From positions 62,001 through 126,000 of the IMG/VR virus record IMGVR_UViG_3300027777_000023: a stretch of DNA of 64,000 nt, one strand, 5' to 3'. The notes beneath the pieces are model-generated. The model searched no databases. It worked only from the letters and a program-made list of their open reading frames with translations, and was not told where the DNA came from. This document shows positions 1 through 64,000 of this stretch, one piece after another. How positions within the stretch are numbered: position 1 is the first letter of the stretch; every line of letters begins with the position of its first letter. Origin of the DNA: a virus. The translations under genes and the position numbers were made by a program.

Positions 1-629
1 ATATGAGCGATCGTGATCGAAAGGCGCTAAAGCATATAAAGATTCACGATATGCGCGAAGCCACGCCCTGCACCGCAAAATATATTCAGAACTATCTCGA
101 TGATCTATATGAGCGCACAGGCTATCATCCTGACCTTGTGTATATCGACCAGATGGACTATCTAACTACGAGCGATAAAACAGACAGTGAATGGCAAAAA
201 TACGGCAAAGTAGCTTTTGATGTGGATGATCTGACCAATCACCTTATCGGAGGCGAGCATATGTTCAGTGTGTGGTTATTGCACCAGGCTACAGGCAAGA
301 TGACTCGTAAGTTCACTAACGGCGAAATCTCAGGCTTCAAGGGTATCATAAAGCCTGCAGACATGTGTCTGGCTATTGGTCGTGATAGCTCACAAGACAG
401 TGTGGTAAGCATATTCTCCTTAAAGTCTCGACACGCTAAAAACTTCCAGTTCGACTTTCTTGCTGAGCTAGAGTTTATGAACTTTGAGCACCAGGATAAA
501 GGTGCAGAAGCTCGAATGGCTGAAGAAGACAAAGATAAAAAGAAAACTAAAAAGAGTAACTTCAGCAACATACCTTGCAAGGCCGAGCTACTACCCTCAA
601 CAACCTCAGGATTCAATGCAAGCACATGA
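1..629 (+). CDS. DnaB-like replicative helicase, C-terminal part (5' end outside window)
   Basis: This is the C-terminal part of a RecA-fold ATPase of the DnaB type, the ring helicase that unwinds DNA at the phage fork. Visible are a Walker B-like strand ending in DLVYIDQMDY, a sensor strand with LLHQATGK, and ADMCLAIGRD followed by SLKSRHAKN, as in DnaB C-terminal domains. The Walker A motif is absent, so the gene must begin upstream; the ATG at position 3 is probably internal. The C-terminal 40 residues are lysine- and acid-rich and look disordered. The stop overlaps the sigma factor start (ATGA), implying translational coupling. Family is fairly sure; the exact subfamily is not. Confidence 0.8.
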   Translation, partial: MSDRDRKALKHIKIHDMREATPCTAKYIQNYLDDLYERTGYHPDLVYIDQMDYLTTSDKTDSEWQKYGKVAFDVDDLTNHLIGGEHMFSVWLLHQATGKMTRKFTNGEISGFKGIIKPADMCLAIGRDSSQDSVVSIFSLKSRHAKNFQFDFLAELEFMNFEHQDKGAEARMAEEDKDKKKTKKSNFSNIPCKAELLPSTTSGFNAST

Positions 630-1153
630 CCATAACAGCTGAAGAGTTTACACGCGTATACAAAAGGTATTACCGTGTTCTCTTAAAAAATACTACCAGA
701 CAGCTGAACAATCCAGACGAAGCTGCGGATGTTGTGCAGGACGTGTTTAAGGCATTGTTAAATCACCCAGACTACAGCAAACTTGAAAAAAATATTATGG
801 GCTGGCTCACAACCTGCTGCAAAAACAAATGCTCCAATCTTGTGCATCGAGCAAAAACAAAAGCTAGATGCGCCAGTGCTCTTATGCGCGGATTAAACGT
901 TTTTGCAGAAGAACCCAACCCGTTCGAGTACGCCTGTTTGCAGGAGCGAAACAATGAGTTACTGGAGACTATGGCTGACCTGAGCACTGCACAAGCAAAT
1001 GGGCTGCGTATGTATTATTTCAAACACATGACATATGAAGCCATCAGTGCGCAAACCAGAAAAAGCATAACAGCCGTGAGCACCCTACTAGAACGAGCAC
1101 GCAAAAAAATGAAGGTAAGACTGAAGGCACAAATACATGAGTTCCAATATTAA
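626..1153 (+). CDS. ECF-like sigma-70 family RNA polymerase sigma factor
   Basis: A 175-residue protein built like an extracytoplasmic-function sigma factor. Region 2 is near residues 10-50, with DEAADVVQDVFKALL matching the core-binding helix. Region 4 is near residues 125-170, with YYFKHMTYEAIS followed by LLERARKKMK, a helix-turn-helix for the -35 region. It would redirect host RNA polymerase to phage promoters. I chose the ATG at 626 because it overlaps the helicase stop by four bases; an upstream in-frame ATG at 575 lies inside the helicase gene. Its target promoters are unknown; the repeated promoter-like sequences at 40.9-47.4 kb are candidates. Confidence 0.82.
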   Translation: MTITAEEFTRVYKRYYRVLLKNTTRQLNNPDEAADVVQDVFKALLNHPDYSKLEKNIMGWLTTCCKNKCSNLVHRAKTKARCASALMRGLNVFAEEPNPFEYACLQERNNELLETMADLSTAQANGLRMYYFKHMTYEAISAQTRKSITAVSTLLERARKKMKVRLKAQIHEFQY

Positions 1154-3857
1154 ATTAAAGATAGCTACACCTGTGGCTGAAGGATGTAAACCCGAGTTAC
1201 TCATCATATTCAGTCATCCAAACAAAGAAGACCTAGAGGCTAGAAAATTTGGTGTGGCCGGCTTTGCTACAACAGAAGTAAAGGCTGGACTAGCTGCTGC
1301 AGGTATACCCCTAGAAAAAGTGCATTTTACCGCTATGGTAAAGCACGGAATAGGCAGCAAAAGCAAGCCAAGTGCAGAAGACATTGAAGAGTTTGCACAA
1401 GAACTAGATAACGAGATAGAACAGATCAAGCCAAAGCTGATCATGCCTTTGGGTGCAGAGGTGTTTAAAAGGATAATGAAAGCTAACACAAAGATGGGCG
1501 ACTATCTTGGTGAGATCATTGATACCTCATACGGCAAAGCACTAGCAAACTACTCGCCAGGTATGATTGTAGCTATGGACCCTACAAAGCGTCCAGAGTT
1601 TAGAGATGTGTTTCTTCTCGCAAAGCGCGCACTAGACAACAATCTGAACTATGATAAATATCGATATATATTGGTAGATGATCCTGAAGTAAATAAAGCG
1701 ATACTTGAGAAGTATATCGAGCAGGAGAAATTTGACATTGGTTATGACGCTGAATGGTATACGGAGACCAAGTGGACAGATGATGAGGTAATGTATGAGT
1801 TTCAGTATAGTTGTGAAAAAGATGTAGCAATCATACTGAATATTAGTAAAGACGGCGTATCAGAGAATCGTGAGTTACTGGATACGATGAAGCTATTGCT
1901 AGAGCACCCAAAAGCTCGGCGTATGGGTTGGAATATCCGTGTGGACGATCTTCGACTTAGGCACAGAGGATTCGACCTACCAGACGAGACGCTGGCTTTC
2001 GACGGCATGAAGGCTGTCGCATTCTTTGACTCGCGCTTGTCGAAAGGTCTCGAGACAGGGATCAAGATGTTTACTAATTATGAGCCATACTATACAGCCT
2101 TAAACAGAAAGCTGAAAGAGCACAAGCTCAGTAAGAGTGAGATGAGCAAGCTCAAGTTTCTAGAACCTGAGGTCTACTATCATTACTGTGCTGGTGACGC
2201 AGTAAGTCACAGAGAAGCCTGCTTGCAAATGATGCACGCGTTCCCTGAGAATCTAAAAGACCATTACTATAAGACATATCTGCCACTGACTCACTATCTC
2301 ACAGATATGGAGTTCACGGGTATACCTATCGATAAAAATGTGCTAGCAGACATTACCGATAAGTACACAGTCAAGTATGAAGAGCTAAAACAGGAGCTGA
2401 TAGTGTTCTTGCGCGATCGCTTTGGTATTGAAGATTTTAATCCCAACAGCGCACCGCAAAAAAAGAGTCTTTTATTCGAGACTCTTCAGGTCACACCAGC
2501 CTACTACACGAAAAGCGGCAAGTCTCCTAAAGCAAAAGCATGGTATGACAAACAAAAACCTCAAACGCAGAAGCTGTATGAGCCGAGCACAAACTCAAAG
2601 TCAGTATCGACAATAAAGTTCCAGCTAGAGGAGCTTATAGAAAAGGATAAAACAGAGCTACCTGAGAACCGGAGAAATCCTGAACCTCTGGAGGCTGCAC
2701 ACAAAGCACTAGGTCTATTACTTTCAGTAAGTCGCCTAGGTGTGTTTGCGACAAAGTTTCTGAGTAGAAAGGGTGTTGCCATTGATCCTGAGAGTGAACT
2801 CGATGATGAGGATGAACCGCTCAAACAAAGCTACTGGGCAGCGATCAGTAATGATGGTAGAGTACATGCAAGCTTCTTTGAGTGTCTCAAGAACTTTAGG
2901 GCCAGTAGTAGTCCGAACGTACAGAATCCTGCTTCAAAGGTTTTGGTACACATCCCAGATATTTTTGTTCCTGGATACAACAAACTAGACAAAGATCAGC
3001 AAAAAGAGGTAGAGCACCTGCTACCAAAAAACATCAGAAACATATTCTATTCAGGCGATCCTGACTATTACTTTGTTGAGAGTGACGTGCTAGGCGCAGA
3101 TATTTATATCATGGCTCTGTTGTCCGGCGACCCAGACTTTATTCAAGATTTTCGACAGGGTGGTTTTCACCAAACGAAAATGCGTGAATATTTTCAGGAT
3201 CCTGCGCTCACAAAAAAAGATGTGTCAAAGTATACTATATCAAAAGGTATTACTTTTCGTGTAAGTTATACTGCCGGATTAAAATTTGCTGCGGTACCTA
3301 TTCAGGCTGACATCTATGCCGAGAGCGGTCTCAGTGTGAAGCTAAGCACTATCGACTATGCACTAGGAACCTGGAATAGGTATAAAAGCTACATGGCGTT
3401 CAGGGACAGGTGTACCTCAGAGGTGCAGGAAAAGCAGCAAATCACCAACGCCAGAGGACAAATATTGAAGTATGAGGAAACAGATAATTTTGGTATTCTT
3501 GCTGGCTGGATGAATGAGAGTCTCGCCTATCCTGTGGCGAGCGAGCTTGCAAACTATATGTGGGATGCATCAGTGAATCTAAAGAAACTCCTCAAAAAGG
3601 AAGGACTTTGGATGCGTTATATATATCCCGTAAACACTGTGCACGATGCAGGATATTGGATTGTACACAAAGACCTATGTAAAGATAACTATATCGCAGA
3701 GGTGATCAAATACGCCATGTGTCATCAGACGAAAATTGCTACCGGAGACAATGTTGGCTGCGAAATCGTAGTATCAGATTGTTGGAAAGGTAAGAAAATA
3801 TTCGAGAAGGAAACAATGTGGTCTTTTGATCAGAAACAATGGATTTGGAAAGAATAG
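1137..3857 (+). CDS. Family A DNA polymerase with N-terminal UDG-like domain and 3'-5' exonuclease
   Basis: A replicative polymerase of 906 residues. Residues 1-170 resemble a uracil-DNA glycosylase fold (IMPLGAEVFK, then YSPGMIVAMDP), as in the SPO1-type phage polymerases. A DnaQ-like exonuclease follows at about 195-360 (DIGYDAEW, GWNIRVDDL, YCAGDAVSH). The polymerase domain fills the rest. Motif A reads SDVLGADIYIMALLSGDPD, the O-helix region KGITFRVSYTAG, and motif C TVHDAGYWIV, where HD is the usual metal-binding pair. The start overlaps the sigma factor by 17 bases, so the two are co-transcribed. Whether the UDG-like domain is catalytic cannot be told by eye. Confidence 0.9.
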   Translation: MSSNIKLKIATPVAEGCKPELLIIFSHPNKEDLEARKFGVAGFATTEVKAGLAAAGIPLEKVHFTAMVKHGIGSKSKPSAEDIEEFAQELDNEIEQIKPKLIMPLGAEVFKRIMKANTKMGDYLGEIIDTSYGKALANYSPGMIVAMDPTKRPEFRDVFLLAKRALDNNLNYDKYRYILVDDPEVNKAILEKYIEQEKFDIGYDAEWYTETKWTDDEVMYEFQYSCEKDVAIILNISKDGVSENRELLDTMKLLLEHPKARRMGWNIRVDDLRLRHRGFDLPDETLAFDGMKAVAFFDSRLSKGLETGIKMFTNYEPYYTALNRKLKEHKLSKSEMSKLKFLEPEVYYHYCAGDAVSHREACLQMMHAFPENLKDHYYKTYLPLTHYLTDMEFTGIPIDKNVLADITDKYTVKYEELKQELIVFLRDRFGIEDFNPNSAPQKKSLLFETLQVTPAYYTKSGKSPKAKAWYDKQKPQTQKLYEPSTNSKSVSTIKFQLEELIEKDKTELPENRRNPEPLEAAHKALGLLLSVSRLGVFATKFLSRKGVAIDPESELDDEDEPLKQSYWAAISNDGRVHASFFECLKNFRASSSPNVQNPASKVLVHIPDIFVPGYNKLDKDQQKEVEHLLPKNIRNIFYSGDPDYYFVESDVLGADIYIMALLSGDPDFIQDFRQGGFHQTKMREYFQDPALTKKDVSKYTISKGITFRVSYTAGLKFAAVPIQADIYAESGLSVKLSTIDYALGTWNRYKSYMAFRDRCTSEVQEKQQITNARGQILKYEETDNFGILAGWMNESLAYPVASELANYMWDASVNLKKLLKKEGLWMRYIYPVNTVHDAGYWIVHKDLCKDNYIAEVIKYAMCHQTKIATGDNVGCEIVVSDCWKGKKIFEKETMWSFDQKQWIWKE

Positions 3858-3858
3858 T

Positions 3859-4365
3859 ATGAGGACAGTCAGAGTATCAAATAAATATGACGTAAAAATA
3901 GATGAAGAAGATTACGAGAAGTTCTCTCCTGAGAAGTATACCTGGAATGTTCAGTTAAGGCGTGGTGGGCAAATCTATCGTGTGAGAGCAAATTACCGGA
4001 AAGCTCAGCAGGTAAAAGGTGGGAAGCATGCATTACTTCACAGATTGATTATGGGCGTCACCAACCCGAAAGTCGTAGTGGACCATATTAACCATGACCC
4101 GTTGGATAATCGAAAAGCTAATCTTAGGCTTTGCACATCAGCAGAAAACACGAGAAATTCTCGAACCTCAAAAAGCAAATCAGGCCTCAAGGGGGTACGA
4201 TTAAAACGCAAAAAATGGGAAGCGCGTATCACACACAACAAAAAACAAATATACATTGGTGCATTTGCAACACCACAAGCAGCAGCAGAGGCCTATGACA
4301 AAAAGGCAATAGAGTTGTTCGGGGAGTTTGCCTGCACTAATAAGATGTTAGGTAGACTAGAATGA
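3859..4365 (+). CDS. HNH endonuclease with AP2 DNA-binding domain
   Basis: A 168-residue homing-type endonuclease. The HNH core is near residues 60-105 (LLHRLIMG, VVDHINHDPLDNRKANLRLCT), followed by an AP2-like domain (GLKGVRLKRKKWEARI, then IYIGAFATPQAAAEAYDKKA). Such genes are mobile and often sit between essential replication genes. This one lies two bases after the polymerase stop and overlaps the next gene by four bases. The ATG at 3859 is preferred over one at 3826 that lies inside the polymerase gene. No intron is seen in the neighbouring polymerase. Confidence 0.88.
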   Translation: MRTVRVSNKYDVKIDEEDYEKFSPEKYTWNVQLRRGGQIYRVRANYRKAQQVKGGKHALLHRLIMGVTNPKVVVDHINHDPLDNRKANLRLCTSAENTRNSRTSKSKSGLKGVRLKRKKWEARITHNKKQIYIGAFATPQAAAEAYDKKAIELFGEFACTNKMLGRLE

Positions 4366-5081
4366 CGACCACAATTAAATTAACAAACAACAGTAAAGTA
4401 CGATTTCATAAAGCACACTACAACACTTTCAGCCTCACGCAAGGTCTTCCCGAGCATGGAGGATCTTGTCCGGGGGCTACCTGTGGAGAAGGTGGGTGTG
4501 TAGACGTTTGCTATGACTGCAATTTACGTAAGCTGTACAAGGCATATGCTGCGGTAGAGGACAAAAATTTTGATCTTGTTAAAGGTAAAACAAGAGAAGA
4601 ACTATATCCAATACTGAGCAATACCGTAATTGCCTGGAAGTTGACCCAGGGCAGTAAGAAACCCTATTTCAGGCTACACACCGGAGGAGACATGTATGAT
4701 GAGGAATACGCTTATGCGTGGGCCGCCACTATAGAAGAAAACCCAGATGTTCGTTTCTGGGCGTATACAAGATCATTGTTTGCTGTACCTATACTTGCCG
4801 AGCTAGATAACCTTACATTGTTCCTTAGCTGCGATCCTGTAAACAAGGACAGTGTGCTAAAGATGTATGAGAAATACAAACATCGTCCCAACGTAGCTGT
4901 TGCATGGATGGGAAATGATCCGTTAGAGTTAAATGACAGAGATATGCTGGTCTGTCCTGAAGTAACAAAAAAACTGAAAAATACCAAAGATATTGGTGCA
5001 TGCGCCAGATGCAGAGCATGCATAGATAGACCATTGAAGACTGGGAAGATACGACATATACAGTTCCCAATTCACCGTTAG
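4362..5081 (+). CDS. Phage GP88-like cysteine-rich protein
   Basis: A 239-residue protein resembling the phage GP88 family. The N-terminal signature is SCPGATCGEGGCVDVCYDC. A second Cys cluster lies near the C-terminus (CPEV, CARCRACID). The central part (FRLHTGGDMYDEEYAYAW, then RFWAYTRS) also fits that family. The cysteines suggest a metal or iron-sulfur site; the biochemical role is not established. It is coupled to the HNH gene through ATGA and ends the polymerase operon. Confidence 0.65.
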   Translation: MTTTIKLTNNSKVRFHKAHYNTFSLTQGLPEHGGSCPGATCGEGGCVDVCYDCNLRKLYKAYAAVEDKNFDLVKGKTREELYPILSNTVIAWKLTQGSKKPYFRLHTGGDMYDEEYAYAWAATIEENPDVRFWAYTRSLFAVPILAELDNLTLFLSCDPVNKDSVLKMYEKYKHRPNVAVAWMGNDPLELNDRDMLVCPEVTKKLKNTKDIGACARCRACIDRPLKTGKIRHIQFPIHR

Positions 5082-5141
5082 AAATAAGTGTTCCCCCAGG
5101 AACAAAAGTAGAGTAAAATTAAACTAATAAAACAACACAAT

Positions 5142-5471
5142 ATGACCACTGAAAACAACAACTCCGCAGAAATCATCAACACAGCAGCAACAATCGCAAC
5201 TAACATGAACAAGTACACAGTAGAAATCGCAGACAACACCGGACACAGCACTTTCGCAGATCTCGACATCGAGACGGCGACCGAAAACATTCTCGCTAAT
5301 GCTGAGAAGAAAGCTCATTGGGTTTACATCAACGGCGAAAAGTTTGAGTTTGAAGGTAGCAATCATCGCAGCAAGGCAAACGTGCAAAAGCTTCAGCAGC
5401 AGCTGCAGGCTGTGGAAGATCCTAATATTCTTCTCACCGGCGTGCTTCGCGGCGGCGCAGCGCAGGAATAG
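5142..5471 (+). CDS. Candidate ubiquitin-like modifier with C-terminal RGG and short tail
   Basis: A 109-residue protein that I read as a ubiquitin-like (beta-grasp) modifier. A flexible leader of about 22 residues precedes strand KYTVEIAD, strand STFADLD, a helix around ETATENILANAEKKAH, strand WVYINGEKFEF and a last segment NILLTGVLRGGAAQE. The end resembles the ubiquitin tail LVLRLRGG, but with four extra residues after Gly104-Gly105 that a protease would have to remove. A JAMM protease and an E1 enzyme lie 2.3-3.3 kb downstream, which supports the reading. It has its own A-rich leader and is followed by a terminator, so it may be made at higher level than its partners. An internal ATG at 5205 is an alternative start. 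The fold is inferred from pattern only. Confidence 0.6.
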   Translation: MTTENNNSAEIINTAATIATNMNKYTVEIADNTGHSTFADLDIETATENILANAEKKAHWVYINGEKFEFEGSNHRSKANVQKLQQQLQAVEDPNILLTGVLRGGAAQE

Positions 5472-5538
5472 TTCTCATTCACCAGGCGTGAAAAGAGCAA
5501 CGGGTTCGTTCTAGTCTAGAGCGCGCCCAGCAAAACTA

Positions 5539-5571
5539 GCCCCTAGGGATTAACCTCTCTAGGGGCTTTTT
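5539..5571 (+). terminator. Rho-independent terminator after the Ubl gene
   Basis: GCCCCTAG pairs with CTAGGGGC at 5559-5566, an 8 bp perfect stem followed directly by TTTTT. It ends the operon that starts with the helicase and separates the Ubl gene from the 726-codon gene. Confidence 0.88.
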
Positions 5572-5590
5572 ATTTATATTTATTCTCTAT

Positions 5591-7771
5591 ATGAACTTTA
5601 ATTTACCTACATTTAAAAAAATCACAAAAGAGTTTGCAGAAGCAGCAAAACACGTAAAAAGCGCAGACGTCTCACTTGAAGTGAACAGACGACGCTATAA
5701 TGGTTGGGCAACGCCCGCAGCAGCCGCTGAAGAAGAGTACACATTAGCTTTGATGGATCTGCGGTTTAAGAACATCGATGCAATGTATCGGTACTGCAAG
5801 CACAAGAGTATTCCTCTCGACGGTTTGAATTGCGAGACATCAGCGTCTTTTGTTTTGAGTATATGTTCGCAGACTGTGCATGAAAGAAATCTTTGCCAGA
5901 TTTCCAGTGAGGACGCCAAAGAGTTTAAGTCGCTGAAATTACTGCCAGATAACACACCGCTTGAGCATCGACCCGTTCTGATAAAACGTACTCCATCAGA
6001 GACTACAGTAGGAAACTATACCTATCGTTTTTTAACAGGCTCAAAGAATAGTTGGAGCAGCAGCATCGATATTATTGGTCGGAATGATGAGCCATTGTAT
6101 GACTATCTGGACAAGGGGTTTTATGTTAAGTCTCTGGTTATCGCTAAAGGTACTACGAAGACGAATAGGGTTATTGTGTCGGACGTCTACGACGTAAATA
6201 CTGCGCATGTATTTGCTATGTGCAGCATCCATCCAATCCTAGCAGATATGCTCAGGCAAGGGAGCTTTATCAGCAGCTATGATGCAGAAATGCTTCGATT
6301 AAAGATGCTGAAAAAGATGCCTGAAGGTAAGAAGAAAGATTACCTGAAGGTCGCTGCAGCTATCGACACAGACTATCGCAACAATACAACATTGATTGTG
6401 GTGGGTAAGTTGATAGCTGGTGAGGCAGATAAAACCACAATCAACAATGTCACGTTCACAAAGAACTCTGCAACGTATGAAAATGTGAGCATTGAAGCTG
6501 AGGGGTTGCTTGATCTGGTGTACAGTTCAACTTCGTTCAACTTCAACAGTGAGTTCGATATCTATACTATTGTTGACCTGTATGGCAAGCACATCAGAGG
6601 TACACTAAAGCAGGATAAAGAGCCTGTGGAGACAAAGGCCGAAGGTGGACTAATTCTTGATGAGCATGTTGCTGAGTTGGAAGATCCACTGGCTGATGAG
6701 GAAGAAGACAATACTAAGAAGAAGCAGATGCCTGCATTCAAGGTGAACGGTATTGAGATCACACCCAGCATTAGCACTACCGGGCAACGCTATCTTAATG
6801 ACGTACGCATCAACAAGGAAGAAATAGATCAGGCCATCTATAGGGCAAGTTGCCACAAGACAGCGCATGACTATAAACTATTCCTGAAGTCAATCAGCCG
6901 TATGAGTATCAAATATCATGATATTATTGCGAACGGGTTGAAGGTAAAGATTCATGACTCGATGACACGGGACGAGATGCAAACTGTGGAACCTGGCCCA
7001 GCAGCCCCTGCACTCAAGTTCCATGTAGATCCAGCGGACAAGTATATCAAGATCTCTGTCACAGACGATCGCGGTGTACGAGTGAGCCTTGGCAGGCTTA
7101 TCGGTAAAATCAGGAACATCAATAAGAAAGCAAACGGTAAGCAGTATTACGATAAAGGCGCATATCACCCAAAATGGCGGAATCATGAATGGGCTCGTGA
7201 AATGCTGATCACTGCCTTGGTTGAATCCTGTACGTTTAAGACAAAAGTGTCTGAGACAGTTGTTGACGATCAAGGGGCTGAACAGATCAAAACTTCTGAG
7301 AGAACAGATGTATTGATTACCAGGGAAGACATCGTGGCCCTGATGGGTGTTGTTAATGAGCGCAAGAAAGCTGCTTTGGAAAGGTCCAAGCAATTTCTTG
7401 AAACAGCTGTAAAGATCACAGGAGCAGAACAGATCACGTTCATGGACAAGCCTGCATACAAGGTCAAGGGATCCTTGAGAGAATATGCTGTAGTTATTGA
7501 AACAGCAAAAGTGTACGACTATGAAACAAAACAGTATCGCTGTATTGTAAACAGTCAGCACTATGCAGGCACAGGCTATGACGACATCGCTGCAAGGTTG
7601 TTGGCACTGAAAAACGACAGCATGATGCAAAATGAGATTGGCACACTAGCAGGTGCAGCGCAGCCTGCTGCAGAGAACATACATAACGACTATGCGCCGT
7701 TGCGTGAAGTAGCTGTAAACCTAGAAGAAGTTGCATACAGCAAAGCAATCGAAAAAGCACTAGCGAGTTAA
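5591..7771 (+). CDS. Large protein of unknown function in the ubiquitin-like module
   Basis: A 726-residue soluble protein with no signal peptide or membrane segment. I do not recognise a family. An acidic linker (ELEDPLADEEEDN) near residue 365 splits it into two parts. Cysteines are sparse; those in YRASCHKTAHD, VESCTFKT and QYRCIV are the only ones that might be active in the C-terminal half. It lies between the candidate Ubl and the JAMM protease, with its stop three bases before the protease start, so it belongs to the same operon as the protease and E1. It could be the main target, a conjugation factor or an unrelated replication protein. Confidence 0.75.
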   Translation: MNFNLPTFKKITKEFAEAAKHVKSADVSLEVNRRRYNGWATPAAAAEEEYTLALMDLRFKNIDAMYRYCKHKSIPLDGLNCETSASFVLSICSQTVHERNLCQISSEDAKEFKSLKLLPDNTPLEHRPVLIKRTPSETTVGNYTYRFLTGSKNSWSSSIDIIGRNDEPLYDYLDKGFYVKSLVIAKGTTKTNRVIVSDVYDVNTAHVFAMCSIHPILADMLRQGSFISSYDAEMLRLKMLKKMPEGKKKDYLKVAAAIDTDYRNNTTLIVVGKLIAGEADKTTINNVTFTKNSATYENVSIEAEGLLDLVYSSTSFNFNSEFDIYTIVDLYGKHIRGTLKQDKEPVETKAEGGLILDEHVAELEDPLADEEEDNTKKKQMPAFKVNGIEITPSISTTGQRYLNDVRINKEEIDQAIYRASCHKTAHDYKLFLKSISRMSIKYHDIIANGLKVKIHDSMTRDEMQTVEPGPAAPALKFHVDPADKYIKISVTDDRGVRVSLGRLIGKIRNINKKANGKQYYDKGAYHPKWRNHEWAREMLITALVESCTFKTKVSETVVDDQGAEQIKTSERTDVLITREDIVALMGVVNERKKAALERSKQFLETAVKITGAEQITFMDKPAYKVKGSLREYAVVIETAKVYDYETKQYRCIVNSQHYAGTGYDDIAARLLALKNDSMMQNEIGTLAGAAQPAAENIHNDYAPLREVAVNLEEVAYSKAIEKALAS

Positions 7772-7773
7772 CC

Positions 7774-8199
7774 ATGAATTACATGAGCAAGGCCCTTGCC
7801 TCTGAGCTGCTTAAAGCTTCAGAGATCTGCAAGCATCGTGTAGAGGAAGAAGGCGGACTCATTCTCAATCGTGATGATGAGTTCGTCTTCGTTCCTGTAC
7901 AAAACATATACAAGGGAACACCAACAGCAGCCGGATTGTATGAGACAGAACAATCTGACTTTACTGGCAAGGTGTTCCCTTTGTTGAAGGAGGGCTATAA
8001 GTTCTATGCGAGCTTTCATACCCATCCTTCATTCAGTCCTAACCCTAGCGGACTAGACCTAAACGTCTTGTTCCAGGGATTTAAACATAACTACATCTAC
8101 GCACCAAGACCCGAAACCTTCAGCTATACAACCTGGGGAGTTGAGGACTCACAATTCACACAATACTTCAATCGTAACACACTATATGCCGTTCAATAA
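7774..8199 (+). CDS. JAB/MPN (JAMM) metalloprotease
   Basis: A 141-residue protein that is essentially one JAB/MPN domain, the zinc peptidase fold of deubiquitinases. The JAMM residues are in place: a glutamate in EEEGGLIL (Glu25 or Glu26), His82-Thr-His84, seven residues, Ser92, two residues and Asp95 (FHTHPSF...SGLD). Such enzymes trim or remove ubiquitin-like proteins; here the four residues after the Ubl Gly-Gly are an obvious candidate substrate. No NlpC/P60 domain is attached, unlike the tail-assembly JAB proteins of lambda-type phages. The E1 gene starts inside its last codons (14-base overlap), so the two are coupled. A second ATG at 7783 is possible. Confidence 0.9.
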   Translation: MNYMSKALASELLKASEICKHRVEEEGGLILNRDDEFVFVPVQNIYKGTPTAAGLYETEQSDFTGKVFPLLKEGYKFYASFHTHPSFSPNPSGLDLNVLFQGFKHNYIYAPRPETFSYTTWGVEDSQFTQYFNRNTLYAVQ

Positions 8200-8791
8200 A
8201 ATCGCAATCGTCGGAGCAGGCGGAATCGGAAGCAACCTGCTAGCAATCTTGTTTGACTATGGCTTCAATCGCAAGCAGTTCGACTATGCTAGTCTAGATA
8301 TTGATATTTGGGATAATGATGATGTATCAATCTCGAATCTTCTCCACCAGAACTTCAAGCTTGATGACATCGGTAAGTACAAGGTAGAAGTATTAGAAGA
8401 CAAGTATGCCGTTAATGGTGTCAAGAAGCGCATGACTGAGAAAGAGTTTAAAAAGTACGATCTCATATTCAGTTGTGTTGACAGTATGACGTTCCGTAAG
8501 GCATTGTATGAATATGGCTGGAAGAATGACTGGGCAAAGAGCAAAGACAAGTTCTGGATTGACGGTAGGTGCACAAGCAGGCAAGGTGCATTGTTTAATT
8601 CAGAGCTTCCCAAAGATCAATTGTTGCCCTACATTGATGACTCGGTGGAAGAAGGCGGCTGCTTGCTAGCATATGAGAAAGAACAAAATATTAGTCATAC
8701 GTTGCCAACAATTGTAGCAGGTATGATGGTGCAGACGTTCCTCAACAAGCTCAGAGGACAAAGAACGTTTAAAATGATCTTTATGGTCTAA
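8186..8791 (+). CDS. E1/ThiF-like ubiquitin-activating enzyme
   Basis: A compact 201-residue E1/ThiF-type adenylating enzyme. The nucleotide loop is IAIVGAGGIGSN near residue 5. The metal and ATP segment is DIWDNDDVSISNLLHQNF, close to the usual DxDxVxxSNLxRQ but with His for Arg. GKYKVEVL supplies the expected lysine, and CVDS is the following aspartate. A cysteine in EEGGCLLAYE is a possible thioester residue. The protein is short for the family and has no separate catalytic-cysteine or Ub-fold domain. I chose the ATG at 8186, inside the end of the JAMM gene, because the Rossmann strand begins there. It would adenylate the C-terminal Gly of a Ubl. Confidence 0.9.
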   Translation: MPFNKIAIVGAGGIGSNLLAILFDYGFNRKQFDYASLDIDIWDNDDVSISNLLHQNFKLDDIGKYKVEVLEDKYAVNGVKKRMTEKEFKKYDLIFSCVDSMTFRKALYEYGWKNDWAKSKDKFWIDGRCTSRQGALFNSELPKDQLLPYIDDSVEEGGCLLAYEKEQNISHTLPTIVAGMMVQTFLNKLRGQRTFKMIFMV

Positions 8792-8794
8792 TAA

Positions 8795-9133
8795 ATGACA
8801 AACGAAAATCTATTTAAAAGGAAGCTTCGTAAAAAAACAGAGCATATAGCGAAAAACAAAGATGAAAATCAGCAGAAAGAAATTGCTGAAAAACATCTTG
8901 AAGAGACACTAGCCAAGCTGTGCGTGCAGTTGGATATAAGATTAGAAGAATGGGACATCAATAAGAAACTCTTCGAAGCTGTAGTCAAAAGTCGCAAAAT
9001 TGTAGGTAAGCGCGCCCAGCAAATCTGTGAGATGTATGACACATCCTATAGACTAGTAAAAAAGCTGGGATTAAAGGTAAGTTCAAAATATCGGTGGTTC
9101 ACAAACATTAACGAAATAACACAACAAAACTAA
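8795..9133 (+). CDS. Hypothetical protein, charged and helical
   Basis: A 112-residue lysine- and glutamate-rich protein, probably mostly helical, with a possible coiled coil in its first half. It starts three bases after the E1 stop and ends three bases before the SSB-like gene, so it is in the same operon. I do not recognise it. A small adaptor for either neighbour is conceivable. Confidence 0.7.
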   Translation: MTNENLFKRKLRKKTEHIAKNKDENQQKEIAEKHLEETLAKLCVQLDIRLEEWDINKKLFEAVVKSRKIVGKRAQQICEMYDTSYRLVKKLGLKVSSKYRWFTNINEITQQN

Positions 9134-9136
9134 ATT

Positions 9137-10171
9137 ATGGCCGTAATCAAACCCTCATTAAAATTCGAAGGCAGTGAGCTAAACATCTCTGCAAATCCAA
9201 CACCCTATATCAAGGAAGGCGTACGCAAAGCTATCTTTAATAAAAATACAAACCCAGATGGAGCATATCTCTATTTCTTGCCAGCCTACAAAGCCGACAA
9301 TGCCGGTAATGGTATCTGGTACAAGCGTGTCGTAATTCGCGACAACTTTGGCACAAACTTCAAGGAAAAGTATTTTGTTGCTGACCGTGGGCAGGACCCT
9401 GCAGAATATTTTGCAAACAATCATCGTTTGCTTTATCCAGAAGAAGCCAAGGTCGGCAAGCAAGACGTGAACGGTAAGCAATTTCCAAAGTACCCCAACT
9501 ATGGTCGTGCTACTGAGCGTGTGTTGTACAACGTGGCTTTTGCTCAAAACCTTGGGCTAGGTGCGCACCTATTGGATCTGCCTTTGCGTAACGGTGCAGA
9601 CCAGCTGATGAGCTGGCTAGATGGTCGTGATATCTCAGGCAACCGCCGCAATCCTATCAACGACCCTGAGCGCTGCGTTCCTGTGTTTGTAAAGCTGAAA
9701 CAAGACGCTGGCGCAAATCCTTGGGTAATTCAGGTTGAGAATAATCAACCAGTTGTGTTGCCTGAGCAATTAGCAGACAGCGATTATCTATATAACCTCG
9801 ACGAAATTCTTGTTCACAAGACAAAGGAAGAAATCATCAGCAAGCTTCGTGAGATGTTCTCTGTAGACATCTTTGACGACTGCATGAACGGTTATCCGGG
9901 ATTAACTCAAAAACCAGTACAGGGGTTTAAAGCAAAGCCTGCGTTAAAACAAGTAGACTATGATAACGATGATATTCCTGATATTGACTTTACACGTCCA
10001 ACTGTTCCTGTTCCAACAGCAGTACCTGCCTTGAATATTCCTAAAGCCACACTCACAGCACCAACAGCTGCGTTTAATGCTCCACCTGTAGCAGACCTTG
10101 GAAGCTTGCCGCCAAACCCTATGTCAGGCAAGATGAGCCGCGAAGAAGCACTGCGGTTCATTCAGCAATAA
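9137..10171 (+). CDS. Probable single-stranded DNA-binding protein
   Basis: A 344-residue protein that fits a phage single-strand binding protein. It has an N-terminal region rich in aromatic and basic residues (YLYFLPAYK, IWYKRVVIRDNFG, EYFANNHR), a Pro/Ala-rich linker, and an acidic stretch DYDNDDIPDIDF of the kind SSB proteins use to bind partners. Its place eight bases before the UvsX/RecA gene matches the gp32-UvsX partnership of T4-like phages. The assignment rests on composition and context rather than a diagnostic motif. Confidence 0.6.
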   Translation: MAVIKPSLKFEGSELNISANPTPYIKEGVRKAIFNKNTNPDGAYLYFLPAYKADNAGNGIWYKRVVIRDNFGTNFKEKYFVADRGQDPAEYFANNHRLLYPEEAKVGKQDVNGKQFPKYPNYGRATERVLYNVAFAQNLGLGAHLLDLPLRNGADQLMSWLDGRDISGNRRNPINDPERCVPVFVKLKQDAGANPWVIQVENNQPVVLPEQLADSDYLYNLDEILVHKTKEEIISKLREMFSVDIFDDCMNGYPGLTQKPVQGFKAKPALKQVDYDNDDIPDIDFTRPTVPVPTAVPALNIPKATLTAPTAAFNAPPVADLGSLPPNPMSGKMSREEALRFIQQ

Positions 10172-10178
10172 ATAAAAT

Positions 10179-11390
10179 ATGGATTTTGAATCATACATTA
10201 ACTCAATCAAAAAAGGATTCGGTAAGACGTTTAAAACCGAAGCAGTAAACCTCGATCTTAATACTGCCGACAAGGAGCTTCCTCCTACCGGTATTACTCT
10301 GGACAATCCACTTATGGAGTATGCATTCGACCGGCGCTTTATGGCGTATGGTCGTTGCTATCTTCTTTACGGCAAGAAAGGTTGTAGTAAAACTACACTA
10401 CTGTTTGATCTGGCCAAGACGTTCCAGAAAGCTGGTGGTAAGATGTTCTGGATCGAGACAGAGAATGCTCCAGACTTCAGATATATGGAACTGCAGGGTG
10501 TGGACCCTACAGGTGTCATCTATCACAATCCAAAATCGTTGGAAGAAGCCTTAACACTGTGCAAGATTACAATTGAAAACTACGCTAAGTTCTCAGATGG
10601 TAAGACCCCCATTATGGTGGCTCTTGATAGTATTGCTGGCGCTAGCACTGACTATGAGAGGGACCAGGACGTCATCGGCCAGACAAAGGTCGGCGAGCAT
10701 GCAAAGCTCATGAGCGCATTCTACCGGAATATTATTCCTTATCTAGAGTGCGAGAACATGGTGTTCGTGGCCACAAATCAGCTAAAGGAACAGATCGGCG
10801 GTATGACTGGGTTTGGTCAAGAAAAGCCTGAGGCACTGATTGGTGGTGAGGCGCAGAGATTCAACAGTACATATCAATTCAAAGTAGCCCGCATCAGGGA
10901 TAACCTTGAAGAAGATCACATGGGTGTGAAGCGCAAGTCTGGTAGTACTCATACCTTGACAGTAAAGCGTAATAAGCTTGGGCGTGAGGGTAACAGTCAG
11001 AAGGTCGAGTTCGATGTCCATATCAATGGAGGTATTGACTGGTACTCTCCGTTGGTGCGTATGTTGGGTGAGGGTTATACATCATTAGTTGGTAAGACTG
11101 GTGGCTGGTACACCTGGAAGACACCTGATACAGAGTTCGTTCTCGATATCGAAGGACAGCCTACAGCTGGTATAATCGACACTGAGAAGAAGTTCAGGGA
11201 GCAAGATCTGGCGCTGCTTATCAAAAATAGTATGGGAGCTAAAGAGATGGTACGTCAGGCCTTTGGTATTCCTGACATGCCTGCACCTGAGATTGAGCAA
11301 GAGATCGTGAAAACAAATAAAACCAAACGCAAGAGGACCTCTGAGTTGGAAGAGGAAGTGGTTGCGAAATATTCTCATGGTGAAGAATAG
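10179..11390 (+). CDS. RecA/UvsX-type recombinase
   Basis: A 403-residue strand-exchange protein. The P-loop reads YGKKGCSKTT, a Walker A with Ser where the second Gly normally is, comparable to the altered P-loop of T4 UvsX. Walker B is IMVALDSIAG, and the following strand and loop FVATNQLKEQIGG match RecA loop L2. The C-terminus is highly charged (KTNKTKRKRT, then ELEEEVV). It would form filaments on single-stranded DNA coated by the SSB-like protein for recombination-dependent replication and repair. Confidence 0.88.
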   Translation: MDFESYINSIKKGFGKTFKTEAVNLDLNTADKELPPTGITLDNPLMEYAFDRRFMAYGRCYLLYGKKGCSKTTLLFDLAKTFQKAGGKMFWIETENAPDFRYMELQGVDPTGVIYHNPKSLEEALTLCKITIENYAKFSDGKTPIMVALDSIAGASTDYERDQDVIGQTKVGEHAKLMSAFYRNIIPYLECENMVFVATNQLKEQIGGMTGFGQEKPEALIGGEAQRFNSTYQFKVARIRDNLEEDHMGVKRKSGSTHTLTVKRNKLGREGNSQKVEFDVHINGGIDWYSPLVRMLGEGYTSLVGKTGGWYTWKTPDTEFVLDIEGQPTAGIIDTEKKFREQDLALLIKNSMGAKEMVRQAFGIPDMPAPEIEQEIVKTNKTKRKRTSELEEEVVAKYSHGEE

Positions 11391-11401
11391 CCACTAAAAA
11401 G

Positions 11402-11584
11402 ATGGATTATCTGCAAAAACTAGCAGAAATAGAAAAGCTGATCGTTAAGATGGACCTACCGGTCTATCGTAAAACGGTTAAACATAACGACGATGCTCGA
11501 TGGCTAAAAAATAATCTCAGTGTGAGAAACGCAAAGCATAAAAACTATGCTGAGGTTATGCTATTACTTGAGAGCATTGTGTAA
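11402..11584 (+). CDS. Small hypothetical protein
   Basis: A 60-residue charged helical protein starting 11 bases after the recombinase stop. It ends just before the terminator at 11595, so it is the last gene of the SSB-recombinase operon. Not recognised. Confidence 0.6.
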   Translation: MDYLQKLAEIEKLIVKMDLPVYRKTVKHNDDARWLKNNLSVRNAKHKNYAEVMLLLESIV

Positions 11585-11594
11585 CCATAGAGTT

Positions 11595-11626
11595 GCCGCC
11601 CTGGGACCTTTCCTGGGGCGGCTTTT
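11595..11626 (+). terminator. Rho-independent terminator
   Basis: GCCGCCC pairs with GGGCGGC at 11616-11622 and is followed by TTTT. The next gene starts only three bases after the T-run, so that gene must be read from read-through transcripts or from an internal or very short leader. Confidence 0.85.
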
Positions 11627-11629
11627 ATC

Positions 11630-12142
11630 ATGACATATATAGGATTTGACAATGGAGTAACATCTGAAGGAATTGGTGTGGTAACACACGAGCAAAAAGC
11701 TTTCTTGTATAAGCTGCCAGTAAAGAAAGAACTGAGCTATACAAAAGAAGCGAAGTATATCAGTCGAGTAGACTATCCAAGCTTATTGGATTTGTTTATA
11801 CGATTGAGAGCAGAGGCTATAGACAATGGTGGTGTTGTACATGTAGGGTTAGAACGCCCTATGGTAAACAGTGCTAGGTTTAATGCGTCCATGAGTGCTG
11901 TGCGTTGCCTGGAAGCGACATTGATAGCTCTCGAAGAGGTAGGTTTCAGTTATCAGTATATTGATAGCAAGGAATGGCAGAAAGAGCTATTACCAAAAGG
12001 TATCAAAGGTAGTGCTGAGCTAAAGAAGGCTAGCCTTGATGTAGGGAAAAGGTTGTTCCCCACACTAACTATCAAGAAAGATGCTGATGGGCTATTGATC
12101 GCTGAGTATCTGCGCAGGAAAAACACAGCGAAGAAAGGATAA
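11630..12142 (+). CDS. RuvC-like Holliday junction resolvase (RNase H fold)
   Basis: A 170-residue nuclease with the RuvC/RNase H pattern. The first acid is in YIGFDNGVTSEGIG at residue 7, the second in HVGLERPMVNS, and a late acidic helix is KKDADGLLIAEYLRR. These supply the metal-binding carboxylates. It would cut branched recombination intermediates before packaging. It starts almost on the T-run of the upstream terminator and has no visible ribosome binding site. Confidence 0.8.
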   Translation: MTYIGFDNGVTSEGIGVVTHEQKAFLYKLPVKKELSYTKEAKYISRVDYPSLLDLFIRLRAEAIDNGGVVHVGLERPMVNSARFNASMSAVRCLEATLIALEEVGFSYQYIDSKEWQKELLPKGIKGSAELKKASLDVGKRLFPTLTIKKDADGLLIAEYLRRKNTAKKG

Positions 12143-12148
12143 TCGATA

Positions 12149-12913
12149 ATGGTAAAGCAGTTCGATTTTCTTTCAGGATACACGCAGGCAACTAAATCCT
12201 CAAATCCAGAGCAGATGCTGTTTTGGGATGATGATTATAATATAGTAAAACCAGTTCGTGGCGGTATTGTGTATGAAGAAGTCAATAACTTCTTCAATAA
12301 GCTAAACTACAAACGAGTGCCAAGGTATGTGGAGTACTGGGAACAACTCACACCAAAGAATGACTCTGAGGTTTTTCAAAGGTGGCTGTTCGCTTTCATG
12401 AGTGTTCACACATCATGGAAATCCAATATTGCTGGATACTTGGCAATTAAAGACTGGTGGAAATGGGTGAATAAATGGGACGACCTACTAAAGTTGCTAG
12501 AAATTAGCAAAGTAGGTATGCAGAACAACAGAGTCAAATTCATTTCCGAGTTCGGACACAAATTCTGGGAAGATCCTTCAAAGTATAAAAAGCAAGAAGA
12601 TGAATCCTGGCAATCCCTCAGAAACAGACTCAAGCACCTCACATTAGGCTTGGGCCCCGCAAAGACTAGCTTTGCGCTAGAAATGTGCTACCCAACCACA
12701 GCCAAGCTGTGTTGCCTGGATACCCATATGTTCCAGGTTTATGGTCTCGAGCAAACCAAAGATGCAAAGCATTATGGTGAGATCGAGAGTCACTGGGTAG
12801 AAATGAGCAATATGTGGAATATTCCGGCATATATTGCTCGATGCTTGTACTGGGATGTAAAACAAGGATACATGGACAGCCGCTATTGGAGTCATGTATT
12901 CGAAAAGCAGTAA
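12149..12913 (+). CDS. HhH-GPD DNA glycosylase-like protein
   Basis: A 254-residue protein whose middle matches the helix-hairpin-helix and catalytic region of base-excision glycosylases: HLTLGLGPAKTSFALEMC, then CLDTHMFQVYGL, where the Asp is in the position of the usual catalytic residue. The rest is Trp- and Tyr-rich and unfamiliar. The four-cysteine iron-sulfur loop of Nth/MutY is missing. It could remove damaged or modified bases from phage or host DNA. It follows the resolvase by six bases. Confidence 0.65.
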   Translation: MVKQFDFLSGYTQATKSSNPEQMLFWDDDYNIVKPVRGGIVYEEVNNFFNKLNYKRVPRYVEYWEQLTPKNDSEVFQRWLFAFMSVHTSWKSNIAGYLAIKDWWKWVNKWDDLLKLLEISKVGMQNNRVKFISEFGHKFWEDPSKYKKQEDESWQSLRNRLKHLTLGLGPAKTSFALEMCYPTTAKLCCLDTHMFQVYGLEQTKDAKHYGEIESHWVEMSNMWNIPAYIARCLYWDVKQGYMDSRYWSHVFEKQ

Positions 12914-12934
12914 ACAACAAAACCAAAAAACAGT

Positions 12935-13636
12935 ATGAAGAACAATAACAACTCCAGCAAGAACATCAACCTCAACGAAACCCACGAAGAACAAGTTATG
13001 CGAGTACTTCGCGAAATGGTCGACGCTGGCGAAATCAATACAAAGATCGTCGGCGGTGTAGAGTATTTTGGTCTTACTGCAGAAGCTGCATTGGACGAAA
13101 AGACTCGGCGTAGCGCCATTACTAAGAAAGCTTGGGCTACTCGCAAACGTACAGTACAAGCTAAAGCAGGAAAAACTAGCCAAAAAACAACAACAGTAAA
13201 GCACAAGGAACACAAGAACATGACAACAGTAAACCTCAAACGTATCGCAGCAGCACAAAAAGCAGTAGCAACCCGTAAACTTAATATGCAGAATAAAACG
13301 ACCAACAGCCCCACTAACACCACAATAACACTCGCAGCAAAGCGTAGTGCTGCAGCTCACAAGGCTGTAGCTACTCGCCGCCGCAACCAGACACTCAAGG
13401 TTACAGGCTGCACGAAGAACGTGACCACAACCTGCCAAGCAGCCCTCAAAACAAAGCGTGTGGAAGCTGCCCATAAAGCTGTGGCTACCCGCCGAGCCAA
13501 CGCACTCAAGGCAAAGCGCAGCGCTGCAGCTCGCAAGGCAGCTGTTACCTGCAAACTCAAAGCACGTAAAGCCAAGCTTAGTATGACAGCCTATAAAGCC
13601 GCAGCAACTCGTAAGCTTAATCGCGCTAGTCGATAA
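12935..13636 (+). CDS. Highly basic protein with six KAVATRK-type repeats
   Basis: A 233-residue protein with two parts. Residues 15-57 look like a small winged-helix-like domain. The rest is lysine- and alanine-rich with six copies of a motif of about 16 residues, such as KRIAAAQKAVATRKLN, KRSAAAHKAVATRRRN and KRVEAAHKAVATRRAN, near residues 58, 102, 135, 173, 192 and 213. The composition recalls histone H1-like tails, suggesting DNA or RNA binding and compaction. The later copies are partly degenerate (AAVTCKLK). No known family is claimed. Confidence 0.75.
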   Translation: MKNNNNSSKNINLNETHEEQVMRVLREMVDAGEINTKIVGGVEYFGLTAEAALDEKTRRSAITKKAWATRKRTVQAKAGKTSQKTTTVKHKEHKNMTTVNLKRIAAAQKAVATRKLNMQNKTTNSPTNTTITLAAKRSAAAHKAVATRRRNQTLKVTGCTKNVTTTCQAALKTKRVEAAHKAVATRRANALKAKRSAAARKAAVTCKLKARKAKLSMTAYKAAATRKLNRASR

Positions 13637-13670
13637 CAGTATAGCGTTAAGTTGCTAGACTGCCAGTGTA

Positions 13671-13714
13671 GCCCGCCATAGAGAAGGTAAAAAATACTTT
13701 ACTTTATGGCGGGC
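13671..13714 (+). terminator. Hairpin (terminator-like) after the basic repeat gene
   Basis: GCCCGCCATA pairs perfectly with TATGGCGGGC at 13705-13714, with partly complementary inner arms. There is no T-run after it, so it may be a weak terminator, an RNA-processing site or a translational control hairpin. The ATG at 13706 lies inside the 3' arm. Confidence 0.55.
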
Positions 13715-13732
13715 TTGCTGAATAATTTACCT

Positions 13733-13972
13733 ATGAATGAAGACGATTGGTTTGACGACGAAGACGAGGAACAATCATTAGCTCCGCAGCAACTTGAAAT
13801 GCAAAAGTTGCTGCGTCAACTAGAACTTAAATCCAAAAACATGTTTCGTTATCTCATCACTGAAGGGTTTATTGAGAAAACCGACCGCCCTGACGAGTAC
13901 AAGTATACTCCAGAGGGCTTTGTGCTGGCACAGCAACAGTACAAGAAGATGCGGGAAGAAGGCTTGCTGTAA
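13733..13972 (+). CDS. Small acidic hypothetical protein
   Basis: A 79-residue protein with a very acidic start (DDWFDDEDEEQ) and a C-terminal half that could be a small winged helix (RYLITEGFIEK, YTPEGFVLAQQQY). I prefer the ATG at 13733 because the earlier in-frame ATG at 13706 lies in the arm of a strong hairpin. Function unknown. Confidence 0.6.
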   Translation: MNEDDWFDDEDEEQSLAPQQLEMQKLLRQLELKSKNMFRYLITEGFIEKTDRPDEYKYTPEGFVLAQQQYKKMREEGLL

Positions 13973-13988
13973 AACAAAAAACAAATAA

Positions 13989-14060
13989 GCCAGCATAGCT
14001 CAGTGGTAGAGCAACGGTTTTGTAAACCGTCGGTCGTCGGTTCAATCCCGACTGCTGGCT
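13989..14060 (+). tRNA. tRNA-Thr (anticodon UGU)
   Basis: The cloverleaf is complete. The acceptor arms are GCCAGCA and TGCTGGC, the D arm GCTCAGTGGTAGAGC, the anticodon arm ACGGT-TTTGTAA-ACCGT with anticodon TGT, and the T arm GTCGG-TTCAATC-CCGAC. CCA is not encoded. It lies between two small genes. Confidence 0.95.
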
Positions 14061-14069
14061 CACTTTTAT

Positions 14070-14351
14070 ATGGACGACGACGTTGAAATTCTAAAGGGTA
14101 CGGTAGCGTTACTGTATGACAAGGCCGGAATGAGAGCTTTCAGGGTTAAATGTGATGTGGGTACATTTGTGGTTGTCGACTACGTGTGCGACCCACTAGA
14201 CAGAGAAGTATACTGGGAGCGAGATACAAAACTAGTACGTCCTGGATGTGATGAGTATGACATGCCTAGCGCACTGATACGCGGTTATGTAAATACGATA
14301 CATAATAAGCTAAAGCCATCTCAACGAGAGAAATGGCCTAAATTAAAGTAA
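14070..14351 (+). CDS. Hypothetical protein
   Basis: A 93-residue protein starting ten bases after the tRNA. It has a beta-rich middle (FRVKCDVGTFVVVDYVCDP) and a basic C-terminus. Not recognised. Confidence 0.65.
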   Translation: MDDDVEILKGTVALLYDKAGMRAFRVKCDVGTFVVVDYVCDPLDREVYWERDTKLVRPGCDEYDMPSALIRGYVNTIHNKLKPSQREKWPKLK

Positions 14352-14366
14352 AATTAAATTACCTGT

Positions 14367-14486
14367 ATGGGTAAAAAGCCAAACTCGAAAGAACGTGAGG
14401 CATCAAACTATATAGTGTTTCTGGTATTGTGTTTATTGATCACACTACTAGCACTTGATGCTTATCTCATAGTTAGATTATTTTAA
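14367..14486 (+). CDS. Tiny single-span membrane protein
   Basis: A 39-codon gene: a basic start (MGKKPNSKERE) and then one hydrophobic helix (IVFLVLCLLITLLALDAYLI). It is positive-inside oriented and lies in line with its neighbours. Function unknown. Confidence 0.55.
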   Translation: MGKKPNSKEREASNYIVFLVLCLLITLLALDAYLIVRLF

Positions 14487-14536
14487 TACGTGAGAACGCA
14501 CCATAGATACTTATCAAGTTTTAACAAAATTATAAT

Positions 14537-14779
14537 ATGCTCAAACAAAATGCCTATCACATTATTATGTTCTATGATAGTCACGATAAATGGAACTATA
14601 GAGACGACCATCATAGAGTGGTTAAATTTAACGAACAAAACGAAGCTGAGAAAAAGGTTGAGCAGATCTTGAAGCAGGACAACTCTATCGTCGCAGCCGA
14701 CGTTATACTGGTCACTGAGTATGCGGTAAAACATATAACAAGAAATAATGACAACGCCGACAACACAAGAAAAGATTAA
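14537..14779 (+). CDS. Hypothetical protein
   Basis: An 80-residue charged protein. A different-frame ORF at 14490-14672 overlaps it; I chose this frame because it runs in series with the following gene. Not recognised. Confidence 0.5.
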   Translation: MLKQNAYHIIMFYDSHDKWNYRDDHHRVVKFNEQNEAEKKVEQILKQDNSIVAADVILVTEYAVKHITRNNDNADNTRKD

Positions 14780-14990
14780 ACAATACGAAAATTTCCTGCA
14801 CAACATCAATCTAATGATGGTTTGCTCTAGTAGCGAAGGGATTAAGAAGCTATTAAAGAACGTAGACAACTGGAGTTATGCTCATAGAGCAGGAAACGGT
14901 GAAATGAGTGAAGAAGATCAGCAAGAGTATATAAACAGGGCATTCTGGAAGCTGAATGACCTTGACCTTACCAGACACACCTTAAACTAG
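14748..14990 (+). CDS. Hypothetical protein
   Basis: An 80-residue helical, charged protein overlapping the previous gene by 32 bases. The C-terminal part (EEDQQEYINRAFWKLNDLDL) looks helical. Not recognised. Confidence 0.55.
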   Translation: MTTPTTQEKIKQYENFLHNINLMMVCSSSEGIKKLLKNVDNWSYAHRAGNGEMSEEDQQEYINRAFWKLNDLDLTRHTLN

Positions 14991-15010
14991 AAAACTAATA
15001 GAATAACATT

Positions 15011-15463
15011 ATGGGATTAGACATGTACCTAGAAGCCGAGTGTTACATCTCGGAGTATGACGAGCAAAACAACGAACTCATTAAAGCTATCGAGCAAACC
15101 GCACCGTTGGGATTAGCTGAATTCAAACCTAAAAGCATTACGTTTGAATTAGCGTATTGGCGCAAAGCTAACGCTATTCACGGCTGGTTTGTAAAGAATG
15201 TGCAGGGCGGTAAAGACGACTGTCAGGCTAGTTATGTTTCAAAAGAGCAGCTCAAAGAACTCAAAGAAACATGTGAAAAAGTATTAGATAACCTAGAGCT
15301 GGCTCCTGAGTTGTTACCTACAACACCAGGTTTCTTCTTTGGAAATTATGAATATGACGAATGGTTTGAAAGCGATCTTGATAAAACCGTAAAGATTTTA
15401 GACAAGATTTTGACAGCACCATTAGCGCGCAAGTGGTACATTCAATACAGAGCATCCTGGTAG
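15011..15463 (+). CDS. Conserved phage-type hypothetical protein
   Basis: A 150-residue protein starting MGLDMYLEAE, with a core YWRKANAIHGWFVKNVQGG and then DDCQASYVSKEQL. Proteins with this start and core are widespread in phage genomes, but no function is known to me. It opens a tightly packed run of small genes. Confidence 0.75.
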   Translation: MGLDMYLEAECYISEYDEQNNELIKAIEQTAPLGLAEFKPKSITFELAYWRKANAIHGWFVKNVQGGKDDCQASYVSKEQLKELKETCEKVLDNLELAPELLPTTPGFFFGNYEYDEWFESDLDKTVKILDKILTAPLARKWYIQYRASW

Positions 15464-15464
15464 T

Positions 15465-15647
15465 ATGGAACCTGAAATATTAAAATTTACTCCTGAAGAA
15501 GAATTTGCTTTTTATTGGAGTGGATTAATTGCTAGTGGCTGTCTGGAAACCATAGACGAGTATATGGAGCAATCTATTATACGCTATGGTCGAATTCTTG
15601 TGGCTGACAGCCTAAAAAAGAACATTGATACCGGTGACCATATATGA
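15465..15647 (+). CDS. Small hypothetical protein
   Basis: 60 residues, acidic, with one base between it and the previous stop and ATGA overlap with the next gene. Not recognised. Confidence 0.6.
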   Translation: MEPEILKFTPEEEFAFYWSGLIASGCLETIDEYMEQSIIRYGRILVADSLKKNIDTGDHI

Positions 15648-15862
15648 TTCCAGAACTAGGTAAATACTACTACGTAGACTATAAAGACAACACAAATCCC
15701 AAAGGCTCGTACTGTGGGATTGCCCGCTGTGTTAACAAGTACGAATATGATGAAGCAGGCAACAAACTAAATCCTGTGATGTACGAGTTCGAGCATCCTC
15801 AGGGCGACAAGAACGTATTGAGTTTGTTTGTAGATAAAGAAATATTATTGAAAGCAACATAA
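15644..15862 (+). CDS. Small hypothetical protein
   Basis: 72 residues, Tyr-rich at the start (GKYYYVDYKD) and probably beta-rich. It overlaps the previous stop by four bases. Not recognised. Confidence 0.6.
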   Translation: MIPELGKYYYVDYKDNTNPKGSYCGIARCVNKYEYDEAGNKLNPVMYEFEHPQGDKNVLSLFVDKEILLKAT

Positions 15863-15863
15863 A

Positions 15864-16058
15864 ATGTACACGTTTGAATCAAAGAGGGATCAGCTGTATT
15901 TCAGAAATAGAGAAGAGCTTCGTAAAGCAATAGAACTAGCTGGCGGAAATGGCGACTTCGTTATCTCAAAAACGGCTGAGGAACTATTGGATACTCTGGC
16001 TAAAAACAGCATAGAGTTAGAGGCGCACTATATCGGAGAAAAAAACAATGAAAATTAA
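15864..16058 (+). CDS. Small hypothetical protein
   Basis: 64 residues, charged, one base after its upstream neighbour. Not recognised. Confidence 0.6.
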   Translation: MYTFESKRDQLYFRNREELRKAIELAGGNGDFVISKTAEELLDTLAKNSIELEAHYIGEKNNEN

Positions 16059-16158
16059 AACTCCAACTCTCAAAGATAAGGCTGAAGTATTAACCTACAG
16101 AAAATTTATCAAAGCTGTAGGTGGTTTCATCTTACAGCAAAAAAGAAAAAATAATTAA
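16048..16158 (+). CDS. Tiny basic protein
   Basis: 36 residues, strongly basic (QQKRKNN at the end), overlapping the previous gene by 11 bases and ending one base before the next ATG. The spacing argues for a real gene. Function unknown. Confidence 0.45.
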   Translation: MKIKTPTLKDKAEVLTYRKFIKAVGGFILQQKRKNN

Positions 16159-16159
16159 T

Positions 16160-16366
16160 ATGAACAAAGAATACTTCATTCGCACAGTAACAGAAAAAGG
16201 CAAACTAAAGACTCCTAAGTATGTAAGCGGAGAGCCAGTAGCCTTTTGGAGAACATTCAAATCAGAAGCGGAAGCACTTGAGTTTGCTAAAGAGTATGAT
16301 TTGGATAACTTCGTAATCTTAACAAAGTACGTACAAACAAAAGAAATTACACAGAGATTTGATTAA
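16160..16366 (+). CDS. Small hypothetical protein
   Basis: 68 residues from the ATG at 16160; an upstream in-frame start at 16121 would overlap the tiny gene before it. The segment FWRTFKSEAEALEFAKEYDL suggests a small alpha/beta fold. Not recognised. Confidence 0.6.
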   Translation: MNKEYFIRTVTEKGKLKTPKYVSGEPVAFWRTFKSEAEALEFAKEYDLDNFVILTKYVQTKEITQRFD

Positions 16367-16367
16367 A

Positions 16368-16637
16368 ATGAGAACAACCTATCCTGAAGATTACACAGGC
16401 CCAAAAGCCGGCGGATCAGACGATAAAGAATGGTTGAGTATAACAGAGTATCAAGCATTCTGCTGGGTGAAAGATGGTACTTGGTATTATTCTGATTTCG
16501 ATTGTTGGTTATCGGCTAGAGCCACACAGCACGTTCAGCTAGGTAGAGATTCTCTTCTAGACAGCCTTAGAGGAGAAGTTGACAAAATTATGACTGCTAT
16601 GATACAAGACACAGAACAGAAAACAACAGTATGCTAG
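16368..16637 (+). CDS. Hypothetical protein
   Basis: 89 residues from the ATG at 16368, one base after the previous stop. It is Trp-rich (WLSITEYQAFCWVKDGTWYY). Overlaps the next gene by seven bases. Not recognised. Confidence 0.6.
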   Translation: MRTTYPEDYTGPKAGGSDDKEWLSITEYQAFCWVKDGTWYYSDFDCWLSARATQHVQLGRDSLLDSLRGEVDKIMTAMIQDTEQKTTVC

Positions 16638-16831
16638 AAATAGATAAACTAAAGGCTGAGGCAATTCACTACAAAGAGCTGTGTTTTAAATTGTACACTG
16701 CACTCAACACAGTTGTTGATAGAAAGACTGTTGAAGGTTTTGACAATTGTACCACAATGCGGGCCAAAGCCGGCGACTCTGATCTCATCTGCAAAGCACT
16801 ATTAGCTTACGAATACAACAAACTAAAGTAA
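16631..16831 (+). CDS. Small hypothetical protein
   Basis: 66 residues, helical, with a possible coiled-coil start. One base separates it from the next ATG. Not recognised. Confidence 0.55.
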   Translation: MLEIDKLKAEAIHYKELCFKLYTALNTVVDRKTVEGFDNCTTMRAKAGDSDLICKALLAYEYNKLK

Positions 16832-16832
16832 T

Positions 16833-17123
16833 ATGTTAATAACACTAAGAGACGAAGGTACTTGTCCTGTGTGTGAAGGTGCATGCGTTGTGCCTGGACC
16901 AAAGTACGTGGGAAAGGCGGATTCAGGCACAAGACCATGCACTAACTGTGGTGGACAATATATGTTCGGTACACCTAGAGGTAAGGTGCACCTACGGTAC
17001 CACGATGGAGTGCCTTGTACACATTCCTACAAGGCAGCCACGAGGCAGTCCATATATCGCACCATACATACGTCTGAGTGCGAACATTGCGGAGACACAT
17101 GGACATCAGATAGCGGAGATTAA
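16833..17123 (+). CDS. Zinc-ribbon-like protein with three CxxC knuckles
   Basis: A 96-residue protein with CPVC, CTNC and CEHC pairs plus several His, so it probably binds zinc. The pattern of two knuckles followed by a third recalls small zinc-ribbon or DnaJ-type clusters. Function unknown. Confidence 0.65.
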   Translation: MLITLRDEGTCPVCEGACVVPGPKYVGKADSGTRPCTNCGGQYMFGTPRGKVHLRYHDGVPCTHSYKAATRQSIYRTIHTSECEHCGDTWTSDSGD

Positions 17124-17185
17124 ACAAATAAACAAAGTACTATTCAACAGTAAAGAAGAAATTAAAAGAACAACCGTAGAAGAAT

Positions 17186-17644
17186 ATGAAACTAACTAAA
17201 GAAAACCCAGCAATTGCACTTAACAAAGAAATCTTTAAAGCTTTTTGCGAAAAGCACAACATCAGTAAGATAACGCTAGACTATGATGGTTGCGGAGATA
17301 GTGGACAGTTTGAAGGATATCAGGCCTACAACAAAGAAGAAGCGCAGGTTGATTTGCCTCGTGAAGATTGCAATGTGTTCTCGAGTTATCAGAGGTGCGA
17401 TCTGCATGAAAATGGTACTGACGTTAAAAAAGTATGGTGGACTTATACAGAGCCTGAAGAAAAAAAGGCTAACAGCGAAGAATTGGTCGAGACCCTAGGC
17501 TATATGGCACTAGAAGATTATTACGGTGGCTGGGAAATCAATAGCGGTAGTTATGGCACAGTTACATTGATGGCTGACGGTAAAGGCCATATCGAGCACT
17601 ATGAAAGAATTGAAGAAGTGAACAGCAGCGAAGCTGAATTCTAA
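17186..17644 (+). CDS. Conserved phage-type hypothetical protein (DUF6878-like)
   Basis: 152 residues. The segment ITLDYDGCGDSGQFEGYQAY matches a conserved phage/plasmid family I know as DUF6878, which has a DGxGDSG signature. The C-terminal part (YYGGWEINSGSYGTVTL) also fits. Function unknown. A 62-base gap before it shows no clear signal. Confidence 0.6.
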   Translation: MKLTKENPAIALNKEIFKAFCEKHNISKITLDYDGCGDSGQFEGYQAYNKEEAQVDLPREDCNVFSSYQRCDLHENGTDVKKVWWTYTEPEEKKANSEELVETLGYMALEDYYGGWEINSGSYGTVTLMADGKGHIEHYERIEEVNSSEAEF

Positions 17645-17645
17645 A

Positions 17646-17990
17646 ATGGCAAATCCATATCATCACGCAGTAAGCTCTGTTAAAAAGTGGGGCGGTTGTG
17701 CGGAGGATTATATAACTATCCATAGTTGGTTTGACGAGTCAAAGAGTCATTTTGCCGATTTCAGACACAGAGCGTTAAGGCATCACTCTGAAGGTATATT
17801 TCAGTGTGAGCAAAAGTTCGGTAATACTATAACCACTAGCACAGGGAAAGTGATCCCTGTGCGGTGGATCGGTGAACAGCACGTCAAAGAAGATTTGGGA
17901 AGAATCCCAAGCATTCAAGACTGGTTTCAGTATATAGTTCCACAATCGTGGATGGGTAGAACAGAGAAAATTGAAAAAGACCTAGAGTAA
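17646..17990 (+). CDS. Conserved hypothetical protein (DUF6915-like)
   Basis: 114 residues. HHAVSSVKKWGG, IHSWFDESKSHFADFRHRAL and GEQHVKEDLGRIPSIQDWF are highly conserved blocks of a phage/bacterial family (DUF6915 as I recall it). The His- and Trp-rich blocks look like a metal or catalytic site, but no activity is known to me. Confidence 0.65.
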   Translation: MANPYHHAVSSVKKWGGCAEDYITIHSWFDESKSHFADFRHRALRHHSEGIFQCEQKFGNTITTSTGKVIPVRWIGEQHVKEDLGRIPSIQDWFQYIVPQSWMGRTEKIEKDLE

Positions 17991-17991
17991 T

Positions 17992-18297
17992 ATGAATAAA
18001 GATCTACAGACAGCGTTCAGCTATGTACTAGCTTCAAGAAAGTATGGGAATGTTTATATTAAAAAAGACGATCACGTATTATTTGCTCGCTACATTGTAG
18101 AGCTTCCATATGTTGGTGATATAGGTGCCGTGGTGGCTTCAACAAAGCCCTTTGGTAGAAGTAAGACAAAGAGCAAATGCTATCTACATTGGGAGGATCA
18201 TCCTCACAAGCCTGAAAGAAACGGTAAACCTGTCAGCTCGTTGCTCATCAAAGTAACACTAGAAAACCTCAACAACATTAATATTTATGAACTTTAA
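17992..18297 (+). CDS. Hypothetical protein
   Basis: 101 residues, beta-rich and basic (FGRSKTKSKCYLHWEDH). It overlaps the next gene by 11 bases. Not recognised. Confidence 0.6.
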   Translation: MNKDLQTAFSYVLASRKYGNVYIKKDDHVLFARYIVELPYVGDIGAVVASTKPFGRSKTKSKCYLHWEDHPHKPERNGKPVSSLLIKVTLENLNNINIYEL

Positions 18298-18619
18298 GGA
18301 TCAAATTGACAAGTTGCAGAAACTATTCACCGACGCATTCATCCTATGGGATGTTGATGTGAAGATGAAGAATATCGATGAAGAAGAATACTCGTGTGCA
18401 GTATTCTTCAATGTCTGGGGCAATGATATTCTGCTCGAGCTAGAGTATGAACCATACCTGAAAGCCTGGAGATTAACTGACGACGATGCAGTATTTACTG
18501 TCAGCTCCTATGAAGAAGTCTGGATGGTTGTTGCTACTCAAATGCAAACGGTCATTTCAGAACAAGAACGCAAGATCAGTAGACTCGAACACATCATAAA
18601 GAACCTAACAAAAGTATGA
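18287..18619 (+). CDS. Hypothetical protein
   Basis: 110 residues with an acidic alpha/beta body and a short C-terminal coiled coil (ERKISRLEHIIKNLTK). ATGA overlap with the next gene. Not recognised. Confidence 0.6.
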   Translation: MNFKDQIDKLQKLFTDAFILWDVDVKMKNIDEEEYSCAVFFNVWGNDILLELEYEPYLKAWRLTDDDAVFTVSSYEEVWMVVATQMQTVISEQERKISRLEHIIKNLTKV

Positions 18620-18828
18620 GCGAAACCATTCAAGACAAATCAAAAGCATTCACCATTGAGTGGGGCTACTATCAACAACTATTGAGTACTATTGAAGAGC
18701 TCAGAAAAGACCTAAAGTACTTTGCTGAGGTAGACGACATCAACCATCGCCTTATGGACGATCGTCTTCGATTAAAAGATGAGATTGCAGAATTACGAGG
18801 ATCGCCTTGCGAACATTGCGGGCATTAG
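18616..18828 (+). CDS. Small coiled-coil protein with C-terminal CxxCxH
   Basis: 70 residues: a long charged helix, then CEHCGH at the very end, a possible metal-binding tip. Overlaps its upstream neighbour by four bases. Not recognised. Confidence 0.55.
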   Translation: MSETIQDKSKAFTIEWGYYQQLLSTIEELRKDLKYFAEVDDINHRLMDDRLRLKDEIAELRGSPCEHCGH

Positions 18829-18829
18829 C

Positions 18830-19048
18830 ATGAACTATTACGAAAATATACACCAAAGCATAATTGACCACCTTGGTGTGGATGTGGGTAAATCTGCTGG
18901 GCTGCAGATCGACAACGCGCACACAGGTTCTCCTGAGTACCATGTCACAGACCTACATACAGGAGAAGAAAGTAAGTACATAACACACAACGGCGCATAC
19001 CTTGCAATGGCAGGTATCGTTAAAAGACATAAACTAAACAAACGATGA
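18830..19048 (+). CDS. Small hypothetical protein
   Basis: 72 residues from the ATG at 18830, one base after the previous stop; an upstream in-frame start at 18779 lies in the previous gene. The segment YHVTDLHTGEESKYITHNGAY looks like a beta sheet. ATGA overlap with the next gene. Not recognised. Confidence 0.55.
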   Translation: MNYYENIHQSIIDHLGVDVGKSAGLQIDNAHTGSPEYHVTDLHTGEESKYITHNGAYLAMAGIVKRHKLNKR

Positions 19049-19485
19049 GTACACCAGTAAAATATCTAATCCAGGCCAAATATAGCGACAACTCAACGTT
19101 CGCGTATAAAACATACTTCTACGATTCTTTTGAAAATGCTTGGAAAAAAGCTGAAGAATTAAATGGTATTGGTAATGACGAGTACAGTATACCCTGCACA
19201 TTCTCGGTAGTAACAGTAACACCTGGGGGTAATGAATGTTTTAATCCTGTGGAACCTTTGGAACCTTTGGAACCTTTAGATAATGTAAATCATCCAAAAC
19301 ACTATAATACAATTGAAGGTATCGAATGTCTCGATGTCGCAGAAAACTTCAACTTCAATCTAGGGAACGCCATTAAATATATCTGGCGCAGCTCTTTCAA
19401 AGGTAAACAATTGGAAGATTTGAAGAAGGCTGCGTTCTATGTAAATCGTGAAATAGAGAGGATTAAACATGAGACGAAAAACTGA
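19045..19485 (+). CDS. DUF3310-type phage protein
   Basis: 146 residues. The C-terminal half is a clear DUF3310 domain (VNHPKHYNTIEGIECLDV, NLGNAIKYIWRS, LEDLKKAAFYVNREIERI). This phage family is often annotated as nucleotide-kinase-like, without firm biochemistry. Between it and the N-terminal domain is a short PLEPLEPLEPL linker made from a threefold repeat of GAACCTTTG. Confidence 0.85.
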   Translation: MSTPVKYLIQAKYSDNSTFAYKTYFYDSFENAWKKAEELNGIGNDEYSIPCTFSVVTVTPGGNECFNPVEPLEPLEPLDNVNHPKHYNTIEGIECLDVAENFNFNLGNAIKYIWRSSFKGKQLEDLKKAAFYVNREIERIKHETKN

Positions 19486-19888
19486 AGTAATTGCAGAAGA
19501 TCTATATAACGAAGCTAATCGAATCAGTGCTCTATTGAGTGAGGCGGCGCGACGATTAGATGTACTCAGCAGGCTAGAAGCTGCAGGTGCAGAGATATCC
19601 ACTAAGTTAGAGTCCGACGAAGACAGCTTGTCGTTAGTAGAGCAAATTACAAAGCTCACTACTGAATGGCAGGCCTTGATATATGCTCAGGGGCATCACA
19701 AAGATAAGGATTGTCACTGGAGCATAGAAACAAGATGGTCTTATGGAGATTCTCCTAGGTATGTTGTACAGCATTACGGATATATTCGACCGTACGAGAT
19801 AAATGTAAAATACAGCACATATCCTGAGGCGGTAAGAGGATTGAAACTAGCGCTTGAAGAAGCCATCAGAGACCTAAAAAATGAGTAG
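19469..19888 (+). CDS. Hypothetical protein
   Basis: 139 residues. The N-terminal 65 residues are a charged helix or coiled coil, followed by an aromatic beta-rich half (HWSIETRWSYGDSPRYVV). It overlaps the DUF3310 gene by 17 bases. Not recognised. Confidence 0.6.
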   Translation: MRRKTEVIAEDLYNEANRISALLSEAARRLDVLSRLEAAGAEISTKLESDEDSLSLVEQITKLTTEWQALIYAQGHHKDKDCHWSIETRWSYGDSPRYVVQHYGYIRPYEINVKYSTYPEAVRGLKLALEEAIRDLKNE

Positions 19889-20105
19889 AACTACGTGTGT
19901 GCATTTTGTGCCTATAGAGGAAGAGTGCAGTCAGTGTAATGAAAAACATACGCACTCGAAGATTCAAATACTTGAACAACGGTTAAAGGCTGTGCAGAAC
20001 ATGCTGAACAACCGAGACAACGAGTTGAGCAACGCTCGCGAAGAAATAGCTGATCTGACTAGACGACTAACCACAATAACGAACCTATATGGGAGCAACA
20101 TTTAA
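19881..20105 (+). CDS. Small Cys/His and coiled-coil protein
   Basis: 74 residues: a Cys/His cluster (CVHFVPIEEECSQC, then HTH) that may bind zinc, followed by a coiled coil. It overlaps both neighbours slightly. Not recognised. Confidence 0.55.
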   Translation: MSRTTCVHFVPIEEECSQCNEKHTHSKIQILEQRLKAVQNMLNNRDNELSNAREEIADLTRRLTTITNLYGSNI

Positions 20106-20484
20106 AACCATAGAAATAACTAAAGAATTCCTTGATGCGAACAATGACGCGTACTTTGTCTACGGAGACAATGCGCAGCATCAAGGTTTGGGTGGTGCCG
20201 CCAAACTCAGGCACCACCCTAGGGCTATCGGGTTCGTAACCAAGAAAGCCCCAACACACGAGCAGACAGCATGCTTTAAGGTAGAAGAGTACACAAAGCC
20301 GTTCTTCGATCAATTAAAGCAACTGGAAACACACATAAAGAACAACCCTAAAGGAATCTTCTATATATCAAAGATAGGTTCCGGGTTTGCTAATAAACAT
20401 CACATCTGGGAAAAACTAATAAAGCACAACCTGATTGCAGAATTGGAAAACTACGATAATGTGGTGTTCTGTTGGGAAGAATAA
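20089..20484 (+). CDS. Macro-domain-like phage protein
   Basis: 131 residues. The block FVYGDNAQHQGLGGAAKLR, followed by RAIGFVTKKAPT, resembles phage proteins with a Macro-like nucleotide-binding loop (GDN, GxGGAA), some of which I know as DUF7831. If so it may bind ADP-ribose or a nucleotide. The catalytic role is inference only. Confidence 0.55.
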   Translation: MGATFKTIEITKEFLDANNDAYFVYGDNAQHQGLGGAAKLRHHPRAIGFVTKKAPTHEQTACFKVEEYTKPFFDQLKQLETHIKNNPKGIFYISKIGSGFANKHHIWEKLIKHNLIAELENYDNVVFCWEE

Positions 20485-20490
20485 ACAATT

Positions 20491-21516
20491 ATGTCTAAAT
20501 TAGCAACAATAGCAAAAATACTAGCGCTAGAAGCTATTCCTGACGCAGACCGTATTGAGCGAGCTACAGTGCTTGGTTGGTCGGTGGTAGTAAGAAAAGG
20601 CTTACACGAGGTAGGTGATCTGGTTGTGATGATATTCCCAGATACACTAGTACCTAAACAGTACCTAGACCCGACTTACGAGGGAGATGAAAAGGTTCGG
20701 CTTAAGACTATAAAGATGAAAGGTCAGTACAGTGCAGGCCTAGTTATTCCACTAGCCGATTGGGCTACGCCCCCCGGTAAATATAGTGAGGGTGATGATG
20801 TGGCTGAACTTCTCGGTGTAGAGAAATATGAAACACCTATCCCTGCAAGTATCGGTGGAGATGCGTTGGGGGTATTTCCAACAGCGATCGTAAGCAAGAC
20901 AGATGAGGATAATTACAGGACTAACCCTCAAGCAATCGAAGAACTAGGTGAAGAGCGATTTAAAGATACTTCGTTTGTAGCTACGCTAAAGTGTGACGGC
21001 AGTAGCGGAACATTCTTTCTTAAAGAAGGGTTGTTTCGAGTATGCAGTCGTAACCTAGAGCTACGTGAAACTGAAGGTAATGCTTTCTGGCAGGTGGCAC
21101 GAAAGTACAGACTAGAGGAAGTTATGCGTGAGCAAGACGTAGAATATGCTATTCAAGGCGAGGTGTGTGGTCCTGGAATACAAGGAAATCCTATGAAGCT
21201 TAAATCGCTTTCATTATTTGTATTCCTGATCAAAGATCTAAGCACAGACAAATGGCTACCTTGGGAAGACACTGTAGAGTTCTGCAATGCGCACAACATT
21301 CCGCTTGTGGAAGAACTATTCAAGATAGCTCACTATCACGATCTGCCCAGATGGGATGAGCTACAAGCAATCGCAAACAATACTAAATACGATAACGGTA
21401 AAACAAACGCTGAAGGCTTGGTGTTGCGCACAACCACACCAATGCACTCAAAAGTACTAGGTAAAGCCTGGTGGAGTCTGAAGATCATGAACGAACCCTA
21501 CGACGTAAAGAAATAA
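20491..21516 (+). CDS. RNA ligase, DraRnl/Rnl5 type
   Basis: A 341-residue RNA ligase of the Deinococcus DraRnl (Rnl5) type. The N-terminal 120 residues form an OB-like domain (IPDADRIERATVLGWSVVV). The nucleotidyltransferase core carries motif I ATLKCDGSSG with the adenylated lysine, SRNLEL for motif III, IQGEVCGPGIQGN, EGLVLRT for motif IV and SLKIMN for motif V. It seals nicks with a 3'-OH RNA end. It is the first of three ligases within 7 kb and lies upstream of the end-healing kinase/phosphatase, so it is probably part of an RNA-repair set. Confidence 0.88.
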   Translation: MSKLATIAKILALEAIPDADRIERATVLGWSVVVRKGLHEVGDLVVMIFPDTLVPKQYLDPTYEGDEKVRLKTIKMKGQYSAGLVIPLADWATPPGKYSEGDDVAELLGVEKYETPIPASIGGDALGVFPTAIVSKTDEDNYRTNPQAIEELGEERFKDTSFVATLKCDGSSGTFFLKEGLFRVCSRNLELRETEGNAFWQVARKYRLEEVMREQDVEYAIQGEVCGPGIQGNPMKLKSLSLFVFLIKDLSTDKWLPWEDTVEFCNAHNIPLVEELFKIAHYHDLPRWDELQAIANNTKYDNGKTNAEGLVLRTTTPMHSKVLGKAWWSLKIMNEPYDVKK

Positions 21517-21518
21517 AT

Positions 21519-21821
21519 ATGGAAGCAACACAACAAACAAATATCTCGCTGTATAAAGAAGAAGACTGCGCAGGCTGGTCACCCAAGATGTGCACAGTGC
21601 CTGTTTGGGGAGTTACGGCTTTGCTTGGCGTCATAGCAGCTTATTCATTAGCAACCATACCAGTGATGTGGGCACAGAATAAGCTGATTATGCGAATGCA
21701 AAAAATGGAGCTAATCATGGTGGACGCAAAAATAGCGACCTATAAAGATGACGGTAAATTTGTGGTGCTGTGGAAAGGTTCACATGTCATGGACAGTCAG
21801 CTAAAAACAGAACATGAGTGA
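21519..21821 (+). CDS. Single-span membrane protein
   Basis: 100 residues from the ATG at 21519. One hydrophobic helix (VWGVTALLGVIAAYSLATIP) near residue 30 is followed by a soluble tail. It follows the RNA ligase by two bases. Function unknown. Confidence 0.6.
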   Translation: MEATQQTNISLYKEEDCAGWSPKMCTVPVWGVTALLGVIAAYSLATIPVMWAQNKLIMRMQKMELIMVDAKIATYKDDGKFVVLWKGSHVMDSQLKTEHE

Positions 21822-21912
21822 AGAATCAAAAGATACACTAGCACTGATTGCCGGCTGCATGCTGGCTGGTTGGTTAATTTGGATTAGACGATACAATGAA
21901 AAAACTATATAA
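21814..21912 (+). CDS. Tiny single-span membrane protein
   Basis: 32 codons: a short polar start, one hydrophobic helix (LIAGCMLAGWLIWI) and a basic tail. It overlaps both neighbours (8 and 17 bases), consistent with coupled translation. Function unknown. Confidence 0.45.
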   Translation: MSEESKDTLALIAGCMLAGWLIWIRRYNEKTI

Positions 21913-22258
21913 AGCAACGTTCCATGCAGTCATCTATGCAACTGAAGAAAAGGCATGGGAGGTGGCCGATAACATGGAAACTAACGGCGTGATGCTGGAT
22001 AGAGATGATCTTCCAGAAATCACTACGATCGAAGAAGTACCTAGTGGTTGGTGTTACGCGGATAATTATCCTGTGACTGGTTGTGCTCGTATAGGTTTTC
22101 ATCAAGCAGAACTATACGACGACACCATCGAAGAACTTCTGGAGCGCAGCAAGATTCCAATACCAGTAACCTCCGCAGAAAGTATCCTAGAGCTTAAAAA
22201 CGAAATAGCTGAACTGAAGAAAACAGTAGAGGCACTAGCTAAAAAGATTAAAAGGTAA
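21896..22258 (+). CDS. Hypothetical protein
   Basis: 120 residues: an alpha/beta domain, then a C-terminal coiled coil (LELKNEIAELKKTVEALAKK). One base separates it from the next ATG. Not recognised. Confidence 0.6.
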   Translation: MKKLYKATFHAVIYATEEKAWEVADNMETNGVMLDRDDLPEITTIEEVPSGWCYADNYPVTGCARIGFHQAELYDDTIEELLERSKIPIPVTSAESILELKNEIAELKKTVEALAKKIKR

Positions 22259-22259
22259 A

Positions 22260-22505
22260 ATGAAAAAGAAGCTGTTTCTTAAAAAAGATCCAGAGTATCT
22301 AACAGTACTCACAGATGAAATGAAGGAGGATGTATCTCGCATTCGAGAGATACTAGATGTTCATGGCTATGAAGCAGCTGAAGCTACAATAGTCAAAGCA
22401 TGGGAAAAAGCGTCAGACGATCGTCTTTGTATGAGTTGGCTACCCACAGATCATATGAAGGACGATCTAGTATTCACCGCAATAATGGACTACTTAACAG
22501 AATGA
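22260..22505 (+). CDS. Small hypothetical protein
   Basis: 81 residues, mostly helical and charged, with ATGA overlap to the next gene. Not recognised. Confidence 0.6.
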   Translation: MKKKLFLKKDPEYLTVLTDEMKEDVSRIREILDVHGYEAAEATIVKAWEKASDDRLCMSWLPTDHMKDDLVFTAIMDYLTE

Positions 22506-22933
22506 ATAATATATTCTTCACAAAGAAAGGTTGCACCGAGAAAGCCGATGTAGACCGTATCTGGCCAACAAAGCACTTTAGTACGACTCCGAGGGAGTTC
22601 TTTGCGGCGGCTGGATTGACCGACTTGTTCGTAACGATAGATCCTGTGATGGTAAACAAGAGTTATTTCCTGTTTAATATAACTGTACAGTCCGTCGCAA
22701 ACATAAAATACAATGAGTTTGTTGGTGGGCACGTATATGCGTACTCACCTGCCTTGCTTAGTGCACACTACGAAAGCAAACGGCTAGGGCTGCAGTCCTG
22801 GCACGACCCAGTCAAACATACAGGATTCAAAGTCGACCAGCAAGAGTACTGGCACAACATGCACGATATGCTAGAGCTCGTGCGTGAGGCTGTTGCAAAG
22901 TGTGATACCTATTTCCCTAAACAAACACCATGA
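22502..22933 (+). CDS. Hypothetical protein
   Basis: 143 residues from the ATG at 22502, which overlaps the previous stop (ATGA); the in-frame start at 22400 lies inside that gene. It has a Tyr/His-rich middle (VYAYSPALLSAHYESKRLG). Not recognised. Confidence 0.6.
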   Translation: MNNIFFTKKGCTEKADVDRIWPTKHFSTTPREFFAAAGLTDLFVTIDPVMVNKSYFLFNITVQSVANIKYNEFVGGHVYAYSPALLSAHYESKRLGLQSWHDPVKHTGFKVDQQEYWHNMHDMLELVREAVAKCDTYFPKQTP

Positions 22934-23328
22934 AGCACCTACTAGTAAACGCAATAGTAACACCAGACGGTACAATGCTAGAGTCAACGCACAGGCATGA
23001 TTACCAGGAGCATAAAGATGCTAACGGAGAAACATACATACTAGATGGAGGAATAAACTATATAAGACGCAGCCTAAATCAGATTCCCGCAAAGGATGCT
23101 TCGGTATACTCTGATGATCCTCATGAGATTATTCGTGAGGCGTTTCGCTGGGGTACACGAGGCCCTGGAAGATTAGAACCATTAAAGTGGAAAATCCTAG
23201 CTACACTTGAAGATGACCACATAGAGGCAATACTTGCTACGCAGCTACAACTGCCTGAGTACATCAGAAAAGTATTTAAAAACGAGCAGGTCTACAGAAA
23301 GAACGAGCATGAAAAAGACAACCAGTAG
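22930..23328 (+). CDS. Conserved phage-type hypothetical protein
   Basis: 132 residues. LESTHRHDYQEHKDANGETY followed by DGGINYIRRS is a block I have seen in many phage hypothetical proteins. Function unknown. ATGA overlap with its upstream neighbour. Confidence 0.65.
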   Translation: MKHLLVNAIVTPDGTMLESTHRHDYQEHKDANGETYILDGGINYIRRSLNQIPAKDASVYSDDPHEIIREAFRWGTRGPGRLEPLKWKILATLEDDHIEAILATQLQLPEYIRKVFKNEQVYRKNEHEKDNQ

Positions 23329-23404
23329 ACGAGTAAAAACTGTCAAGTCAGGTAATGTAACGATTCGTAAAACAGTAACGATAACAAAAACAGTCAAACG
23401 ATGA
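23309..23404 (+). CDS. Tiny basic protein
   Basis: 31 residues, almost entirely Lys/Arg/Thr/Val. It starts inside the previous gene and overlaps the DNA ligase start by ATGA, so it sits in a coupled chain. Function unknown; it could be a chance ORF. Confidence 0.4.
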   Translation: MKKTTSRRVKTVKSGNVTIRKTVTITKTVKR

Positions 23405-24528
23405 ACCTACCAAAACTATACAAGCGTACCGTAACAAGAGCCATCCAAGAATGGCAGATCTTTTTCGCAGATGGCGAATACTATACTGTCAGTGGTCAAA
23501 CAGACGGTAAGAAAGTAACTAGCACCCCTACAGTCTGCAAAGGCAAGAACCTAGGCAAAAAGAACGAGACCACTAATGAGGAGCAGGCTGAGCTAGAGGC
23601 AAAGGCTAAGTGGCAGAAGAAAAAGGATGAAGGGTATATCGAAAACATCGAGGCCGTTGATGGTGCGATGGATTTTCGATTTAATCCCATGCTGGCAAAA
23701 GACTATGCAAACTACGAGGACAAGATCGCTTTTCCTGTATATAGTCAGCCTAAATTGGATGGTCTCAGATGCGTGATTACTAGGGAAGGCACGTTCAGCC
23801 GGCAGTGGAAGCCTTTCGTCACATTAGATTATGTGCAAGATGTCTTGCGAGCTGTGTTTGATCAAAACCCAGGATTGCTTGCATTTGACGGTGAGATGTA
23901 TTCTCACGAGCTCAAAGATCGCTTTGAGGAAATTGTGAGTATTGTAAAGCAGCCAAAGGCTACAGCTGAAGATCTGGAAAAGTGTAAAAACAATATTCAG
24001 TATCATGTGTACGACGCTGTGTTTGAGGAAGCCCATAGCTTTAGTGCGCGTATAAACGCAGTAACTATGCTACTGCGTGAATTGGACAGCCCATATATCA
24101 AGCTTGTGGAAACAGACCGCATCCGAAATCAAGACGATCTTGATGCGATGTATCAGCAGTATATGCAAGAAGGCTATGAGGGTCAAATGATTCGCACACC
24201 TCTGTCATTGTATCAGCATAATCGAACCAAAGATCTATTAAAGCGTAAGGATTTCCACGACGCTGAGTACGAGATCATAGGCTATAAAGAAGGCAAAGGC
24301 AGTCGTGAAGGCTGTATTATATTGCGGCTCGGTATGGCTGACGGCACTGAATTTGATTCTGTGCCTGTTGGCGGTGTAGAATATCTGCAAAGATTGTGGC
24401 TTCGTCGAGAAGACCTGCTGGGCTTGCGGGCAACTGTCAAGTACCAGAACCTCAGCAATGACGGCATTCCAAGGTTCAACAACACAGTAAAGATCAGAAA
24501 CCATAAACTAGAGGAAATGGTATTCTAA
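23401..24528 (+). CDS. ATP-dependent DNA ligase
   Basis: 375 residues. An N-terminal WGR-like region (GKNLGKKNETTNEEQAELEA), common in phage ligases, precedes the catalytic core. Motif I is SQPKLDGLRC with the adenylated lysine, then FDGEMYSH, EGYEGQMIRTP for motif IV, and LLKRKDF for motif V; an OB-like domain ends the protein. It would join nicks during phage replication and repair. It is coupled to the tiny gene upstream and overlaps the next ATG by one base. Confidence 0.92.
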   Translation: MNLPKLYKRTVTRAIQEWQIFFADGEYYTVSGQTDGKKVTSTPTVCKGKNLGKKNETTNEEQAELEAKAKWQKKKDEGYIENIEAVDGAMDFRFNPMLAKDYANYEDKIAFPVYSQPKLDGLRCVITREGTFSRQWKPFVTLDYVQDVLRAVFDQNPGLLAFDGEMYSHELKDRFEEIVSIVKQPKATAEDLEKCKNNIQYHVYDAVFEEAHSFSARINAVTMLLRELDSPYIKLVETDRIRNQDDLDAMYQQYMQEGYEGQMIRTPLSLYQHNRTKDLLKRKDFHDAEYEIIGYKEGKGSREGCIILRLGMADGTEFDSVPVGGVEYLQRLWLRREDLLGLRATVKYQNLSNDGIPRFNNTVKIRNHKLEEMVF

Positions 24529-24803
24529 TGAAAACATTAAGAGACAAGATAGATGACTGGGTAGATGAATTCTATCCAGATAACACTATATTAATTGCTG
24601 ACGGATTCGAAGAAGCTTTCGTGGGCGTAGCTGTCCAATTCAATACGCCAATAGCAATATTTGACAGACAAAAGTGTATCAAAATACTTATGCAAGATAT
24701 GAGTGAAGATGAAGCGTATGAGTATTTTGAGTTCAACGTTAGTGGAGCATATGTTGGTGAAAACACACCAGCATTCATAGAGTTCTTTCCCAATGAATCT
24801 TAG
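24528..24803 (+). CDS. Conserved phage-type hypothetical protein
   Basis: 91 residues. The block AIFDRQKCIKILMQDMSEDEA followed by YFEFNVSGAYVGENTPAF is typical of a small protein family found in many phages. No function known to me. Confidence 0.65.
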   Translation: MKTLRDKIDDWVDEFYPDNTILIADGFEEAFVGVAVQFNTPIAIFDRQKCIKILMQDMSEDEAYEYFEFNVSGAYVGENTPAFIEFFPNES

Positions 24804-25050
24804 AATATTCTTCGTCATAGCCGAATACTCTGATAAGGTGTTCGGTGTCGTAGCTCAAAACAACACATTGCTATATTCAAAGCAGGTGCATGATCGCTAC
24901 GACTTTGCTGACGGCATCAAAGCTGTAAGATCCGTAGAGTCTGAGGAGAGTATTATACATCAAGCGTTCTGCAAAAAATATCCAGAACTAGCTAGTCAAC
25001 TGATTGATAAGCATCCAGAAATAGCAAAAACCAAACAAACAAACCAATAA
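24793..25050 (+). CDS. Small hypothetical protein
   Basis: 85 residues overlapping its upstream neighbour by 11 bases. Alpha/beta composition. Not recognised. Confidence 0.55.
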   Translation: MNLRIFFVIAEYSDKVFGVVAQNNTLLYSKQVHDRYDFADGIKAVRSVESEESIIHQAFCKKYPELASQLIDKHPEIAKTKQTNQ

Positions 25051-25054
25051 AACT

Positions 25055-25366
25055 ATGAAAAAAGTTACACTTGAGCAAGCGCACGAATTACTAGAAAATA
25101 CTTCCGCAGTTATCTGGGGAGAAGAAGGCAACCTATCATATCCTCTTGTCAATGATCTTGAAGGAGACGAAGATAATTGCTTTTTTGAATTAATCCTGGA
25201 CGATGAAGAGATGCGGTTTAATGAAGGAGATAATCAAACAGTCGTACTAGACGGATTTAGTATGGTACTTGTTGATGAGTATGGTGAAAATCAGTCAATC
25301 ACTTTGCTTGTACCTATGGACGTAGAAGATCCTTTTGTAGAAAAATTGAATGACGAAGAAGAATAA
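25055..25366 (+). CDS. Acidic hypothetical protein
   Basis: 103 residues with a strongly acidic composition and acidic tail (EKLNDEEE). Highly acidic small phage proteins can be DNA mimics, but nothing specific supports that here. Followed by about 80 bases of AT-rich sequence before the kinase gene. Confidence 0.6.
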   Translation: MKKVTLEQAHELLENTSAVIWGEEGNLSYPLVNDLEGDEDNCFFELILDDEEMRFNEGDNQTVVLDGFSMVLVDEYGENQSITLLVPMDVEDPFVEKLNDEEE

Positions 25367-25445
25367 TCTTAAAGTGTCAGTATGATTTTGTTAAGGTTTT
25401 AAAAAAATACGAAGAAAAATTTCTAAAATATAGAAAGGAGTGACC

Positions 25446-26339
25446 ATGAAAAAGAATCAAATTAAAGAGCCCAATACAAATAATAAAATTATTGTTTGTC
25501 GCGGGCTCCCGTGACCGGCTAGCGGAAAATCGACATGGGCCAAAGACTTTATTGACCGTAATCCTGGGTGGTTGCGAGTCAACAAAGACGATCTCAGGGC
25601 AATGCTTCACAACAGTAAGTGGAGCAAAGATAATGAAAAGCAGGTATTGCTTGTGCGTGACAGCATGATTATCGGAGCATTGAGTAGAGGGTATGGTGTG
25701 ATTGTTGATGATACGAATTTCGCTAGTCAGCACATCACAAATATTCAACTTATTGCTGAGGATTATAAAGCAGACTTTGAGGTAAAAGACTTTGATGTCT
25801 CGCTTGAAGAATGCTTGAAGCGTAATAGTGAGCGAATGCCTAGGGTCCCGGATCGAGTGATCCTAGATATGTATAATAAATATGTGTTGCCTAACAAACC
25901 TAAAGTCAAAAATAATAAAGATCTACCACCGTGTATTGTATGTGATCTTGACGGCACGCTCGCAATTCATGTAGATCGTGGTCCGTTCGAGTTTGAGAAA
26001 TGCTACTCTGACGAGGTAAATGAGAGTGTGCTGGGCTGTATAGACGCAATGACTAAACGAGGATTCAAGCTAATCTTCGTTAGTGGACGTCCAGATAGCT
26101 GTCGAGACGAGACAGTGCGTTGGTTGAATGATAAGTGTTGGCTCGGTTCTGGATACATATTGTACATGCGAGCTACAGGCGACAACAGAAAAGATAGCAT
26201 AGTGAAGGAGGAGATTTATAAAAATGATATTCTTCCTGAATACTATGTAGAGTTTGTGCTAGACGACAGGCAACAGGTCGTCGATGCATTGCGGGAAATG
26301 GGATTACAAGTATGGCAAGTTGCACGCGGAGATTTTTAA
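25446..26339 (+). CDS. pseT: T4-type polynucleotide kinase/3'-phosphatase with in-frame TGA in the P-loop
   Basis: Apart from one stop codon this is a full-length T4 Pnkp-like enzyme (298 codons; T4 Pnkp has 301 residues). The kinase domain runs from IIVCRGLP to SERMPRVPD. The HAD phosphatase has DLDGTLA and FVSGRPD, and the end (DDRQQVV, then WQVARGDF) closely matches T4. The TGA at 25512-25514 interrupts the Walker A motif: GLP, stop, Pro, ASGKST. Skipping TGACCG would restore G-x4-GKST exactly, and the codon before the stop and the codon after it are both CCG, as in translational hopping. Otherwise the first possible restart in frame is TTG at 25572, which would lack the P-loop. A strong ribosome site (AAAGGAG, five bases before ATG) is unusual in this window. 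Enzyme role: heal 5'-OH and 2',3'-cyclic phosphate ends for the RNA ligases. Confidence 0.85.
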
Positions 26340-26342
26340 AAC

Positions 26343-26627
26343 ATGAATAAATTTACAACAGAACAAATTGAAAAAATTAAAGAAGTGCATACGGAAATAG
26401 CTGACTTGCAAAAAACGCAAGATAAGCTATTTGATCGACTGATAAAAGATTTAGAGTTCGAAGACTATGCTGAAGCATGGCAAAACGACGCTGATTGCTA
26501 TATATTCAAGGACGATAACCCTGCAAACTGGTTGTTTGACACAATATTCAATACTGCCTTTGACGAGCTATGTGACTCGATTAAAAGCATTGAAGAGCAT
26601 TGGGGTATGTACAATCAACGAGATTAG
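26343..26627 (+). CDS. Hypothetical protein
   Basis: 94 residues. The first 50 form a charged helix, and the rest is acidic and aromatic (FDTIFNTAFDELCDSIKSIEE). Three bases after the kinase stop. Not recognised. Confidence 0.6.
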   Translation: MNKFTTEQIEKIKEVHTEIADLQKTQDKLFDRLIKDLEFEDYAEAWQNDADCYIFKDDNPANWLFDTIFNTAFDELCDSIKSIEEHWGMYNQRD

Positions 26628-26639
26628 ATATGACTGGTT

Positions 26640-26668
26640 GCTGCGGTTCCTTCAATAGGGGCCGCAGC
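26640..26668 (+). promoter_or_regulatory. Leader hairpin before the Rnl1-type ligase
   Basis: GCTGCGG pairs perfectly with CCGCAGC at 26662-26668 and ends 15 bases before the preferred ligase start. No T-run follows, so it is more likely a translational or processing element than a terminator. Confidence 0.5.
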
Positions 26669-26683
26669 ACCAACAACAACCCT

Positions 26684-27772
26684 ATGAAACAATTCATGTA
26701 CTTACTCGACAATGGTTTCGTCGTGAGGGAAAGAGAGATAGGTGGTGAGATGTGCTATCTTGTATTTCCATCTTCTTTGGGTGTTAAATGGACCAAGAAT
26801 AATTTGATATACAGAAGCAGTATCTGGACCGCAGATATGAAACCTGTGTCGCTGGGGTTCAAGAAATTCTTTAATTTTGGGGAAGCGCCTGAACTTGTGA
26901 GAGACCCTCGAAGCAGCGATATCTTGCTTGGTGGATCTGTGGTAGAAAAGATCGACGGTTCTTGTCTCATTGTGAGTAGGTTTAAGGGGCAGTTAATCTG
27001 TAGGACCAGAGGCACCTTTGATGCTAGGGAAAAACCTACAGGAAATGAGTTAGACTATCTGGAAAAGAAATATCCAAAAGCTTTCCAAAACGATGACCTG
27101 GCGAGTGAGCAATGCAGTTACGTATACGAGTGGACGACTAGTGCAAATCGTATTGTTGTGGATTATGGAGAGGAGCCAAACATACGATTAATTGCTAGAA
27201 TCTCCCATGAAGACTATCGCTACTCTTATCAGACCGTCCTGGATGGGATAGCTCAGGATATTGCTGTAAGTAGGCCGTACAGGTTGCTCGCTCCTGGTGT
27301 GAGTATGATAAAGACTCAACTAGAAAAGATGCGTCTCAGTGAAGGATACTGTGTGTACTTCAACGATGATCAGGACATCAAGAAAATGAAATGCGACTGG
27401 TATCTGAAAGCTCACAGATTCAGGAGCAACTGTTCATTACCATACATACTAGATTTATTTCTAGAGCAAGATTGTCCAGATATAACCTCATTTGTCGAAG
27501 CGCTTGAAAAAGAGTATGACTTTGAATGCGCTCCTGAAGTCAGGTCGTACGCATCGTCGGTATGTAGAGCCTATGCAGATGTGCAGGTACTCATACTCAG
27601 AGTCAAAGACTTCACAGGCACACTAGACGGCAAAAACAACAGAAAAGCTGCAGCAGAGGCTATATTAGCAGAATACAAGGACTCAGGATTGACAGGGGTA
27701 GCGTTTAATTGCTTGGACGGAAGACAAACAACAAAACATCAACTCAAACAATTGATACTTCAACAACTATGA
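26684..27772 (+). CDS. RNA ligase, T4 Rnl1 type
   Basis: 362 residues (T4 Rnl1 has 374). KKFFNFGE precedes motif I VEKIDGSCLIVS with the nucleotide-accepting lysine. Then come CRTRGTFDA, YVYEWTTSANRIVVDY, the motif IV block EGYCVYF and motif V KCDWYLKAH. Rnl1 enzymes reseal tRNA cut in the anticodon loop, acting after polynucleotide kinase/phosphatase, whose gene lies 0.3 kb upstream. I chose the ATG at 26684; earlier in-frame starts lie before or inside the leader hairpin. Confidence 0.9.
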   Translation: MKQFMYLLDNGFVVREREIGGEMCYLVFPSSLGVKWTKNNLIYRSSIWTADMKPVSLGFKKFFNFGEAPELVRDPRSSDILLGGSVVEKIDGSCLIVSRFKGQLICRTRGTFDAREKPTGNELDYLEKKYPKAFQNDDLASEQCSYVYEWTTSANRIVVDYGEEPNIRLIARISHEDYRYSYQTVLDGIAQDIAVSRPYRLLAPGVSMIKTQLEKMRLSEGYCVYFNDDQDIKKMKCDWYLKAHRFRSNCSLPYILDLFLEQDCPDITSFVEALEKEYDFECAPEVRSYASSVCRAYADVQVLILRVKDFTGTLDGKNNRKAAAEAILAEYKDSGLTGVAFNCLDGRQTTKHQLKQLILQQL

Positions 27773-27936
27773 GTGTAGACGATAAATCAGCATTACTAAT
27801 CACTTTTGGTCTTTTCTCTTTAGTGATTTTGACGGTAGAAACATTAAAAGCATTTGATAAACAACATGACGAAAGAACAAATAGGGATTTACAGAGCGCT
27901 AGCAAAGCACTTCAAGATCAAGCCGGAGATCGTTAA
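27769..27936 (+). CDS. Small membrane protein
   Basis: 55 residues from the ATG at 27769 (ATGA overlap with the ligase stop): one hydrophobic helix (ALLITFGLFSLVILTV) followed by a charged tail. Function unknown. Confidence 0.55.
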   Translation: MSVDDKSALLITFGLFSLVILTVETLKAFDKQHDERTNRDLQSASKALQDQAGDR

Positions 27937-28303
27937 AAACATTGTTGAACGTTACCTCATTGATGTGGGCGGTGAACATCCAGCAATAACAATTGAGTTG
28001 CCGTTTGGTAAGTCATTTAGAGTAGGAGCATCAAAGCATTCTGTAGTAGTGGCAGATATGCTTTTCTACAAAAAGTTTAAAAAGTCTGAGCTCTACGGAG
28101 ATGCAGTCAACTTGTTCGAGAATGAGGAGGTCGACTTTGTGGTTTTCTATTCAGGTAGTGCTCTGATGCTGGTGCAGCCTGAAACGTATTATGATGGTTA
28201 CGGTGGTGTGTTCGTGAAAGATCCTAGCGGCCATCCTTCATTTGTGATTGAGCCCGTCGCGCACCATCTCAATTATAATTATCCACAAGATCCTGTGGAT
28301 TAA
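27866..28303 (+). CDS. Hypothetical protein
   Basis: 145 residues from the ATG at 27866, overlapping the membrane protein gene by 71 bases in another frame. The N-terminus (YRALAKHFKIKPEIVKNIV) resembles a small helical domain, and the C-terminus is Tyr- and Pro-rich. Not recognised. Confidence 0.6.
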   Translation: MTKEQIGIYRALAKHFKIKPEIVKNIVERYLIDVGGEHPAITIELPFGKSFRVGASKHSVVVADMLFYKKFKKSELYGDAVNLFENEEVDFVVFYSGSALMLVQPETYYDGYGGVFVKDPSGHPSFVIEPVAHHLNYNYPQDPVD

Positions 28304-28321
28304 ATATTTGTGTGTTATTGT

Positions 28322-28354
28322 GGTATAATATATTGAGGCAGCGATTAACTGCTG
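28322..28354 (+). promoter_or_regulatory. Extended -10 promoter with leader stem-loop
   Basis: GGTATAATATATTG (TATAAT at 28324-28329, preceded by TG for an extended -10) is followed by CAGC-loop-GCTG. The same layout recurs at 38.67, 41.46 and 47.44 kb. It would drive the 28371 gene. Confidence 0.7.
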
Positions 28355-28370
28355 AATCTTATTATTAACC

Positions 28371-28964
28371 ATGACAACAACAGAAAATACAACAGTGTTT
28401 TCTCAGGCAGTGATGCTTGAGTACGAGCGTAGAGTCCGTTCCGGTGAGAAGGATGTAGAAATTTTCACGCCGGAAGGACGAGGCGCTTTTGTGGCCAGTG
28501 AAGAGGAAGTCGTTACAGCCATCGACGATCTCCTAGAACTGGTTTCAGTTATCGGAGACAACTGGACGGAGGAGTGTACTTATACCGGCAAAGATCATTT
28601 GTCGGTAGATGTATATCGGGCAAAGTTGCCTGATAATTATTGTGCCAGGGTGTGCTACATCCAAATGCAGCATATACCTGAGCCTCACTTCAGGAGAGGT
28701 GAAGTTCTTCCGCAAGTGGATAAAACTGGGCAGCTGTATATGGCTGCTCCTAGGATTATGCCGGTATGGACCTCCAGGAGTATGGTTTCATACTTTGGTG
28801 GGAAGAGGTTTGAAACCTCTGAGCAAGTGATAACTGATAATTATCACTACTTAACATTCAAGATCCGTAAAGACGGTTCGTTGAAGAGTTGGGCACCTGG
28901 TGTTGATAAAGATACCGGTTTGTGCAAAACACTGAGTCAGCAATACGTGTTCGTTGGAGTTTAA
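28371..28964 (+). CDS. Hypothetical protein
   Basis: 197 residues, soluble, alpha/beta, with no motif I recognise. It is the first gene after the promoter at 28324, so it probably starts a new transcription unit that runs to the terminator at 29722. Confidence 0.7.
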   Translation: MTTTENTTVFSQAVMLEYERRVRSGEKDVEIFTPEGRGAFVASEEEVVTAIDDLLELVSVIGDNWTEECTYTGKDHLSVDVYRAKLPDNYCARVCYIQMQHIPEPHFRRGEVLPQVDKTGQLYMAAPRIMPVWTSRSMVSYFGGKRFETSEQVITDNYHYLTFKIRKDGSLKSWAPGVDKDTGLCKTLSQQYVFVGV

Positions 28965-28967
28965 ATT

Positions 28968-29300
28968 ATGAAAACAATACTCACTGTCGGTATAACCTCA
29001 CTAGCCGCTGCCGGTATAGTGTCCTGTGTCATAGATAATTCGACCCTACATATGGTATATGTGGGGTTGAGCACCAGCCTGCTCACAGCTACAGCTGTGG
29101 GTGGGATAATCCAACATTTTAGACAAGAATCAGTGGACTTTAGAGAGGTCTACAGAGAAAAGTATAGAATGCAGAAAGAGAAGATAAACAGCTTGGAAGA
29201 GACCGTTATACAGTTACAGAAAGAAATCTATGCCACAAAACCCACAACGCAATCCTCGCCAGAATCCAGAGTTAGCGTTGTATGGGAACAAGCAAGTTAA
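28968..29300 (+). CDS. Membrane protein with coiled-coil tail
   Basis: 110 residues. Two hydrophobic segments in the first 50 residues (VGITSLAAAGIVSC, VYVGLSTSLLTATAVGGII) are followed by a charged coiled coil. It overlaps the next gene by 71 bases. Function unknown. Confidence 0.6.
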   Translation: MKTILTVGITSLAAAGIVSCVIDNSTLHMVYVGLSTSLLTATAVGGIIQHFRQESVDFREVYREKYRMQKEKINSLEETVIQLQKEIYATKPTTQSSPESRVSVVWEQAS

Positions 29301-29706
29301 AGCTTTTGTAGCTGTAGGCGCTGTTCTTGATGGACTAGCTGCAGAGTACAGCAGCAACAAAGAGTATTACAAAGACTTTATCAGATTCAATTTCTTTAAC
29401 GGGATTGAGTCTGAGAAGTCTGAGTGCAGGGTGCAGTTCTTCGATACCCCCAAACAGGAACGACCTCGACTTAGTAAACTCTATAGACAGTTCGGCAATA
29501 TAGGTAATACGGCCATATATAAAAGATTGAACGTACCGGTCACAAACGCCTCATCTCAATCTCCACTAGAGATAAAGTGGGCATTTGAGTACCATAAAAA
29601 GTACGGACATTGGAAGTACTATGGTGGCTGTTATGTTAGCGATCGAGATATACTACGACCGCTAAATGAAACTGAGGTTGAAAAGTTCCTAGAATTATTC
29701 GACTAA
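29230..29706 (+). CDS. Hypothetical protein
   Basis: 158 residues. The Asn/Gln/Pro-rich start (MPQNPQRNPRQNPEL) is probably disordered, and a basic aromatic body follows (WAFEYHKKYGHWKYYGG). Not recognised. Confidence 0.6.
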   Translation: MPQNPQRNPRQNPELALYGNKQVKAFVAVGAVLDGLAAEYSSNKEYYKDFIRFNFFNGIESEKSECRVQFFDTPKQERPRLSKLYRQFGNIGNTAIYKRLNVPVTNASSQSPLEIKWAFEYHKKYGHWKYYGGCYVSDRDILRPLNETEVEKFLELFD

Positions 29707-29721
29707 GCTAAAATAAAAATT

Positions 29722-29753
29722 GGGAAGACCTTTCGGGGTTTTCCCTTTTTTTT
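29722..29753 (+). terminator. Rho-independent terminator
   Basis: GGGAAGACC pairs with GGTTTTCCC at 29737-29745, followed by eight T. The bases after the T-run (AGCTGTCAG) match the repeated sequence found after the terminators near 41-48 kb. Confidence 0.9.
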
Positions 29754-29781
29754 AGCTGTCAGTACTGATATACTGGAGCAT

Positions 29782-30078
29782 ATGAATAACCCACAAAATA
29801 AAGACGGTTTCACTCTCCCTGAGAGTTTTTTATTGCAGCTGGAAGAATATACTCGTGGGTACATTCTATTCGTTTGTAACGAAAAGGGTGAACTGTACGC
29901 TCATGAAACATTTGATAATCCTGTGATCAAACTAGGATTAACTAATTTCGCAGAGATGCATGTAAACGCCGCGCAAGAATATATGCATAATGTGGCTATC
30001 ATGGCTGAAGAGGAGCATCAGGGAGCGGACGATGGCCCTTCAGATGAGAATATAAACGAAGATGAGCCTGATTTCTAG
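29782..30078 (+). CDS. Acidic hypothetical protein
   Basis: 98 residues with an alpha/beta body and a very acidic tail (DENINEDEPDF). A TATACT box at 29769-29774 lies eight bases before the ATG, so the mRNA may be leaderless. It ends convergently with the endolysin gene on the other strand (4-base overlap). Not recognised. Confidence 0.6.
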   Translation: MNNPQNKDGFTLPESFLLQLEEYTRGYILFVCNEKGELYAHETFDNPVIKLGLTNFAEMHVNAAQEYMHNVAIMAEEEHQGADDGPSDENINEDEPDF

Positions 30079-30698
30079 GAGCAGCTGGCTACCAAAGAAG
30101 CTTCTGCATCTCTTCTTTCCAAGAGACCGTCAAGTCCTTTACCTTCCCAGATACGCTTCATGCTGCGTAGTTGTGCAGCAATTTTAGAATACTGCTTGTC
30201 GGGCACAAGCATCTTTATCACACGCATTTCTCTTCGTGAATCTCCTCGCATAGCTGTTCCTCTATTGAATACCAGAGACACGATGGCCCCATAGGCGTCC
30301 TCATGGAGATCCGCCAACCCAGGGAAAGCTTTCTCTGCAAGTTTTGAGAATTTCGGCCAAGTCAAAGTTTCAAATATATGCTCTGCTTGCTCCCAAGACA
30401 CTGTGATACCCGCTGCGCGCAGCTTTATAGTGTATTGCTTGCCTGCAGCGCCTGTTTTACCTGAAGCTCCCTGGATTAATTCAATTTGTTCGCTAGGTAG
30501 AAATGAAAATATTTGTGCAAGCTCTGCAGGTGTGTAATAACCACAATCGACACCAATAGCGATAGTCGGTCCACTTGCGCCTTTAGGCCATGTAAATTTA
30601 GATAGATATTTTTCATAGTATTTTTGACCGCCACCTACCTCATAATTAAGAAGGAGTGCTAATGTTTTTGCTGAAGGTTTACTCGAGTTCATAATCAT
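30075..30698 (-). CDS. Endolysin (pesticin/T4 lysozyme-like fold)
   Basis: 207 residues. LNYEVGGGQKYYEKYL, with a Glu near the start, followed by GPTIAIGVDCGYY, matches pesticin-like and related lysozyme-fold muramidases, where the Glu and a Thr/Asp after the loop are catalytic. GAIVSLVFNRGTAM is the usual NRG-containing helix. It has no signal peptide and would need the holin. It overlaps the holin gene by 20 bases on the minus strand. Confidence 0.75.
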   Translation of the reverse strand: MIMNSSKPSAKTLALLLNYEVGGGQKYYEKYLSKFTWPKGASGPTIAIGVDCGYYTPAELAQIFSFLPSEQIELIQGASGKTGAAGKQYTIKLRAAGITVSWEQAEHIFETLTWPKFSKLAEKAFPGLADLHEDAYGAIVSLVFNRGTAMRGDSRREMRVIKMLVPDKQYSKIAAQLRSMKRIWEGKGLDGLLERRDAEASLVASCS

Positions 30699-31131
30699 CC
30701 TCCTTTGAATTGGTATGAATCACCGTTACTTCCTCAGTAATATTTGCGGTATAGTTTGTGTTATTGTTAACAGTTGATTCAGCTGTTGTTCCTTGTAGTG
30801 ATGCACTAGAGCTGCTGTTGTACTTCAAGTCTACCAATGCCTGTCCGCCAAGATAGCAAGCCATGATGGTGGCAAAGACCTCCATAGTCTTGGTGAACAT
30901 TGTGGTGTATGAAGATATTGCAGTAGGACTCTCAACCATAAGAAACAAAGCAGCAACACTTCCAACGTAGAAGATCGCGAGAATAACAAAACCAGATATA
31001 GCCAAGAAGAATTTCTTGGAAGCAAGATGGTTTGTACTGGCTAGTTGTTCAACTTGCTCAGGAGGTGTGTTGGGAGGAGCCACACCCTGCTGCAGGAAAG
31101 ATGCTGCGGTTTTTAGGACATTAGTTAACAT
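30679..31131 (-). CDS. Holin-like membrane protein
   Basis: 150 residues with two clear membrane segments (FFLAISGFVILAIFYVGSVA; VFATIMACYLGGQALV), a short loop and a long polar Asn/Thr-rich tail. Its size, topology and place directly before the endolysin fit a holin. It could also be an endolysin regulator. Confidence 0.65.
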   Translation of the reverse strand: MLTNVLKTAASFLQQGVAPPNTPPEQVEQLASTNHLASKKFFLAISGFVILAIFYVGSVAALFLMVESPTAISSYTTMFTKTMEVFATIMACYLGGQALVDLKYNSSSSASLQGTTAESTVNNNTNYTANITEEVTVIHTNSKEDDYELE

Positions 31132-31136
31132 AGAAT

Positions 31137-31658
31137 TTAAAATAGTAGATATACTGCTAAATATCCTACACCAAAAGCGCCGGCAGGTCCAGCTACCGTA
31201 ATCAATGGCGCCCAGGCACCCACAACCACAGACAAGGAAGAAACCAGAGTCACGCCAAACCTAAAGTATAAAAGGACCATTGCAACTCCGACAAAATAAC
31301 AAGCAAGTGATTTAAGTCTGTAATACTTTTTTAAATCTGCCGCTGCCTTGGCTTTTAATTGAGTTATCTTTTCAGCTAAACCTGCAACTTGCTCTCTGGT
31401 GGCTAAAGTTTCATGATAATAGCTATCTTTCTGACTTTGCTGCTCTAGTCCCCAGGCTTCCATATTCCGCAGGCTAACCTCAATAGTTACACGGTCGTCT
31501 CTGAGATTGTTTGCGGTTTTATCTGCGTCTGAAATGTCTTTTCTAAGTGCAGTAATTTCAACTTTAAGTTTTTGTTTGATGGTTGCATTCAAGTTCTCAC
31601 CAAATGCAGACGCAGCAAACAAAAACACCAGTAGAAAAGAAGTGAAGTAGTGTTTCAT
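31137..31658 (-). CDS. Coiled-coil membrane protein of the lysis cassette (possible spanin partner)
   Basis: 173 residues. A signal-like N-terminus (HYFTSFLLVFLFAASAFG) is followed by a long periplasmic-type coiled coil and then two hydrophobic stretches at the C-terminus. The lipoprotein gene lies directly before it, so the pair resembles an inner/outer spanin pair, although the C-terminal membrane segments are unusual for an i-spanin. Confidence 0.55.
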   Translation of the reverse strand: MKHYFTSFLLVFLFAASAFGENLNATIKQKLKVEITALRKDISDADKTANNLRDDRVTIEVSLRNMEAWGLEQQSQKDSYYHETLATREQVAGLAEKITQLKAKAAADLKKYYRLKSLACYFVGVAMVLLYFRFGVTLVSSLSVVVGAWAPLITVAGPAGAFGVGYLAVYLLF

Positions 31659-31873
31659 TACGGTGTTGTGGATAAGCTATCGACAAGAATTTCAATTCTT
31701 TCGATTCTTGTCGCTGCTGCTTTTAAAGATTTTTCAATACTTGAGATATTAGCTCCCAGCGAACCTGTATTTATAGTCGGAGGTTTTGAGGTCGATGGTG
31801 GAGGCAATGGCGGTCTAGATGTAGCGCAGCCAATCAACACTAAAAATAAAGACAAAACAGCGAGCTTACTCAT
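31658..31873 (-). CDS. Small lipoprotein, probable o-spanin
   Basis: 71 residues with a lipoprotein signal (VLSLFLVLIGCATS, lipobox IGC), a Pro-rich stretch (RPPLPPPSTSKPP) and a short coiled coil. This is the usual make-up of an outer-membrane spanin. It implies a host with an outer membrane. Confidence 0.7.
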   Translation of the reverse strand: MSKLAVLSLFLVLIGCATSRPPLPPPSTSKPPTINTGSLGANISSIEKSLKAAATRIERIEILVDSLSTTP

Positions 31874-31875
31874 AA

Positions 31876-32232
31876 TTACATTTGATCAAGCTGTGCCTGC
31901 ACTTTTTGAATTCGTTCTAATAGCAGATTTATAGTTTGCTCAGAACGTTTATCTATAGCCAAATCTTCTTCAAGACGCGCACTATCTTTTATCTGCTGGC
32001 GGTTGGCTGCCATAAGAATGAATGGAGCCTGAAGAGCGGCCACACAAGAAAGAACAAGATTAAGTAGGATATATGGATATGGGTCTACAGGAGCAAGCAA
32101 ACCCCAAGTATTAACAGCAATCCAAACAACTATAATAGAAACACACACAATGATAGCCCACCAACTACCACCAAATTTAGCTATGCGATCAGCTAGCTTG
32201 TCTCCGAATGATAGGTTTTCGTCAGGACTCAT
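31876..32232 (-). CDS. DUF1003 family membrane protein
   Basis: 118 residues from the ATG at 32232. LSFGDKLADRIAKFGGSWW, YPYILLNLVLSCVAALQAPF and LMAANRQQIKD are the DUF1003 signature, with two membrane helices and a C-terminal coiled coil. The function of the family is unknown. An upstream in-frame start at 32289 would overlap the next gene. Confidence 0.85.
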   Translation of the reverse strand: MSPDENLSFGDKLADRIAKFGGSWWAIIVCVSIIVVWIAVNTWGLLAPVDPYPYILLNLVLSCVAALQAPFILMAANRQQIKDSARLEEDLAIDKRSEQTINLLLERIQKVQAQLDQM

Positions 32233-32236
32233 AAAA

Positions 32237-32782
32237 TTATTTGGTTGGAAAAGATTTCGCCGGTTCGTATCGTTGTTGCTGTTTATCAATATACATAAGA
32301 ACTCTATTCAAATCATCCCGCAGAGCATCTTGTTTACTATGCATTGCACTCACAAACCAGATGGCTCCCATAAGCTGAATAAAGATAGCCAAGGCAGTGC
32401 TTGTAAACAATCTTGTGAATAGCTGCTTCGTTGAGTTGTAACTATGCGCTGCTTGTCTTAAAAAGTCTAGATCTCTTGATATTGCCGAGAAATCTGCCTT
32501 TACAGCCTCTATCGTACCCCGCAACCCATTTCTACCGTCAACCCCAATACTGATATGCATTGCGTCTGTCACCTTTTCACGAGTTTCTTTAACAACACGG
32601 TCTAGTGCCTCATGCTGGGTTTTCCCTACCTCCACTATAGAGTCCATTCTCAATTTAAGATTAGTTAATTCTAAATCTAAAAGCCTTTTATACATATCTA
32701 AGTCAGCTTTTAAACAAATTAATTTGTGCTGCTCAGATATATTAGAATCTTCCGGGCTTGTTAAATTGTCGTCTTCCAACAT
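32237..32782 (-). CDS. Coiled-coil membrane protein
   Basis: 181 residues: a long charged helix region, then one membrane helix near residue 130 (LAIFIQLMGAIWFVSAM) and a charged tail. Part of the minus-strand lysis/portal operon. Not recognised. Confidence 0.6.
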   Translation of the reverse strand: MLEDDNLTSPEDSNISEQHKLICLKADLDMYKRLLDLELTNLKLRMDSIVEVGKTQHEALDRVVKETREKVTDAMHISIGVDGRNGLRGTIEAVKADFSAISRDLDFLRQAAHSYNSTKQLFTRLFTSTALAIFIQLMGAIWFVSAMHSKQDALRDDLNRVLMYIDKQQQRYEPAKSFPTK

Positions 32783-32825
32783 AAGTCAAAGTGAGAATGG
32801 TTACTCTAGAGTATAAACTAACGGA

Positions 32826-33182
32826 CTATGATTGTCGCTTAATAATATCTATTTTTTGCTCCGGCTCACTGAGCTCTTCATCAGACACATAATAATTTAA
32901 CTCTCTAGCGTCGTATGTGGCTTCCTCTTGCTTGTCCAGAGGTTCTACCTGCTTTTTGCTGCCCTTGAACACAGAGCGTACAGAATCGTTATAGACCTTA
33001 TCAACGATCAATAACTCGCTCGTGCCTACTTCACCAAGATATATCCCTTTTCTGGGTACAGGAAGAGCATGCTCCACACAAGTCCATCGACTTTCAGGAA
33101 CACCCAGTGAAGCTAAGGCTTCTACGCGTTCCTGGGGAATTACTTTACCACTAACGATACATTTATAGATTTTATTAGTCAT
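32826..33182 (-). CDS. Hypothetical protein with DksA-like Cys/Ile-Pro motif
   Basis: 118 residues. KCIVSGKVIPQERVEAL followed by WTCVEHA recalls the zinc-finger region of DksA/TraR-like proteins, but only part of the metal site is present. The C-terminus is acidic. It lies one base after the portal stop. Assignment weak. Confidence 0.5.
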   Translation of the reverse strand: MTNKIYKCIVSGKVIPQERVEALASLGVPESRWTCVEHALPVPRKGIYLGEVGTSELLIVDKVYNDSVRSVFKGSKKQVEPLDKQEEATYDARELNYYVSDEELSEPEQKIDIIKRQS

Positions 33183-33183
33183 T

Positions 33184-34953
33184 TTACTGTTGTTGAGGTT
33201 GTGCTGCTTGTTGTTTTGCTCCTGACAATCCCTGAGATTTAGATTGGGATGTCATTTGTTCGAGCTGTGCCTTTACCTGGGCGTATAACTCCTGGTCTTG
33301 TCCTTTAATTTGTTGTAGTTGTTCTCTGCGCTGTGCTCCGTCTAGAGGGAATAACTGCTGTGCGAGCTGCTGGGCCTTTTCCAGAGCGTCTTGAGGTGTA
33401 CCACCACCACCACCTCCACCAGGCTGCCCTGGTTGACCGCCTTGCTGCTGTCCCTGAAGCATCTGCATGAGATTCTGCTGCGTAGCCTGAGCAATCTGAT
33501 CTTTTTCTTTTTCTTCTTCTTGAATTTCCTGAGTAACGCGATCTTCGTGCATCTTTTTGCGTACCTGATCTTCGTAGTCGAAGTTGTATAGTTTGAGAAG
33601 CTCGCTTCTTGCGATAGAGTTTGCTGAAACTAACTGACCGATTACAGATTTGCGTTCCATATCGTCAGAGAACGTAATCGGAATTAACGATATCTTGGCT
33701 TTAGGCAATCCCATGATGTTACCCACAACCGTACCTACATGTGTAAGTAATTTGTTGTAGTTTGCTGGAATAACACTCCAAGCATTTTCAAACATACGAA
33801 GCATTGGTCCGGCGGCCTGTTGTTGAAAGGTCATTTCAAACATTTCCACAGGTACATCTAATGCATTAAGAATCATTTTTTTAGCGTACTCCATCATTTC
33901 TGTGGGTGCTAGCTTTGTACCTTCACCACCAAGTTGCTGATAATTCAACGGAAACGCGAACTTATGATACGAGCCTGGATCTCTTCTATGCTCTTCAATC
34001 ATATCATCTACAGCTCCACTCCACACACCACCGTTTTGATTCAATAGTGGGTTGGCTGCAGGATTACTGCCGTCGCCCATAGAAATAACCCTGAAAGGTG
34101 CGATATCCTCGAAGCAGATAACTTCATTATATCTTTTTAGGGTCTGCAACATAAACAGATCTTCAAAGATAAACATACTAGGAGGAATAGCCTTACCATC
34201 TGTGCGTATTGTGCTGGGAGTATCCAACTTCAAATGCACAAAGTTTTTTGTGTTAAACGAGAGCATTGTCTTATTAAAAACACAGTCGTAAACAACCTGG
34301 GGAGTTTTCTTGCTATAGAACTTATTGTTCTTTGTGGTTACCTTTTTACCGTACTGTTGAGGGATATCCCAAAAGTACTCACTTTCACCAGTTGTTTCTT
34401 CGTGACGTATTCTGATTTCTTTAGCGGGCCAATGAACCACATGAATTTTATCAACGTCATTAGCAGGCTTATCAATACACCTGTGCTCACCCTTATAACT
34501 GCATTTAAGGCAGCTCATGTAATACTTGCCTTTGTTGAACTCGTAATTCTGCAGTTTATCGATATTCGACGATTTGAAACAGACCGGGCAGCTTAGATAT
34601 CTATAGAACCCTTGATTTACTGTTATAAACTCATTACCATAGGCTAGTAAATTTAACCCAGCTTTTGCACATACACCCTTCCAATTAAGCTTATCAAAGA
34701 TCTCAGTATATTGCTTTTTTGCTTCCTCGTCATCACATTCAATAGACAACGAAGTGATAAAGTAGTTCGCAATTCTGTTCAGTGCCTGCTTATAAAAACC
34801 GTTTCTATAGAGAAAATGCTCTGCCCAAAGAAGCATGCCCTCAATGTTCATCGGCAAATACTGAAGCGGAATGTTATAAAATGGATTAGAATAACGGTCT
34901 CGACCATTATCACCGATTTTAAAATAGCTTTGGGGATCTTCTGCAGTAGTCAT
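33184..34953 (-). CDS. Portal protein (large-phage type with zinc-ribbon insert)
   Basis: 589 residues. This matches portal proteins of large myophages: an N-terminal helical region, then a zinc-ribbon insert (CPVCFKSS and CLKCSYKG near residues 120-155), HWPAKEIRIRHEE, PSMFIFEDLFMLQTLKRYNE, FPLNYQQLGGEG and the LDVPVEMFEMTF-to-RMFEN crown region. The last 100 residues are Gln/Gly-rich and probably disordered. Portals form the DNA gate at one head vertex. It is the only head gene in the window; terminase and major capsid genes must lie elsewhere. Confidence 0.85.
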   Translation of the reverse strand: MTTAEDPQSYFKIGDNGRDRYSNPFYNIPLQYLPMNIEGMLLWAEHFLYRNGFYKQALNRIANYFITSLSIECDDEEAKKQYTEIFDKLNWKGVCAKAGLNLLAYGNEFITVNQGFYRYLSCPVCFKSSNIDKLQNYEFNKGKYYMSCLKCSYKGEHRCIDKPANDVDKIHVVHWPAKEIRIRHEETTGESEYFWDIPQQYGKKVTTKNNKFYSKKTPQVVYDCVFNKTMLSFNTKNFVHLKLDTPSTIRTDGKAIPPSMFIFEDLFMLQTLKRYNEVICFEDIAPFRVISMGDGSNPAANPLLNQNGGVWSGAVDDMIEEHRRDPGSYHKFAFPLNYQQLGGEGTKLAPTEMMEYAKKMILNALDVPVEMFEMTFQQQAAGPMLRMFENAWSVIPANYNKLLTHVGTVVGNIMGLPKAKISLIPITFSDDMERKSVIGQLVSANSIARSELLKLYNFDYEDQVRKKMHEDRVTQEIQEEEKEKDQIAQATQQNLMQMLQGQQQGGQPGQPGGGGGGGTPQDALEKAQQLAQQLFPLDGAQRREQLQQIKGQDQELYAQVKAQLEQMTSQSKSQGLSGAKQQAAQPQQQ

Positions 34954-34954
34954 A

Positions 34955-35116
34955 TTAGTTTTCTTCTGTTAGCTCTTTGACTGCTTTTGGATTGCCTAGT
35001 TTGTGTTTGTTTTGCTCATCAGCAACCAAGAAACCGTCAGCGTCGTAATACTCAGCTTTTTTAGTGTTGTTGAAGTCACTGAGCGACTCTTCAGTCAACA
35101 TTCCGTTTTTTTCCAT
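34955..35116 (-). CDS. Small hypothetical protein
   Basis: 53 codons on the minus strand, filling the gap between the portal and the 35121 gene, with one base before the portal ATG. It is acidic with a Lys-rich middle. Its position makes it likely to be a real gene; function unknown. Confidence 0.6.
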   Translation of the reverse strand: MEKNGMLTEESLSDFNNTKKAEYYDADGFLVADEQNKHKLGNPKAVKELTEEN

Positions 35117-35120
35117 AAAT

Positions 35121-35783
35121 TTATTCTTGATTTTCTTCTGGTACTTTAAATAAAATCATAAACTTTTTACTATTGACTGGCGAGTCAAAAGTAACTCCAG
35201 GATAGTATACTTCGACTCGTTCTCGTTGTGGTGTATGCAGTATCAACGTTTCACCCACCTTAGGCTCGAAAACGACAGAGTCCTCATCTTTGAAGATTAG
35301 CATATATGCTAGCTCGTGCTGTACCAAGTGCTCTACCTTAGCCTTCATTTTTCCAAATGAATTTTCAAACTGTATAGAATACTGAACTTCCTCAATTTCA
35401 GGTTGAGTTTGCGCTGCAGGGGTTGAATCGAGATACGTATTCATAGATACCTGCTTGACCTTGTTTTTCTTGCTCACTGTCTTCTTGTTTGTTTTTGTGT
35501 CTGTCTGGCTCGTTGTTCTGAGTAGTTTGCCACCACTACGCAACGCTGACTTTGTGAGCTCGTCTCCTTGTGCCTCTAGCTCACCAGCATCTCCATATAT
35601 AGAAACACCGTTGCTAAGTATCTTGGAGCCTGTGGCTGAGTAAACTGATTTAGCTGGGTCACTGCTACCGATAACCAGATCACCTGTCTTAAAAATACCA
35701 GAGTCCTGGTGCGCTTTGTGTGTATTGTCCATAATAATTTTATTGATTTTGTCTTTATATGCAGCTTGAGGTATAGTATACAT
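35121..35783 (-). CDS. Hypothetical protein upstream of portal
   Basis: 220 residues. The N-terminal part is Gly/Ser-rich, the middle is lysine-rich (KTNKKTVSKKNKVKQ), and the C-terminal half is beta-rich (YMLIFKDEDSVVFEPKVGETLIL). It is the first gene of the minus-strand operon and may be a neck or head-completion protein by position only. A later ATG at 35732 is possible, since the first start lies inside a palindrome. Confidence 0.6.
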   Translation of the reverse strand: MYTIPQAAYKDKINKIIMDNTHKAHQDSGIFKTGDLVIGSSDPAKSVYSATGSKILSNGVSIYGDAGELEAQGDELTKSALRSGGKLLRTTSQTDTKTNKKTVSKKNKVKQVSMNTYLDSTPAAQTQPEIEEVQYSIQFENSFGKMKAKVEHLVQHELAYMLIFKDEDSVVFEPKVGETLILHTPQRERVEVYYPGVTFDSPVNSKKFMILFKVPEENQE

Positions 35784-35787
35784 ACCT
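35769..35787. promoter_or_regulatory. Palindromic operator-like site at divergent junction
   Basis: AGGTAT and ATACCT flank GTATAC-like sequence, giving a near-perfect 19-base dyad in the only divergent gene junction of the window. On the minus strand it contains TATACT, a possible -10 box. It could control both operons. Confidence 0.4.
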
Positions 35788-35810
35788 GATAGTAACTAAT
35801 CTACAACTCT

Positions 35811-36497
35811 ATGCCAAAAAGTATTCAACTCTATAAGCAGAGCACAATTCCTGTTCCTGGGATTTCTTCAATGAAACTCGTTGTCGAGGCTCGTAACAAT
35901 CAAGAAATGACCGACAAGATTTTTGTGTATCAACGTATAAAAAATTTCGCATTGGGTGATTTTGAGGATACTTTTGTGGCTGTATGTACTCCCACACAAC
36001 TAGAAGATTTTGGTGAAAATTCTCCATCTGAGGGTTCGTCATACTATAGGTCTAATCGTGTTGAGCTTGTGGGAAGAACACCGGAAATGCTGCAAACTGT
36101 TTTTGAGTCTCTGCTTTTTGAGGTGAAGAAATTAGTTGTTGATCTTACTGATATGGATAGTTTGACGCAAGCTGAAATTTACAACATCAGTGCAATCGGT
36201 CCTGTGACCACTGCCGCGACAGAACCATCCGTTAATAATATATCCGCCGAGGCCACTAGTTTGTCACTCTTTTTTTCACGTCCTTCGGATGATGGTGGGT
36301 CTGCAGTACGGAACTATCAATATAGTCTTAATAATGGTGATGTGTGGATTACCAGGACGCCAACAAGTAACGCAAGTCCGTTAAGAATTACAGGGCTCGC
36401 CCCAGAAACCGCATACACGGTAATAATTCGCGCAATTACTTCATTTGGTTATGGTAGGCAGTCAAGTCCACAAGCAGCAACAACATTGGCTTTGTAA
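35811..36497 (+). CDS. Virion-type protein with C-terminal fibronectin type III domain
   Basis: 228 residues. Residues 1-135 are an unrecognised alpha/beta domain; residues 140-228 are a fibronectin type III domain (SLFFSRPSDDGGSAVRNYQY, LRITGLAPETAYTVIIRAIT). Such domains decorate phage heads, tails or baseplates and may bind cell-surface sugars. It is transcribed away from the portal operon. Confidence 0.7.
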   Translation: MPKSIQLYKQSTIPVPGISSMKLVVEARNNQEMTDKIFVYQRIKNFALGDFEDTFVAVCTPTQLEDFGENSPSEGSSYYRSNRVELVGRTPEMLQTVFESLLFEVKKLVVDLTDMDSLTQAEIYNISAIGPVTTAATEPSVNNISAEATSLSLFFSRPSDDGGSAVRNYQYSLNNGDVWITRTPTSNASPLRITGLAPETAYTVIIRAITSFGYGRQSSPQAATTLAL

Positions 36498-36703
36498 AAA
36501 GTTTACGAAAGTGCAAATTTTCCCTGTAAAAATTGTCTCGAGAAGGTATATATATCTAGTACGGGAAGATCTCTAAACTCAAATCCGTACAATTTCAAAA
36601 AGTGGCTGAAATTGTACGGGTATTGTACAAGTTATAAATAACTTAACTTAAAAGAGTTACAAAGATTTTCAAGTAAAAGACAAGTAACAAGGAAAAATTA
36701 AAA
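36498..36703 (+). promoter_or_regulatory. Intergenic control region with 12 bp perfect inverted repeat
   Basis: CCGTACAATTTC at 36585 pairs perfectly with GAAATTGTACGG at 36608-36619, separated by 11 bases. No T-run follows. Further on are another TTGTAC and TATAAATA at 36633, which resembles the T4 late -10 box. This looks like an operator or processing hairpin for the phosphoesterase gene. Confidence 0.5.
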
Positions 36704-38197
36704 ATGACCAGATCACACATTATTCAGCAGTGCGTAAAGCTAAAGCAGCAGAAAAAGGGCATTGTCCCGTTTTTGAAAAAGCACGGGTATTCAGATAGAG
36801 AGATTGAAAATTTTAAAGTAGAGCTCCGGGGTGACCAGATTGAAGAGCTTCCTCGTAGGAACGTGCTCAATGACGATGTATTGGGTAAGACTGAATGGAA
36901 GAGTGACCTGAAGTTTACAGAGAAGTATGTATACAACAAAGAAACAGATAAGTACGTAATCTATCTAAAAGCTGCCAACGGTAACATCGTACTGAGTGGT
37001 GACATTGTCCGCAGTCTTGTAGAAAACTATTCCAATTGGTACGGTAAAGAACACAGCATCAACGAGATTTGCAGAAATTACAAAATCCCGCGCAACTATT
37101 TTAACGAACTAAAAGACATCCTGGGCATTACCCACGACTCAGAACCCATTACAAACGAAGAACTTCTTGAGCGTGATGTAGATGAGATTACTGAAGATCT
37201 ACTGCAAAAAAAGAAGTTTCAGCTATATCAGCAGTTCCAGAAACGTAGCTGGGAACAAACGCAAGATGCAGCAGACAAGTGGTTCAAGATGCAGGTGGGT
37301 GTGTATGACCCCTTCACAGAGTTTCTCAACAACTGGGAACCTCCGGTATATTTACCCATCAGGTATTCTGGACCAGCTAAAAGCAAATCCTCAGGCAAGA
37401 CCCTACTTGTAGGCCTATCCGACATTCACTTTGGTGCCAAGACTAATGCTCGCGAGTCTTATAGAGGTAAAGGCTATAGCACTGAAGAAGCTGTTGAATG
37501 TCTCCAGACATATAGTGAGAATATTAAAGACCTGGTGGAAGAAAGATGCTATACTTTCGACTCCTGCCTAATTGCGTCTCTTGGCGACATCCTGCATACA
37601 ACTGGTGCTGGATTTACAACCAAAGGCACTATGCTTGTACACGACTGTATCAAAGAAGAACAGTTTAACTTTGCTTTCGACAGTATAGTACGGTTCATCT
37701 CAGACATGCTCTCATTGTTTCCTAGAGTCGATGTGAAGAGCGTTAAAGGTAACCACAACGACTTTGGTGATTATGTACTGTTCAAGGCTATCGGTGCTTA
37801 CTTCAGATCTGAGCCAAGAATCTCATTTGATAACTTCCAAACAGACCACGGCCTGTTCAAAGTAAACAAATGCTTGTTTATTATCTCGCATGGCTACAGC
37901 GCTGAATACAAGGGTCGTCTTCCTGCTGCAGGTAAGGCTCGTGAAAGCTATATCACAAACTTGTTCTTGTCTAAACCTGAAGAACTCATCGGCGTTAATC
38001 AAAAAGTTCTTCTTACCGCAGATCAGCACCATCTAGAGATGCGCGAGTATGCCGAATTCGAGCATTATATGCTCAGCACAGCCGTTCGTGGTGACAAACA
38101 CTCTGAAGCTATGGGAATGAACAATAAGGCCCGGCAAAGCTGCTTTGTGATCGGTAATGAAGGTATCAAAGAAATCTTGTATTGCTACAGTAAGTAA
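36704..38197 (+). CDS. Calcineurin-like metallophosphoesterase
   Basis: 497 residues. The N-terminal 200 residues look like a helical DNA-binding region (SINEICRNYKIPRNYFNELKD, a helix-turn-helix). The C-terminal phosphoesterase core has all the metal motifs: LSDIHFG, SLGDILH, VKGNHND, ISHGYSAEYKG and TADQHHLEMRE. This arrangement fits a DNA repair nuclease of the SbcD/Mre11 superfamily or a phosphatase. No SbcC-like partner is visible in the window. Confidence 0.85.
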   Translation: MTRSHIIQQCVKLKQQKKGIVPFLKKHGYSDREIENFKVELRGDQIEELPRRNVLNDDVLGKTEWKSDLKFTEKYVYNKETDKYVIYLKAANGNIVLSGDIVRSLVENYSNWYGKEHSINEICRNYKIPRNYFNELKDILGITHDSEPITNEELLERDVDEITEDLLQKKKFQLYQQFQKRSWEQTQDAADKWFKMQVGVYDPFTEFLNNWEPPVYLPIRYSGPAKSKSSGKTLLVGLSDIHFGAKTNARESYRGKGYSTEEAVECLQTYSENIKDLVEERCYTFDSCLIASLGDILHTTGAGFTTKGTMLVHDCIKEEQFNFAFDSIVRFISDMLSLFPRVDVKSVKGNHNDFGDYVLFKAIGAYFRSEPRISFDNFQTDHGLFKVNKCLFIISHGYSAEYKGRLPAAGKARESYITNLFLSKPEELIGVNQKVLLTADQHHLEMREYAEFEHYMLSTAVRGDKHSEAMGMNNKARQSCFVIGNEGIKEILYCYSK

Positions 38198-38198
38198 C

Positions 38199-38642
38199 AT
38201 GAAAATTTATAGCACACTTCTAGCTTCATTATTTGCTTCAAGTTTACTGTTTGCTGGGGCCGCCGCCGATAAATCAAAATCGGTGGTGCCTGGCTATGGA
38301 TTAAAGCTTGGATTAGAAAGCTATCTCACCAGCACCACTGGTGTGTTATCTCCAGCACAGATCATTAACACGCCGATAGGCTCAATGATAAAGATCTATC
38401 GAACTGATGGTTTCTGCTATCAAGGACAGGTAACACAGATCGAAGAAACTGATGAACATTTCAAAATATATGGCACGATAACTAATGTACCCAACACAGG
38501 ATTTGGGTTTGCTCTAGCTAAAGGAGGAATATTTGCTGGAGCTGTTGTTGAAAGAAATGATTCAAAGGTGTACACAGTAGAATTTAGTGAGTTGCACAAA
38601 GGTTATGTGTTTGTGCGTTCAACAAAACACGAAAGAATCTAG
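38199..38642 (+). CDS. Exported protein of unknown function
   Basis: 147 residues from the ATG at 38199. A clear signal peptide (TLLASLFASSLLFAGAAA) is followed by a beta-rich body. It would be exported by the host and act in the periplasm or on the envelope. Not recognised. Confidence 0.65.
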   Translation: MKIYSTLLASLFASSLLFAGAAADKSKSVVPGYGLKLGLESYLTSTTGVLSPAQIINTPIGSMIKIYRTDGFCYQGQVTQIEETDEHFKIYGTITNVPNTGFGFALAKGGIFAGAVVERNDSKVYTVEFSELHKGYVFVRSTKHERI

Positions 38643-38665
38643 GTGATATTTTTAGGGTTATTTTT

Positions 38666-38695
38666 GGTATAATATATTGAGGGAGCTACAACTAG
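38666..38695 (+). promoter_or_regulatory. Extended -10 promoter with leader stem-loop
   Basis: TTTTTGGTATAATATATTG (TATAAT at 38668-38673) is followed by the stem-loop AGCTA-CAAC-TAGCT. Almost the same core as the promoter at 28324. Confidence 0.7.
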
Positions 38696-38715
38696 CTTTC
38701 ACAACTAACCCTAAT

Positions 38716-38928
38716 ATGAAAACAAAAGAACAAGCCGTCCTTAAACCACATGATTCCCAACCCACCCAAAAAACGCAAGCAATTGCGTACTGGTGTGTAG
38801 TGATTATAGATCTACTAACTATCAAGTACGCAAGTACTAACTTTTGGGAAAGTATATTACTGCTGTGCCTTGGAGGCACAAGTGCAGTGCTCATGCTGCA
38901 GTCGGCGTCAATTTGGAGAAAAGAATGA
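38716..38928 (+). CDS. Small membrane protein
   Basis: 70 residues from the ATG at 38716. Two hydrophobic segments (IAYWCVVIIDLLTI; ILLLCLGGTSAVLML). First gene after the promoter at 38668. Function unknown. Confidence 0.6.
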   Translation: MKTKEQAVLKPHDSQPTQKTQAIAYWCVVIIDLLTIKYASTNFWESILLLCLGGTSAVLMLQSASIWRKE

Positions 38929-38932
38929 CCAT

Positions 38933-39190
38933 ATGATCTCAGCAAAGTATTATACGAAAGACCATCACAAGGACAGGCGGAAAGCCGTAAGAATGGGAGG
39001 GATGTTCAAATTCCCTTCCAACAGTTCTAGGGAGGAAACACTAAAACAGCTGGAGATAGCCAGTGCGCTAATTAACAGCCTGTTTGATGACGATACCATC
39101 ACCAGAGAAATTCGATTTATCTGGACAATAGATGGGGTCGAATTAAAGACTGAATACAGTCTGCCAGAATCGTTGGAGTTATTTAGATAA
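38933..39190 (+). CDS. Small hypothetical protein
   Basis: 85 residues from the ATG at 38933, basic at its start (KDHHKDRRKAVRMGG). It ends just before the tRNA-Arg gene. Not recognised. Confidence 0.55.
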   Translation: MISAKYYTKDHHKDRRKAVRMGGMFKFPSNSSREETLKQLEIASALINSLFDDDTITREIRFIWTIDGVELKTEYSLPESLELFR

Positions 39191-39197
39191 ATTAAAT

Positions 39198-39274
39198 GCA
39201 CCTGTAGCTCAGTCGGATAGAGCAACGGATTTCTAATCCGTCGGTCGTTGGTTCGAATCCAACCAGGTGCACCA
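39198..39274 (+). tRNA. tRNA-Arg (anticodon UCU), CCA encoded
   Basis: The acceptor arms are GCACCTG and CAGGTGC with encoded ACCA. The D arm is GCTCAGTCGGATAGAGC, the anticodon arm ACGGA-TTTCTAA-TCCGT with anticodon TCT, and the T arm GTTGG-TTCGAAT-CCAAC. It reads AGA codons, which are common in the phage genes here. Confidence 0.95.
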
Positions 39275-39285
39275 ATTTAAAATTT

Positions 39286-39957
39286 ATGGATAACCACGAA
39301 ATGGTCATCCAGAGCACAGAGAAGCGTGAGTCACATAAAAGGATTAACGCTTTTTTTATGCCTTGGATAGACTTCTATTTCGGTAAGGGAGCTACAATAG
39401 CGACCATGCCGGCCCAGTCAGGAATACAGGAAACAGAGCTACTCAATCACATCGAGCATCTTGAATCCTGCAAAAAGAAAGCTGGTCGAATAAAGTTTCT
39501 AACTTTCGACCGAGAGTTATCCGCAAAAGAAACAAACATACATTGCCACCACAACGGCAGAGTATGGCAGCATCATATAGATGATGTTTTTGCGGGATTG
39601 TTAAAATACTCGTCGCTAGATAATCATGCGGTGTGGTTCGACCTTACTGGAGGTCTTTCAGACAAGAATCTGGAAGGCGTCTCTAAGTGTGTGGCCAAGC
39701 TCTTCAAACCGGGCAGTCTGTTGTTCATGACTTTCCAGATACATGCCGTAAGGTGTTTATCAAGGAATGAAACGTTGCAGACATATCAGAGCACAGCAAA
39801 CACCCCAACGGGTAATGTTGTGCACACCGAAACGTTGATTGAACACGCAGTGAAAAGACAAACAGGCAAAAGCCTCGTCAGGCTAATGCCTACGTACACA
39901 TACAAACGGGACGAAAGTCCCACCACTTGGGGAGTATTCGGTTATATAGTAAAATAA
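39286..39957 (+). CDS. Hypothetical protein, possibly methyltransferase-like
   Basis: 223 residues. AVWFDLTGGLSDKNLEGVSK followed by GSLLFMTFQIHAV looks like the motif IV/V part of a Rossmann methyltransferase, and IATMPAQSGIQETELLNHI could be an upstream helix. No S-adenosylmethionine glycine loop is clear. It starts 11 bases after the tRNA. Confidence 0.5.
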   Translation: MDNHEMVIQSTEKRESHKRINAFFMPWIDFYFGKGATIATMPAQSGIQETELLNHIEHLESCKKKAGRIKFLTFDRELSAKETNIHCHHNGRVWQHHIDDVFAGLLKYSSLDNHAVWFDLTGGLSDKNLEGVSKCVAKLFKPGSLLFMTFQIHAVRCLSRNETLQTYQSTANTPTGNVVHTETLIEHAVKRQTGKSLVRLMPTYTYKRDESPTTWGVFGYIVK

Positions 39958-39960
39958 GTT

Positions 39961-40524
39961 ATGAATAATATATTCAAAGTAATGGGTGTCGGGATTCCAA
40001 ATCATCAGATGGAGAAACCGGGAGACTATCTGGGAGCGTCAATGCTTCAAGAGCAACTCGAAAAGTATTCAGCGTTGCTAAAACAGCTCAGCGAGGAGAT
40101 GGGTATCTTCAGGGACGCTGAGCAGCGGGCTCGAGCAGCAAAACTTGTTGTAGCGAGTAAATTCACAGCAGTTGAAAGGCTGCTGAATCAAACTCAAGCA
40201 GCCGTAGCTATCTTGAGTGGGGAGGAACCACCAGCAGCAATACCAACACCTGCCGCAAAGGTGCAAGTGGTGTATAAAGAAGGAACACAAAAACGCTTTG
40301 CGCGAAGAGGTCCCATGGACGTGTCACAGGCGGTGCAGGATCTGGGTGGGTCCGCGCGCACCACCGAGATACTGAATAGGATGGCGACCAACATGGGTTG
40401 CTCATGGACATGTGCCCGCAATGTGTTCTACACCTACAAGTCGACAGTGCTATTATCTTGTAATGGTGTAGGTGACAACTCGTCGGTAGGCTGGAAACTA
40501 AAGGAGGAATATGCGAACAATTAA
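39961..40524 (+). CDS. Coiled-coil plus winged-helix-like protein
   Basis: 187 residues. Residues 30-80 form a coiled coil, a Pro/Ala-rich linker follows, and the C-terminal 70 residues resemble a winged helix (MDVSQAVQDLGGSARTTEIL, then CARNVFYTYKSTVLL). It could bind nucleic acid. Not assigned to a family. Confidence 0.55.
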   Translation: MNNIFKVMGVGIPNHQMEKPGDYLGASMLQEQLEKYSALLKQLSEEMGIFRDAEQRARAAKLVVASKFTAVERLLNQTQAAVAILSGEEPPAAIPTPAAKVQVVYKEGTQKRFARRGPMDVSQAVQDLGGSARTTEILNRMATNMGCSWTCARNVFYTYKSTVLLSCNGVGDNSSVGWKLKEEYANN

Positions 40525-40801
40525 CATAGCAAGTATGCTAATAATAGTGACAGTCGTCGCTAGCCTTGGTCTATCCTCAAATAAGCCTGCTGTTGTTAAT
40601 GGCCGAACTCAATCGTCAACCGTGGGGTATTGCCCGGCTGAGGCGGTTGCAACGGTTGACGATACCAAAAGCGATCGGTGGGACAGTGAATATATTCACT
40701 GTAAGATATGCTGGCAAGGAGCGTTATTACCCGATAGTACAGGGGTAGTCCGCTGCTCCTATTGCGGAAAGCCGCAAAAGAAAGAAATTGCAGCAAACTA
40801 G
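40511..40801 (+). CDS. Exported or membrane-anchored zinc-ribbon protein
   Basis: 96 residues: a hydrophobic N-terminus (IASMLIIVTVVASLGL), a polar stretch and a C-terminal zinc ribbon (CKICWQGALLPDSTGVVRC, then YCGKPQ). GGAGGA just upstream of its ATG is a fair ribosome site. It overlaps the previous gene by 14 bases. Confidence 0.55.
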   Translation: MRTINIASMLIIVTVVASLGLSSNKPAVVNGRTQSSTVGYCPAEAVATVDDTKSDRWDSEYIHCKICWQGALLPDSTGVVRCSYCGKPQKKEIAAN

Positions 40802-40830
40802 CTGTTCCCCTCCCCCACCCCTGAACAGAA

Positions 40831-40872
40831 AGAAGCCATTCGCCTAGAGATAGGTTGGGTGGCTTCTTTTTT
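40831..40872 (+). terminator. Rho-independent terminator
   Basis: AGAAGCCA pairs with TGGCTTCT at 40860-40867, with inner CCTA/TAGG, followed by a T-run and TTAGCTATCAGGTACCCCCC. First of the repeated terminator-linked sequences. Confidence 0.9.
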
Positions 40873-40906
40873 AGCTATCAGGTACCCCCCCTCCCCTCCC
40901 CCAGGG

Positions 40907-40933
40907 TATAAATAGGTAGGTGTGTGGTATAAT
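40907..40933 (+). promoter_or_regulatory. Repeated composite promoter, copy 1
   Basis: TATAAATAG at 40907, then exactly 12 bases, then TATAAT at 40928-40933 with TG one base upstream, followed by ACTTTGAATCAG. Copies with identical spacing are at 41438 and 47418. It would drive the structured RNA at 40940-41416. Confidence 0.75.
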
Positions 40934-40939
40934 ACTTTG

Positions 40940-41416
40940 AATCAGAGTTGTGTAGATATAGCGTAAAACCTATATTTATATTAACCGGCAATGATTCGCT
41001 GCGTATTCCCCGGCACGAGGATACAGCTAGGGTTAAGCTAGATCTCTGTATGTACAAGCAGAGAAGCCCGGTCGGTCGTCCCTGCCAGACACATAACAAT
41101 GGTTCCACTCGTGGCAGGAGAGTGAAACCAAAACCCTCACCCATGGGTGGGTCACCTATTAGGTGACCCAAGGGTCGCGCCAAGTTGACAAGCCAGGGTC
41201 TTCAATTACAGTTTAATCAGCTATAGCAAACCTCGAGGCGGCGAGAGAGGCTATAGTATGATCTGTAATTATGAAAAGTAGCTGAAAGGCTCACCTAGCT
41301 AAAGATGGACAAGATACATCTAAAAACCCGGATTAAGGGCTAACAATCCTTATGGGCTAAAATCTTCAACCGATAAATGGTCGGCAATGGAGTAAAAGCG
41401 TTAACGCGCTTTTTTT
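40940..41416 (+). ncRNA. Candidate structured noncoding RNA (about 480 nt)
   Basis: A region bounded by a promoter (-10 at 40928) and a terminator (41397), with no convincing gene. It has several perfect helices: CCTGCCA 41081/TGGCAGG 41112, TGGGTCACCT 41148/AGGTGACCCA 41161 (3-base loop), AATTACAG 41204/CTGTAATT 41263 enclosing CTATAGC 41221/GCTATAG 41250, GGATT 41330/AATCC 41345 and CCGA 41370/TCGG 41381. GGTTCCACTC at 41101 nearly pairs with GAGTGAAACC at 41120, and its loop holds the TGGCAGG partner of CCTGCCA, giving a possible pseudoknot. Size and setting recall large ornate phage RNAs such as ROOL or GOLLD, but I recognise no family motif. Features of tmRNA and RNase P RNA were not found. 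Confidence 0.65.
41397..41416 (+). terminator. Terminator of the candidate RNA
   Basis: AGCG-TTAACG-CGCT followed by seven T and then AGCTATCGGGTACCCCCC, the repeated post-terminator sequence. Confidence 0.8.
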
Positions 41417-41437
41417 AGCTATCGGGTACCCCCCCTG

Positions 41438-41500
41438 TATAAATAGTAGTTTGAGTGGTATAATACTTTGAATCAGCGGCCAGTAACTGCTGATAGTTTT
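41438..41500 (+). promoter_or_regulatory. Repeated composite promoter, copy 2, with leader hairpin
   Basis: TATAAATAG at 41438, 12 bases, TATAAT at 41459-41464, then ACTTTG and a leader stem-loop ATCAGC-loop-GCTGAT. Bases 41456-41500 are identical to 47436-47480 (45 of 45), so promoter and leader are a recent duplicate or a conserved unit. Confidence 0.8.
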
Positions 41501-41508
41501 TGTTTGTT

Positions 41509-41835
41509 ATGAAAAAATTCAGAGACATCATGGTTCTTAAACAAGTCAAAGAAGTAGTCTGCCACCTCGGCCGGCCATTGGGCAAGGCGTATTCACTCGA
41601 ATATACCCCCCACGGGGTAGTGTTGAGGCGCAGTGATGACTTGGTCTGGCGCTCAGAAGAGAGCCAGATCGAGAAAGTCAAGGAAGCGCTGCAGTCACCA
41701 CAAGGTCTCAAGGTTGAGATCTTGGTGGATGGCTGCGATGAACCAGTTTACACCCCTCCCGACTGGAGTTGGTGTCAGGCGGAGCTGGAGGAGGCAGACC
41801 TTGTAGAGCTGGATCACATGCCTAGTGCATGGTGA
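41509..41835 (+). CDS. Hypothetical protein in self-contained unit
   Basis: 108 residues from the ATG at 41509. It has an alpha/beta body and a C-terminal acidic, Trp-rich end (PDWSWCQAELEEADLVELDH). It has its own promoter and terminator and more GC-rich codons than the replication genes. Not recognised; it behaves like a moron gene. Confidence 0.6.
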   Translation: MKKFRDIMVLKQVKEVVCHLGRPLGKAYSLEYTPHGVVLRRSDDLVWRSEESQIEKVKEALQSPQGLKVEILVDGCDEPVYTPPDWSWCQAELEEADLVELDHMPSAW

Positions 41836-41855
41836 TAGCTCATTGCAGGGAGGCG

Positions 41856-41891
41856 GCAGTATTGGGTTCAATCCCCAGTACTGCTTTTTTT
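41856..41891 (+). terminator. Rho-independent terminator
   Basis: GCAGTATTGGG pairs with CCCAGTACTGC (41874-41884; one G-T pair), followed by T8 and AGCTATCAGGTACCCCCCT. Confidence 0.9.
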
Positions 41892-41943
41892 AGCTATCAG
41901 GTACCCCCCTCCCCTCCCCCCATGGTTAAACCAGCTATATAGT

Positions 41944-41957
41944 GGGATAATACTTTG
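41944..41957 (+). promoter_or_regulatory. Promoter for leaderless gene
   Basis: GGGATAATACTTTG, with GATAAT at 41946-41951, ends at the ATG at 41958. The expected transcription start falls on or next to the A of the start codon. The upstream TATAAATAG element is not conserved here. Confidence 0.65.
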
Positions 41958-42740
41958 ATGAGCAAAAAAGTGCTATCATCGATTAAGCCTGTTTGTCAGG
42001 TGACCTCCGGAGTCGAATCCGGAAAAGCAGTAGCAGTATCGGCCTTCAAAGCCGAAATGTTGGTGGCCTTGAAAAAGGTCACCAAGGTAGAGTGGGCGGG
42101 ACTCGCAGCTGGGGTCATGATGATGACGCTCATCGGGATGATGGGCTATGGGGCCGGAAAGGCCCTGGAAGAGCAGCAGAAGGCTCTCCAGAGCCTGTCA
42201 GTTAGGTTGGATGAGGCGGCTGATATAGGCGTCTCCCTGAAAGGGGAGATAGCCGCCCTGCGCCTCACGTTGGTGGCGGTGGAGACAGCTGAAGAGCTCC
42301 ACACCAGACGCGAAGAGCTCCAAACCAGACGCCTTGACGGGCTAAGTCTGATGGCAGGCGATGGGGCAAAGAAGGTCGCCGCCCTTGAAGGAGCGGTAGA
42401 CTCCAACGCCAAAAATACGGCGGTAGAGCTCGCAACCATTAGGAATGGAGTTGCGGGCGCAGCCGAAGTTGGGCGGGCAGGGCTTCTGGTAAGCAGTCAA
42501 ATGGGGTGCTTGATAGGTTCAAGCATGCTGGGCGAGAAGGTGCGGGAGGTGGCCAAGGCCATGGCTCCAATGGTGGAGCCTGTGTCTTGGTACAACCCGA
42601 CGGCGGAGGTGATAGCACCCACAGCACCCATAGCAGAGGTGCCAGCACCCATGCCAGCACCCATGGCAGAGGTGCCGCCACCTGAATCCTGGACAGCCAG
42701 GATGCGCAGTCGACTGGCGGCGACCCTTCTCGCCAAATGA
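41958..42740 (+). CDS. GC-rich membrane protein with coiled coil
   Basis: 260 residues. One membrane segment near residue 50 (WAGLAAGVMMMTLIGMMGYGAG) is followed by a long Ala/Glu-rich coiled coil and a Pro-rich C-terminus (PAPMPAPMAEVPPPE). One sampled 60-base line of the gene is 60 percent G+C, well above the replication genes, which suggests acquisition. It has its own promoter and double terminator. Function unknown. Confidence 0.6.
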   Translation: MSKKVLSSIKPVCQVTSGVESGKAVAVSAFKAEMLVALKKVTKVEWAGLAAGVMMMTLIGMMGYGAGKALEEQQKALQSLSVRLDEAADIGVSLKGEIAALRLTLVAVETAEELHTRREELQTRRLDGLSLMAGDGAKKVAALEGAVDSNAKNTAVELATIRNGVAGAAEVGRAGLLVSSQMGCLIGSSMLGEKVREVAKAMAPMVEPVSWYNPTAEVIAPTAPIAEVPAPMPAPMAEVPPPESWTARMRSRLAATLLAK

Positions 42741-42753
42741 CAGCACTAGTCAT

Positions 42754-42851
42754 GATCCTACTGGTAATCGCCAGTAGGATCTTGGGCTGGATATTTGGGT
42801 TTTGAGAGATCCCCTACCACTGTAAAAGGTGGTAGGGGAAATCTTTTTTTT
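42754..42851 (+). terminator. Double-hairpin terminator
   Basis: First hairpin GATCCTACTGG/CCAGTAGGATC (42754-42781, perfect 11 bp). Second hairpin CCCCTACCAC/GTGGTAGGGG (42811-42838) followed by T8 and then AGCTGTTCA, a variant of the repeated post-terminator sequence. Confidence 0.92.
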
Positions 42852-42875
42852 AGCTGTTCACAAGTATCCCTGTAA

Positions 42876-42883
42876 TCTATAAT
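42876..42883 (+). promoter_or_regulatory. Promoter -10 box
   Basis: TATAAT at 42878-42883, ten bases before the ATG at 42894, leaving only a very short leader. Confidence 0.55.
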
Positions 42884-42893
42884 ACTAGTTACT

Positions 42894-43961
42894 ATGAAGA
42901 AAGAAGCAAGCAACGCAGCCATATTTGAAAAGAAGATTCTAGACCTTGTAAAGAACAGAAAGATGCTCAACTTTGGAGCAAGCCATGCGCTAGCTGGTGC
43001 AGGTATGGGAGCACTAGGTGGTGGTGCAATAGGTGCACTAGAATCAATAAACGAACCCAAAGAAGAAGGAGCGCCTTCTCACTTGCTTGATAAGGTTCTA
43101 AGATATGGCACAATTGGTGCAGCTGCAGGTGGCGGACTAGGAGCAAGCCGTGGAGCTGGAATAGCTAAAAAATTAAAGAGCGAACAGCTAGGTCAAGTAA
43201 AGAACCTGTTGAGAGAAGGTATCAATCCTGAGTTGTTGCACAATACACTTCAAAGCGGTGGACATCTTGGTGATCTTCATGTGATGGACTATTTAAACAA
43301 AGCAACGGGAACACCTGATAAGCTGTATGGTGGGGCCATGAGAGCCACTGGATTTGGAGAAGGACTAGGTAGTAGCGCAATACCAGGTGAGCTAGATCAG
43401 ATAGGCTTGCATCAGGCTCAAAAGGGCCTCAATGAAGCTGATGCTTTAAAGAGAAAAGAAAGTAGACAAAAGATCTGGGAAGGTATTACCGGCGGAGTTG
43501 ATAATATGGGTGAAGGAGTGGGTGAAGGAATGCGTGCTGTGGGTAGCGGAATAGGTGCAGGACTACATAATGTGAGAGAGCATATGAGCGTGCGCAATAT
43601 TTCTAAAGAATTGAAAGAAGCTACGAAGAAACATAACGCAATTTTTAAAATATTTAAAAAGAACCCTAATGATCCATTAGCTAGACAGGCTTTTGAAGAA
43701 GCTAAAATGGAGATGGACAGTCTGGTGAGACAAAAGGCTAACATGGTAGAGCATTTTAATGCTGAATTGCCTGAAATGAGGAGCAAGGCCACAGAAAATA
43801 TCCTTAATGAGTCTAAACGCATGTCCACAGACAAGGCCGAGCTCGCAAAAAATAAATTACTTGAAAGATTGGATGCAGATATACGTGCTGCAGCTATGAG
43901 AGGCGACGCAAGAACACTTGCCGCGTTGAAAAGGCACAAAACTATGCTTCTTAAACACTAG
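42894..43961 (+). CDS. Glycine-zipper, helical protein (probable virion or injected protein)
   Basis: 355 residues. Two glycine-zipper segments (HALAGAGMGALGGGAIGALE; IGAAAGGGLGASRGAGIA) near residues 30-95 can cross membranes, and a third Gly-rich stretch lies near residue 205. The C-terminal 120 residues are a charged helical region. Glycine-zipper proteins of this kind occur among ejected virion proteins; that role is inferred. First of two linked genes (five bases apart). Confidence 0.6.
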   Translation: MKKEASNAAIFEKKILDLVKNRKMLNFGASHALAGAGMGALGGGAIGALESINEPKEEGAPSHLLDKVLRYGTIGAAAGGGLGASRGAGIAKKLKSEQLGQVKNLLREGINPELLHNTLQSGGHLGDLHVMDYLNKATGTPDKLYGGAMRATGFGEGLGSSAIPGELDQIGLHQAQKGLNEADALKRKESRQKIWEGITGGVDNMGEGVGEGMRAVGSGIGAGLHNVREHMSVRNISKELKEATKKHNAIFKIFKKNPNDPLARQAFEEAKMEMDSLVRQKANMVEHFNAELPEMRSKATENILNESKRMSTDKAELAKNKLLERLDADIRAAAMRGDARTLAALKRHKTMLLKH

Positions 43962-43966
43962 GTTTT

Positions 43967-46900
43967 ATGTTTAATTTTGTACAATTAGCTAAAAAACTAC
44001 AAAAAAACGTCAAAAAAGCAGAGAACAAAGAAAAATTAGTCACGTTTCTGCATAAATATGCGTTGGTTGTACAGAATTCAGACAAAAATCAGCCCACAAC
44101 GCAGAAACCAGACACAGTTGGAGTTGTTTCAGGTCAAACTCTAGGTGCCTTAGCGTCGCAAGTAGGTGAGTCACCAACACCAAAAGCAATGACCACACAG
44201 ATTACAGCACCAAAAGCTGTAAAGATGCCTTCTACTACGGAGAAACCTATTATGGCAGGCATTCTTGCCGAGGATCATCCAGGCGAAACACAATCAATCA
44301 ATGGCAATAGAGCTGTAGCTGGGGCTGATGCGCCCTCAAAGATGACTGCCTTCCCTAAAGTGATGGGTGAGGTAGCCGATACCGCAGCTCAGTCTACAGT
44401 GGAACTTTCTAGTCTACCCCCTGATCTTCTACACATGAGCAGGATGACTAACCCATTTGACGGAAACGCAAAATTATATGCAGGTGGCAAACTACGCTCA
44501 ACACCAACACCACCACCACAGGTTTTAACTCCTAGTCCTTCCCCAGTAAATAGCGCACAGAACCCAAGTAGACCTAAATTATCGCCAGGGTTAGAAGGAT
44601 ATGTGACTCCACAATATACTGCTAGCGGTATAGACACAGTTAAAAATGACCGTTTTGATAGTCGTTCATATATTGCTACTAGAGAATCTAACGGTGGAGA
44701 AAGCCCATATAATATGGAAAATTTTAAGGGGGTAATAACACCAAGGGCTGTTTTAAATAATACATATGGTGATCAACTAGATAAAAATGTAGCTGAGGCT
44801 AGTGCGTATAATAAGAAAAACAATCCACATAACGAAATAGAAAAAAATATAGATAAACCTGTGCATCTTTTCGAGTCTGACAAAGATGTAACCTCATATA
44901 GTCCAGCGTTTGCATCTAATTCTGCATCTCCAAGAAACGAGGGCATTATAAATATAAACCCTATAAGGAAGGATCGTGACGCATTTACATTGCAAAAAAA
45001 TCACATGGCGCAAATATCCCCAAACAATAAAAGCCTTAGTACTACGACTGATCCGGAGATGGTGCAAAATCCGTGGAATTCGTTAAGACATGAGGCAGCG
45101 CATGCAATGTATCCTGCTCAAAATCTTATACGTATGGAGGACAAAGATAGTGCATTGTCTAACAATGCACTTCGCAGCGCTCTAAATACCCAGAACCCAG
45201 AAATAGTTAAAACAATGCCTGCACATACCGAGGTCATGACTAGAGGATATTTTGCCGATGCGGGTGAAAGGGCTACAGGGATCAGTACAGCTCAGCAAGA
45301 CATGTTCAGACTTACAGGTAACAGGGCTAAAACTCCTGAACAGTTTCAGGCATTTATAAACAAATACTTAAGTTCTCCAAACATTGAAAAATCTATGCAA
45401 GAGTTGAGCCCCAACACTCGCAGATATATTAGATTTCATGTGGGTATGCCAGAAGAACAAAAGTGGAAATTCATGCAATCGGATGCGCACGTCGCCCCAG
45501 GCTTTGTACAGAACCAACAACAGCCGATGGGTCAAAAAATAGCTTCCTGTAGAAGCACTGGTGTATTCGACTGTGACGGTAATGAATACGTGAACGGTGA
45601 CGATGTTGAATTGTTAGGCAAACTAGGCTTTATTTTAGCTATTAGTGAGTATGGTAAGTTAGAAAAGACAAGTGAGGTATATGATCAGTATAGCTATATA
45701 GAAAAGATTGCAGGAATACCTAAGGCTGTGGTTAAAGCCGTAGATAAAGGTGATGCCTTCAGTGGTGAGTTCTTAAAGGATATGGATTACGACGTCCCAA
45801 AGGGTTATGAGATGAAAGGTGATCTATGTTGTCCTGTTGAGAAGAAGGCAGATGACGCGGCGCCTTCCAATACAACATGGTCTTCAGAATTATTAAATGA
45901 ACTAACGTCGAGAATAGCTAAAGACCAAAGTTTTCGATCAGGTAATGCAATATCAACCAATAACACAGTATCTGGTCAAGATATAGATAAAAGTAATATT
46001 GCTTGGCTGAAACCTCACTTAGATAAATTTGGATTACCGACAGGTCAACCAGGTAAAGATGTGGCATTACTTGTGCAGCATGCAGATTTTGATCCCGACT
46101 TTCAAGAAACTGTATTGCAGAAAATGCGCACACATAATCAAAGTAATCCTGGAAGCTACGGTGGTGAAACTGTTGCGCACTTGGATGACAGAATTAACGT
46201 TAATAGAGGACGTCCACAGATGTATGGCAGTCAAGGAGGAGAAATTTTTGAGAATGGAAAATGGACCTGGAAACCTAAAGAAATTTTTGAGTCTCACAAC
46301 CTAGAAAATCGAAGGAAAGAAATGGGGCTCATACCACATAAAGAATACACTGATCTTATAAATAAGCATTTTGTAAGCAAGTTACCTTTACCTGCACAAC
46401 AACCACCAACGCAAAATACACTCACACCAAACACAACACCAAATCTATCCACAAAGATTCAACCAACACCCATAGGAGTAAATCAAGATGTGTCGAATAT
46501 ATATGGAGCTGGTGATACTCCATATGGTGAGAAGCCTGTTAAAAATCCTTTTCCTGGAATAGCTGGGGATGTTGGTGTTAACGTTCTTGAGTTTCTTGCA
46601 GCTAGGGGAGCCCGCAGAGCTCAGAATAATAATATAGAAGCCGCTTTGAGTAAAGGTGTGCTTGGTGGTCCCTATGGGCCTCCTGTACCTCCAGGATCTG
46701 GTGGTACGCCAATTCCTGGATCATCTTTAATAGGTAAAGCTCGAATGTGGGGAAATGTCGCTAATGGTGTACCTCTGTTTGGTGCAGGAACTCAGTTACA
46801 GGGAGCAAACGATAGACGTAAAGATGGAGATTATACTGGAATGCTTATAGATGGTGTTGGAGCACTAGGTAGTGCCGCACAGCTTCATCCTTTGACTAAA

Positions 46901-47401
46901 GGTATAGGACTAGGGGTTAGCACAGCTAGCACTGGCGTGAACATAGCTAGAGACGTGCATAGATATAATAACCGGCCTGTAGAGTTTAGTAGAAATCCTG
47001 AGAATGTAAAACTTAACGCTCCAGAAAATCCTGTACAGATTCCTCAAACACTAGCTAAAGCTGGGAATGTAAGCAAAGAAGCTAAAGGCAGATGCTGGGA
47101 AGGCTATAAGCCTGTTAAAGGTAAAAAGCCTTATAGTGCGGATAGCTGTGAGCCGGTAGCTAAAGAAATAGAGAAAGAGGCAGGTATGCCAGATTGGTTA
47201 AGAAGAGCTATACGCAATAACGATAAATCTACGTTGAGTAGTGCAGGTAAGGCCGGGGCAAGAGCACGAGCAAAGAATCTGGCAGCTAAGAAAAGTAAAG
47301 ATGAATTAAGACGCATGCTTGATATGGGTGCTGAAGCGGTGCCCAAGATTATTCATCCACCTAGCGCATATAATGTACAACCTCCCTTGCCAGGGATCTA
47401 G
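43967..47401 (+). CDS. Giant multidomain protein with HExxH-like and EF-hand-like motifs
   Basis: 1144 residues, probably virion-associated. The first 300 residues are Pro/Thr-rich and largely disordered. A zincin-like helix SLRHEAAHAMYPA lies near residue 373 (HEAAH fits HExxH). DCDGNEYVNGDDVELL near residue 533 looks like a dockerin/EF-hand calcium loop. A Gly/Pro-rich part follows, then a glycine-zipper region near residue 950 and a C-terminal block GRCWEGYKPVKGKKPYS of a type found at the ends of many phage virion proteins. It could be an ejected protease or a tail protein. Confidence 0.65.
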   Translation: MFNFVQLAKKLQKNVKKAENKEKLVTFLHKYALVVQNSDKNQPTTQKPDTVGVVSGQTLGALASQVGESPTPKAMTTQITAPKAVKMPSTTEKPIMAGILAEDHPGETQSINGNRAVAGADAPSKMTAFPKVMGEVADTAAQSTVELSSLPPDLLHMSRMTNPFDGNAKLYAGGKLRSTPTPPPQVLTPSPSPVNSAQNPSRPKLSPGLEGYVTPQYTASGIDTVKNDRFDSRSYIATRESNGGESPYNMENFKGVITPRAVLNNTYGDQLDKNVAEASAYNKKNNPHNEIEKNIDKPVHLFESDKDVTSYSPAFASNSASPRNEGIININPIRKDRDAFTLQKNHMAQISPNNKSLSTTTDPEMVQNPWNSLRHEAAHAMYPAQNLIRMEDKDSALSNNALRSALNTQNPEIVKTMPAHTEVMTRGYFADAGERATGISTAQQDMFRLTGNRAKTPEQFQAFINKYLSSPNIEKSMQELSPNTRRYIRFHVGMPEEQKWKFMQSDAHVAPGFVQNQQQPMGQKIASCRSTGVFDCDGNEYVNGDDVELLGKLGFILAISEYGKLEKTSEVYDQYSYIEKIAGIPKAVVKAVDKGDAFSGEFLKDMDYDVPKGYEMKGDLCCPVEKKADDAAPSNTTWSSELLNELTSRIAKDQSFRSGNAISTNNTVSGQDIDKSNIAWLKPHLDKFGLPTGQPGKDVALLVQHADFDPDFQETVLQKMRTHNQSNPGSYGGETVAHLDDRINVNRGRPQMYGSQGGEIFENGKWTWKPKEIFESHNLENRRKEMGLIPHKEYTDLINKHFVSKLPLPAQQPPTQNTLTPNTTPNLSTKIQPTPIGVNQDVSNIYGAGDTPYGEKPVKNPFPGIAGDVGVNVLEFLAARGARRAQNNNIEAALSKGVLGGPYGPPVPPGSGGTPIPGSSLIGKARMWGNVANGVPLFGAGTQLQGANDRRKDGDYTGMLIDGVGALGSAAQLHPLTKGIGLGVSTASTGVNIARDVHRYNNRPVEFSRNPENVKLNAPENPVQIPQTLAKAGNVSKEAKGRCWEGYKPVKGKKPYSADSCEPVAKEIEKEAGMPDWLRRAIRNNDKSTLSSAGKAGARARAKNLAAKKSKDELRRMLDMGAEAVPKIIHPPSAYNVQPPLPGI

Positions 47402-47417
47402 TACCCCCCCCCACCCA

Positions 47418-47480
47418 TATAAATAGTGATCTAGATGGTATAATACTTTGAATCAGCGGCCAGTAACTGCTGATAGTTTT
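47418..47480 (+). promoter_or_regulatory. Repeated composite promoter, copy 3, with leader hairpin
   Basis: TATAAATAG at 47418, 12 bases, TATAAT at 47439-47444, then the same leader stem-loop as copy 2. A C-tract (GTACCCCCCC) lies just upstream, directly after the previous stop codon. Confidence 0.8.
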
Positions 47481-47492
47481 AGTTTATTTATT

Positions 47493-47708
47493 ATGATCCA
47501 GGAGCTTTTGGTAGAAATGTTGAAAGAAAGAGACAAACTGACCTATCTGGGAGCTAAATTGGCGCCCGAAAGGCAGACGCACTACAGAAGAGAAGCTGAT
47601 AGGCTTTTTAGGGTGCTGGGGGCGTGCAACCCCTTTACAGTTGACCCGAAGAAAGAGCTCCTTGCCTACAACGAGCTCATGGAAAAGGTCAGTGAAGCTG
47701 ACTTGTAG
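47493..47708 (+). CDS. Small hypothetical protein in self-contained unit
   Basis: 71 residues from the ATG at 47493, helical and charged, with its own promoter and terminator. Not recognised; another moron-like unit. Confidence 0.6.
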   Translation: MIQELLVEMLKERDKLTYLGAKLAPERQTHYRREADRLFRVLGACNPFTVDPKKELLAYNELMEKVSEADL

Positions 47709-47714
47709 TTCAAA

Positions 47715-47751
47715 AGCGTGTTCCCTTTGAGGGAAGTAAACCGCTTTTTTT
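47715..47751 (+). terminator. Rho-independent terminator
   Basis: TTCCCT-TTG-AGGGAA inside an outer AGCG/CGCT stem, then a T-run and AGCTATCAG. Member of the repeated series. Confidence 0.9.
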
Positions 47752-47777
47752 AGCTATCAGAGATCGGTAGAATAAAG

Positions 47778-47783
47778 TATAAT
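47778..47783 (+). promoter_or_regulatory. Promoter -10 box for leaderless gene
   Basis: TATAAT ends eight bases before the ATG at 47791, so transcription should begin at or next to the start codon. Confidence 0.6.
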
Positions 47784-47790
47784 ATTATCC

Positions 47791-48132
47791 ATGGATAACA
47801 ACACGCTGAAAGAGTTTGGCATCGACGTGGGCCTACTAGTTAGTGGGTTGTTTGGCGCTATACTGCTTACAAGTAAAGGTAGTGCTATGAATCTTACTCG
47901 TACGATTAGCAGTCTTGTTGGTGGGGCAGCTAGCGCTAACTATATCACACCTATTGTAGTTACTGTAACAAAGCTCGACGATTCGCGCTATCATTACGGC
48001 ATAGCTTTCCTACTAGGTTTTCTTGGTTTAAAAGGTATTGAGTATTTCAGTCGTAAAATACTTCCTGATGAAGCACCGCCTGAGGTTGTGCCCGCCAAAC
48101 CAAAAAGAATTCTAAAAAAGAGAACAACATGA
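47791..48132 (+). CDS. Holin-like membrane protein
   Basis: 113 residues. Two or three hydrophobic segments (VGLLVSGLFGAILLTS; AASANYITPIVVTVT; YGIAFLLGFLGLKGI) and a basic Pro-rich tail (KPKRILKKRTT). It looks like a holin, separate from the one in the minus-strand lysis cassette. ATGA-type overlap with the next gene. Confidence 0.55.
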   Translation: MDNNTLKEFGIDVGLLVSGLFGAILLTSKGSAMNLTRTISSLVGGAASANYITPIVVTVTKLDDSRYHYGIAFLLGFLGLKGIEYFSRKILPDEAPPEVVPAKPKRILKKRTT

Positions 48133-48500
48133 TCTCCCCACAACTTGTAGCCATTAACGCAATTGCTAACTGCACCACAGCCATATCAGCTTTGGGTTTA
48201 CTCATTCATATATTCGGAGATCCAGATAATGAGATCTGGAACAATAGAATCAAGGCATGGCTGGCCAAGGCAGGTTTAAGTATTATGACGTGTGGAGCAG
48301 TAAGTAATGCTATAACTTTATCTGATCCACCACCCACAGAAATTATATTAAATTGTGGCATAGCTATAACATTGTTTTGGTTGAGTTGGTGGCAGTGGGA
48401 GTTGTTCAAATCAATGCAGCAAAAGTTCAAGCAGGTTGAAAAGAAGGTTCCAGTTAAAAAGCCTCGCAAGAAAAAACCAAAAGTAAAGCCAGCTGTATGA
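48129..48500 (+). CDS. Membrane protein with basic tail
   Basis: 123 residues. Three hydrophobic segments and a strongly basic tail (KKPRKKKPKVKP). It is coupled to the previous gene and to the protease gene by four-base overlaps, so the three form one unit. Confidence 0.6.
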   Translation: MISPQLVAINAIANCTTAISALGLLIHIFGDPDNEIWNNRIKAWLAKAGLSIMTCGAVSNAITLSDPPPTEIILNCGIAITLFWLSWWQWELFKSMQQKFKQVEKKVPVKKPRKKKPKVKPAV

Positions 48501-49549
48501 CACCAGACAAACTAAAGTTCGGATGCCCTCGAGCTCCAGAGGATCCAAGAGATCATCTATACAAAGCATCTGCGGTATCGTCGTCTTTAGCAGCAAATAT
48601 AGATTTAAGGCCGTTTTGCCCACCCATCAGAAACCAGGGCGACCTTGGCGCATGCACAGCTTTTGGTGCAACAGCTCTTGTAGACTTTGTGCGTAAGAAG
48701 CAGGGATTAACTGTATGGACACCCAGTCCATTGTTCACATATTATAGTACAAGACTAATGGAGGGAACTGTGGATTCTGATAGTGGTGCATATGTTCGTG
48801 ATGCTTTAAAGTCTACTGTAAACGATGGGGTAGCCCTTGAACGTGAATGGCCCTATCTCATTGATAAATTTAACGTTCGGCCTAGTGAGGATGTGTGGGC
48901 TAATGCGACAAAGCATCAGACGTTAGAATATTTAAAACTTAATGATACAGATAAAGCTGCAGTACTGGGCTGTCTTAACGATGGTTATCCTTTTATATTT
49001 GGAATACGATTATACACATCGTTTACAAACAGTCTTGATACAATGTTTGGCGGCAGTGTGCATGAACCCAACAGAGCTAAAGAAAAGCTTTTAGGTGGGC
49101 ATTGCATGATGTGTGTTGGGTATCAGAAACGAGATGATGAGAGTGAGTATGCTATTGTTATGAATAGCTGGGGCAGTGGTTGGGGAGATGCCGGTTACTG
49201 CTATATTCCATTAAATTATTTATTGAGCTCCGATAGCTATGACTTTTGGACAGTTAGAACGGTCGAAGTATGTGATGAGGATATTGCTGATCCCGTTGCA
49301 CCAGCACCAGCTCCAATTCCAGTACCTGAACCACCAGCACCAGAGCCAGAACCTGTGCCTCCCACTCCAGAGCCACCTGCTCCTATTGTTCCACCTGCTC
49401 CACCAGTTCCTGAGCCGGTTCCTGTTGTCCCTATTGTTCCTGATGTACCTTCGGATATTGTTGATGTGCAAAAGCAAATGGATCGCAATACAGTGATAGC
49501 TGTTTTATTGTTTGTGATAGTGTTGACATTGTTCTTTCTTATCAAGTAA
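48497..49549 (+). CDS. Papain-like (C1) cysteine protease with C-terminal membrane anchor
   Basis: 350 residues. The C1A catalytic triad is present: NQGDLGACTAFGAT (oxyanion Gln and Cys), GGHCMMCVGY (His) and MNSWGSGWGDAGYCYI (Asn). After residue 255 comes a Pro/Val/Glu-rich repeat region about 60 residues long, then a membrane helix at the very end (VIAVLLFVIVLTLFFLI). There is no signal peptide, so it may be tail-anchored, with the protease facing the cytoplasm. C1 proteases are uncommon in phages. The next gene is the DUF1501 gene, 37 bases on. Confidence 0.85.
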   Translation: MTPDKLKFGCPRAPEDPRDHLYKASAVSSSLAANIDLRPFCPPIRNQGDLGACTAFGATALVDFVRKKQGLTVWTPSPLFTYYSTRLMEGTVDSDSGAYVRDALKSTVNDGVALEREWPYLIDKFNVRPSEDVWANATKHQTLEYLKLNDTDKAAVLGCLNDGYPFIFGIRLYTSFTNSLDTMFGGSVHEPNRAKEKLLGGHCMMCVGYQKRDDESEYAIVMNSWGSGWGDAGYCYIPLNYLLSSDSYDFWTVRTVEVCDEDIADPVAPAPAPIPVPEPPAPEPEPVPPTPEPPAPIVPPAPPVPEPVPVVPIVPDVPSDIVDVQKQMDRNTVIAVLLFVIVLTLFFLIK

Positions 49550-49586
49550 ACTGTAGAGTAAGTTCGTTAACCCCAAAAATAAAAAT

Positions 49587-50951
49587 ATGAGCGACTGCGG
49601 CAATCATTCTAATTCCTTTCACACGCGTCGAGAATTTCTTACAGACTTTGGAGCAGGACTTGGTGGGTTATCTCTCGCTGCATTATTTAACATAGATTCA
49701 GCTACAGCAGAAGCTGCATCACCGTTAATAGCAAAACCGTCTCATTTCCCAGTAAAAGCAAAAGCTATTATTCAGTTGTTTGCGAGTGGGGCCCCGTCCA
49801 GTGTTGATACATTTGACTATAAACCCGAACTTCAAAAGAATGATGGAGTAGAGATTGGCAATGGAAGGTTATTGGGTTCTCCTTTTAATTTTCCAAAATT
49901 TGGAAAATCGGGCTTAGAAATTTCTGAAGTGTGGTCTAAACTAGGGCAGCATGCAGATGATATGGCAATCATCAATTCTATGTTTGCAGAGATACCTGAT
50001 CATGGTATTGCAGCAAAGATGTTTAATACAGGTTCTGCTCAACTACCTAAACCAAGTCTTGGTAGTTGGATGGTATACGGTCTTGGTTCTTTAAATCAGA
50101 ATATGCCTGGATTTATTTCATTAAACGGAAACGCTGATTGGAGACAATGTGCGTTTCTTCCAGGGATGTATCAAGGATGCAACGTGCAGTATCGATCTAC
50201 AATCAAAGCTGAAGAAATTTTAGCAAATATTCGCAGTGAGTTTTCTACTCAAGAGCGTCAACGCCGTCAGATTGATTTTGCAAAAGTATTAAATGCCAAT
50301 CATATGGCTCAATTGCAGAGAGATGTTCAACTTGAATCTCGTATTGAAGCGTTTGAAACAGCGTTTAAGATGCAGACAGAAGCTACTGATGCGTTTGACA
50401 TTAAGAAAGAACCTCAAGCTATACATGAGCTGTATGGTGCAGGTGAGGAGGCAGCAAAGATGATTGTTGCACGCAGACTAGTTGAAAGAGGGGTTCGTTT
50501 TGTTCAAGTGCAGGTTGGTGGGTATGATCATCATACAGACATTAAGGGCAGCATGACAAGAACAGCTGAAAGATACGACAAACCATTCTCTGCTCTATTA
50601 ACTGATCTTAAACAAAAGGGGTTGCTTGAATCCACTCTTGTTATTTGGGGTGGTGAGTTTGGTAGAACCGTGACAGCAGGAGGAGGTGCAGGTTTACCAG
50701 GCAGAGACCACAACGGTAAAGCATTCTCTGTCTGGATGGCTGGGGGCGGTGTCAAGGGTGGTCAGCGTTACGGTGAAACAGATGAAACAGGCGGTAAAGT
50801 GGTTAAAGACGCGGTACACATGCACGACTTCCATGCTACTATATTAGCTTTAATGGGATTTGATCACACCAAACTGACTTATAACTACAATGGTAGAGAT
50901 TTTCGTCTAACAGATAACTTTGGTAATGTAATTAAAGATATTATTGCGTAA
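49587..50951 (+). CDS. DUF1501 family protein with Tat signal
   Basis: 454 residues, full length for the family. The N-terminus carries a twin-arginine signal (HTRREFLTDFGAGLGGLSLA). The body matches DUF1501: IIQLFASGAPSSVDTFDYKP, SMFAEIPDHG, GGYDHHTD, LVIWGGEFGRT and GRDHNGKAFSVWMAGGG, a fold related to sulfatase/alkaline phosphatase. In Planctomycetota and Verrucomicrobiota such genes pair with PSCyt/DUF1549/DUF1553 genes, as here. The substrate is unknown. Confidence 0.92.
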   Translation: MSDCGNHSNSFHTRREFLTDFGAGLGGLSLAALFNIDSATAEAASPLIAKPSHFPVKAKAIIQLFASGAPSSVDTFDYKPELQKNDGVEIGNGRLLGSPFNFPKFGKSGLEISEVWSKLGQHADDMAIINSMFAEIPDHGIAAKMFNTGSAQLPKPSLGSWMVYGLGSLNQNMPGFISLNGNADWRQCAFLPGMYQGCNVQYRSTIKAEEILANIRSEFSTQERQRRQIDFAKVLNANHMAQLQRDVQLESRIEAFETAFKMQTEATDAFDIKKEPQAIHELYGAGEEAAKMIVARRLVERGVRFVQVQVGGYDHHTDIKGSMTRTAERYDKPFSALLTDLKQKGLLESTLVIWGGEFGRTVTAGGGAGLPGRDHNGKAFSVWMAGGGVKGGQRYGETDETGGKVVKDAVHMHDFHATILALMGFDHTKLTYNYNGRDFRLTDNFGNVIKDIIA

Positions 50952-50955
50952 TCAT

Positions 50956-53928
50956 ATGAAAAAAAGTTTGGTTTTTCTTGCGTTGTTTACCGCATCCTGC
51001 AGTAATATCTTTGCAAAACAAGACTTTACATCTGAACAGTTAGATTTTTTTGAAGCAAAAGTACGACCGCTTTTAAACGAGAAGTGTTTAGAATGTCATT
51101 CTAATGAAAAAGGAAAAGTTAAAGGTGGGCTTTCTTTAGACTCGAGACAAGAGATTCTCAAGGGAGGTGAAAATGGAGATGTCTTTAATAAAGACAGTGT
51201 ATCAAAGAGCTCTTTGCTAAAAGCCATTAACTGGAACGGTGACCTTCAAATGCCGGAAAAAAAGAAACTCTCTGACGAACAGATATCTATTTTTACACAA
51301 TGGTTTGAGATGGGTATTCCCGACACAAGACAGGTGGGAGATAAAGCTTTTAAAAACACTAAGAAAAAAAATTATTGGTCTTTTCAGCCTGTTGTTAAGC
51401 CTAAGATACCTTTAGTAAAAAATGAGAGTTGGTGCTACAACACTGTTGATAGATTTGTATTAGCTAAACTTGAAGACAAAAAAATTATACCAGCTGTAAC
51501 GGCACGTAAAGAAACTTTAATCCGTAGAGCTTATTTTGATCTCATAGGTATACCTCCAACACCCAGACAAACAGCAGAGTTTGTTGTAGATGAATCAAGC
51601 AATGCATTTGAAAAGGTTGTTGATAAACTATTGGCTGACCCTGGATATGGAGAGCGTTGGGGTAGACATTGGCTTGATACTGCCAGATATTCAGATACAA
51701 CAGGCGAGCCTAATAATAATGTTAAAGATTATAGATATTCTTATGCTTGGTCTTATAGGGATTGGGTTATTAATTCATTTAATAATGACATGCCCTATGA
51801 TCAATTCTTAAAGAATCAATTGGCGGCCGATAAAATACCAAATAATAATGTTGCCAATCTAGCGGCATTAGGTTTTCTGACTATAGGTCAGAGATTCAAT
51901 AATATGGATGATGTTATCAATGACCGTATCGATGTTGTTGGTAGAGGTATGCTGGGGCTAACACTAGCGTGCGCCCGTTGTCACGACCATAAATTTGACC
52001 CAATTACTTCAGAAGATTACTATGCGTTACGAGGTATATTTTTAAGCTGTAATGAGCCAAGTGAAGGACCTATTATTGCGGGCGATTCAAATTCTCCTAA
52101 GTATATCGAATTCACTAATAAGATGAAAGAATATGAACAAAAGTCTTATCAAGCTTATTATACTATAGTGAGAGAACATGGAAATAAAATCAGAAAGAAC
52201 GCCCAAGCTATGGCTGAGTTTATAATGGTTCTTGGGAAAAACCCTACCGTTGAACAAAGAGAAAAAGCATCTGAAATTGCTAAGAAAAATAAGTTGGATG
52301 AACGAGAAATTGCAGACAATTTTGGCAGAAAATTTAAACCAAATGATCCGTTGCTTGGGCCGTTTGCAAAAATGCATAACGATAAACTTACTATTGAAGA
52401 AGTGATAAACGACAAAAAACAAAAACTCTCTCCTGTAGTTTTTGAATTTTTAAAGAAGCAACAAACATCCCCAACAACTGATATAGAAATTGCAAGATTA
52501 GTTGGCAGTTTTTTTGAAGAAATTGAAACAAAGGCAGCTTCGGTTTTTGCTCAAATAATGAACCCTGAAACAAAATTAGAAGACGCTAATTTCAATAAAG
52601 ATCTAGCAGATGTAATTGTTTTCCCGTTTGAGTTAAATTTAATGTCAGATCTTTCAATAGAGAAGCTTAAACAAATTGCTGAGAAATTTCCCATGCAACA
52701 ACAAGGTGAATTAAGAAACAAAGCTTTTTTAAATCAAATTAATGAATTAAAGTTAACTTTTAAAGGCGGTCCAGTAAGAGCAATGATTATTGAAGATAAG
52801 CCTAAACCTGTAGACTCACCACTGTTTGTTAGAGGTAATGCACCAAAGGCTGGAGAAAAAATAAAAATAGTGCCAAGAAAGTTTATTGAAGTTTTAAACA
52901 CTAACAACCTATCTGAATTTAGTAAGAGTGAAAGTGGCCGCTTAGAACTAGCAGAAGCTGTTGCAAGTAAAAATAACCCTCTTACGGCTCGAGTGATAGT
53001 AAATAGAGTGTGGATGTATCATTTTGGAGAAGGATTAGTGAGAACACCGGATGACTTAGGCAATCAATCAGGTATACCAACCCACCCTGAACTGTTAGAC
53101 TTTCTTGCTAATTGGTTTATGGAAGATTATGGGGCAAAGAAACCAGCCTGGTCGTTGAAAGCTTTACATAAAGCGATAATGCTCTCAAAGACATATCAGC
53201 AAAGTAGCAACACCATTTCTAAAATTCAATTAGATGAATATAGCAAGTTAGACCCGGGTAATAGCCTACTCTGGCATGCTAATGTACGTAGATTGGATTT
53301 TGAATCTTACAGAGATTCGTTGTTGAGTATGGGTAAAGTACTACAGAGAGATGTTGTAGGTGGGCCTTCTTTTAATGTACTTGAAGAGCCTTTTATATTT
53401 AGACGAACAGCATATGCGTATATAGACAGAGCAAATATGCCTGATGTAATGATGCAGTTTGATATGTCAAACCCAACTGAGCCAAACACGAAGAGAACCA
53501 GCACCATTGTACCGCAGCAAGCATTGTTTTTAATGAATAGCCCGCTTGTCGCAAACATCGTACAAAACATCTCACACAGACAGGAAATGGTGGATGCTAT
53601 TAAACTTGAAAAAAATACTGATAAAGGTATTATAACCGCATTTAGAATTGTATTACAACGAACACCAACGCTTTCTGAACGAACGTTTGCGTTAAACTTC
53701 TTATTAAAAGAAAGTAAAGAGCAAGAAAATGTAAAAACTGCTATGAATCCTCTAGCTAAAGAAGCTCAGAAAAAGGCTGAAGATAAATACAAACAAGCTC
53801 TAAACAATAATAATTCTCGTAAAGCCATTGTAAACGAAGGCCAGGTAACAGAGCGTGCCGCTTTTTCACCATGGGAAGTTTTAATACAATCTTTAATATT
53901 TACAAATGAAGCAGCGTATGTAAATTAA
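50956..53928 (+). CDS. PSCyt1-DUF1549-DUF1553 (planctomycete-type cytochrome) protein
   Basis: 990 residues from the ATG at 50956. A signal peptide (LVFLALFTASCSNIFA, possibly lipidated) is followed by PSCyt1 with a heme-binding CLECH. Then comes DUF1549/PSCyt2 (RRAYFDLIGIPPTPRQ, WGRHWLDTARYSDT, CARCHDHKFDPITSEDYYAL, a second CxxCH), and the C-terminal DUF1553 domain (NPLTARVIVNRVWMYHFGEGLV; TSTIVPQQALFLMNSPLV). It is an exported c-type cytochrome-like protein of unknown substrate, typical of PVC bacteria. It follows the DUF1501 gene directly and ends one base before the next phage-type gene. It is AT-rich in the middle: one sampled line is 32 percent G+C. Confidence 0.93.
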   Translation: MKKSLVFLALFTASCSNIFAKQDFTSEQLDFFEAKVRPLLNEKCLECHSNEKGKVKGGLSLDSRQEILKGGENGDVFNKDSVSKSSLLKAINWNGDLQMPEKKKLSDEQISIFTQWFEMGIPDTRQVGDKAFKNTKKKNYWSFQPVVKPKIPLVKNESWCYNTVDRFVLAKLEDKKIIPAVTARKETLIRRAYFDLIGIPPTPRQTAEFVVDESSNAFEKVVDKLLADPGYGERWGRHWLDTARYSDTTGEPNNNVKDYRYSYAWSYRDWVINSFNNDMPYDQFLKNQLAADKIPNNNVANLAALGFLTIGQRFNNMDDVINDRIDVVGRGMLGLTLACARCHDHKFDPITSEDYYALRGIFLSCNEPSEGPIIAGDSNSPKYIEFTNKMKEYEQKSYQAYYTIVREHGNKIRKNAQAMAEFIMVLGKNPTVEQREKASEIAKKNKLDEREIADNFGRKFKPNDPLLGPFAKMHNDKLTIEEVINDKKQKLSPVVFEFLKKQQTSPTTDIEIARLVGSFFEEIETKAASVFAQIMNPETKLEDANFNKDLADVIVFPFELNLMSDLSIEKLKQIAEKFPMQQQGELRNKAFLNQINELKLTFKGGPVRAMIIEDKPKPVDSPLFVRGNAPKAGEKIKIVPRKFIEVLNTNNLSEFSKSESGRLELAEAVASKNNPLTARVIVNRVWMYHFGEGLVRTPDDLGNQSGIPTHPELLDFLANWFMEDYGAKKPAWSLKALHKAIMLSKTYQQSSNTISKIQLDEYSKLDPGNSLLWHANVRRLDFESYRDSLLSMGKVLQRDVVGGPSFNVLEEPFIFRRTAYAYIDRANMPDVMMQFDMSNPTEPNTKRTSTIVPQQALFLMNSPLVANIVQNISHRQEMVDAIKLEKNTDKGIITAFRIVLQRTPTLSERTFALNFLLKESKEQENVKTAMNPLAKEAQKKAEDKYKQALNNNNSRKAIVNEGQVTERAAFSPWEVLIQSLIFTNEAAYVN

Positions 53929-53929
53929 G

Positions 53930-54376
53930 ATGAAGCGACAGATTTACGAATGCTCTCTTTGTGGCAGAATATGGACTAGGCTCACTTTGAGGATGGAGCA
54001 GGGTAAGACTTGCAATAAAAAGTGTGCGAGTATAAAGGGTTATCTCTGCGGCGATCGTAAAGAGACAGGCATCGAACTAAAGCTGCAGGAGATATTGAGT
54101 GAAATGGGTATAGAGTATACTACTCAAAAACCTTTGTTGGGGGTCACTGTAGCAGACATATTCATTGAACCTAACGTGGCCGTATTCGCTGACGGCACAT
54201 ACTGGCATAGCGGTGCAGCTAAAGAATACAAGGATGCGGAGAAAACAAAAACACTCAAACGCGGTGGGTACGTGGTACTGCGTTTAGAAGAAAAAGAGAT
54301 AAACAAAGATGTTGATAAGATTAAATTAAAATTGCTTGAGGCTTATGGAAAGCGTAGAATAAAGAAAGAATTATGA
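53930..54376 (+). CDS. Vsr-like restriction-fold nuclease with N-terminal zinc finger
   Basis: 148 residues. An N-terminal C-x2-C and a later C-x3-C suggest a zinc finger. The C-terminal part matches very-short-patch-repair/DUF559-type PD-(D/E)xK nucleases: VADIFIEPNVAVFADGTYWH and TKTLKRGGYVVLRLEE. It could be a nicking endonuclease or a mobile element nuclease. ATGA overlap with the next gene. Confidence 0.75.
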   Translation: MKRQIYECSLCGRIWTRLTLRMEQGKTCNKKCASIKGYLCGDRKETGIELKLQEILSEMGIEYTTQKPLLGVTVADIFIEPNVAVFADGTYWHSGAAKEYKDAEKTKTLKRGGYVVLRLEEKEINKDVDKIKLKLLEAYGKRRIKKEL

Positions 54377-55263
54377 ATACAGAGCAGGCATACATCAACG
54401 GGTTTGTTAAGAGAGCATCGCAATACGGCTTCAACCAGGATGAGGCTCTTTATATACTAAAGAGGGCAAACACTCAGGGGATAAAAAATCCCATTAAACC
54501 TGACCCTATGTGGGAATCTGGTAAAGCTCCCACCACAACCCAAACCGCCGCAGCTCCCAAGATTACTGCAGCTAAGCAGAATAATGCCGTGCAGCCCTCT
54601 GCAGATCCAGCGCCAACATCAATGCCTTCCAGAGCATCCATGATGACACAAACACCTGAAACCGTTGCTCAAAATCGAGAAATAGCTAATATTCCGTTGA
54701 GTGGTATGACACCAAAAAATCAATGGGAATCGCAGTTGCATAAGATCATGGCACAAAAACCTGTATTTAATGTTGGGGATAATGAAAACAACTTTCGTGG
54801 CGGTATCCGACCTGATAGCACTATCGATGATTTAGCAGCAAAAAACGCACCTTACCCTATAGAAATGGCTGGAGATCACATGAACAATTTAGTGAGGGCT
54901 TTAATGAGCGACGGCACGCCAGCGAAATATATGCACCATTTCCCTGATAGTCCACAAAATGGTGAAACACCACGTAGTGCTTTTCTTCCTTATACTATTC
55001 AGGGTATAAAGGCTAATGATCCTCGAGGAATAAAAATTGATCACGTTAATGAAATTCATAATCACCTAAAAAAATATGATCCAACTTGGGGACCTGATTT
55101 TAGGATACCTGTCGAAAAGCATGATATGCCTGAAGAAGAATCTGATTTACACACGCCTTGGTTAAATTATGCCGGTAGAAAAGCCCAGTTTGAAAAGCTA
55201 TTTGCTGATCGTATAAATAACATGAACGATCCCACAGCAAATCTAACAACAAATTTACAATAA
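54373..55263 (+). CDS. Tag-bearing protein 1 (possible virion cargo)
   Basis: 296 residues. The N-terminus is the shared tag (QAYINGFVKRASQYGFNQDE). Residues 40-110 are Pro/Thr/Ala-rich and disordered; the rest is a soluble domain with His-rich parts (MHHFPDSPQNGE, IDHVNEIHNHLKKYD) that I do not recognise. Its first 50 bases are identical to those of the gene at 55265. Confidence 0.65.
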   Translation: MNTEQAYINGFVKRASQYGFNQDEALYILKRANTQGIKNPIKPDPMWESGKAPTTTQTAAAPKITAAKQNNAVQPSADPAPTSMPSRASMMTQTPETVAQNREIANIPLSGMTPKNQWESQLHKIMAQKPVFNVGDNENNFRGGIRPDSTIDDLAAKNAPYPIEMAGDHMNNLVRALMSDGTPAKYMHHFPDSPQNGETPRSAFLPYTIQGIKANDPRGIKIDHVNEIHNHLKKYDPTWGPDFRIPVEKHDMPEEESDLHTPWLNYAGRKAQFEKLFADRINNMNDPTANLTTNLQ

Positions 55264-55264
55264 T

Positions 55265-55558
55265 ATGAATACAGAGCAGGCATACATCAACGGGTTTGTT
55301 AAGAGAGCATCGCAGTACGGTTATACAAGAGAAGCAGCATTCAAGTTGGCTGGTATAGCTGAAGACACTGGACTAGACATGAAAGATCTGGGTCTTGGTG
55401 GTAATGAGTTTAGTGCCAAACCTTCACCAGCAGGAATCAAGATCAATGAGCAGAATCCACCACCAGTACCTGCCCCAACTGCACAACCAAACAAAGGGTT
55501 TTTGAGTCAATTGTTCAGTCGTCCAGCACCAATACCTATCGCACATACAGCTAAATAA
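55265..55558 (+). CDS. Tag-bearing protein 2
   Basis: 97 residues: the shared tag (QAYINGFVKRASQYGYTREA), then a disordered Pro-rich tail. Possibly a recent partial duplicate of its upstream neighbour, since the first 50 bases match exactly. One base after the previous stop codon. Confidence 0.6.
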   Translation: MNTEQAYINGFVKRASQYGYTREAAFKLAGIAEDTGLDMKDLGLGGNEFSAKPSPAGIKINEQNPPPVPAPTAQPNKGFLSQLFSRPAPIPIAHTAK

Positions 55559-55560
55559 TT

Positions 55561-55929
55561 ATGGCTACCGCAACAACAGTAACAGAAATGAACTCTGGGA
55601 AACACCCAGAAGGAAGTAAGAGATCTTCTCATTGGTCTACCACACGTAAACATCATCTAGAGAAGCACGCTGAGTGTGCTCTTTGTGGTGGTACGAAGAA
55701 ACTAAACGTACATCACATCAAGCCTTTTCATGTACATCCTGAGCTAGAGTTAGAGCCATCTAATCTAATTACTCTTTGCGAAGACAAAGGAAATGGGGTA
55801 TACTGTCATTTATTCTTTGGTCACCTAGGCAACTACAAAAGCATCAATCCGAACGTTGTTGAGGATGTGCTGTTGTGGAAAGAAAAGCTAAGCAATAAAC
55901 CAAAAGACGCAAAAGATTTAGAACAATAA
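55561..55929 (+). CDS. HNH endonuclease
   Basis: 122 residues. HNH core with zinc knuckles: CALCGGTKKLNVHHIKPFHV, ELEPSNLITLC and CHLFFGHLGNYKSINP. No tag. It lies inside the run of tagged genes and may be a homing-type intruder or a packaging-linked nuclease. Confidence 0.88.
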   Translation: MATATTVTEMNSGKHPEGSKRSSHWSTTRKHHLEKHAECALCGGTKKLNVHHIKPFHVHPELELEPSNLITLCEDKGNGVYCHLFFGHLGNYKSINPNVVEDVLLWKEKLSNKPKDAKDLEQ

Positions 55930-55930
55930 T

Positions 55931-56170
55931 ATGAACGTAGAACAACAAGCATACATCGAAGGATTCGTAAAGAGAGCAAGTGAATATAGATTTAGCCGTA
56001 ATGAGGCTATTGAACTATTAAAAACATCTGCCGAGAAAGCTCCATACAACGGAGTTAAGACTTTGGGTGAGCTGTGGAATGAGTTTAGATCTGGTAAACC
56101 CACTATGGCTACTAAGCTTCCTGTATCCGTAGGCACTCCTTCAATCAATCCTAACCTAGTCGTTAAATAA
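55931..56170 (+). CDS. Tag-bearing protein 3
   Basis: 79 residues: shared tag (QAYIEGFVKRASEYRFSRNE, then AIELLKTSA) and a short tail. One base from its neighbours on both sides. Function unknown. Confidence 0.6.
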   Translation: MNVEQQAYIEGFVKRASEYRFSRNEAIELLKTSAEKAPYNGVKTLGELWNEFRSGKPTMATKLPVSVGTPSINPNLVVK

Positions 56171-56171
56171 T

Positions 56172-56555
56172 ATGAACACACAACAACAAGCATACATCGA
56201 AGGATTCGTTAAAAGAGCATCACAATACGGCTTCAACTATAATGAAGCTATTGAACTATTGAAGCAGGCAGCATTAACTGCAGATCAGCACAAATTAGAT
56301 GTGAACCATAATGGGAAGATTGAGGCGAGCGATCTTAAGGCTTTGCGCAATCGTAAAAAGACTGTAAAGACTGCTGGACCTGTACCTGAAATGGATACTC
56401 AGCCTGGCGGTATGACTGCCTCTCGAGCAGCAAATAACCCGGTACGCAATACAGCTCAGGCTCCTGCTCCTGGAGTATCTGCCGCCAGCAAAGCTGATTC
56501 ATTAAAATATAGACTTCCAATTCCCACGGGCGGAACAACAGAACCAAGGAAGTAA
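56172..56555 (+). CDS. Tag-bearing protein 4 with EF-hand-like loop
   Basis: 127 residues. Shared tag (QAYIEGFVKRASQYGFNYNE, then AIELLKQAA), followed by a calcium-loop-like segment LDVNHNGKIEASDLKALR (EF-hand/dockerin pattern) and a Pro/Ala-rich tail. Confidence 0.65.
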   Translation: MNTQQQAYIEGFVKRASQYGFNYNEAIELLKQAALTADQHKLDVNHNGKIEASDLKALRNRKKTVKTAGPVPEMDTQPGGMTASRAANNPVRNTAQAPAPGVSAASKADSLKYRLPIPTGGTTEPRK

Positions 56556-56559
56556 TCTT

Positions 56560-57327
56560 ATGCCTGCCCGTTCAGAAGCTCAACAAAGATTGATGGGGAT
56601 GGCTCTTTCTGCAAAACGCGGCAAGGGTCATTACGGTGGTAAAGTTAAAGAAATTGCAAATAGTATGACTCTAAAACAACTACATGATTTTGCTGCTACA
56701 AAGCATGAAGGACTGCCTGAAAAGAAAGCTTTTGTAGAAGGCTTTGTTAAAAGAGCAAATGAATACGGCTTCAATCAGAATGAGGCTATTGAACTATTAA
56801 AAGAGGCTGAGTCTAGCTGGCTGGGCAGATATATGGCAGCTAAAACAGTTCCTCAGAGCATTGCAATGAATAAAGCTGTGATTATGAATGAAATTGACCC
56901 TACCGGAGAATTTCAAGAAAAAAACCTATTCATGACGCCTGAAACATTTAAAAAGCAGAGAGAGCTTGCATACGGACATTTGAGAAATACTTTAAAAAGA
57001 TCAACTGCAGCTGGTACAGGTAAAAACTTTCTTTTGGGTGCCGGGCTCGGCGGATTAGTGGGAGCGGTACAGGGCGGGGTGTTAGGAGAAGAACTTCACC
57101 ACGATCCACTCACAGGTGCAGGTATAGGAGGATTAGCCGGAGGTCTAACCTTGGGCGGTATAATGGCACTAGAAAACCTTGCAGGAAGATTGAAAAATAA
57201 AGTAATTACTGACGAAGATATTGCAAAAATGCGTGAGCAGCAAAAGCACAATTCGATAACATCTGAATTTATGCCATTTAGAGAGATGATTGACGCGCAT
57301 AGGGCAGGAAAGCCTCGAGAACAGTAA
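56560..57327 (+). CDS. DUF3008-type protein with internal tag and glycine zippers
   Basis: 255 residues. The N-terminal 55 residues match DUF3008 (MPARSEAQQRLMGMALSAKR; DFAATKHEGLP). The shared tag follows (KAFVEGFVKRANEYGFNQNE, AIELLKEA), then two glycine-zipper membrane segments (LLGAGLGGLVGAVQGGVLG; GAGIGGLAGGLTLGGIMALE). Same kind of membrane-crossing segments as the protein at 42894. The fusion suggests the tag is a portable module. Confidence 0.7.
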   Translation: MPARSEAQQRLMGMALSAKRGKGHYGGKVKEIANSMTLKQLHDFAATKHEGLPEKKAFVEGFVKRANEYGFNQNEAIELLKEAESSWLGRYMAAKTVPQSIAMNKAVIMNEIDPTGEFQEKNLFMTPETFKKQRELAYGHLRNTLKRSTAAGTGKNFLLGAGLGGLVGAVQGGVLGEELHHDPLTGAGIGGLAGGLTLGGIMALENLAGRLKNKVITDEDIAKMREQQKHNSITSEFMPFREMIDAHRAGKPREQ

Positions 57328-57333
57328 AACTAA

Positions 57334-58056
57334 ATGAACAAAGCTCAACAACAGCGGGCACTGCAGTATAAGATCTGCATATCAAAGCTAGCTGCTATTG
57401 ATGTGAAGAGCTTTGAGCATCCACCCATAGTTCAGAACACTCCGGTGGATAACATACTGTCTCTCGTACTAGGAAAGAATTATATTCCGCGTCCTCAGCA
57501 TGGTGAAGACGTCGTGGATGCAATGAATCGTGGTAGTAGAGAACTGGATTCTCATGATCTGCAGGCGGACGCTATACTAAATAATCCCGTAACAAAGCGC
57601 CTAGGTTTAGGTGGTACGACTGGTAAGCTAATGGCAGAGTCTCTAAGCTATAGTCCTGAATTAAGGAGCAAGCTATCTCCGTTGTTTGGTGGTGACCCAG
57701 CCCAAGCAGCTAAACATCTACATAGAGGTTTATATAACGCTGGTGCTTTTGGTCCATTATCGTCCGGTAACGCTAAAGACATTATGGGATCGATAAATGA
57801 TAATTTCTATAAGTCTGGAGAAATGGGTAGAGCAATAGCAGCTAAGATAGCTAGAGAAAGACTCATTGGTGGTATGGGAGACAACAAACCTGACAGTGCT
57901 TTTCCTAGAAAAGAACTAGCAAAAGGTAAAAAGCATGAGAGTGAGCACACAGACAACAAGTCTATTGCAAAAGAAATAGCAAAAGACCATCTCAGTGAAA
58001 GATCAGATTATTATACCGCACTAGACAAAAGCAAGCTAGGACATTTTAAGTATTAA
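57334..58056 (+). CDS. Hypothetical protein, possibly virion-associated
   Basis: 240 residues with a Gly/Leu/Lys-rich body (RLGLGGTTGKLMAESLSY; LLxx-rich helices) and no tag. It closes the run before the fibre genes. Not recognised. Confidence 0.6.
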   Translation: MNKAQQQRALQYKICISKLAAIDVKSFEHPPIVQNTPVDNILSLVLGKNYIPRPQHGEDVVDAMNRGSRELDSHDLQADAILNNPVTKRLGLGGTTGKLMAESLSYSPELRSKLSPLFGGDPAQAAKHLHRGLYNAGAFGPLSSGNAKDIMGSINDNFYKSGEMGRAIAAKIARERLIGGMGDNKPDSAFPRKELAKGKKHESEHTDNKSIAKEIAKDHLSERSDYYTALDKSKLGHFKY

Positions 58057-58085
58057 AAGTTGATAAGCTCGTCTGTTTGAAGTAA

Positions 58086-60233
<2,148 letters not shown>

Positions 60234-60259
60234 CCAAATCAAACACAAAATAAAATAAT

Positions 60260-64000
<3,741 letters not shown>

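Follow-up and report, generated by a model that had tools for sequence, protein, structure and literature searches.

A conserved four-gene cassette for a putative ubiquitin-like conjugation system among the DNA-replication genes of large uncultured phages

The analysed window is a stretch of 64,000 nucleotides of the viral record IMGVR_UViG_3300027777_000023, and all coordinates are positions in it. Four plus-strand genes were found in the order UBL, P726, JAB, E1, encoding a candidate ubiquitin-like modifier of 109 aa (UBL), a large protein of 726 aa (P726), a JAB/JAMM metalloprotease and an E1/ThiF-type activating enzyme. Of these, the modifier, the protease and the activating enzyme had been named as a module in an earlier note on this DNA, and all are real genes. 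Scans for close relatives with single proteins yielded little, and the family was recovered by profile scans. All four genes occurred in identical order in 25 of 28 related viral records or contigs, and the remaining three are contigs whose ends fall within the cassette. For this reason the co-occurrence of the four genes in fixed order is not due to chance. The cassette is flanked by polA/GP88 on one side and by the gene of a 344-aa protein and recA on the other, a location between polA and recA that is kept in nearly all relatives. The carriers are a family of large uncultured phages, to the whole of which the cassette is apparently core. The earlier note had put the genes near the replication region; the association holds, but "near" was an understatement, as the cassette sits inside the DNA-replication genes.

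UBL (5142..5471) was predicted by AlphaFold2 to have the b-b-a-b-b-a-b topology of a beta-grasp fold, with the core at approximately residues 24-105. Nearly all PDB neighbours of the model found by Foldseek have the ubiquitin/beta-grasp fold (PB1, SUMO, NEDD8, ISG15, UBX, UBL), with the reservation that model confidence was modest (mean pLDDT 67.5, best Foldseek E 0.006). The protein ends with ...LTGVLRGGAAQE, in which Gly104-Gly105 (5451-5456) are followed by the tail AAQE. Gly-Gly was invariant in 23 of 23 aligned relatives, where it is followed by 0-9 variable residues; in four of them (L135, L139, L146 and L147) it is the exact terminus. The terminal motif across the relatives is L[T/S]GxxxGG. 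Of the LRGG ending that had been pointed out before, the Gly-Gly is thus the conserved part, while the Arg is peculiar to this phage (V, M, I or R in relatives). The predicted fold and the conserved Gly-Gly, the two points by which the earlier note had proposed to judge UBL, support the assignment of UBL as a ubiquitin-like beta-grasp modifier whose covalent attachment is putative. Third-position GC was higher in UBL than in P726 in 22 of 22 loci.

The UBL gene is bracketed by two hairpins on the plus strand. The 5' element, TGTTCCCCCAGGAACA (5089..5104, RNA fold z -3.9), lies 37 nt ahead of the start codon. An exact match to its 14-mer was found in 9 of 18 records, once per genome and always immediately 5' of UBL; there was no second copy anywhere in the window. 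The other hairpin (5538..5575, -21.8 kcal/mol, z -4.9) follows directly 3' of UBL and resembles an intrinsic terminator. A strong hairpin was present at this place in 23 of 23 compared loci, with diverging stem sequences.

The JAB gene (7774..8199) matched Prok-JAB with an E value of 2.8e-7, which passes the Pfam cut-off, and AfJAMM was among its PDB matches. The JAMM motif H-x-H-x7-S-x2-D is complete, as had been noticed earlier (H82-x-H84-x7-S92-x2-D95, H82 codon at 8017), and E24/E25 is present as well. These catalytic residues were invariant in 24 of 24 sequences. Removal of the AAQE tail had been seen as the obvious task of this enzyme. Such trimming may well take place where a tail exists, but it is not the main reason for the presence of JAB, since the gene is retained in L135, L139, L146 and L147, whose UBL already stops at Gly-Gly. 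Retention of the protease where there is no tail to cut points to a role in deconjugation beside maturation.

The E1 gene (8186..8791, 201 aa) matched ThiF with an E value of 5e-20. Because the relatives start there, the ATG at 8186 was taken as its start in place of the TTG with which the mechanical ORF begins (8141), and the overlap of the JAMM and E1 genes, which is real, therefore amounts to 14 nt. The GxGGxG loop and residues D43, N51, Q55, K66, D99 and C159 are kept; in the most distant member this loop reads GAGGVSG. Cys159 (codon at 8660), invariant in 21 of 21 sequences, aligns with the SCS-type Cys of PRTRC-ThiF and with the corresponding Cys of the crAss and Arash enzymes, and is a candidate acceptor cysteine. 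The canonical Arg of NxxRQ is replaced by His (NLLHQ) in every member covering that region, so adenylation is not assured. No CxxC zinc site was found in E1.

P726 (5591..7771) consists of two parts and a disordered linker (343-374). It matched no solved fold in the PDB; among viral structure models it matched three unnamed proteins of 416-452 aa with a Foldseek probability of 1.00. Its C-terminus has a weak likeness to DUF7737, and Cys421 and Cys651 are invariant. No homology was detected between its halves and PRTRC B/F or the crAss/Arash partner proteins (hhalign probability <1%). P726 occupies the position where plasmid PRTRC cassettes have F and the E2-like B, and it is by this synteny that an E2-like role is suggested. 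Its participation in the system, raised in the earlier note as a possibility, is supported by the fixed gene order, the PRTRC-like position and co-divergence with JAB and E1. That note had also reported no E2 or E3, and indeed none was recognisable.

Purifying selection on the cassette genes is evident; mean pairwise identity was 71% for E1, 46% for P726, 47% for JAB and 49% for UBL. In mirror-tree comparisons P726, JAB and E1 co-diverged (r 0.93, 0.84 and 0.85), and values for P726 or JAB against PolA, RecA and the 344-aa protein were lower (0.55-0.66); co-divergence of E1 with RecA was also strong (0.88), and these values are therefore to be taken as suggestive. No relatives of UBL, P726 or JAB were detected among 50,697 phage records, and none of E1 or P726 in pattern-based scans of 84,980 bacterial and archaeal species. 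Since phages encode small proteasome homologues (PMC8665760), a proteasome link was examined, and no protein of that family was found among 11 records. A search of open-access papers found no description of a comparable phage cassette, which, given this scope, is weak evidence for novelty.

These observations suggest that the phage probably encodes, within its replication module, a dedicated and reversible system for Ubl conjugation. UBL would be expressed from a short transcript of its own, ending at the 3' hairpin, and the tag would therefore be in excess over its enzymes. Judging by its motif, JAB would cut any tail from UBL to expose Gly-Gly. E1, by its conserved residues, would adenylate this end and then hold UBL on Cys159 as a thioester, from which the tag would be passed to lysines of target proteins. 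The most plausible targets would be phage replication or recombination proteins, or host replication or defence proteins. P726 may serve as an E2/E3-like carrier or as a scaffold that chooses the targets, and JAB, in its second role, would take the tag off again. A bolder version, which we regard as possible but doubtful, makes P726 a new class of Ubl-transfer enzyme combining E2 and E3 (with Cys421 and/or Cys651), by which the phage reversibly tags its own replication and recombination proteins.

Bacterial Ubl conjugation has to date been known chiefly as a host weapon against phages. A conserved, apparently core set owned by the phage would mean that phages perform Ubl chemistry themselves, probably around DNA replication, and the cassette, which resembles a ubiquitin system in miniature, suggests protein tagging during infection much like that of eukaryotic cells. 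P726 would be a candidate ligase of an unknown type. On the bolder version, the cassette would be a complete virus-encoded Ubl pathway regulating the viral replisome in bacteria. With four genes the system is small, and thus amenable to direct reconstitution.

The cassette might alternatively be a sulfur-carrier system of the ThiS/MoaD type. A ThiF-type E1 with a beta-grasp partner and JAB processing is known from sulfur systems as well (Iyer 2006, PMC1779556), and some PRTRC cassettes on plasmids have genes for PAPS reductase in their vicinity. UBL, once adenylated by E1, would then become a thiocarboxylate and serve as sulfur donor for a nucleotide, a tRNA or a cofactor, with P726 as the sulfur-using enzyme. 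This is unlikely: JAB is retained where UBL requires no processing, E1 is without the CxxC zinc site, and no PAPS-reductase-family or rhodanese protein was found in 11 large phage records, a search in which positive controls worked and whose scope was phage-encoded, not host-supplied, enzymes. The phage proteins might instead interfere with conjugation by the Bil, Bub or type II CBASS systems of the host, acting as a decoy tag, a competing E1 or a deconjugase. Host systems do employ E1, E2 and JAB against phages (PMC10097602; PMC11354881), and JAB by itself could deconjugate. We hold such counter-defence to be improbable, as the set is core to the family and fixed within replication genes rather than in a variable anti-defence island, a complete set exceeds the needs of a decoy, and PADLOC matches were limited to generic JAB/E1-E2 domains and to the generic portion of E1. 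Least probable is that UBL is a non-covalent structural or regulatory beta-grasp subunit, or a tail-assembly aid, for which speak a weak PHROG match of JAB to a tail protein (E 0.0028) and the pairing of Ub-like TAPI with JAB in lambda-type phages (PMC1779556), but against which stand the location between polA and recA, the E1 with its conserved Cys, the conserved Gly-Gly on an exposed C-terminus and the absence of an NlpC domain and of adjoining tail genes.

Several known systems resemble the cassette. Lambda TAPI/TAPK shares a Ub-like phage protein and a JAB, but has no E1, a tail context and a JAB-NlpC fusion (PMC1779556); identity was rejected for want of tail-gene context and an NlpC partner. 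Bil/Bub systems share E1, JAB and a Ubl with a JAB-processed C-terminal Gly. Bil has a BilA with two Ubl domains, an E2 that can be recognised as such (BilB) and a pseudodimer E1 (BilD; PMC11354881), whereas the phage-borne set has one Ubl domain, a single-domain E1 of 201 aa and no recognisable E2 (neither Prok-E2_B nor E2_D turned up in 11 records), and identity with Bil/Bub was rejected on this last ground. In CBASS, Cap2 and Cap3 are an E1 and a JAB acting on a C-terminal Gly, and conjugation is reversible (PMC10097602). There the tag is cGAS itself, unlike the stand-alone beta-grasp protein of the phage; with no recognisable E2 domain and no nucleotidyltransferase in the cassette, CBASS was rejected too. 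Archaeal sampylation (SAMP/UbaA/HvJAMM1) is similar in having a small modifier with Gly-Gly, only one E1, a JAMM protease and no evident E2, but the phage E1 is more distant (UbaA model E 0.016), and the set is phage-borne and contains the additional conserved 726-aa protein. The crAss-like phage cr85_1 and Salmonella phage Arash also carry JAB immediately 5' of ThiF, in cr85_1 likewise inside the replication region; a Prok-E2_D-like gene stands first in the Arash set. They differ in that no homologous UBL or P726 was found in them and E1 identity is 24-27%.

Plasmid PRTRC cassettes comprise ParB, E, C (Prok_Ub), F (alpha-hel2), B (Prok-E2_D), A (JAB) and ThiF. Identity was rejected, since the phage E1 scored 54.3 bits with the ThiF model, far below the family cut-off of 144.75, and the partner genes had no match: UBL did not match Prok_Ub or PRTRC_C/E, nor P726 B or F, models by which C, F and B of a plasmid PRTRC set were matched as a positive control. 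Moreover, no ParB adjoins the phage cassette, the phage E1 has NxxHQ instead of NxxRQ, and the compared C proteins terminate with just one Gly or have an extension, whereas the phage UBL has Gly-Gly. However, the E1 is clearly related (hhalign 99.3%, best NCBIfam match E 1e-14), both cassettes are carried on mobile replicons beside replication or partition genes, and the PRTRC order C(Ub)-F-B(E2)-A(JAB)-ThiF parallels the phage order UBL-P726-JAB-E1.

Four consecutive plus-strand genes, lying in an IMG/VR record of 189,602 bases whose positions 62001-126000 form the window, encode a 109-residue ubiquitin-like protein (UBL, 5142-5471), a 726-residue protein (P726, 5591-7771), a JAMM protease (JAB, 7774-8199; Prok-JAB match, E 2.8e-7) and a 201-residue E1 (8186-8791; ThiF match, E 5e-20). 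The E1 start codon was judged to be the ATG at 8186 because of where the relatives begin. Domain and family searches gave no match above the family's own cut-off for UBL or P726. Profile scans of viral contigs yielded 27 additional records (n = 28 in total). All four genes were present in identical order in 25 of the 28, and the remaining three (G006, G014, G022) are contigs terminating within the cassette. In the most distant record, G026, P726 is 28% identical, and a 117-aa UBL was found at the expected position (E 7e-5) with Gly-Gly at its very C-terminus. Two pattern-based scans of bacterial and archaeal genomes yielded no relatives of E1 or P726, and named phage records yielded none of the cassette proteins except for distant ThiF homologues, which assigns the set to an uncultured phage lineage.

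In nearly all loci the cassette has DnaB/PolA/GP88 on one side and RecA with a conserved 344-aa protein on the other, and because this position holds it appears to be core to its lineage. The 344-aa protein was left without a name, since its PHROG match to SSB is negligible (E 0.43). An ORF of 190-230 aa separates P726 from JAB in about half of the relatives (L130, L133, L134, L141-L147); the one from L002/L130 resembles, by eye only, a 3'-5' exonuclease. In the window, DNA polymerase A (1137-3857) carries an N-terminal fusion to a uracil-DNA-glycosylase-like domain, and an HNH/AP2 homing-endonuclease-like gene (3826-4365) occupies the polA-GP88 interval, as one does in two relatives. A 994-aa protein (50944-53928) with PSCyt1, PSCyt2 (DUF1549) and PSD1 (DUF1553) has a planctomycete-type, cellular architecture and was not found in 10 other records checked; it is possibly a host clue, an acquired gene or an assembly chimera.

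The beta-grasp fold proposed in the earlier note for the 109-residue protein was supported by modelling. AlphaFold2, supplied with a 23-sequence alignment, predicted b-b-a-b-b-a-b with a floppy C-terminal tail, and nearly all PDB neighbours found by Foldseek were of ubiquitin/beta-grasp type (best E 0.006), matches that are individually modest but in strong mutual agreement. The moderate model confidence (mean pLDDT 67.5, core about 73-83) is one weak point of the reading. Residues G34, H35, W60, F70, L84, L88, G100, G104 and G105 are invariant in the alignment (n = 23). As for the LRGG end noted earlier, Gly-Gly is invariant in the 23 sequences but the Arg varies: the motif is L[T/S]GxxxGG (IVGRVIGG in G026), followed by 0-9 further residues. 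UBL of L135, L139, L146 and L147 stops at Gly-Gly.

JAB retains E24, E25, H82, H84, S92 and D95 in 24/24 members, and its PDB matches include AfJAMM. E1 retains the glycine loop, D43, N51, Q55, K66 and D99. In all members His replaces the Arg of NxxRQ, which could mean that adenylation is altered or lost; against a loss, however, every other ATP-site residue is retained, and His is likewise able to contact phosphate. C159 is invariant, G026 included, and falls in the same alignment column as the SCS Cys of ThiF proteins from plasmid PRTRC sets and a Cys of the crAss and Arash ThiFs. C129 is the second conserved Cys, but G026 lacks it. In record G007 (L134, 9298-10472) a ~1.18-kb insert splits E1 at DDDTV|DVKNLLHQ, beside the ATP-site motif. 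Its ORF of 312 aa contains two LAGLIDADG-like motifs, the frame is recovered on joining the flanks, and the insert has U before it and G at its end, as group I introns do; Rfam gave no match.

The P726 model (mean pLDDT 80) consists of two parts with a disordered linker between them. It resembles no solved fold in the PDB comparison, and the protein resembles three unnamed viral proteins. C421 and C651 are invariant (24/24), and the C-terminal part of every member weakly matches DUF7737 (E 0.0016 at best). In pairwise identity P726 co-varies most strongly with JAB (r 0.93) and E1 (0.84), and less with PolA (0.55) and RecA (0.65). The plasmid PRTRC order is E-C(Ub)-F-B(E2)-A(JAB)-ThiF, thus P726 occupies the position of F plus E2. 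No sequence similarity to either was found, so an E2/E3-like role is suggested by position. In record G027 (L148, 8216-10275) P726 lies in two overlapping frames, a frameshift or an assembly error.

A strong hairpin directly follows UBL in 23/23 loci (window 5538-5567, -21.8 kcal/mol, z -4.9), with differing stem sequences, mostly a U-rich tract after it, and a bulged stem in two of the 23. A small hairpin precedes UBL (TGTTCCCCCAGGAACA in the window, TGTTCCCCCCAGAACA in its commonest form); its 14-mer core has a single exact match per genome in 9 of 18 records, each time just upstream of UBL. Third-position GC is higher in UBL than in P726 (22/22 loci). Together these features suggest that UBL is regulated and dosed separately, at a higher level than its enzymes.

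On the best reading, JAB would uncover the Gly-Gly of UBL, E1 would activate it and then hold it on C159, P726 would assist transfer onto targets, and JAB would take UBL off again. Retention of JAB in phages whose UBL has no tail to cut argues for such a deconjugating role. Replication proteins are the first candidate targets because the place of the cassette among replication genes is fixed. No E2 was recognisable, which counts against conjugation. Sulfur transfer and degradation by a phage-encoded proteasome are not favoured, since neither sulfur-transfer enzymes nor a proteasome were found in 11 large viral records; the host may supply such enzymes.

Similar genes were seen elsewhere. In Salmonella phage Arash (OQ632216.1; L153, 1519-4539) three adjacent genes, annotated 'structural' or hypothetical, resemble Prok-E2_D, JAB and ThiF (E2 part against PRTRC B, hhalign 72%), an apparent E2-JAB-E1 set in a cultured phage. 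The crAss-like phage cr85_1 (L152, 4664-8289) has an uncharacterised 371-aa protein, a weak JAB match and ThiF inside its replication region; with NxxGQ in place of NxxRQ it is a second phage lineage departing from the E1 arginine. The ThiF-family gene of a Lysinibacillus plasmid (L151, 6983-9767) shares an overlap with dnaX, a further case of an E1-like gene next to replication genes.

The cassette, of which searches of open-access papers gave no description, is best read as working like a reduced ubiquitin-type system. Archaeal sampylation is nearest to it in parts list, and PRTRC in E1 and gene order; its E1 is clearly related to PRTRC ThiF (hhalign 99.3%). It lacks the defining features of PRTRC, of the host anti-phage systems Bil/Bub and CBASS, and of the lambda tail pair TAPI/TAPK, and was therefore filed as a new variant among prokaryotic Ubl-E1-JAB systems.

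Follow-up and report, generated by a model that had tools for sequence, protein, structure and literature searches.

An in-frame TGA in the P-loop of a phage polynucleotide kinase gene, probably a recent loss-of-kinase allele with the geometry of a stop-hop

Passage of the ribosome over a stop codon between matched codons, or stop-hopping, has been described for synthetic constructs in E. coli (Weiss et al. 1987, cited in PMC5009743). These were designed reporters with a measured product, in which identical codons flank the stop, nine bases are spent on one residue, and the product differs by two residues from that of read-through. The 2016 review that describes them raises the possibility that in-frame stop hopping underlies some cases called read-through and states that "no occurences are known" (PMC5009743). 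In the bypass of T4 gene 60, where the gap is 50 nt, a 5′ stem-loop has been proposed as the motor (PMC5009743), and the mitochondria of Magnusiomyces capitatus carry bypassing elements, which are short inserts in otherwise intact genes, 81 of them in one genome according to the same source. Here we describe a gene related to T4 Pnkp (PseT; PDB 1ltq; phrog_505) that recalls each of these systems in part. It has the same two domains as T4 Pnkp over the full length (E 1.6e-44) and likewise stands beside genes for a DNA ligase and an Rnl1-type RNA ligase; unlike T4 Pnkp, its P-loop is broken by a TGA plus one extra proline codon.

The polynucleotide kinase (PNK) gene lies in a window of 64,000 nucleotides, bases 62001-126000 of the 189,602-base IMG/VR virus record IMGVR_UViG_3300027777_000023, which derives from a large uncultured phage. 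Its closest relatives, the IMG/VR contigs L002 and L003, share 96% protein identity with it and have the same gene order. The features of the gene and its neighbors are as follows.

23401..24528, plus strand: ATP-dependent DNA ligase gene, intact (phrog_114, PF01068)
25055..25366, plus strand: gene just upstream, with no assigned function; in L002/L003 the homologous gene overlaps the start of PNK
25446, plus strand: ATG start of the PNK gene, 5 nt after the Shine-Dalgarno-like GGAG at 25437-25440 (from the sequence)
25446..25511, plus strand: first 22 codons, MKKNQIKEPNTNNKIIVCRGLP, covering the first beta strand and the start of the P-loop (from the sequence and comparison with the P-loops of relatives)
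25509..25511, plus strand: CCG (Pro), putative take-off codon (from the sequence)
25512..25514, plus strand: in-frame TGA, opposite the P-loop Leu codon TTA of L002/L003 (sequence and alignment)
25515..25517, plus strand: CCG (Pro), putative landing codon, opposite the P-loop Pro codon CCC of L002/L003 (alignment)
25515..26339, plus strand: intact remainder of a T4-type polynucleotide kinase-phosphatase, 274 aa, beginning PASGKSTWAKDF (Pfam, phrog_505, 1ltq, dN/dS)
26681..27772, plus strand: T4 Rnl1-type RNA ligase gene, intact (PF09511, phrog_562)

The initial annotation had placed an in-frame TGA between CCG 25509 and CCG 25515, splitting the Walker A motif as GLP-stop-P-ASGKST in an otherwise full-length T4-type Pnkp; the coordinates, the frame with ATG 25446 and the split motif all hold. 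The layout at the P-loop is CCG TGA CCG, with identical codons on either side of the stop, and the frame after the TGA stays open for 274 codons until TAA 26337-26339. Directly after the stop, the kinase domain AAA_33 (PF13671) and the phosphatase domain HAD_PNKP (PF25109) both score above the Pfam cut-off in one chain, as in T4-type Pnkp. The phrog_505 match (1.9e-86) spans residues 1-274 of the post-stop part, and the alignment to T4 Pnkp 1ltq (1.6e-44) runs from PGSGKSTWAREF opposite PASGKSTWAKDF through to the last residue. Upstream of the stop, the 22-codon peptide is similar to N-terminal sequences of other phage PNKs, for example LCRGLPASGKSTWAK in L054/L056. In a six-frame search of the whole record, the AAA_33 profile reads through exactly one TGA, and a profile search of all 189.6 kb returned no second PNK. 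The gene is a T4-type Pnkp by descent whose coding sequence, as assembled, is interrupted. Between the DNA ligase gene and the gene just upstream of PNK, an 85-aa ORF (24793-25050) with no family match is missing from L002/L003, where the same two neighbors flank the position.

We compared the gene with its relatives, as the initial annotation had asked. The uninterrupted Walker A motif GxxxxGK[ST], absent here, appears as RGLPASGKST in L002/L003 and in L004 and L014-L017 (75-76% identity; L017 is the contig of L004), and further relatives extend down to about 36%. Besides the two 96% relatives, 18 further contigs have uninterrupted, insert-free P-loops, and neither the six-base insert nor a stop occurs in the P-loops of L012-L031 or of any standard-code relative examined. 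Intact P-loops with no trace of the insert had been named beforehand as half of what would overturn a bypass, and this half is what the alignment gave. Scans of IMG/VR, which may leave out records of this genome or near-identical ones, gave no match to GxP-xx-ASGK[ST]TWA with any six bases or to a P-loop with TGA-CCN, and found the uninserted CRGLPASGK[ST]TWA in seven contigs. No copy of the gene was found in bacterial or archaeal genome contigs. Elsewhere among the relatives, the L006/L029 PNK (about 1495-1520 in L029) reads GLPASSKTT, with Ser in place of the usually invariant Gly of GK[ST].

A phage PNK frame with many TGAs at glycine positions, including the P-loop glycine, occurs at 2896-3750 of L008, a 6.7-kb piece with 63 in-frame TGAs. 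There, TGA fits Gly well in PNK, and L008 probably uses it as glycine (the code 25 of Gracilibacteria and Absconditabacteria). Because its long frames are open only with TGA as sense, L008 represents a recoded phage and offers no parallel to the stop in the window. For the window's phage, an alternative code was rejected: this gene has a single TGA, and since TGA closes 11 of 97 long ORFs, the code is standard. A codon-bias scan for genes cut by one in-frame stop returned eight candidates including PNK; several of the other seven look like same-frame neighboring genes or antisense frames, and we saw no second clear case in this phage, one interruption against the 81 of M. capitatus.

Downstream of the stop, the gene shows strong purifying selection. 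Against L003, the post-stop part has dN 0.021 and dS 0.51 (dN/dS 0.04), and on the window's own branch, polarized with four outgroups, 4 amino acid changes, all conservative, stand against at least 14 silent ones. This comparison gives no sign of decay in the downstream ORF, which leaves two possibilities, a recent stop or a protein that continues to be produced.

The 5′ end of the gene differs from that of its relatives well beyond six bases. In L002/L003, the PNK start spans the stop codon of the upstream gene (...GAATAAACTTAAAGTGTTGGTGTTACGTGGGTTACCCGCCAGCGG); at that place the window retains GAATAATCTTAAAGTGTCAGTAT. Two features mark the region.

25367..25385, plus strand: what looks like a relic of the ancestral PNK start (CTTAAAGTGT), immediately following the upstream gene
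25386..25510, plus strand: 5′ segment without counterpart in L002/L003, comprising a new leader, a ribosome-binding site, the start codon and the codons next to it

The apparent relic shares a 10-nt exact run and 16 of 24 identities with L003, a match reached by 2 to 3 in 100,000 shuffles, which suggests that it is what remains of the old start. About 125 nt after it are unmatched in L003, by both an alignment gap and a blastn break at 25511, where homology resumes with GTGACCGGCTAGCGG opposite GTTACCCGCCAGCGG; window TGA CCG GCT then stands opposite TTA CCC GCC, the Leu-Pro-Ala of the L002/L003 P-loop. The difference from the closest relatives is thus more than the six-base insert noted initially and takes in the whole 5′ end. 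PNK appears to have gained a new 5′ end that brings a ribosome-binding site of its own and encodes a sensible PNK N-terminus (KIIVCRGLP). The record holds no other copy, repeat or mobile, of the segment, and no donor was found by DNA comparison with phage records, by near-exact string or by a degenerate KIIVCRGLP pattern. Synonymous divergence from L003 is saturated in the first 25 post-stop codons and then drops, to 0.88 for the remaining kinase codons and to 0.23 for the phosphatase, so that the gene is a mosaic. As the divergence is still high past the loop, the joint may not sit exactly at the stop.

Just before the stop, the RNA is predicted to fold into a hairpin whose end directly abuts CCG 25509.

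25467..25508, plus strand: RNA hairpin of a 6-bp GAGCCC/GGGCTC stem, a 3x3 internal loop and a 10-bp inner stem (folding)

The pairing of GAGCCC 25467-25472 with GGGCTC 25503-25508, proposed initially, is borne out by folding. The inner hairpin is also real, but the 16-bp minimum-energy fold differs somewhat inside from the AATAAT-AAA-ATTATT that had been drawn. Bases 25446-25511 fold at -19.5 kcal/mol, compared with -6.5 ± 3.0 for synonymous recodings, none of 2000 being as stable; the fold therefore exceeds what encoding the peptide demands and is more than chance. Among the 26,147 42-nt stretches of the genome whose GC is similar or lower, 15 give equally stable folds, many of them terminator-like, and no known RNA family was found at the site. 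In a rough calculation with 12-14 nt hidden behind the P codon, the hairpin, at 0 to -1.3 kcal/mol beforehand, would reach -6.7 kcal/mol after a six-base forward move, a gain of about 5-7 kcal/mol that any hairpin placed there would give.

Set beside T4 gene 60, the locus has the matched codons and, as a predicted fold at 25467-25508, a 5′ stem-loop upstream of take-off, so the likeness drawn in the initial annotation stands for these two elements. It does not extend to the others: the gap here is 6 nt rather than 50; the same folding gives gene 60 a long UUCG-capped take-off stem, whereas the stop here is held only by a weak 3-bp CCG-UGAC-CGG hairpin; gene 60 uses a KKYK-type nascent signal about 30 residues back, which is impossible with a chain of only 22 residues at the stop; and the CCG TGA CCG layout, by contrast with the gene 60 bypass, is not conserved in relatives.

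We weighed several explanations for the interruption. A programmed or tolerated stop-hop is unlikely, if worth serious thought. While CCG 25509 occupies the P site and UGA the A site, slow termination would allow the peptidyl-tRNA-Pro to detach, refolding of the upstream hairpin would pull the mRNA back, and the tRNA would re-pair at CCG 25515, yielding GLPASGKST with no extra residue. The exact matched-codon layout, 9 nt for one residue, is that of the synthetic constructs (PMC5009743), and, as noted at the outset of this work, a six-base skip restores the Walker A spacing G-x4-GKST, which no other hop does, whereas plain read-through adds two residues. The hairpin, more stable than every synonymous recoding, and its energy gain, which resembles the gene 60 5′ stem-loop "motor" (PMC5009743), agree with such a hop, as do the purifying selection downstream, the slowing of release by Pro before a stop in E. 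coli (PMC7246954) and the poor termination at UGA in E. coli K-12 (PMC5373646). Against these stand the confinement of the layout to one genome, a chain too short for a gene-60-like nascent-peptide signal, the weak hairpin around the stop and a motor result that would be the same for any hairpin at that position. The codon coincidence is also weaker than it looks, because CCG makes up 309 of 2,225 proline codons (14%) in the long ORFs of the genome, which is the chance of a match once a second Pro is present, and identical codons flank the stop at 2 of 223 ordinary ORF ends. The bypass first proposed thus keeps its geometry and hairpin and lacks any relative with a stop or insert; that a natural in-frame stop-hop, aided by slow post-Pro release and the hairpin, keeps the phage's only PNK in service is a little more doubtful still.

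The stop could instead have arisen as an artefact in assembly or sequencing, or belong to a minority variant, the true majority having an uninterrupted P-loop. The record comes from a public metagenomic collection and its relatives are intact, but a clean six-base in-frame difference would be atypical of short-read or homopolymer error, the remainder of the gene and its neighbors are intact, and the 5′ rearrangement, which yields a sensible PNK N-terminus, is much larger than six bases; together these points make an artefact or minority variant improbable in our view. Ordinary UGA read-through by a near-cognate Trp tRNA or a suppressor would give GLPxPASGKST. It would draw on UGA, the stop codon past which translation is most frequent in E. 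coli K-12 (PMC5373646), and bacterial genes that combine an in-frame stop with a low dN/dS have been described (PMC7918605). We nevertheless consider it very unlikely, given two added residues in a Walker A loop whose spacing the relatives keep, no suppressor tRNA found in the record and the use of TGA as a regular terminator in a standard code. Least credible is a gene split by design, in which a 22-codon leader precedes a phosphatase-only protein started at TTG 25572 or ATG 25602: the phosphatase domain has diverged less than any other part and is intact, but neither start has a convincing Shine-Dalgarno sequence and the kinase residues between the stop and these starts are still conserved.

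The gene is probably an allele of an ordinary T4-type PNK in which the kinase was inactivated recently, through rearrangement of the gene's 5′ end. The stop, the intact remainder, the intact relatives and the different 5′ end are observed, and from them we infer how recombination proceeded, in what order the events came and that function was lost. Recombination with another PNK gene would have rearranged the 5′ end, with Leu-Pro (two codons, six bases) duplicated or inserted at or near the P-loop joint. CTC CCG would come from the new 5′ end, followed by a Leu-Pro pair in which TGA has taken the place of the Leu codon: with TGA CCG opposite the relatives' Leu-Pro, the "insert" looks like a Leu-Pro duplication at the joint or a small insertion, and with TGA CCG GCT opposite TTA CCC GCC, one substitution in a duplicated Leu codon yields TGA. 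If the joint were out of step by two codons, Leu-Pro-Leu-Pro would result, and a single base change in the second Leu codon would create the stop. This accounts at once for the length of six bases, for the presence of a second Pro codon and for the stop, and the duplicated Pro codon needs no selection for bypass. Alternatively, TGACCG (or CCGTGA) may have been plainly inserted within the recombined tract. Translation from ATG 25446 would normally stop after 22 residues, leaving little or no active 5′-kinase; whatever product is made would be due to rare recoding, or to weak internal starts that retain only the phosphatase domain.

The intact close relatives, the absence of matches in the insert scans, the homology break at 25385-25511, the old-start relic, the dS mosaic against L003 and the lack of a suppressor tRNA in the record all point toward an inactivated allele. 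Counted against it are the undecayed downstream ORF, the position of this PNK as the only one in the record and the hairpin beside the stop, which loss of function leaves unexplained. If the gene is simply broken, it would be a naturally inactivated accessory phage gene caught early, with its mutational history still readable. If the ribosome does hop, this would be the first natural stop-hop, known only from synthetic constructs as of the 2016 review (PMC5009743), and a third interpretation, next to pseudogene and read-through, would have to be considered whenever a bacterial or phage gene has an in-frame stop.

Other RNA genes of the phage were also recorded. On the minus strand of the window, ARAGORN predicts a tRNA-Gly (gcc) at 42627-42702 that, unlike the Thr and Arg tRNAs, falls under the Rfam tRNA gathering score. 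Outside the window, a full-length tmRNA gene (Rfam 156 bits) lies on the plus strand at 11899-12312 of L047, record bases 31899-32312. ARAGORN gives its tag as an unusually long 31 aa, VNNIDFAPSVEEADAVLATFGYADADAILAA, and a group I intron match at L047 12329-12538 begins 16 bases after the tmRNA gene.
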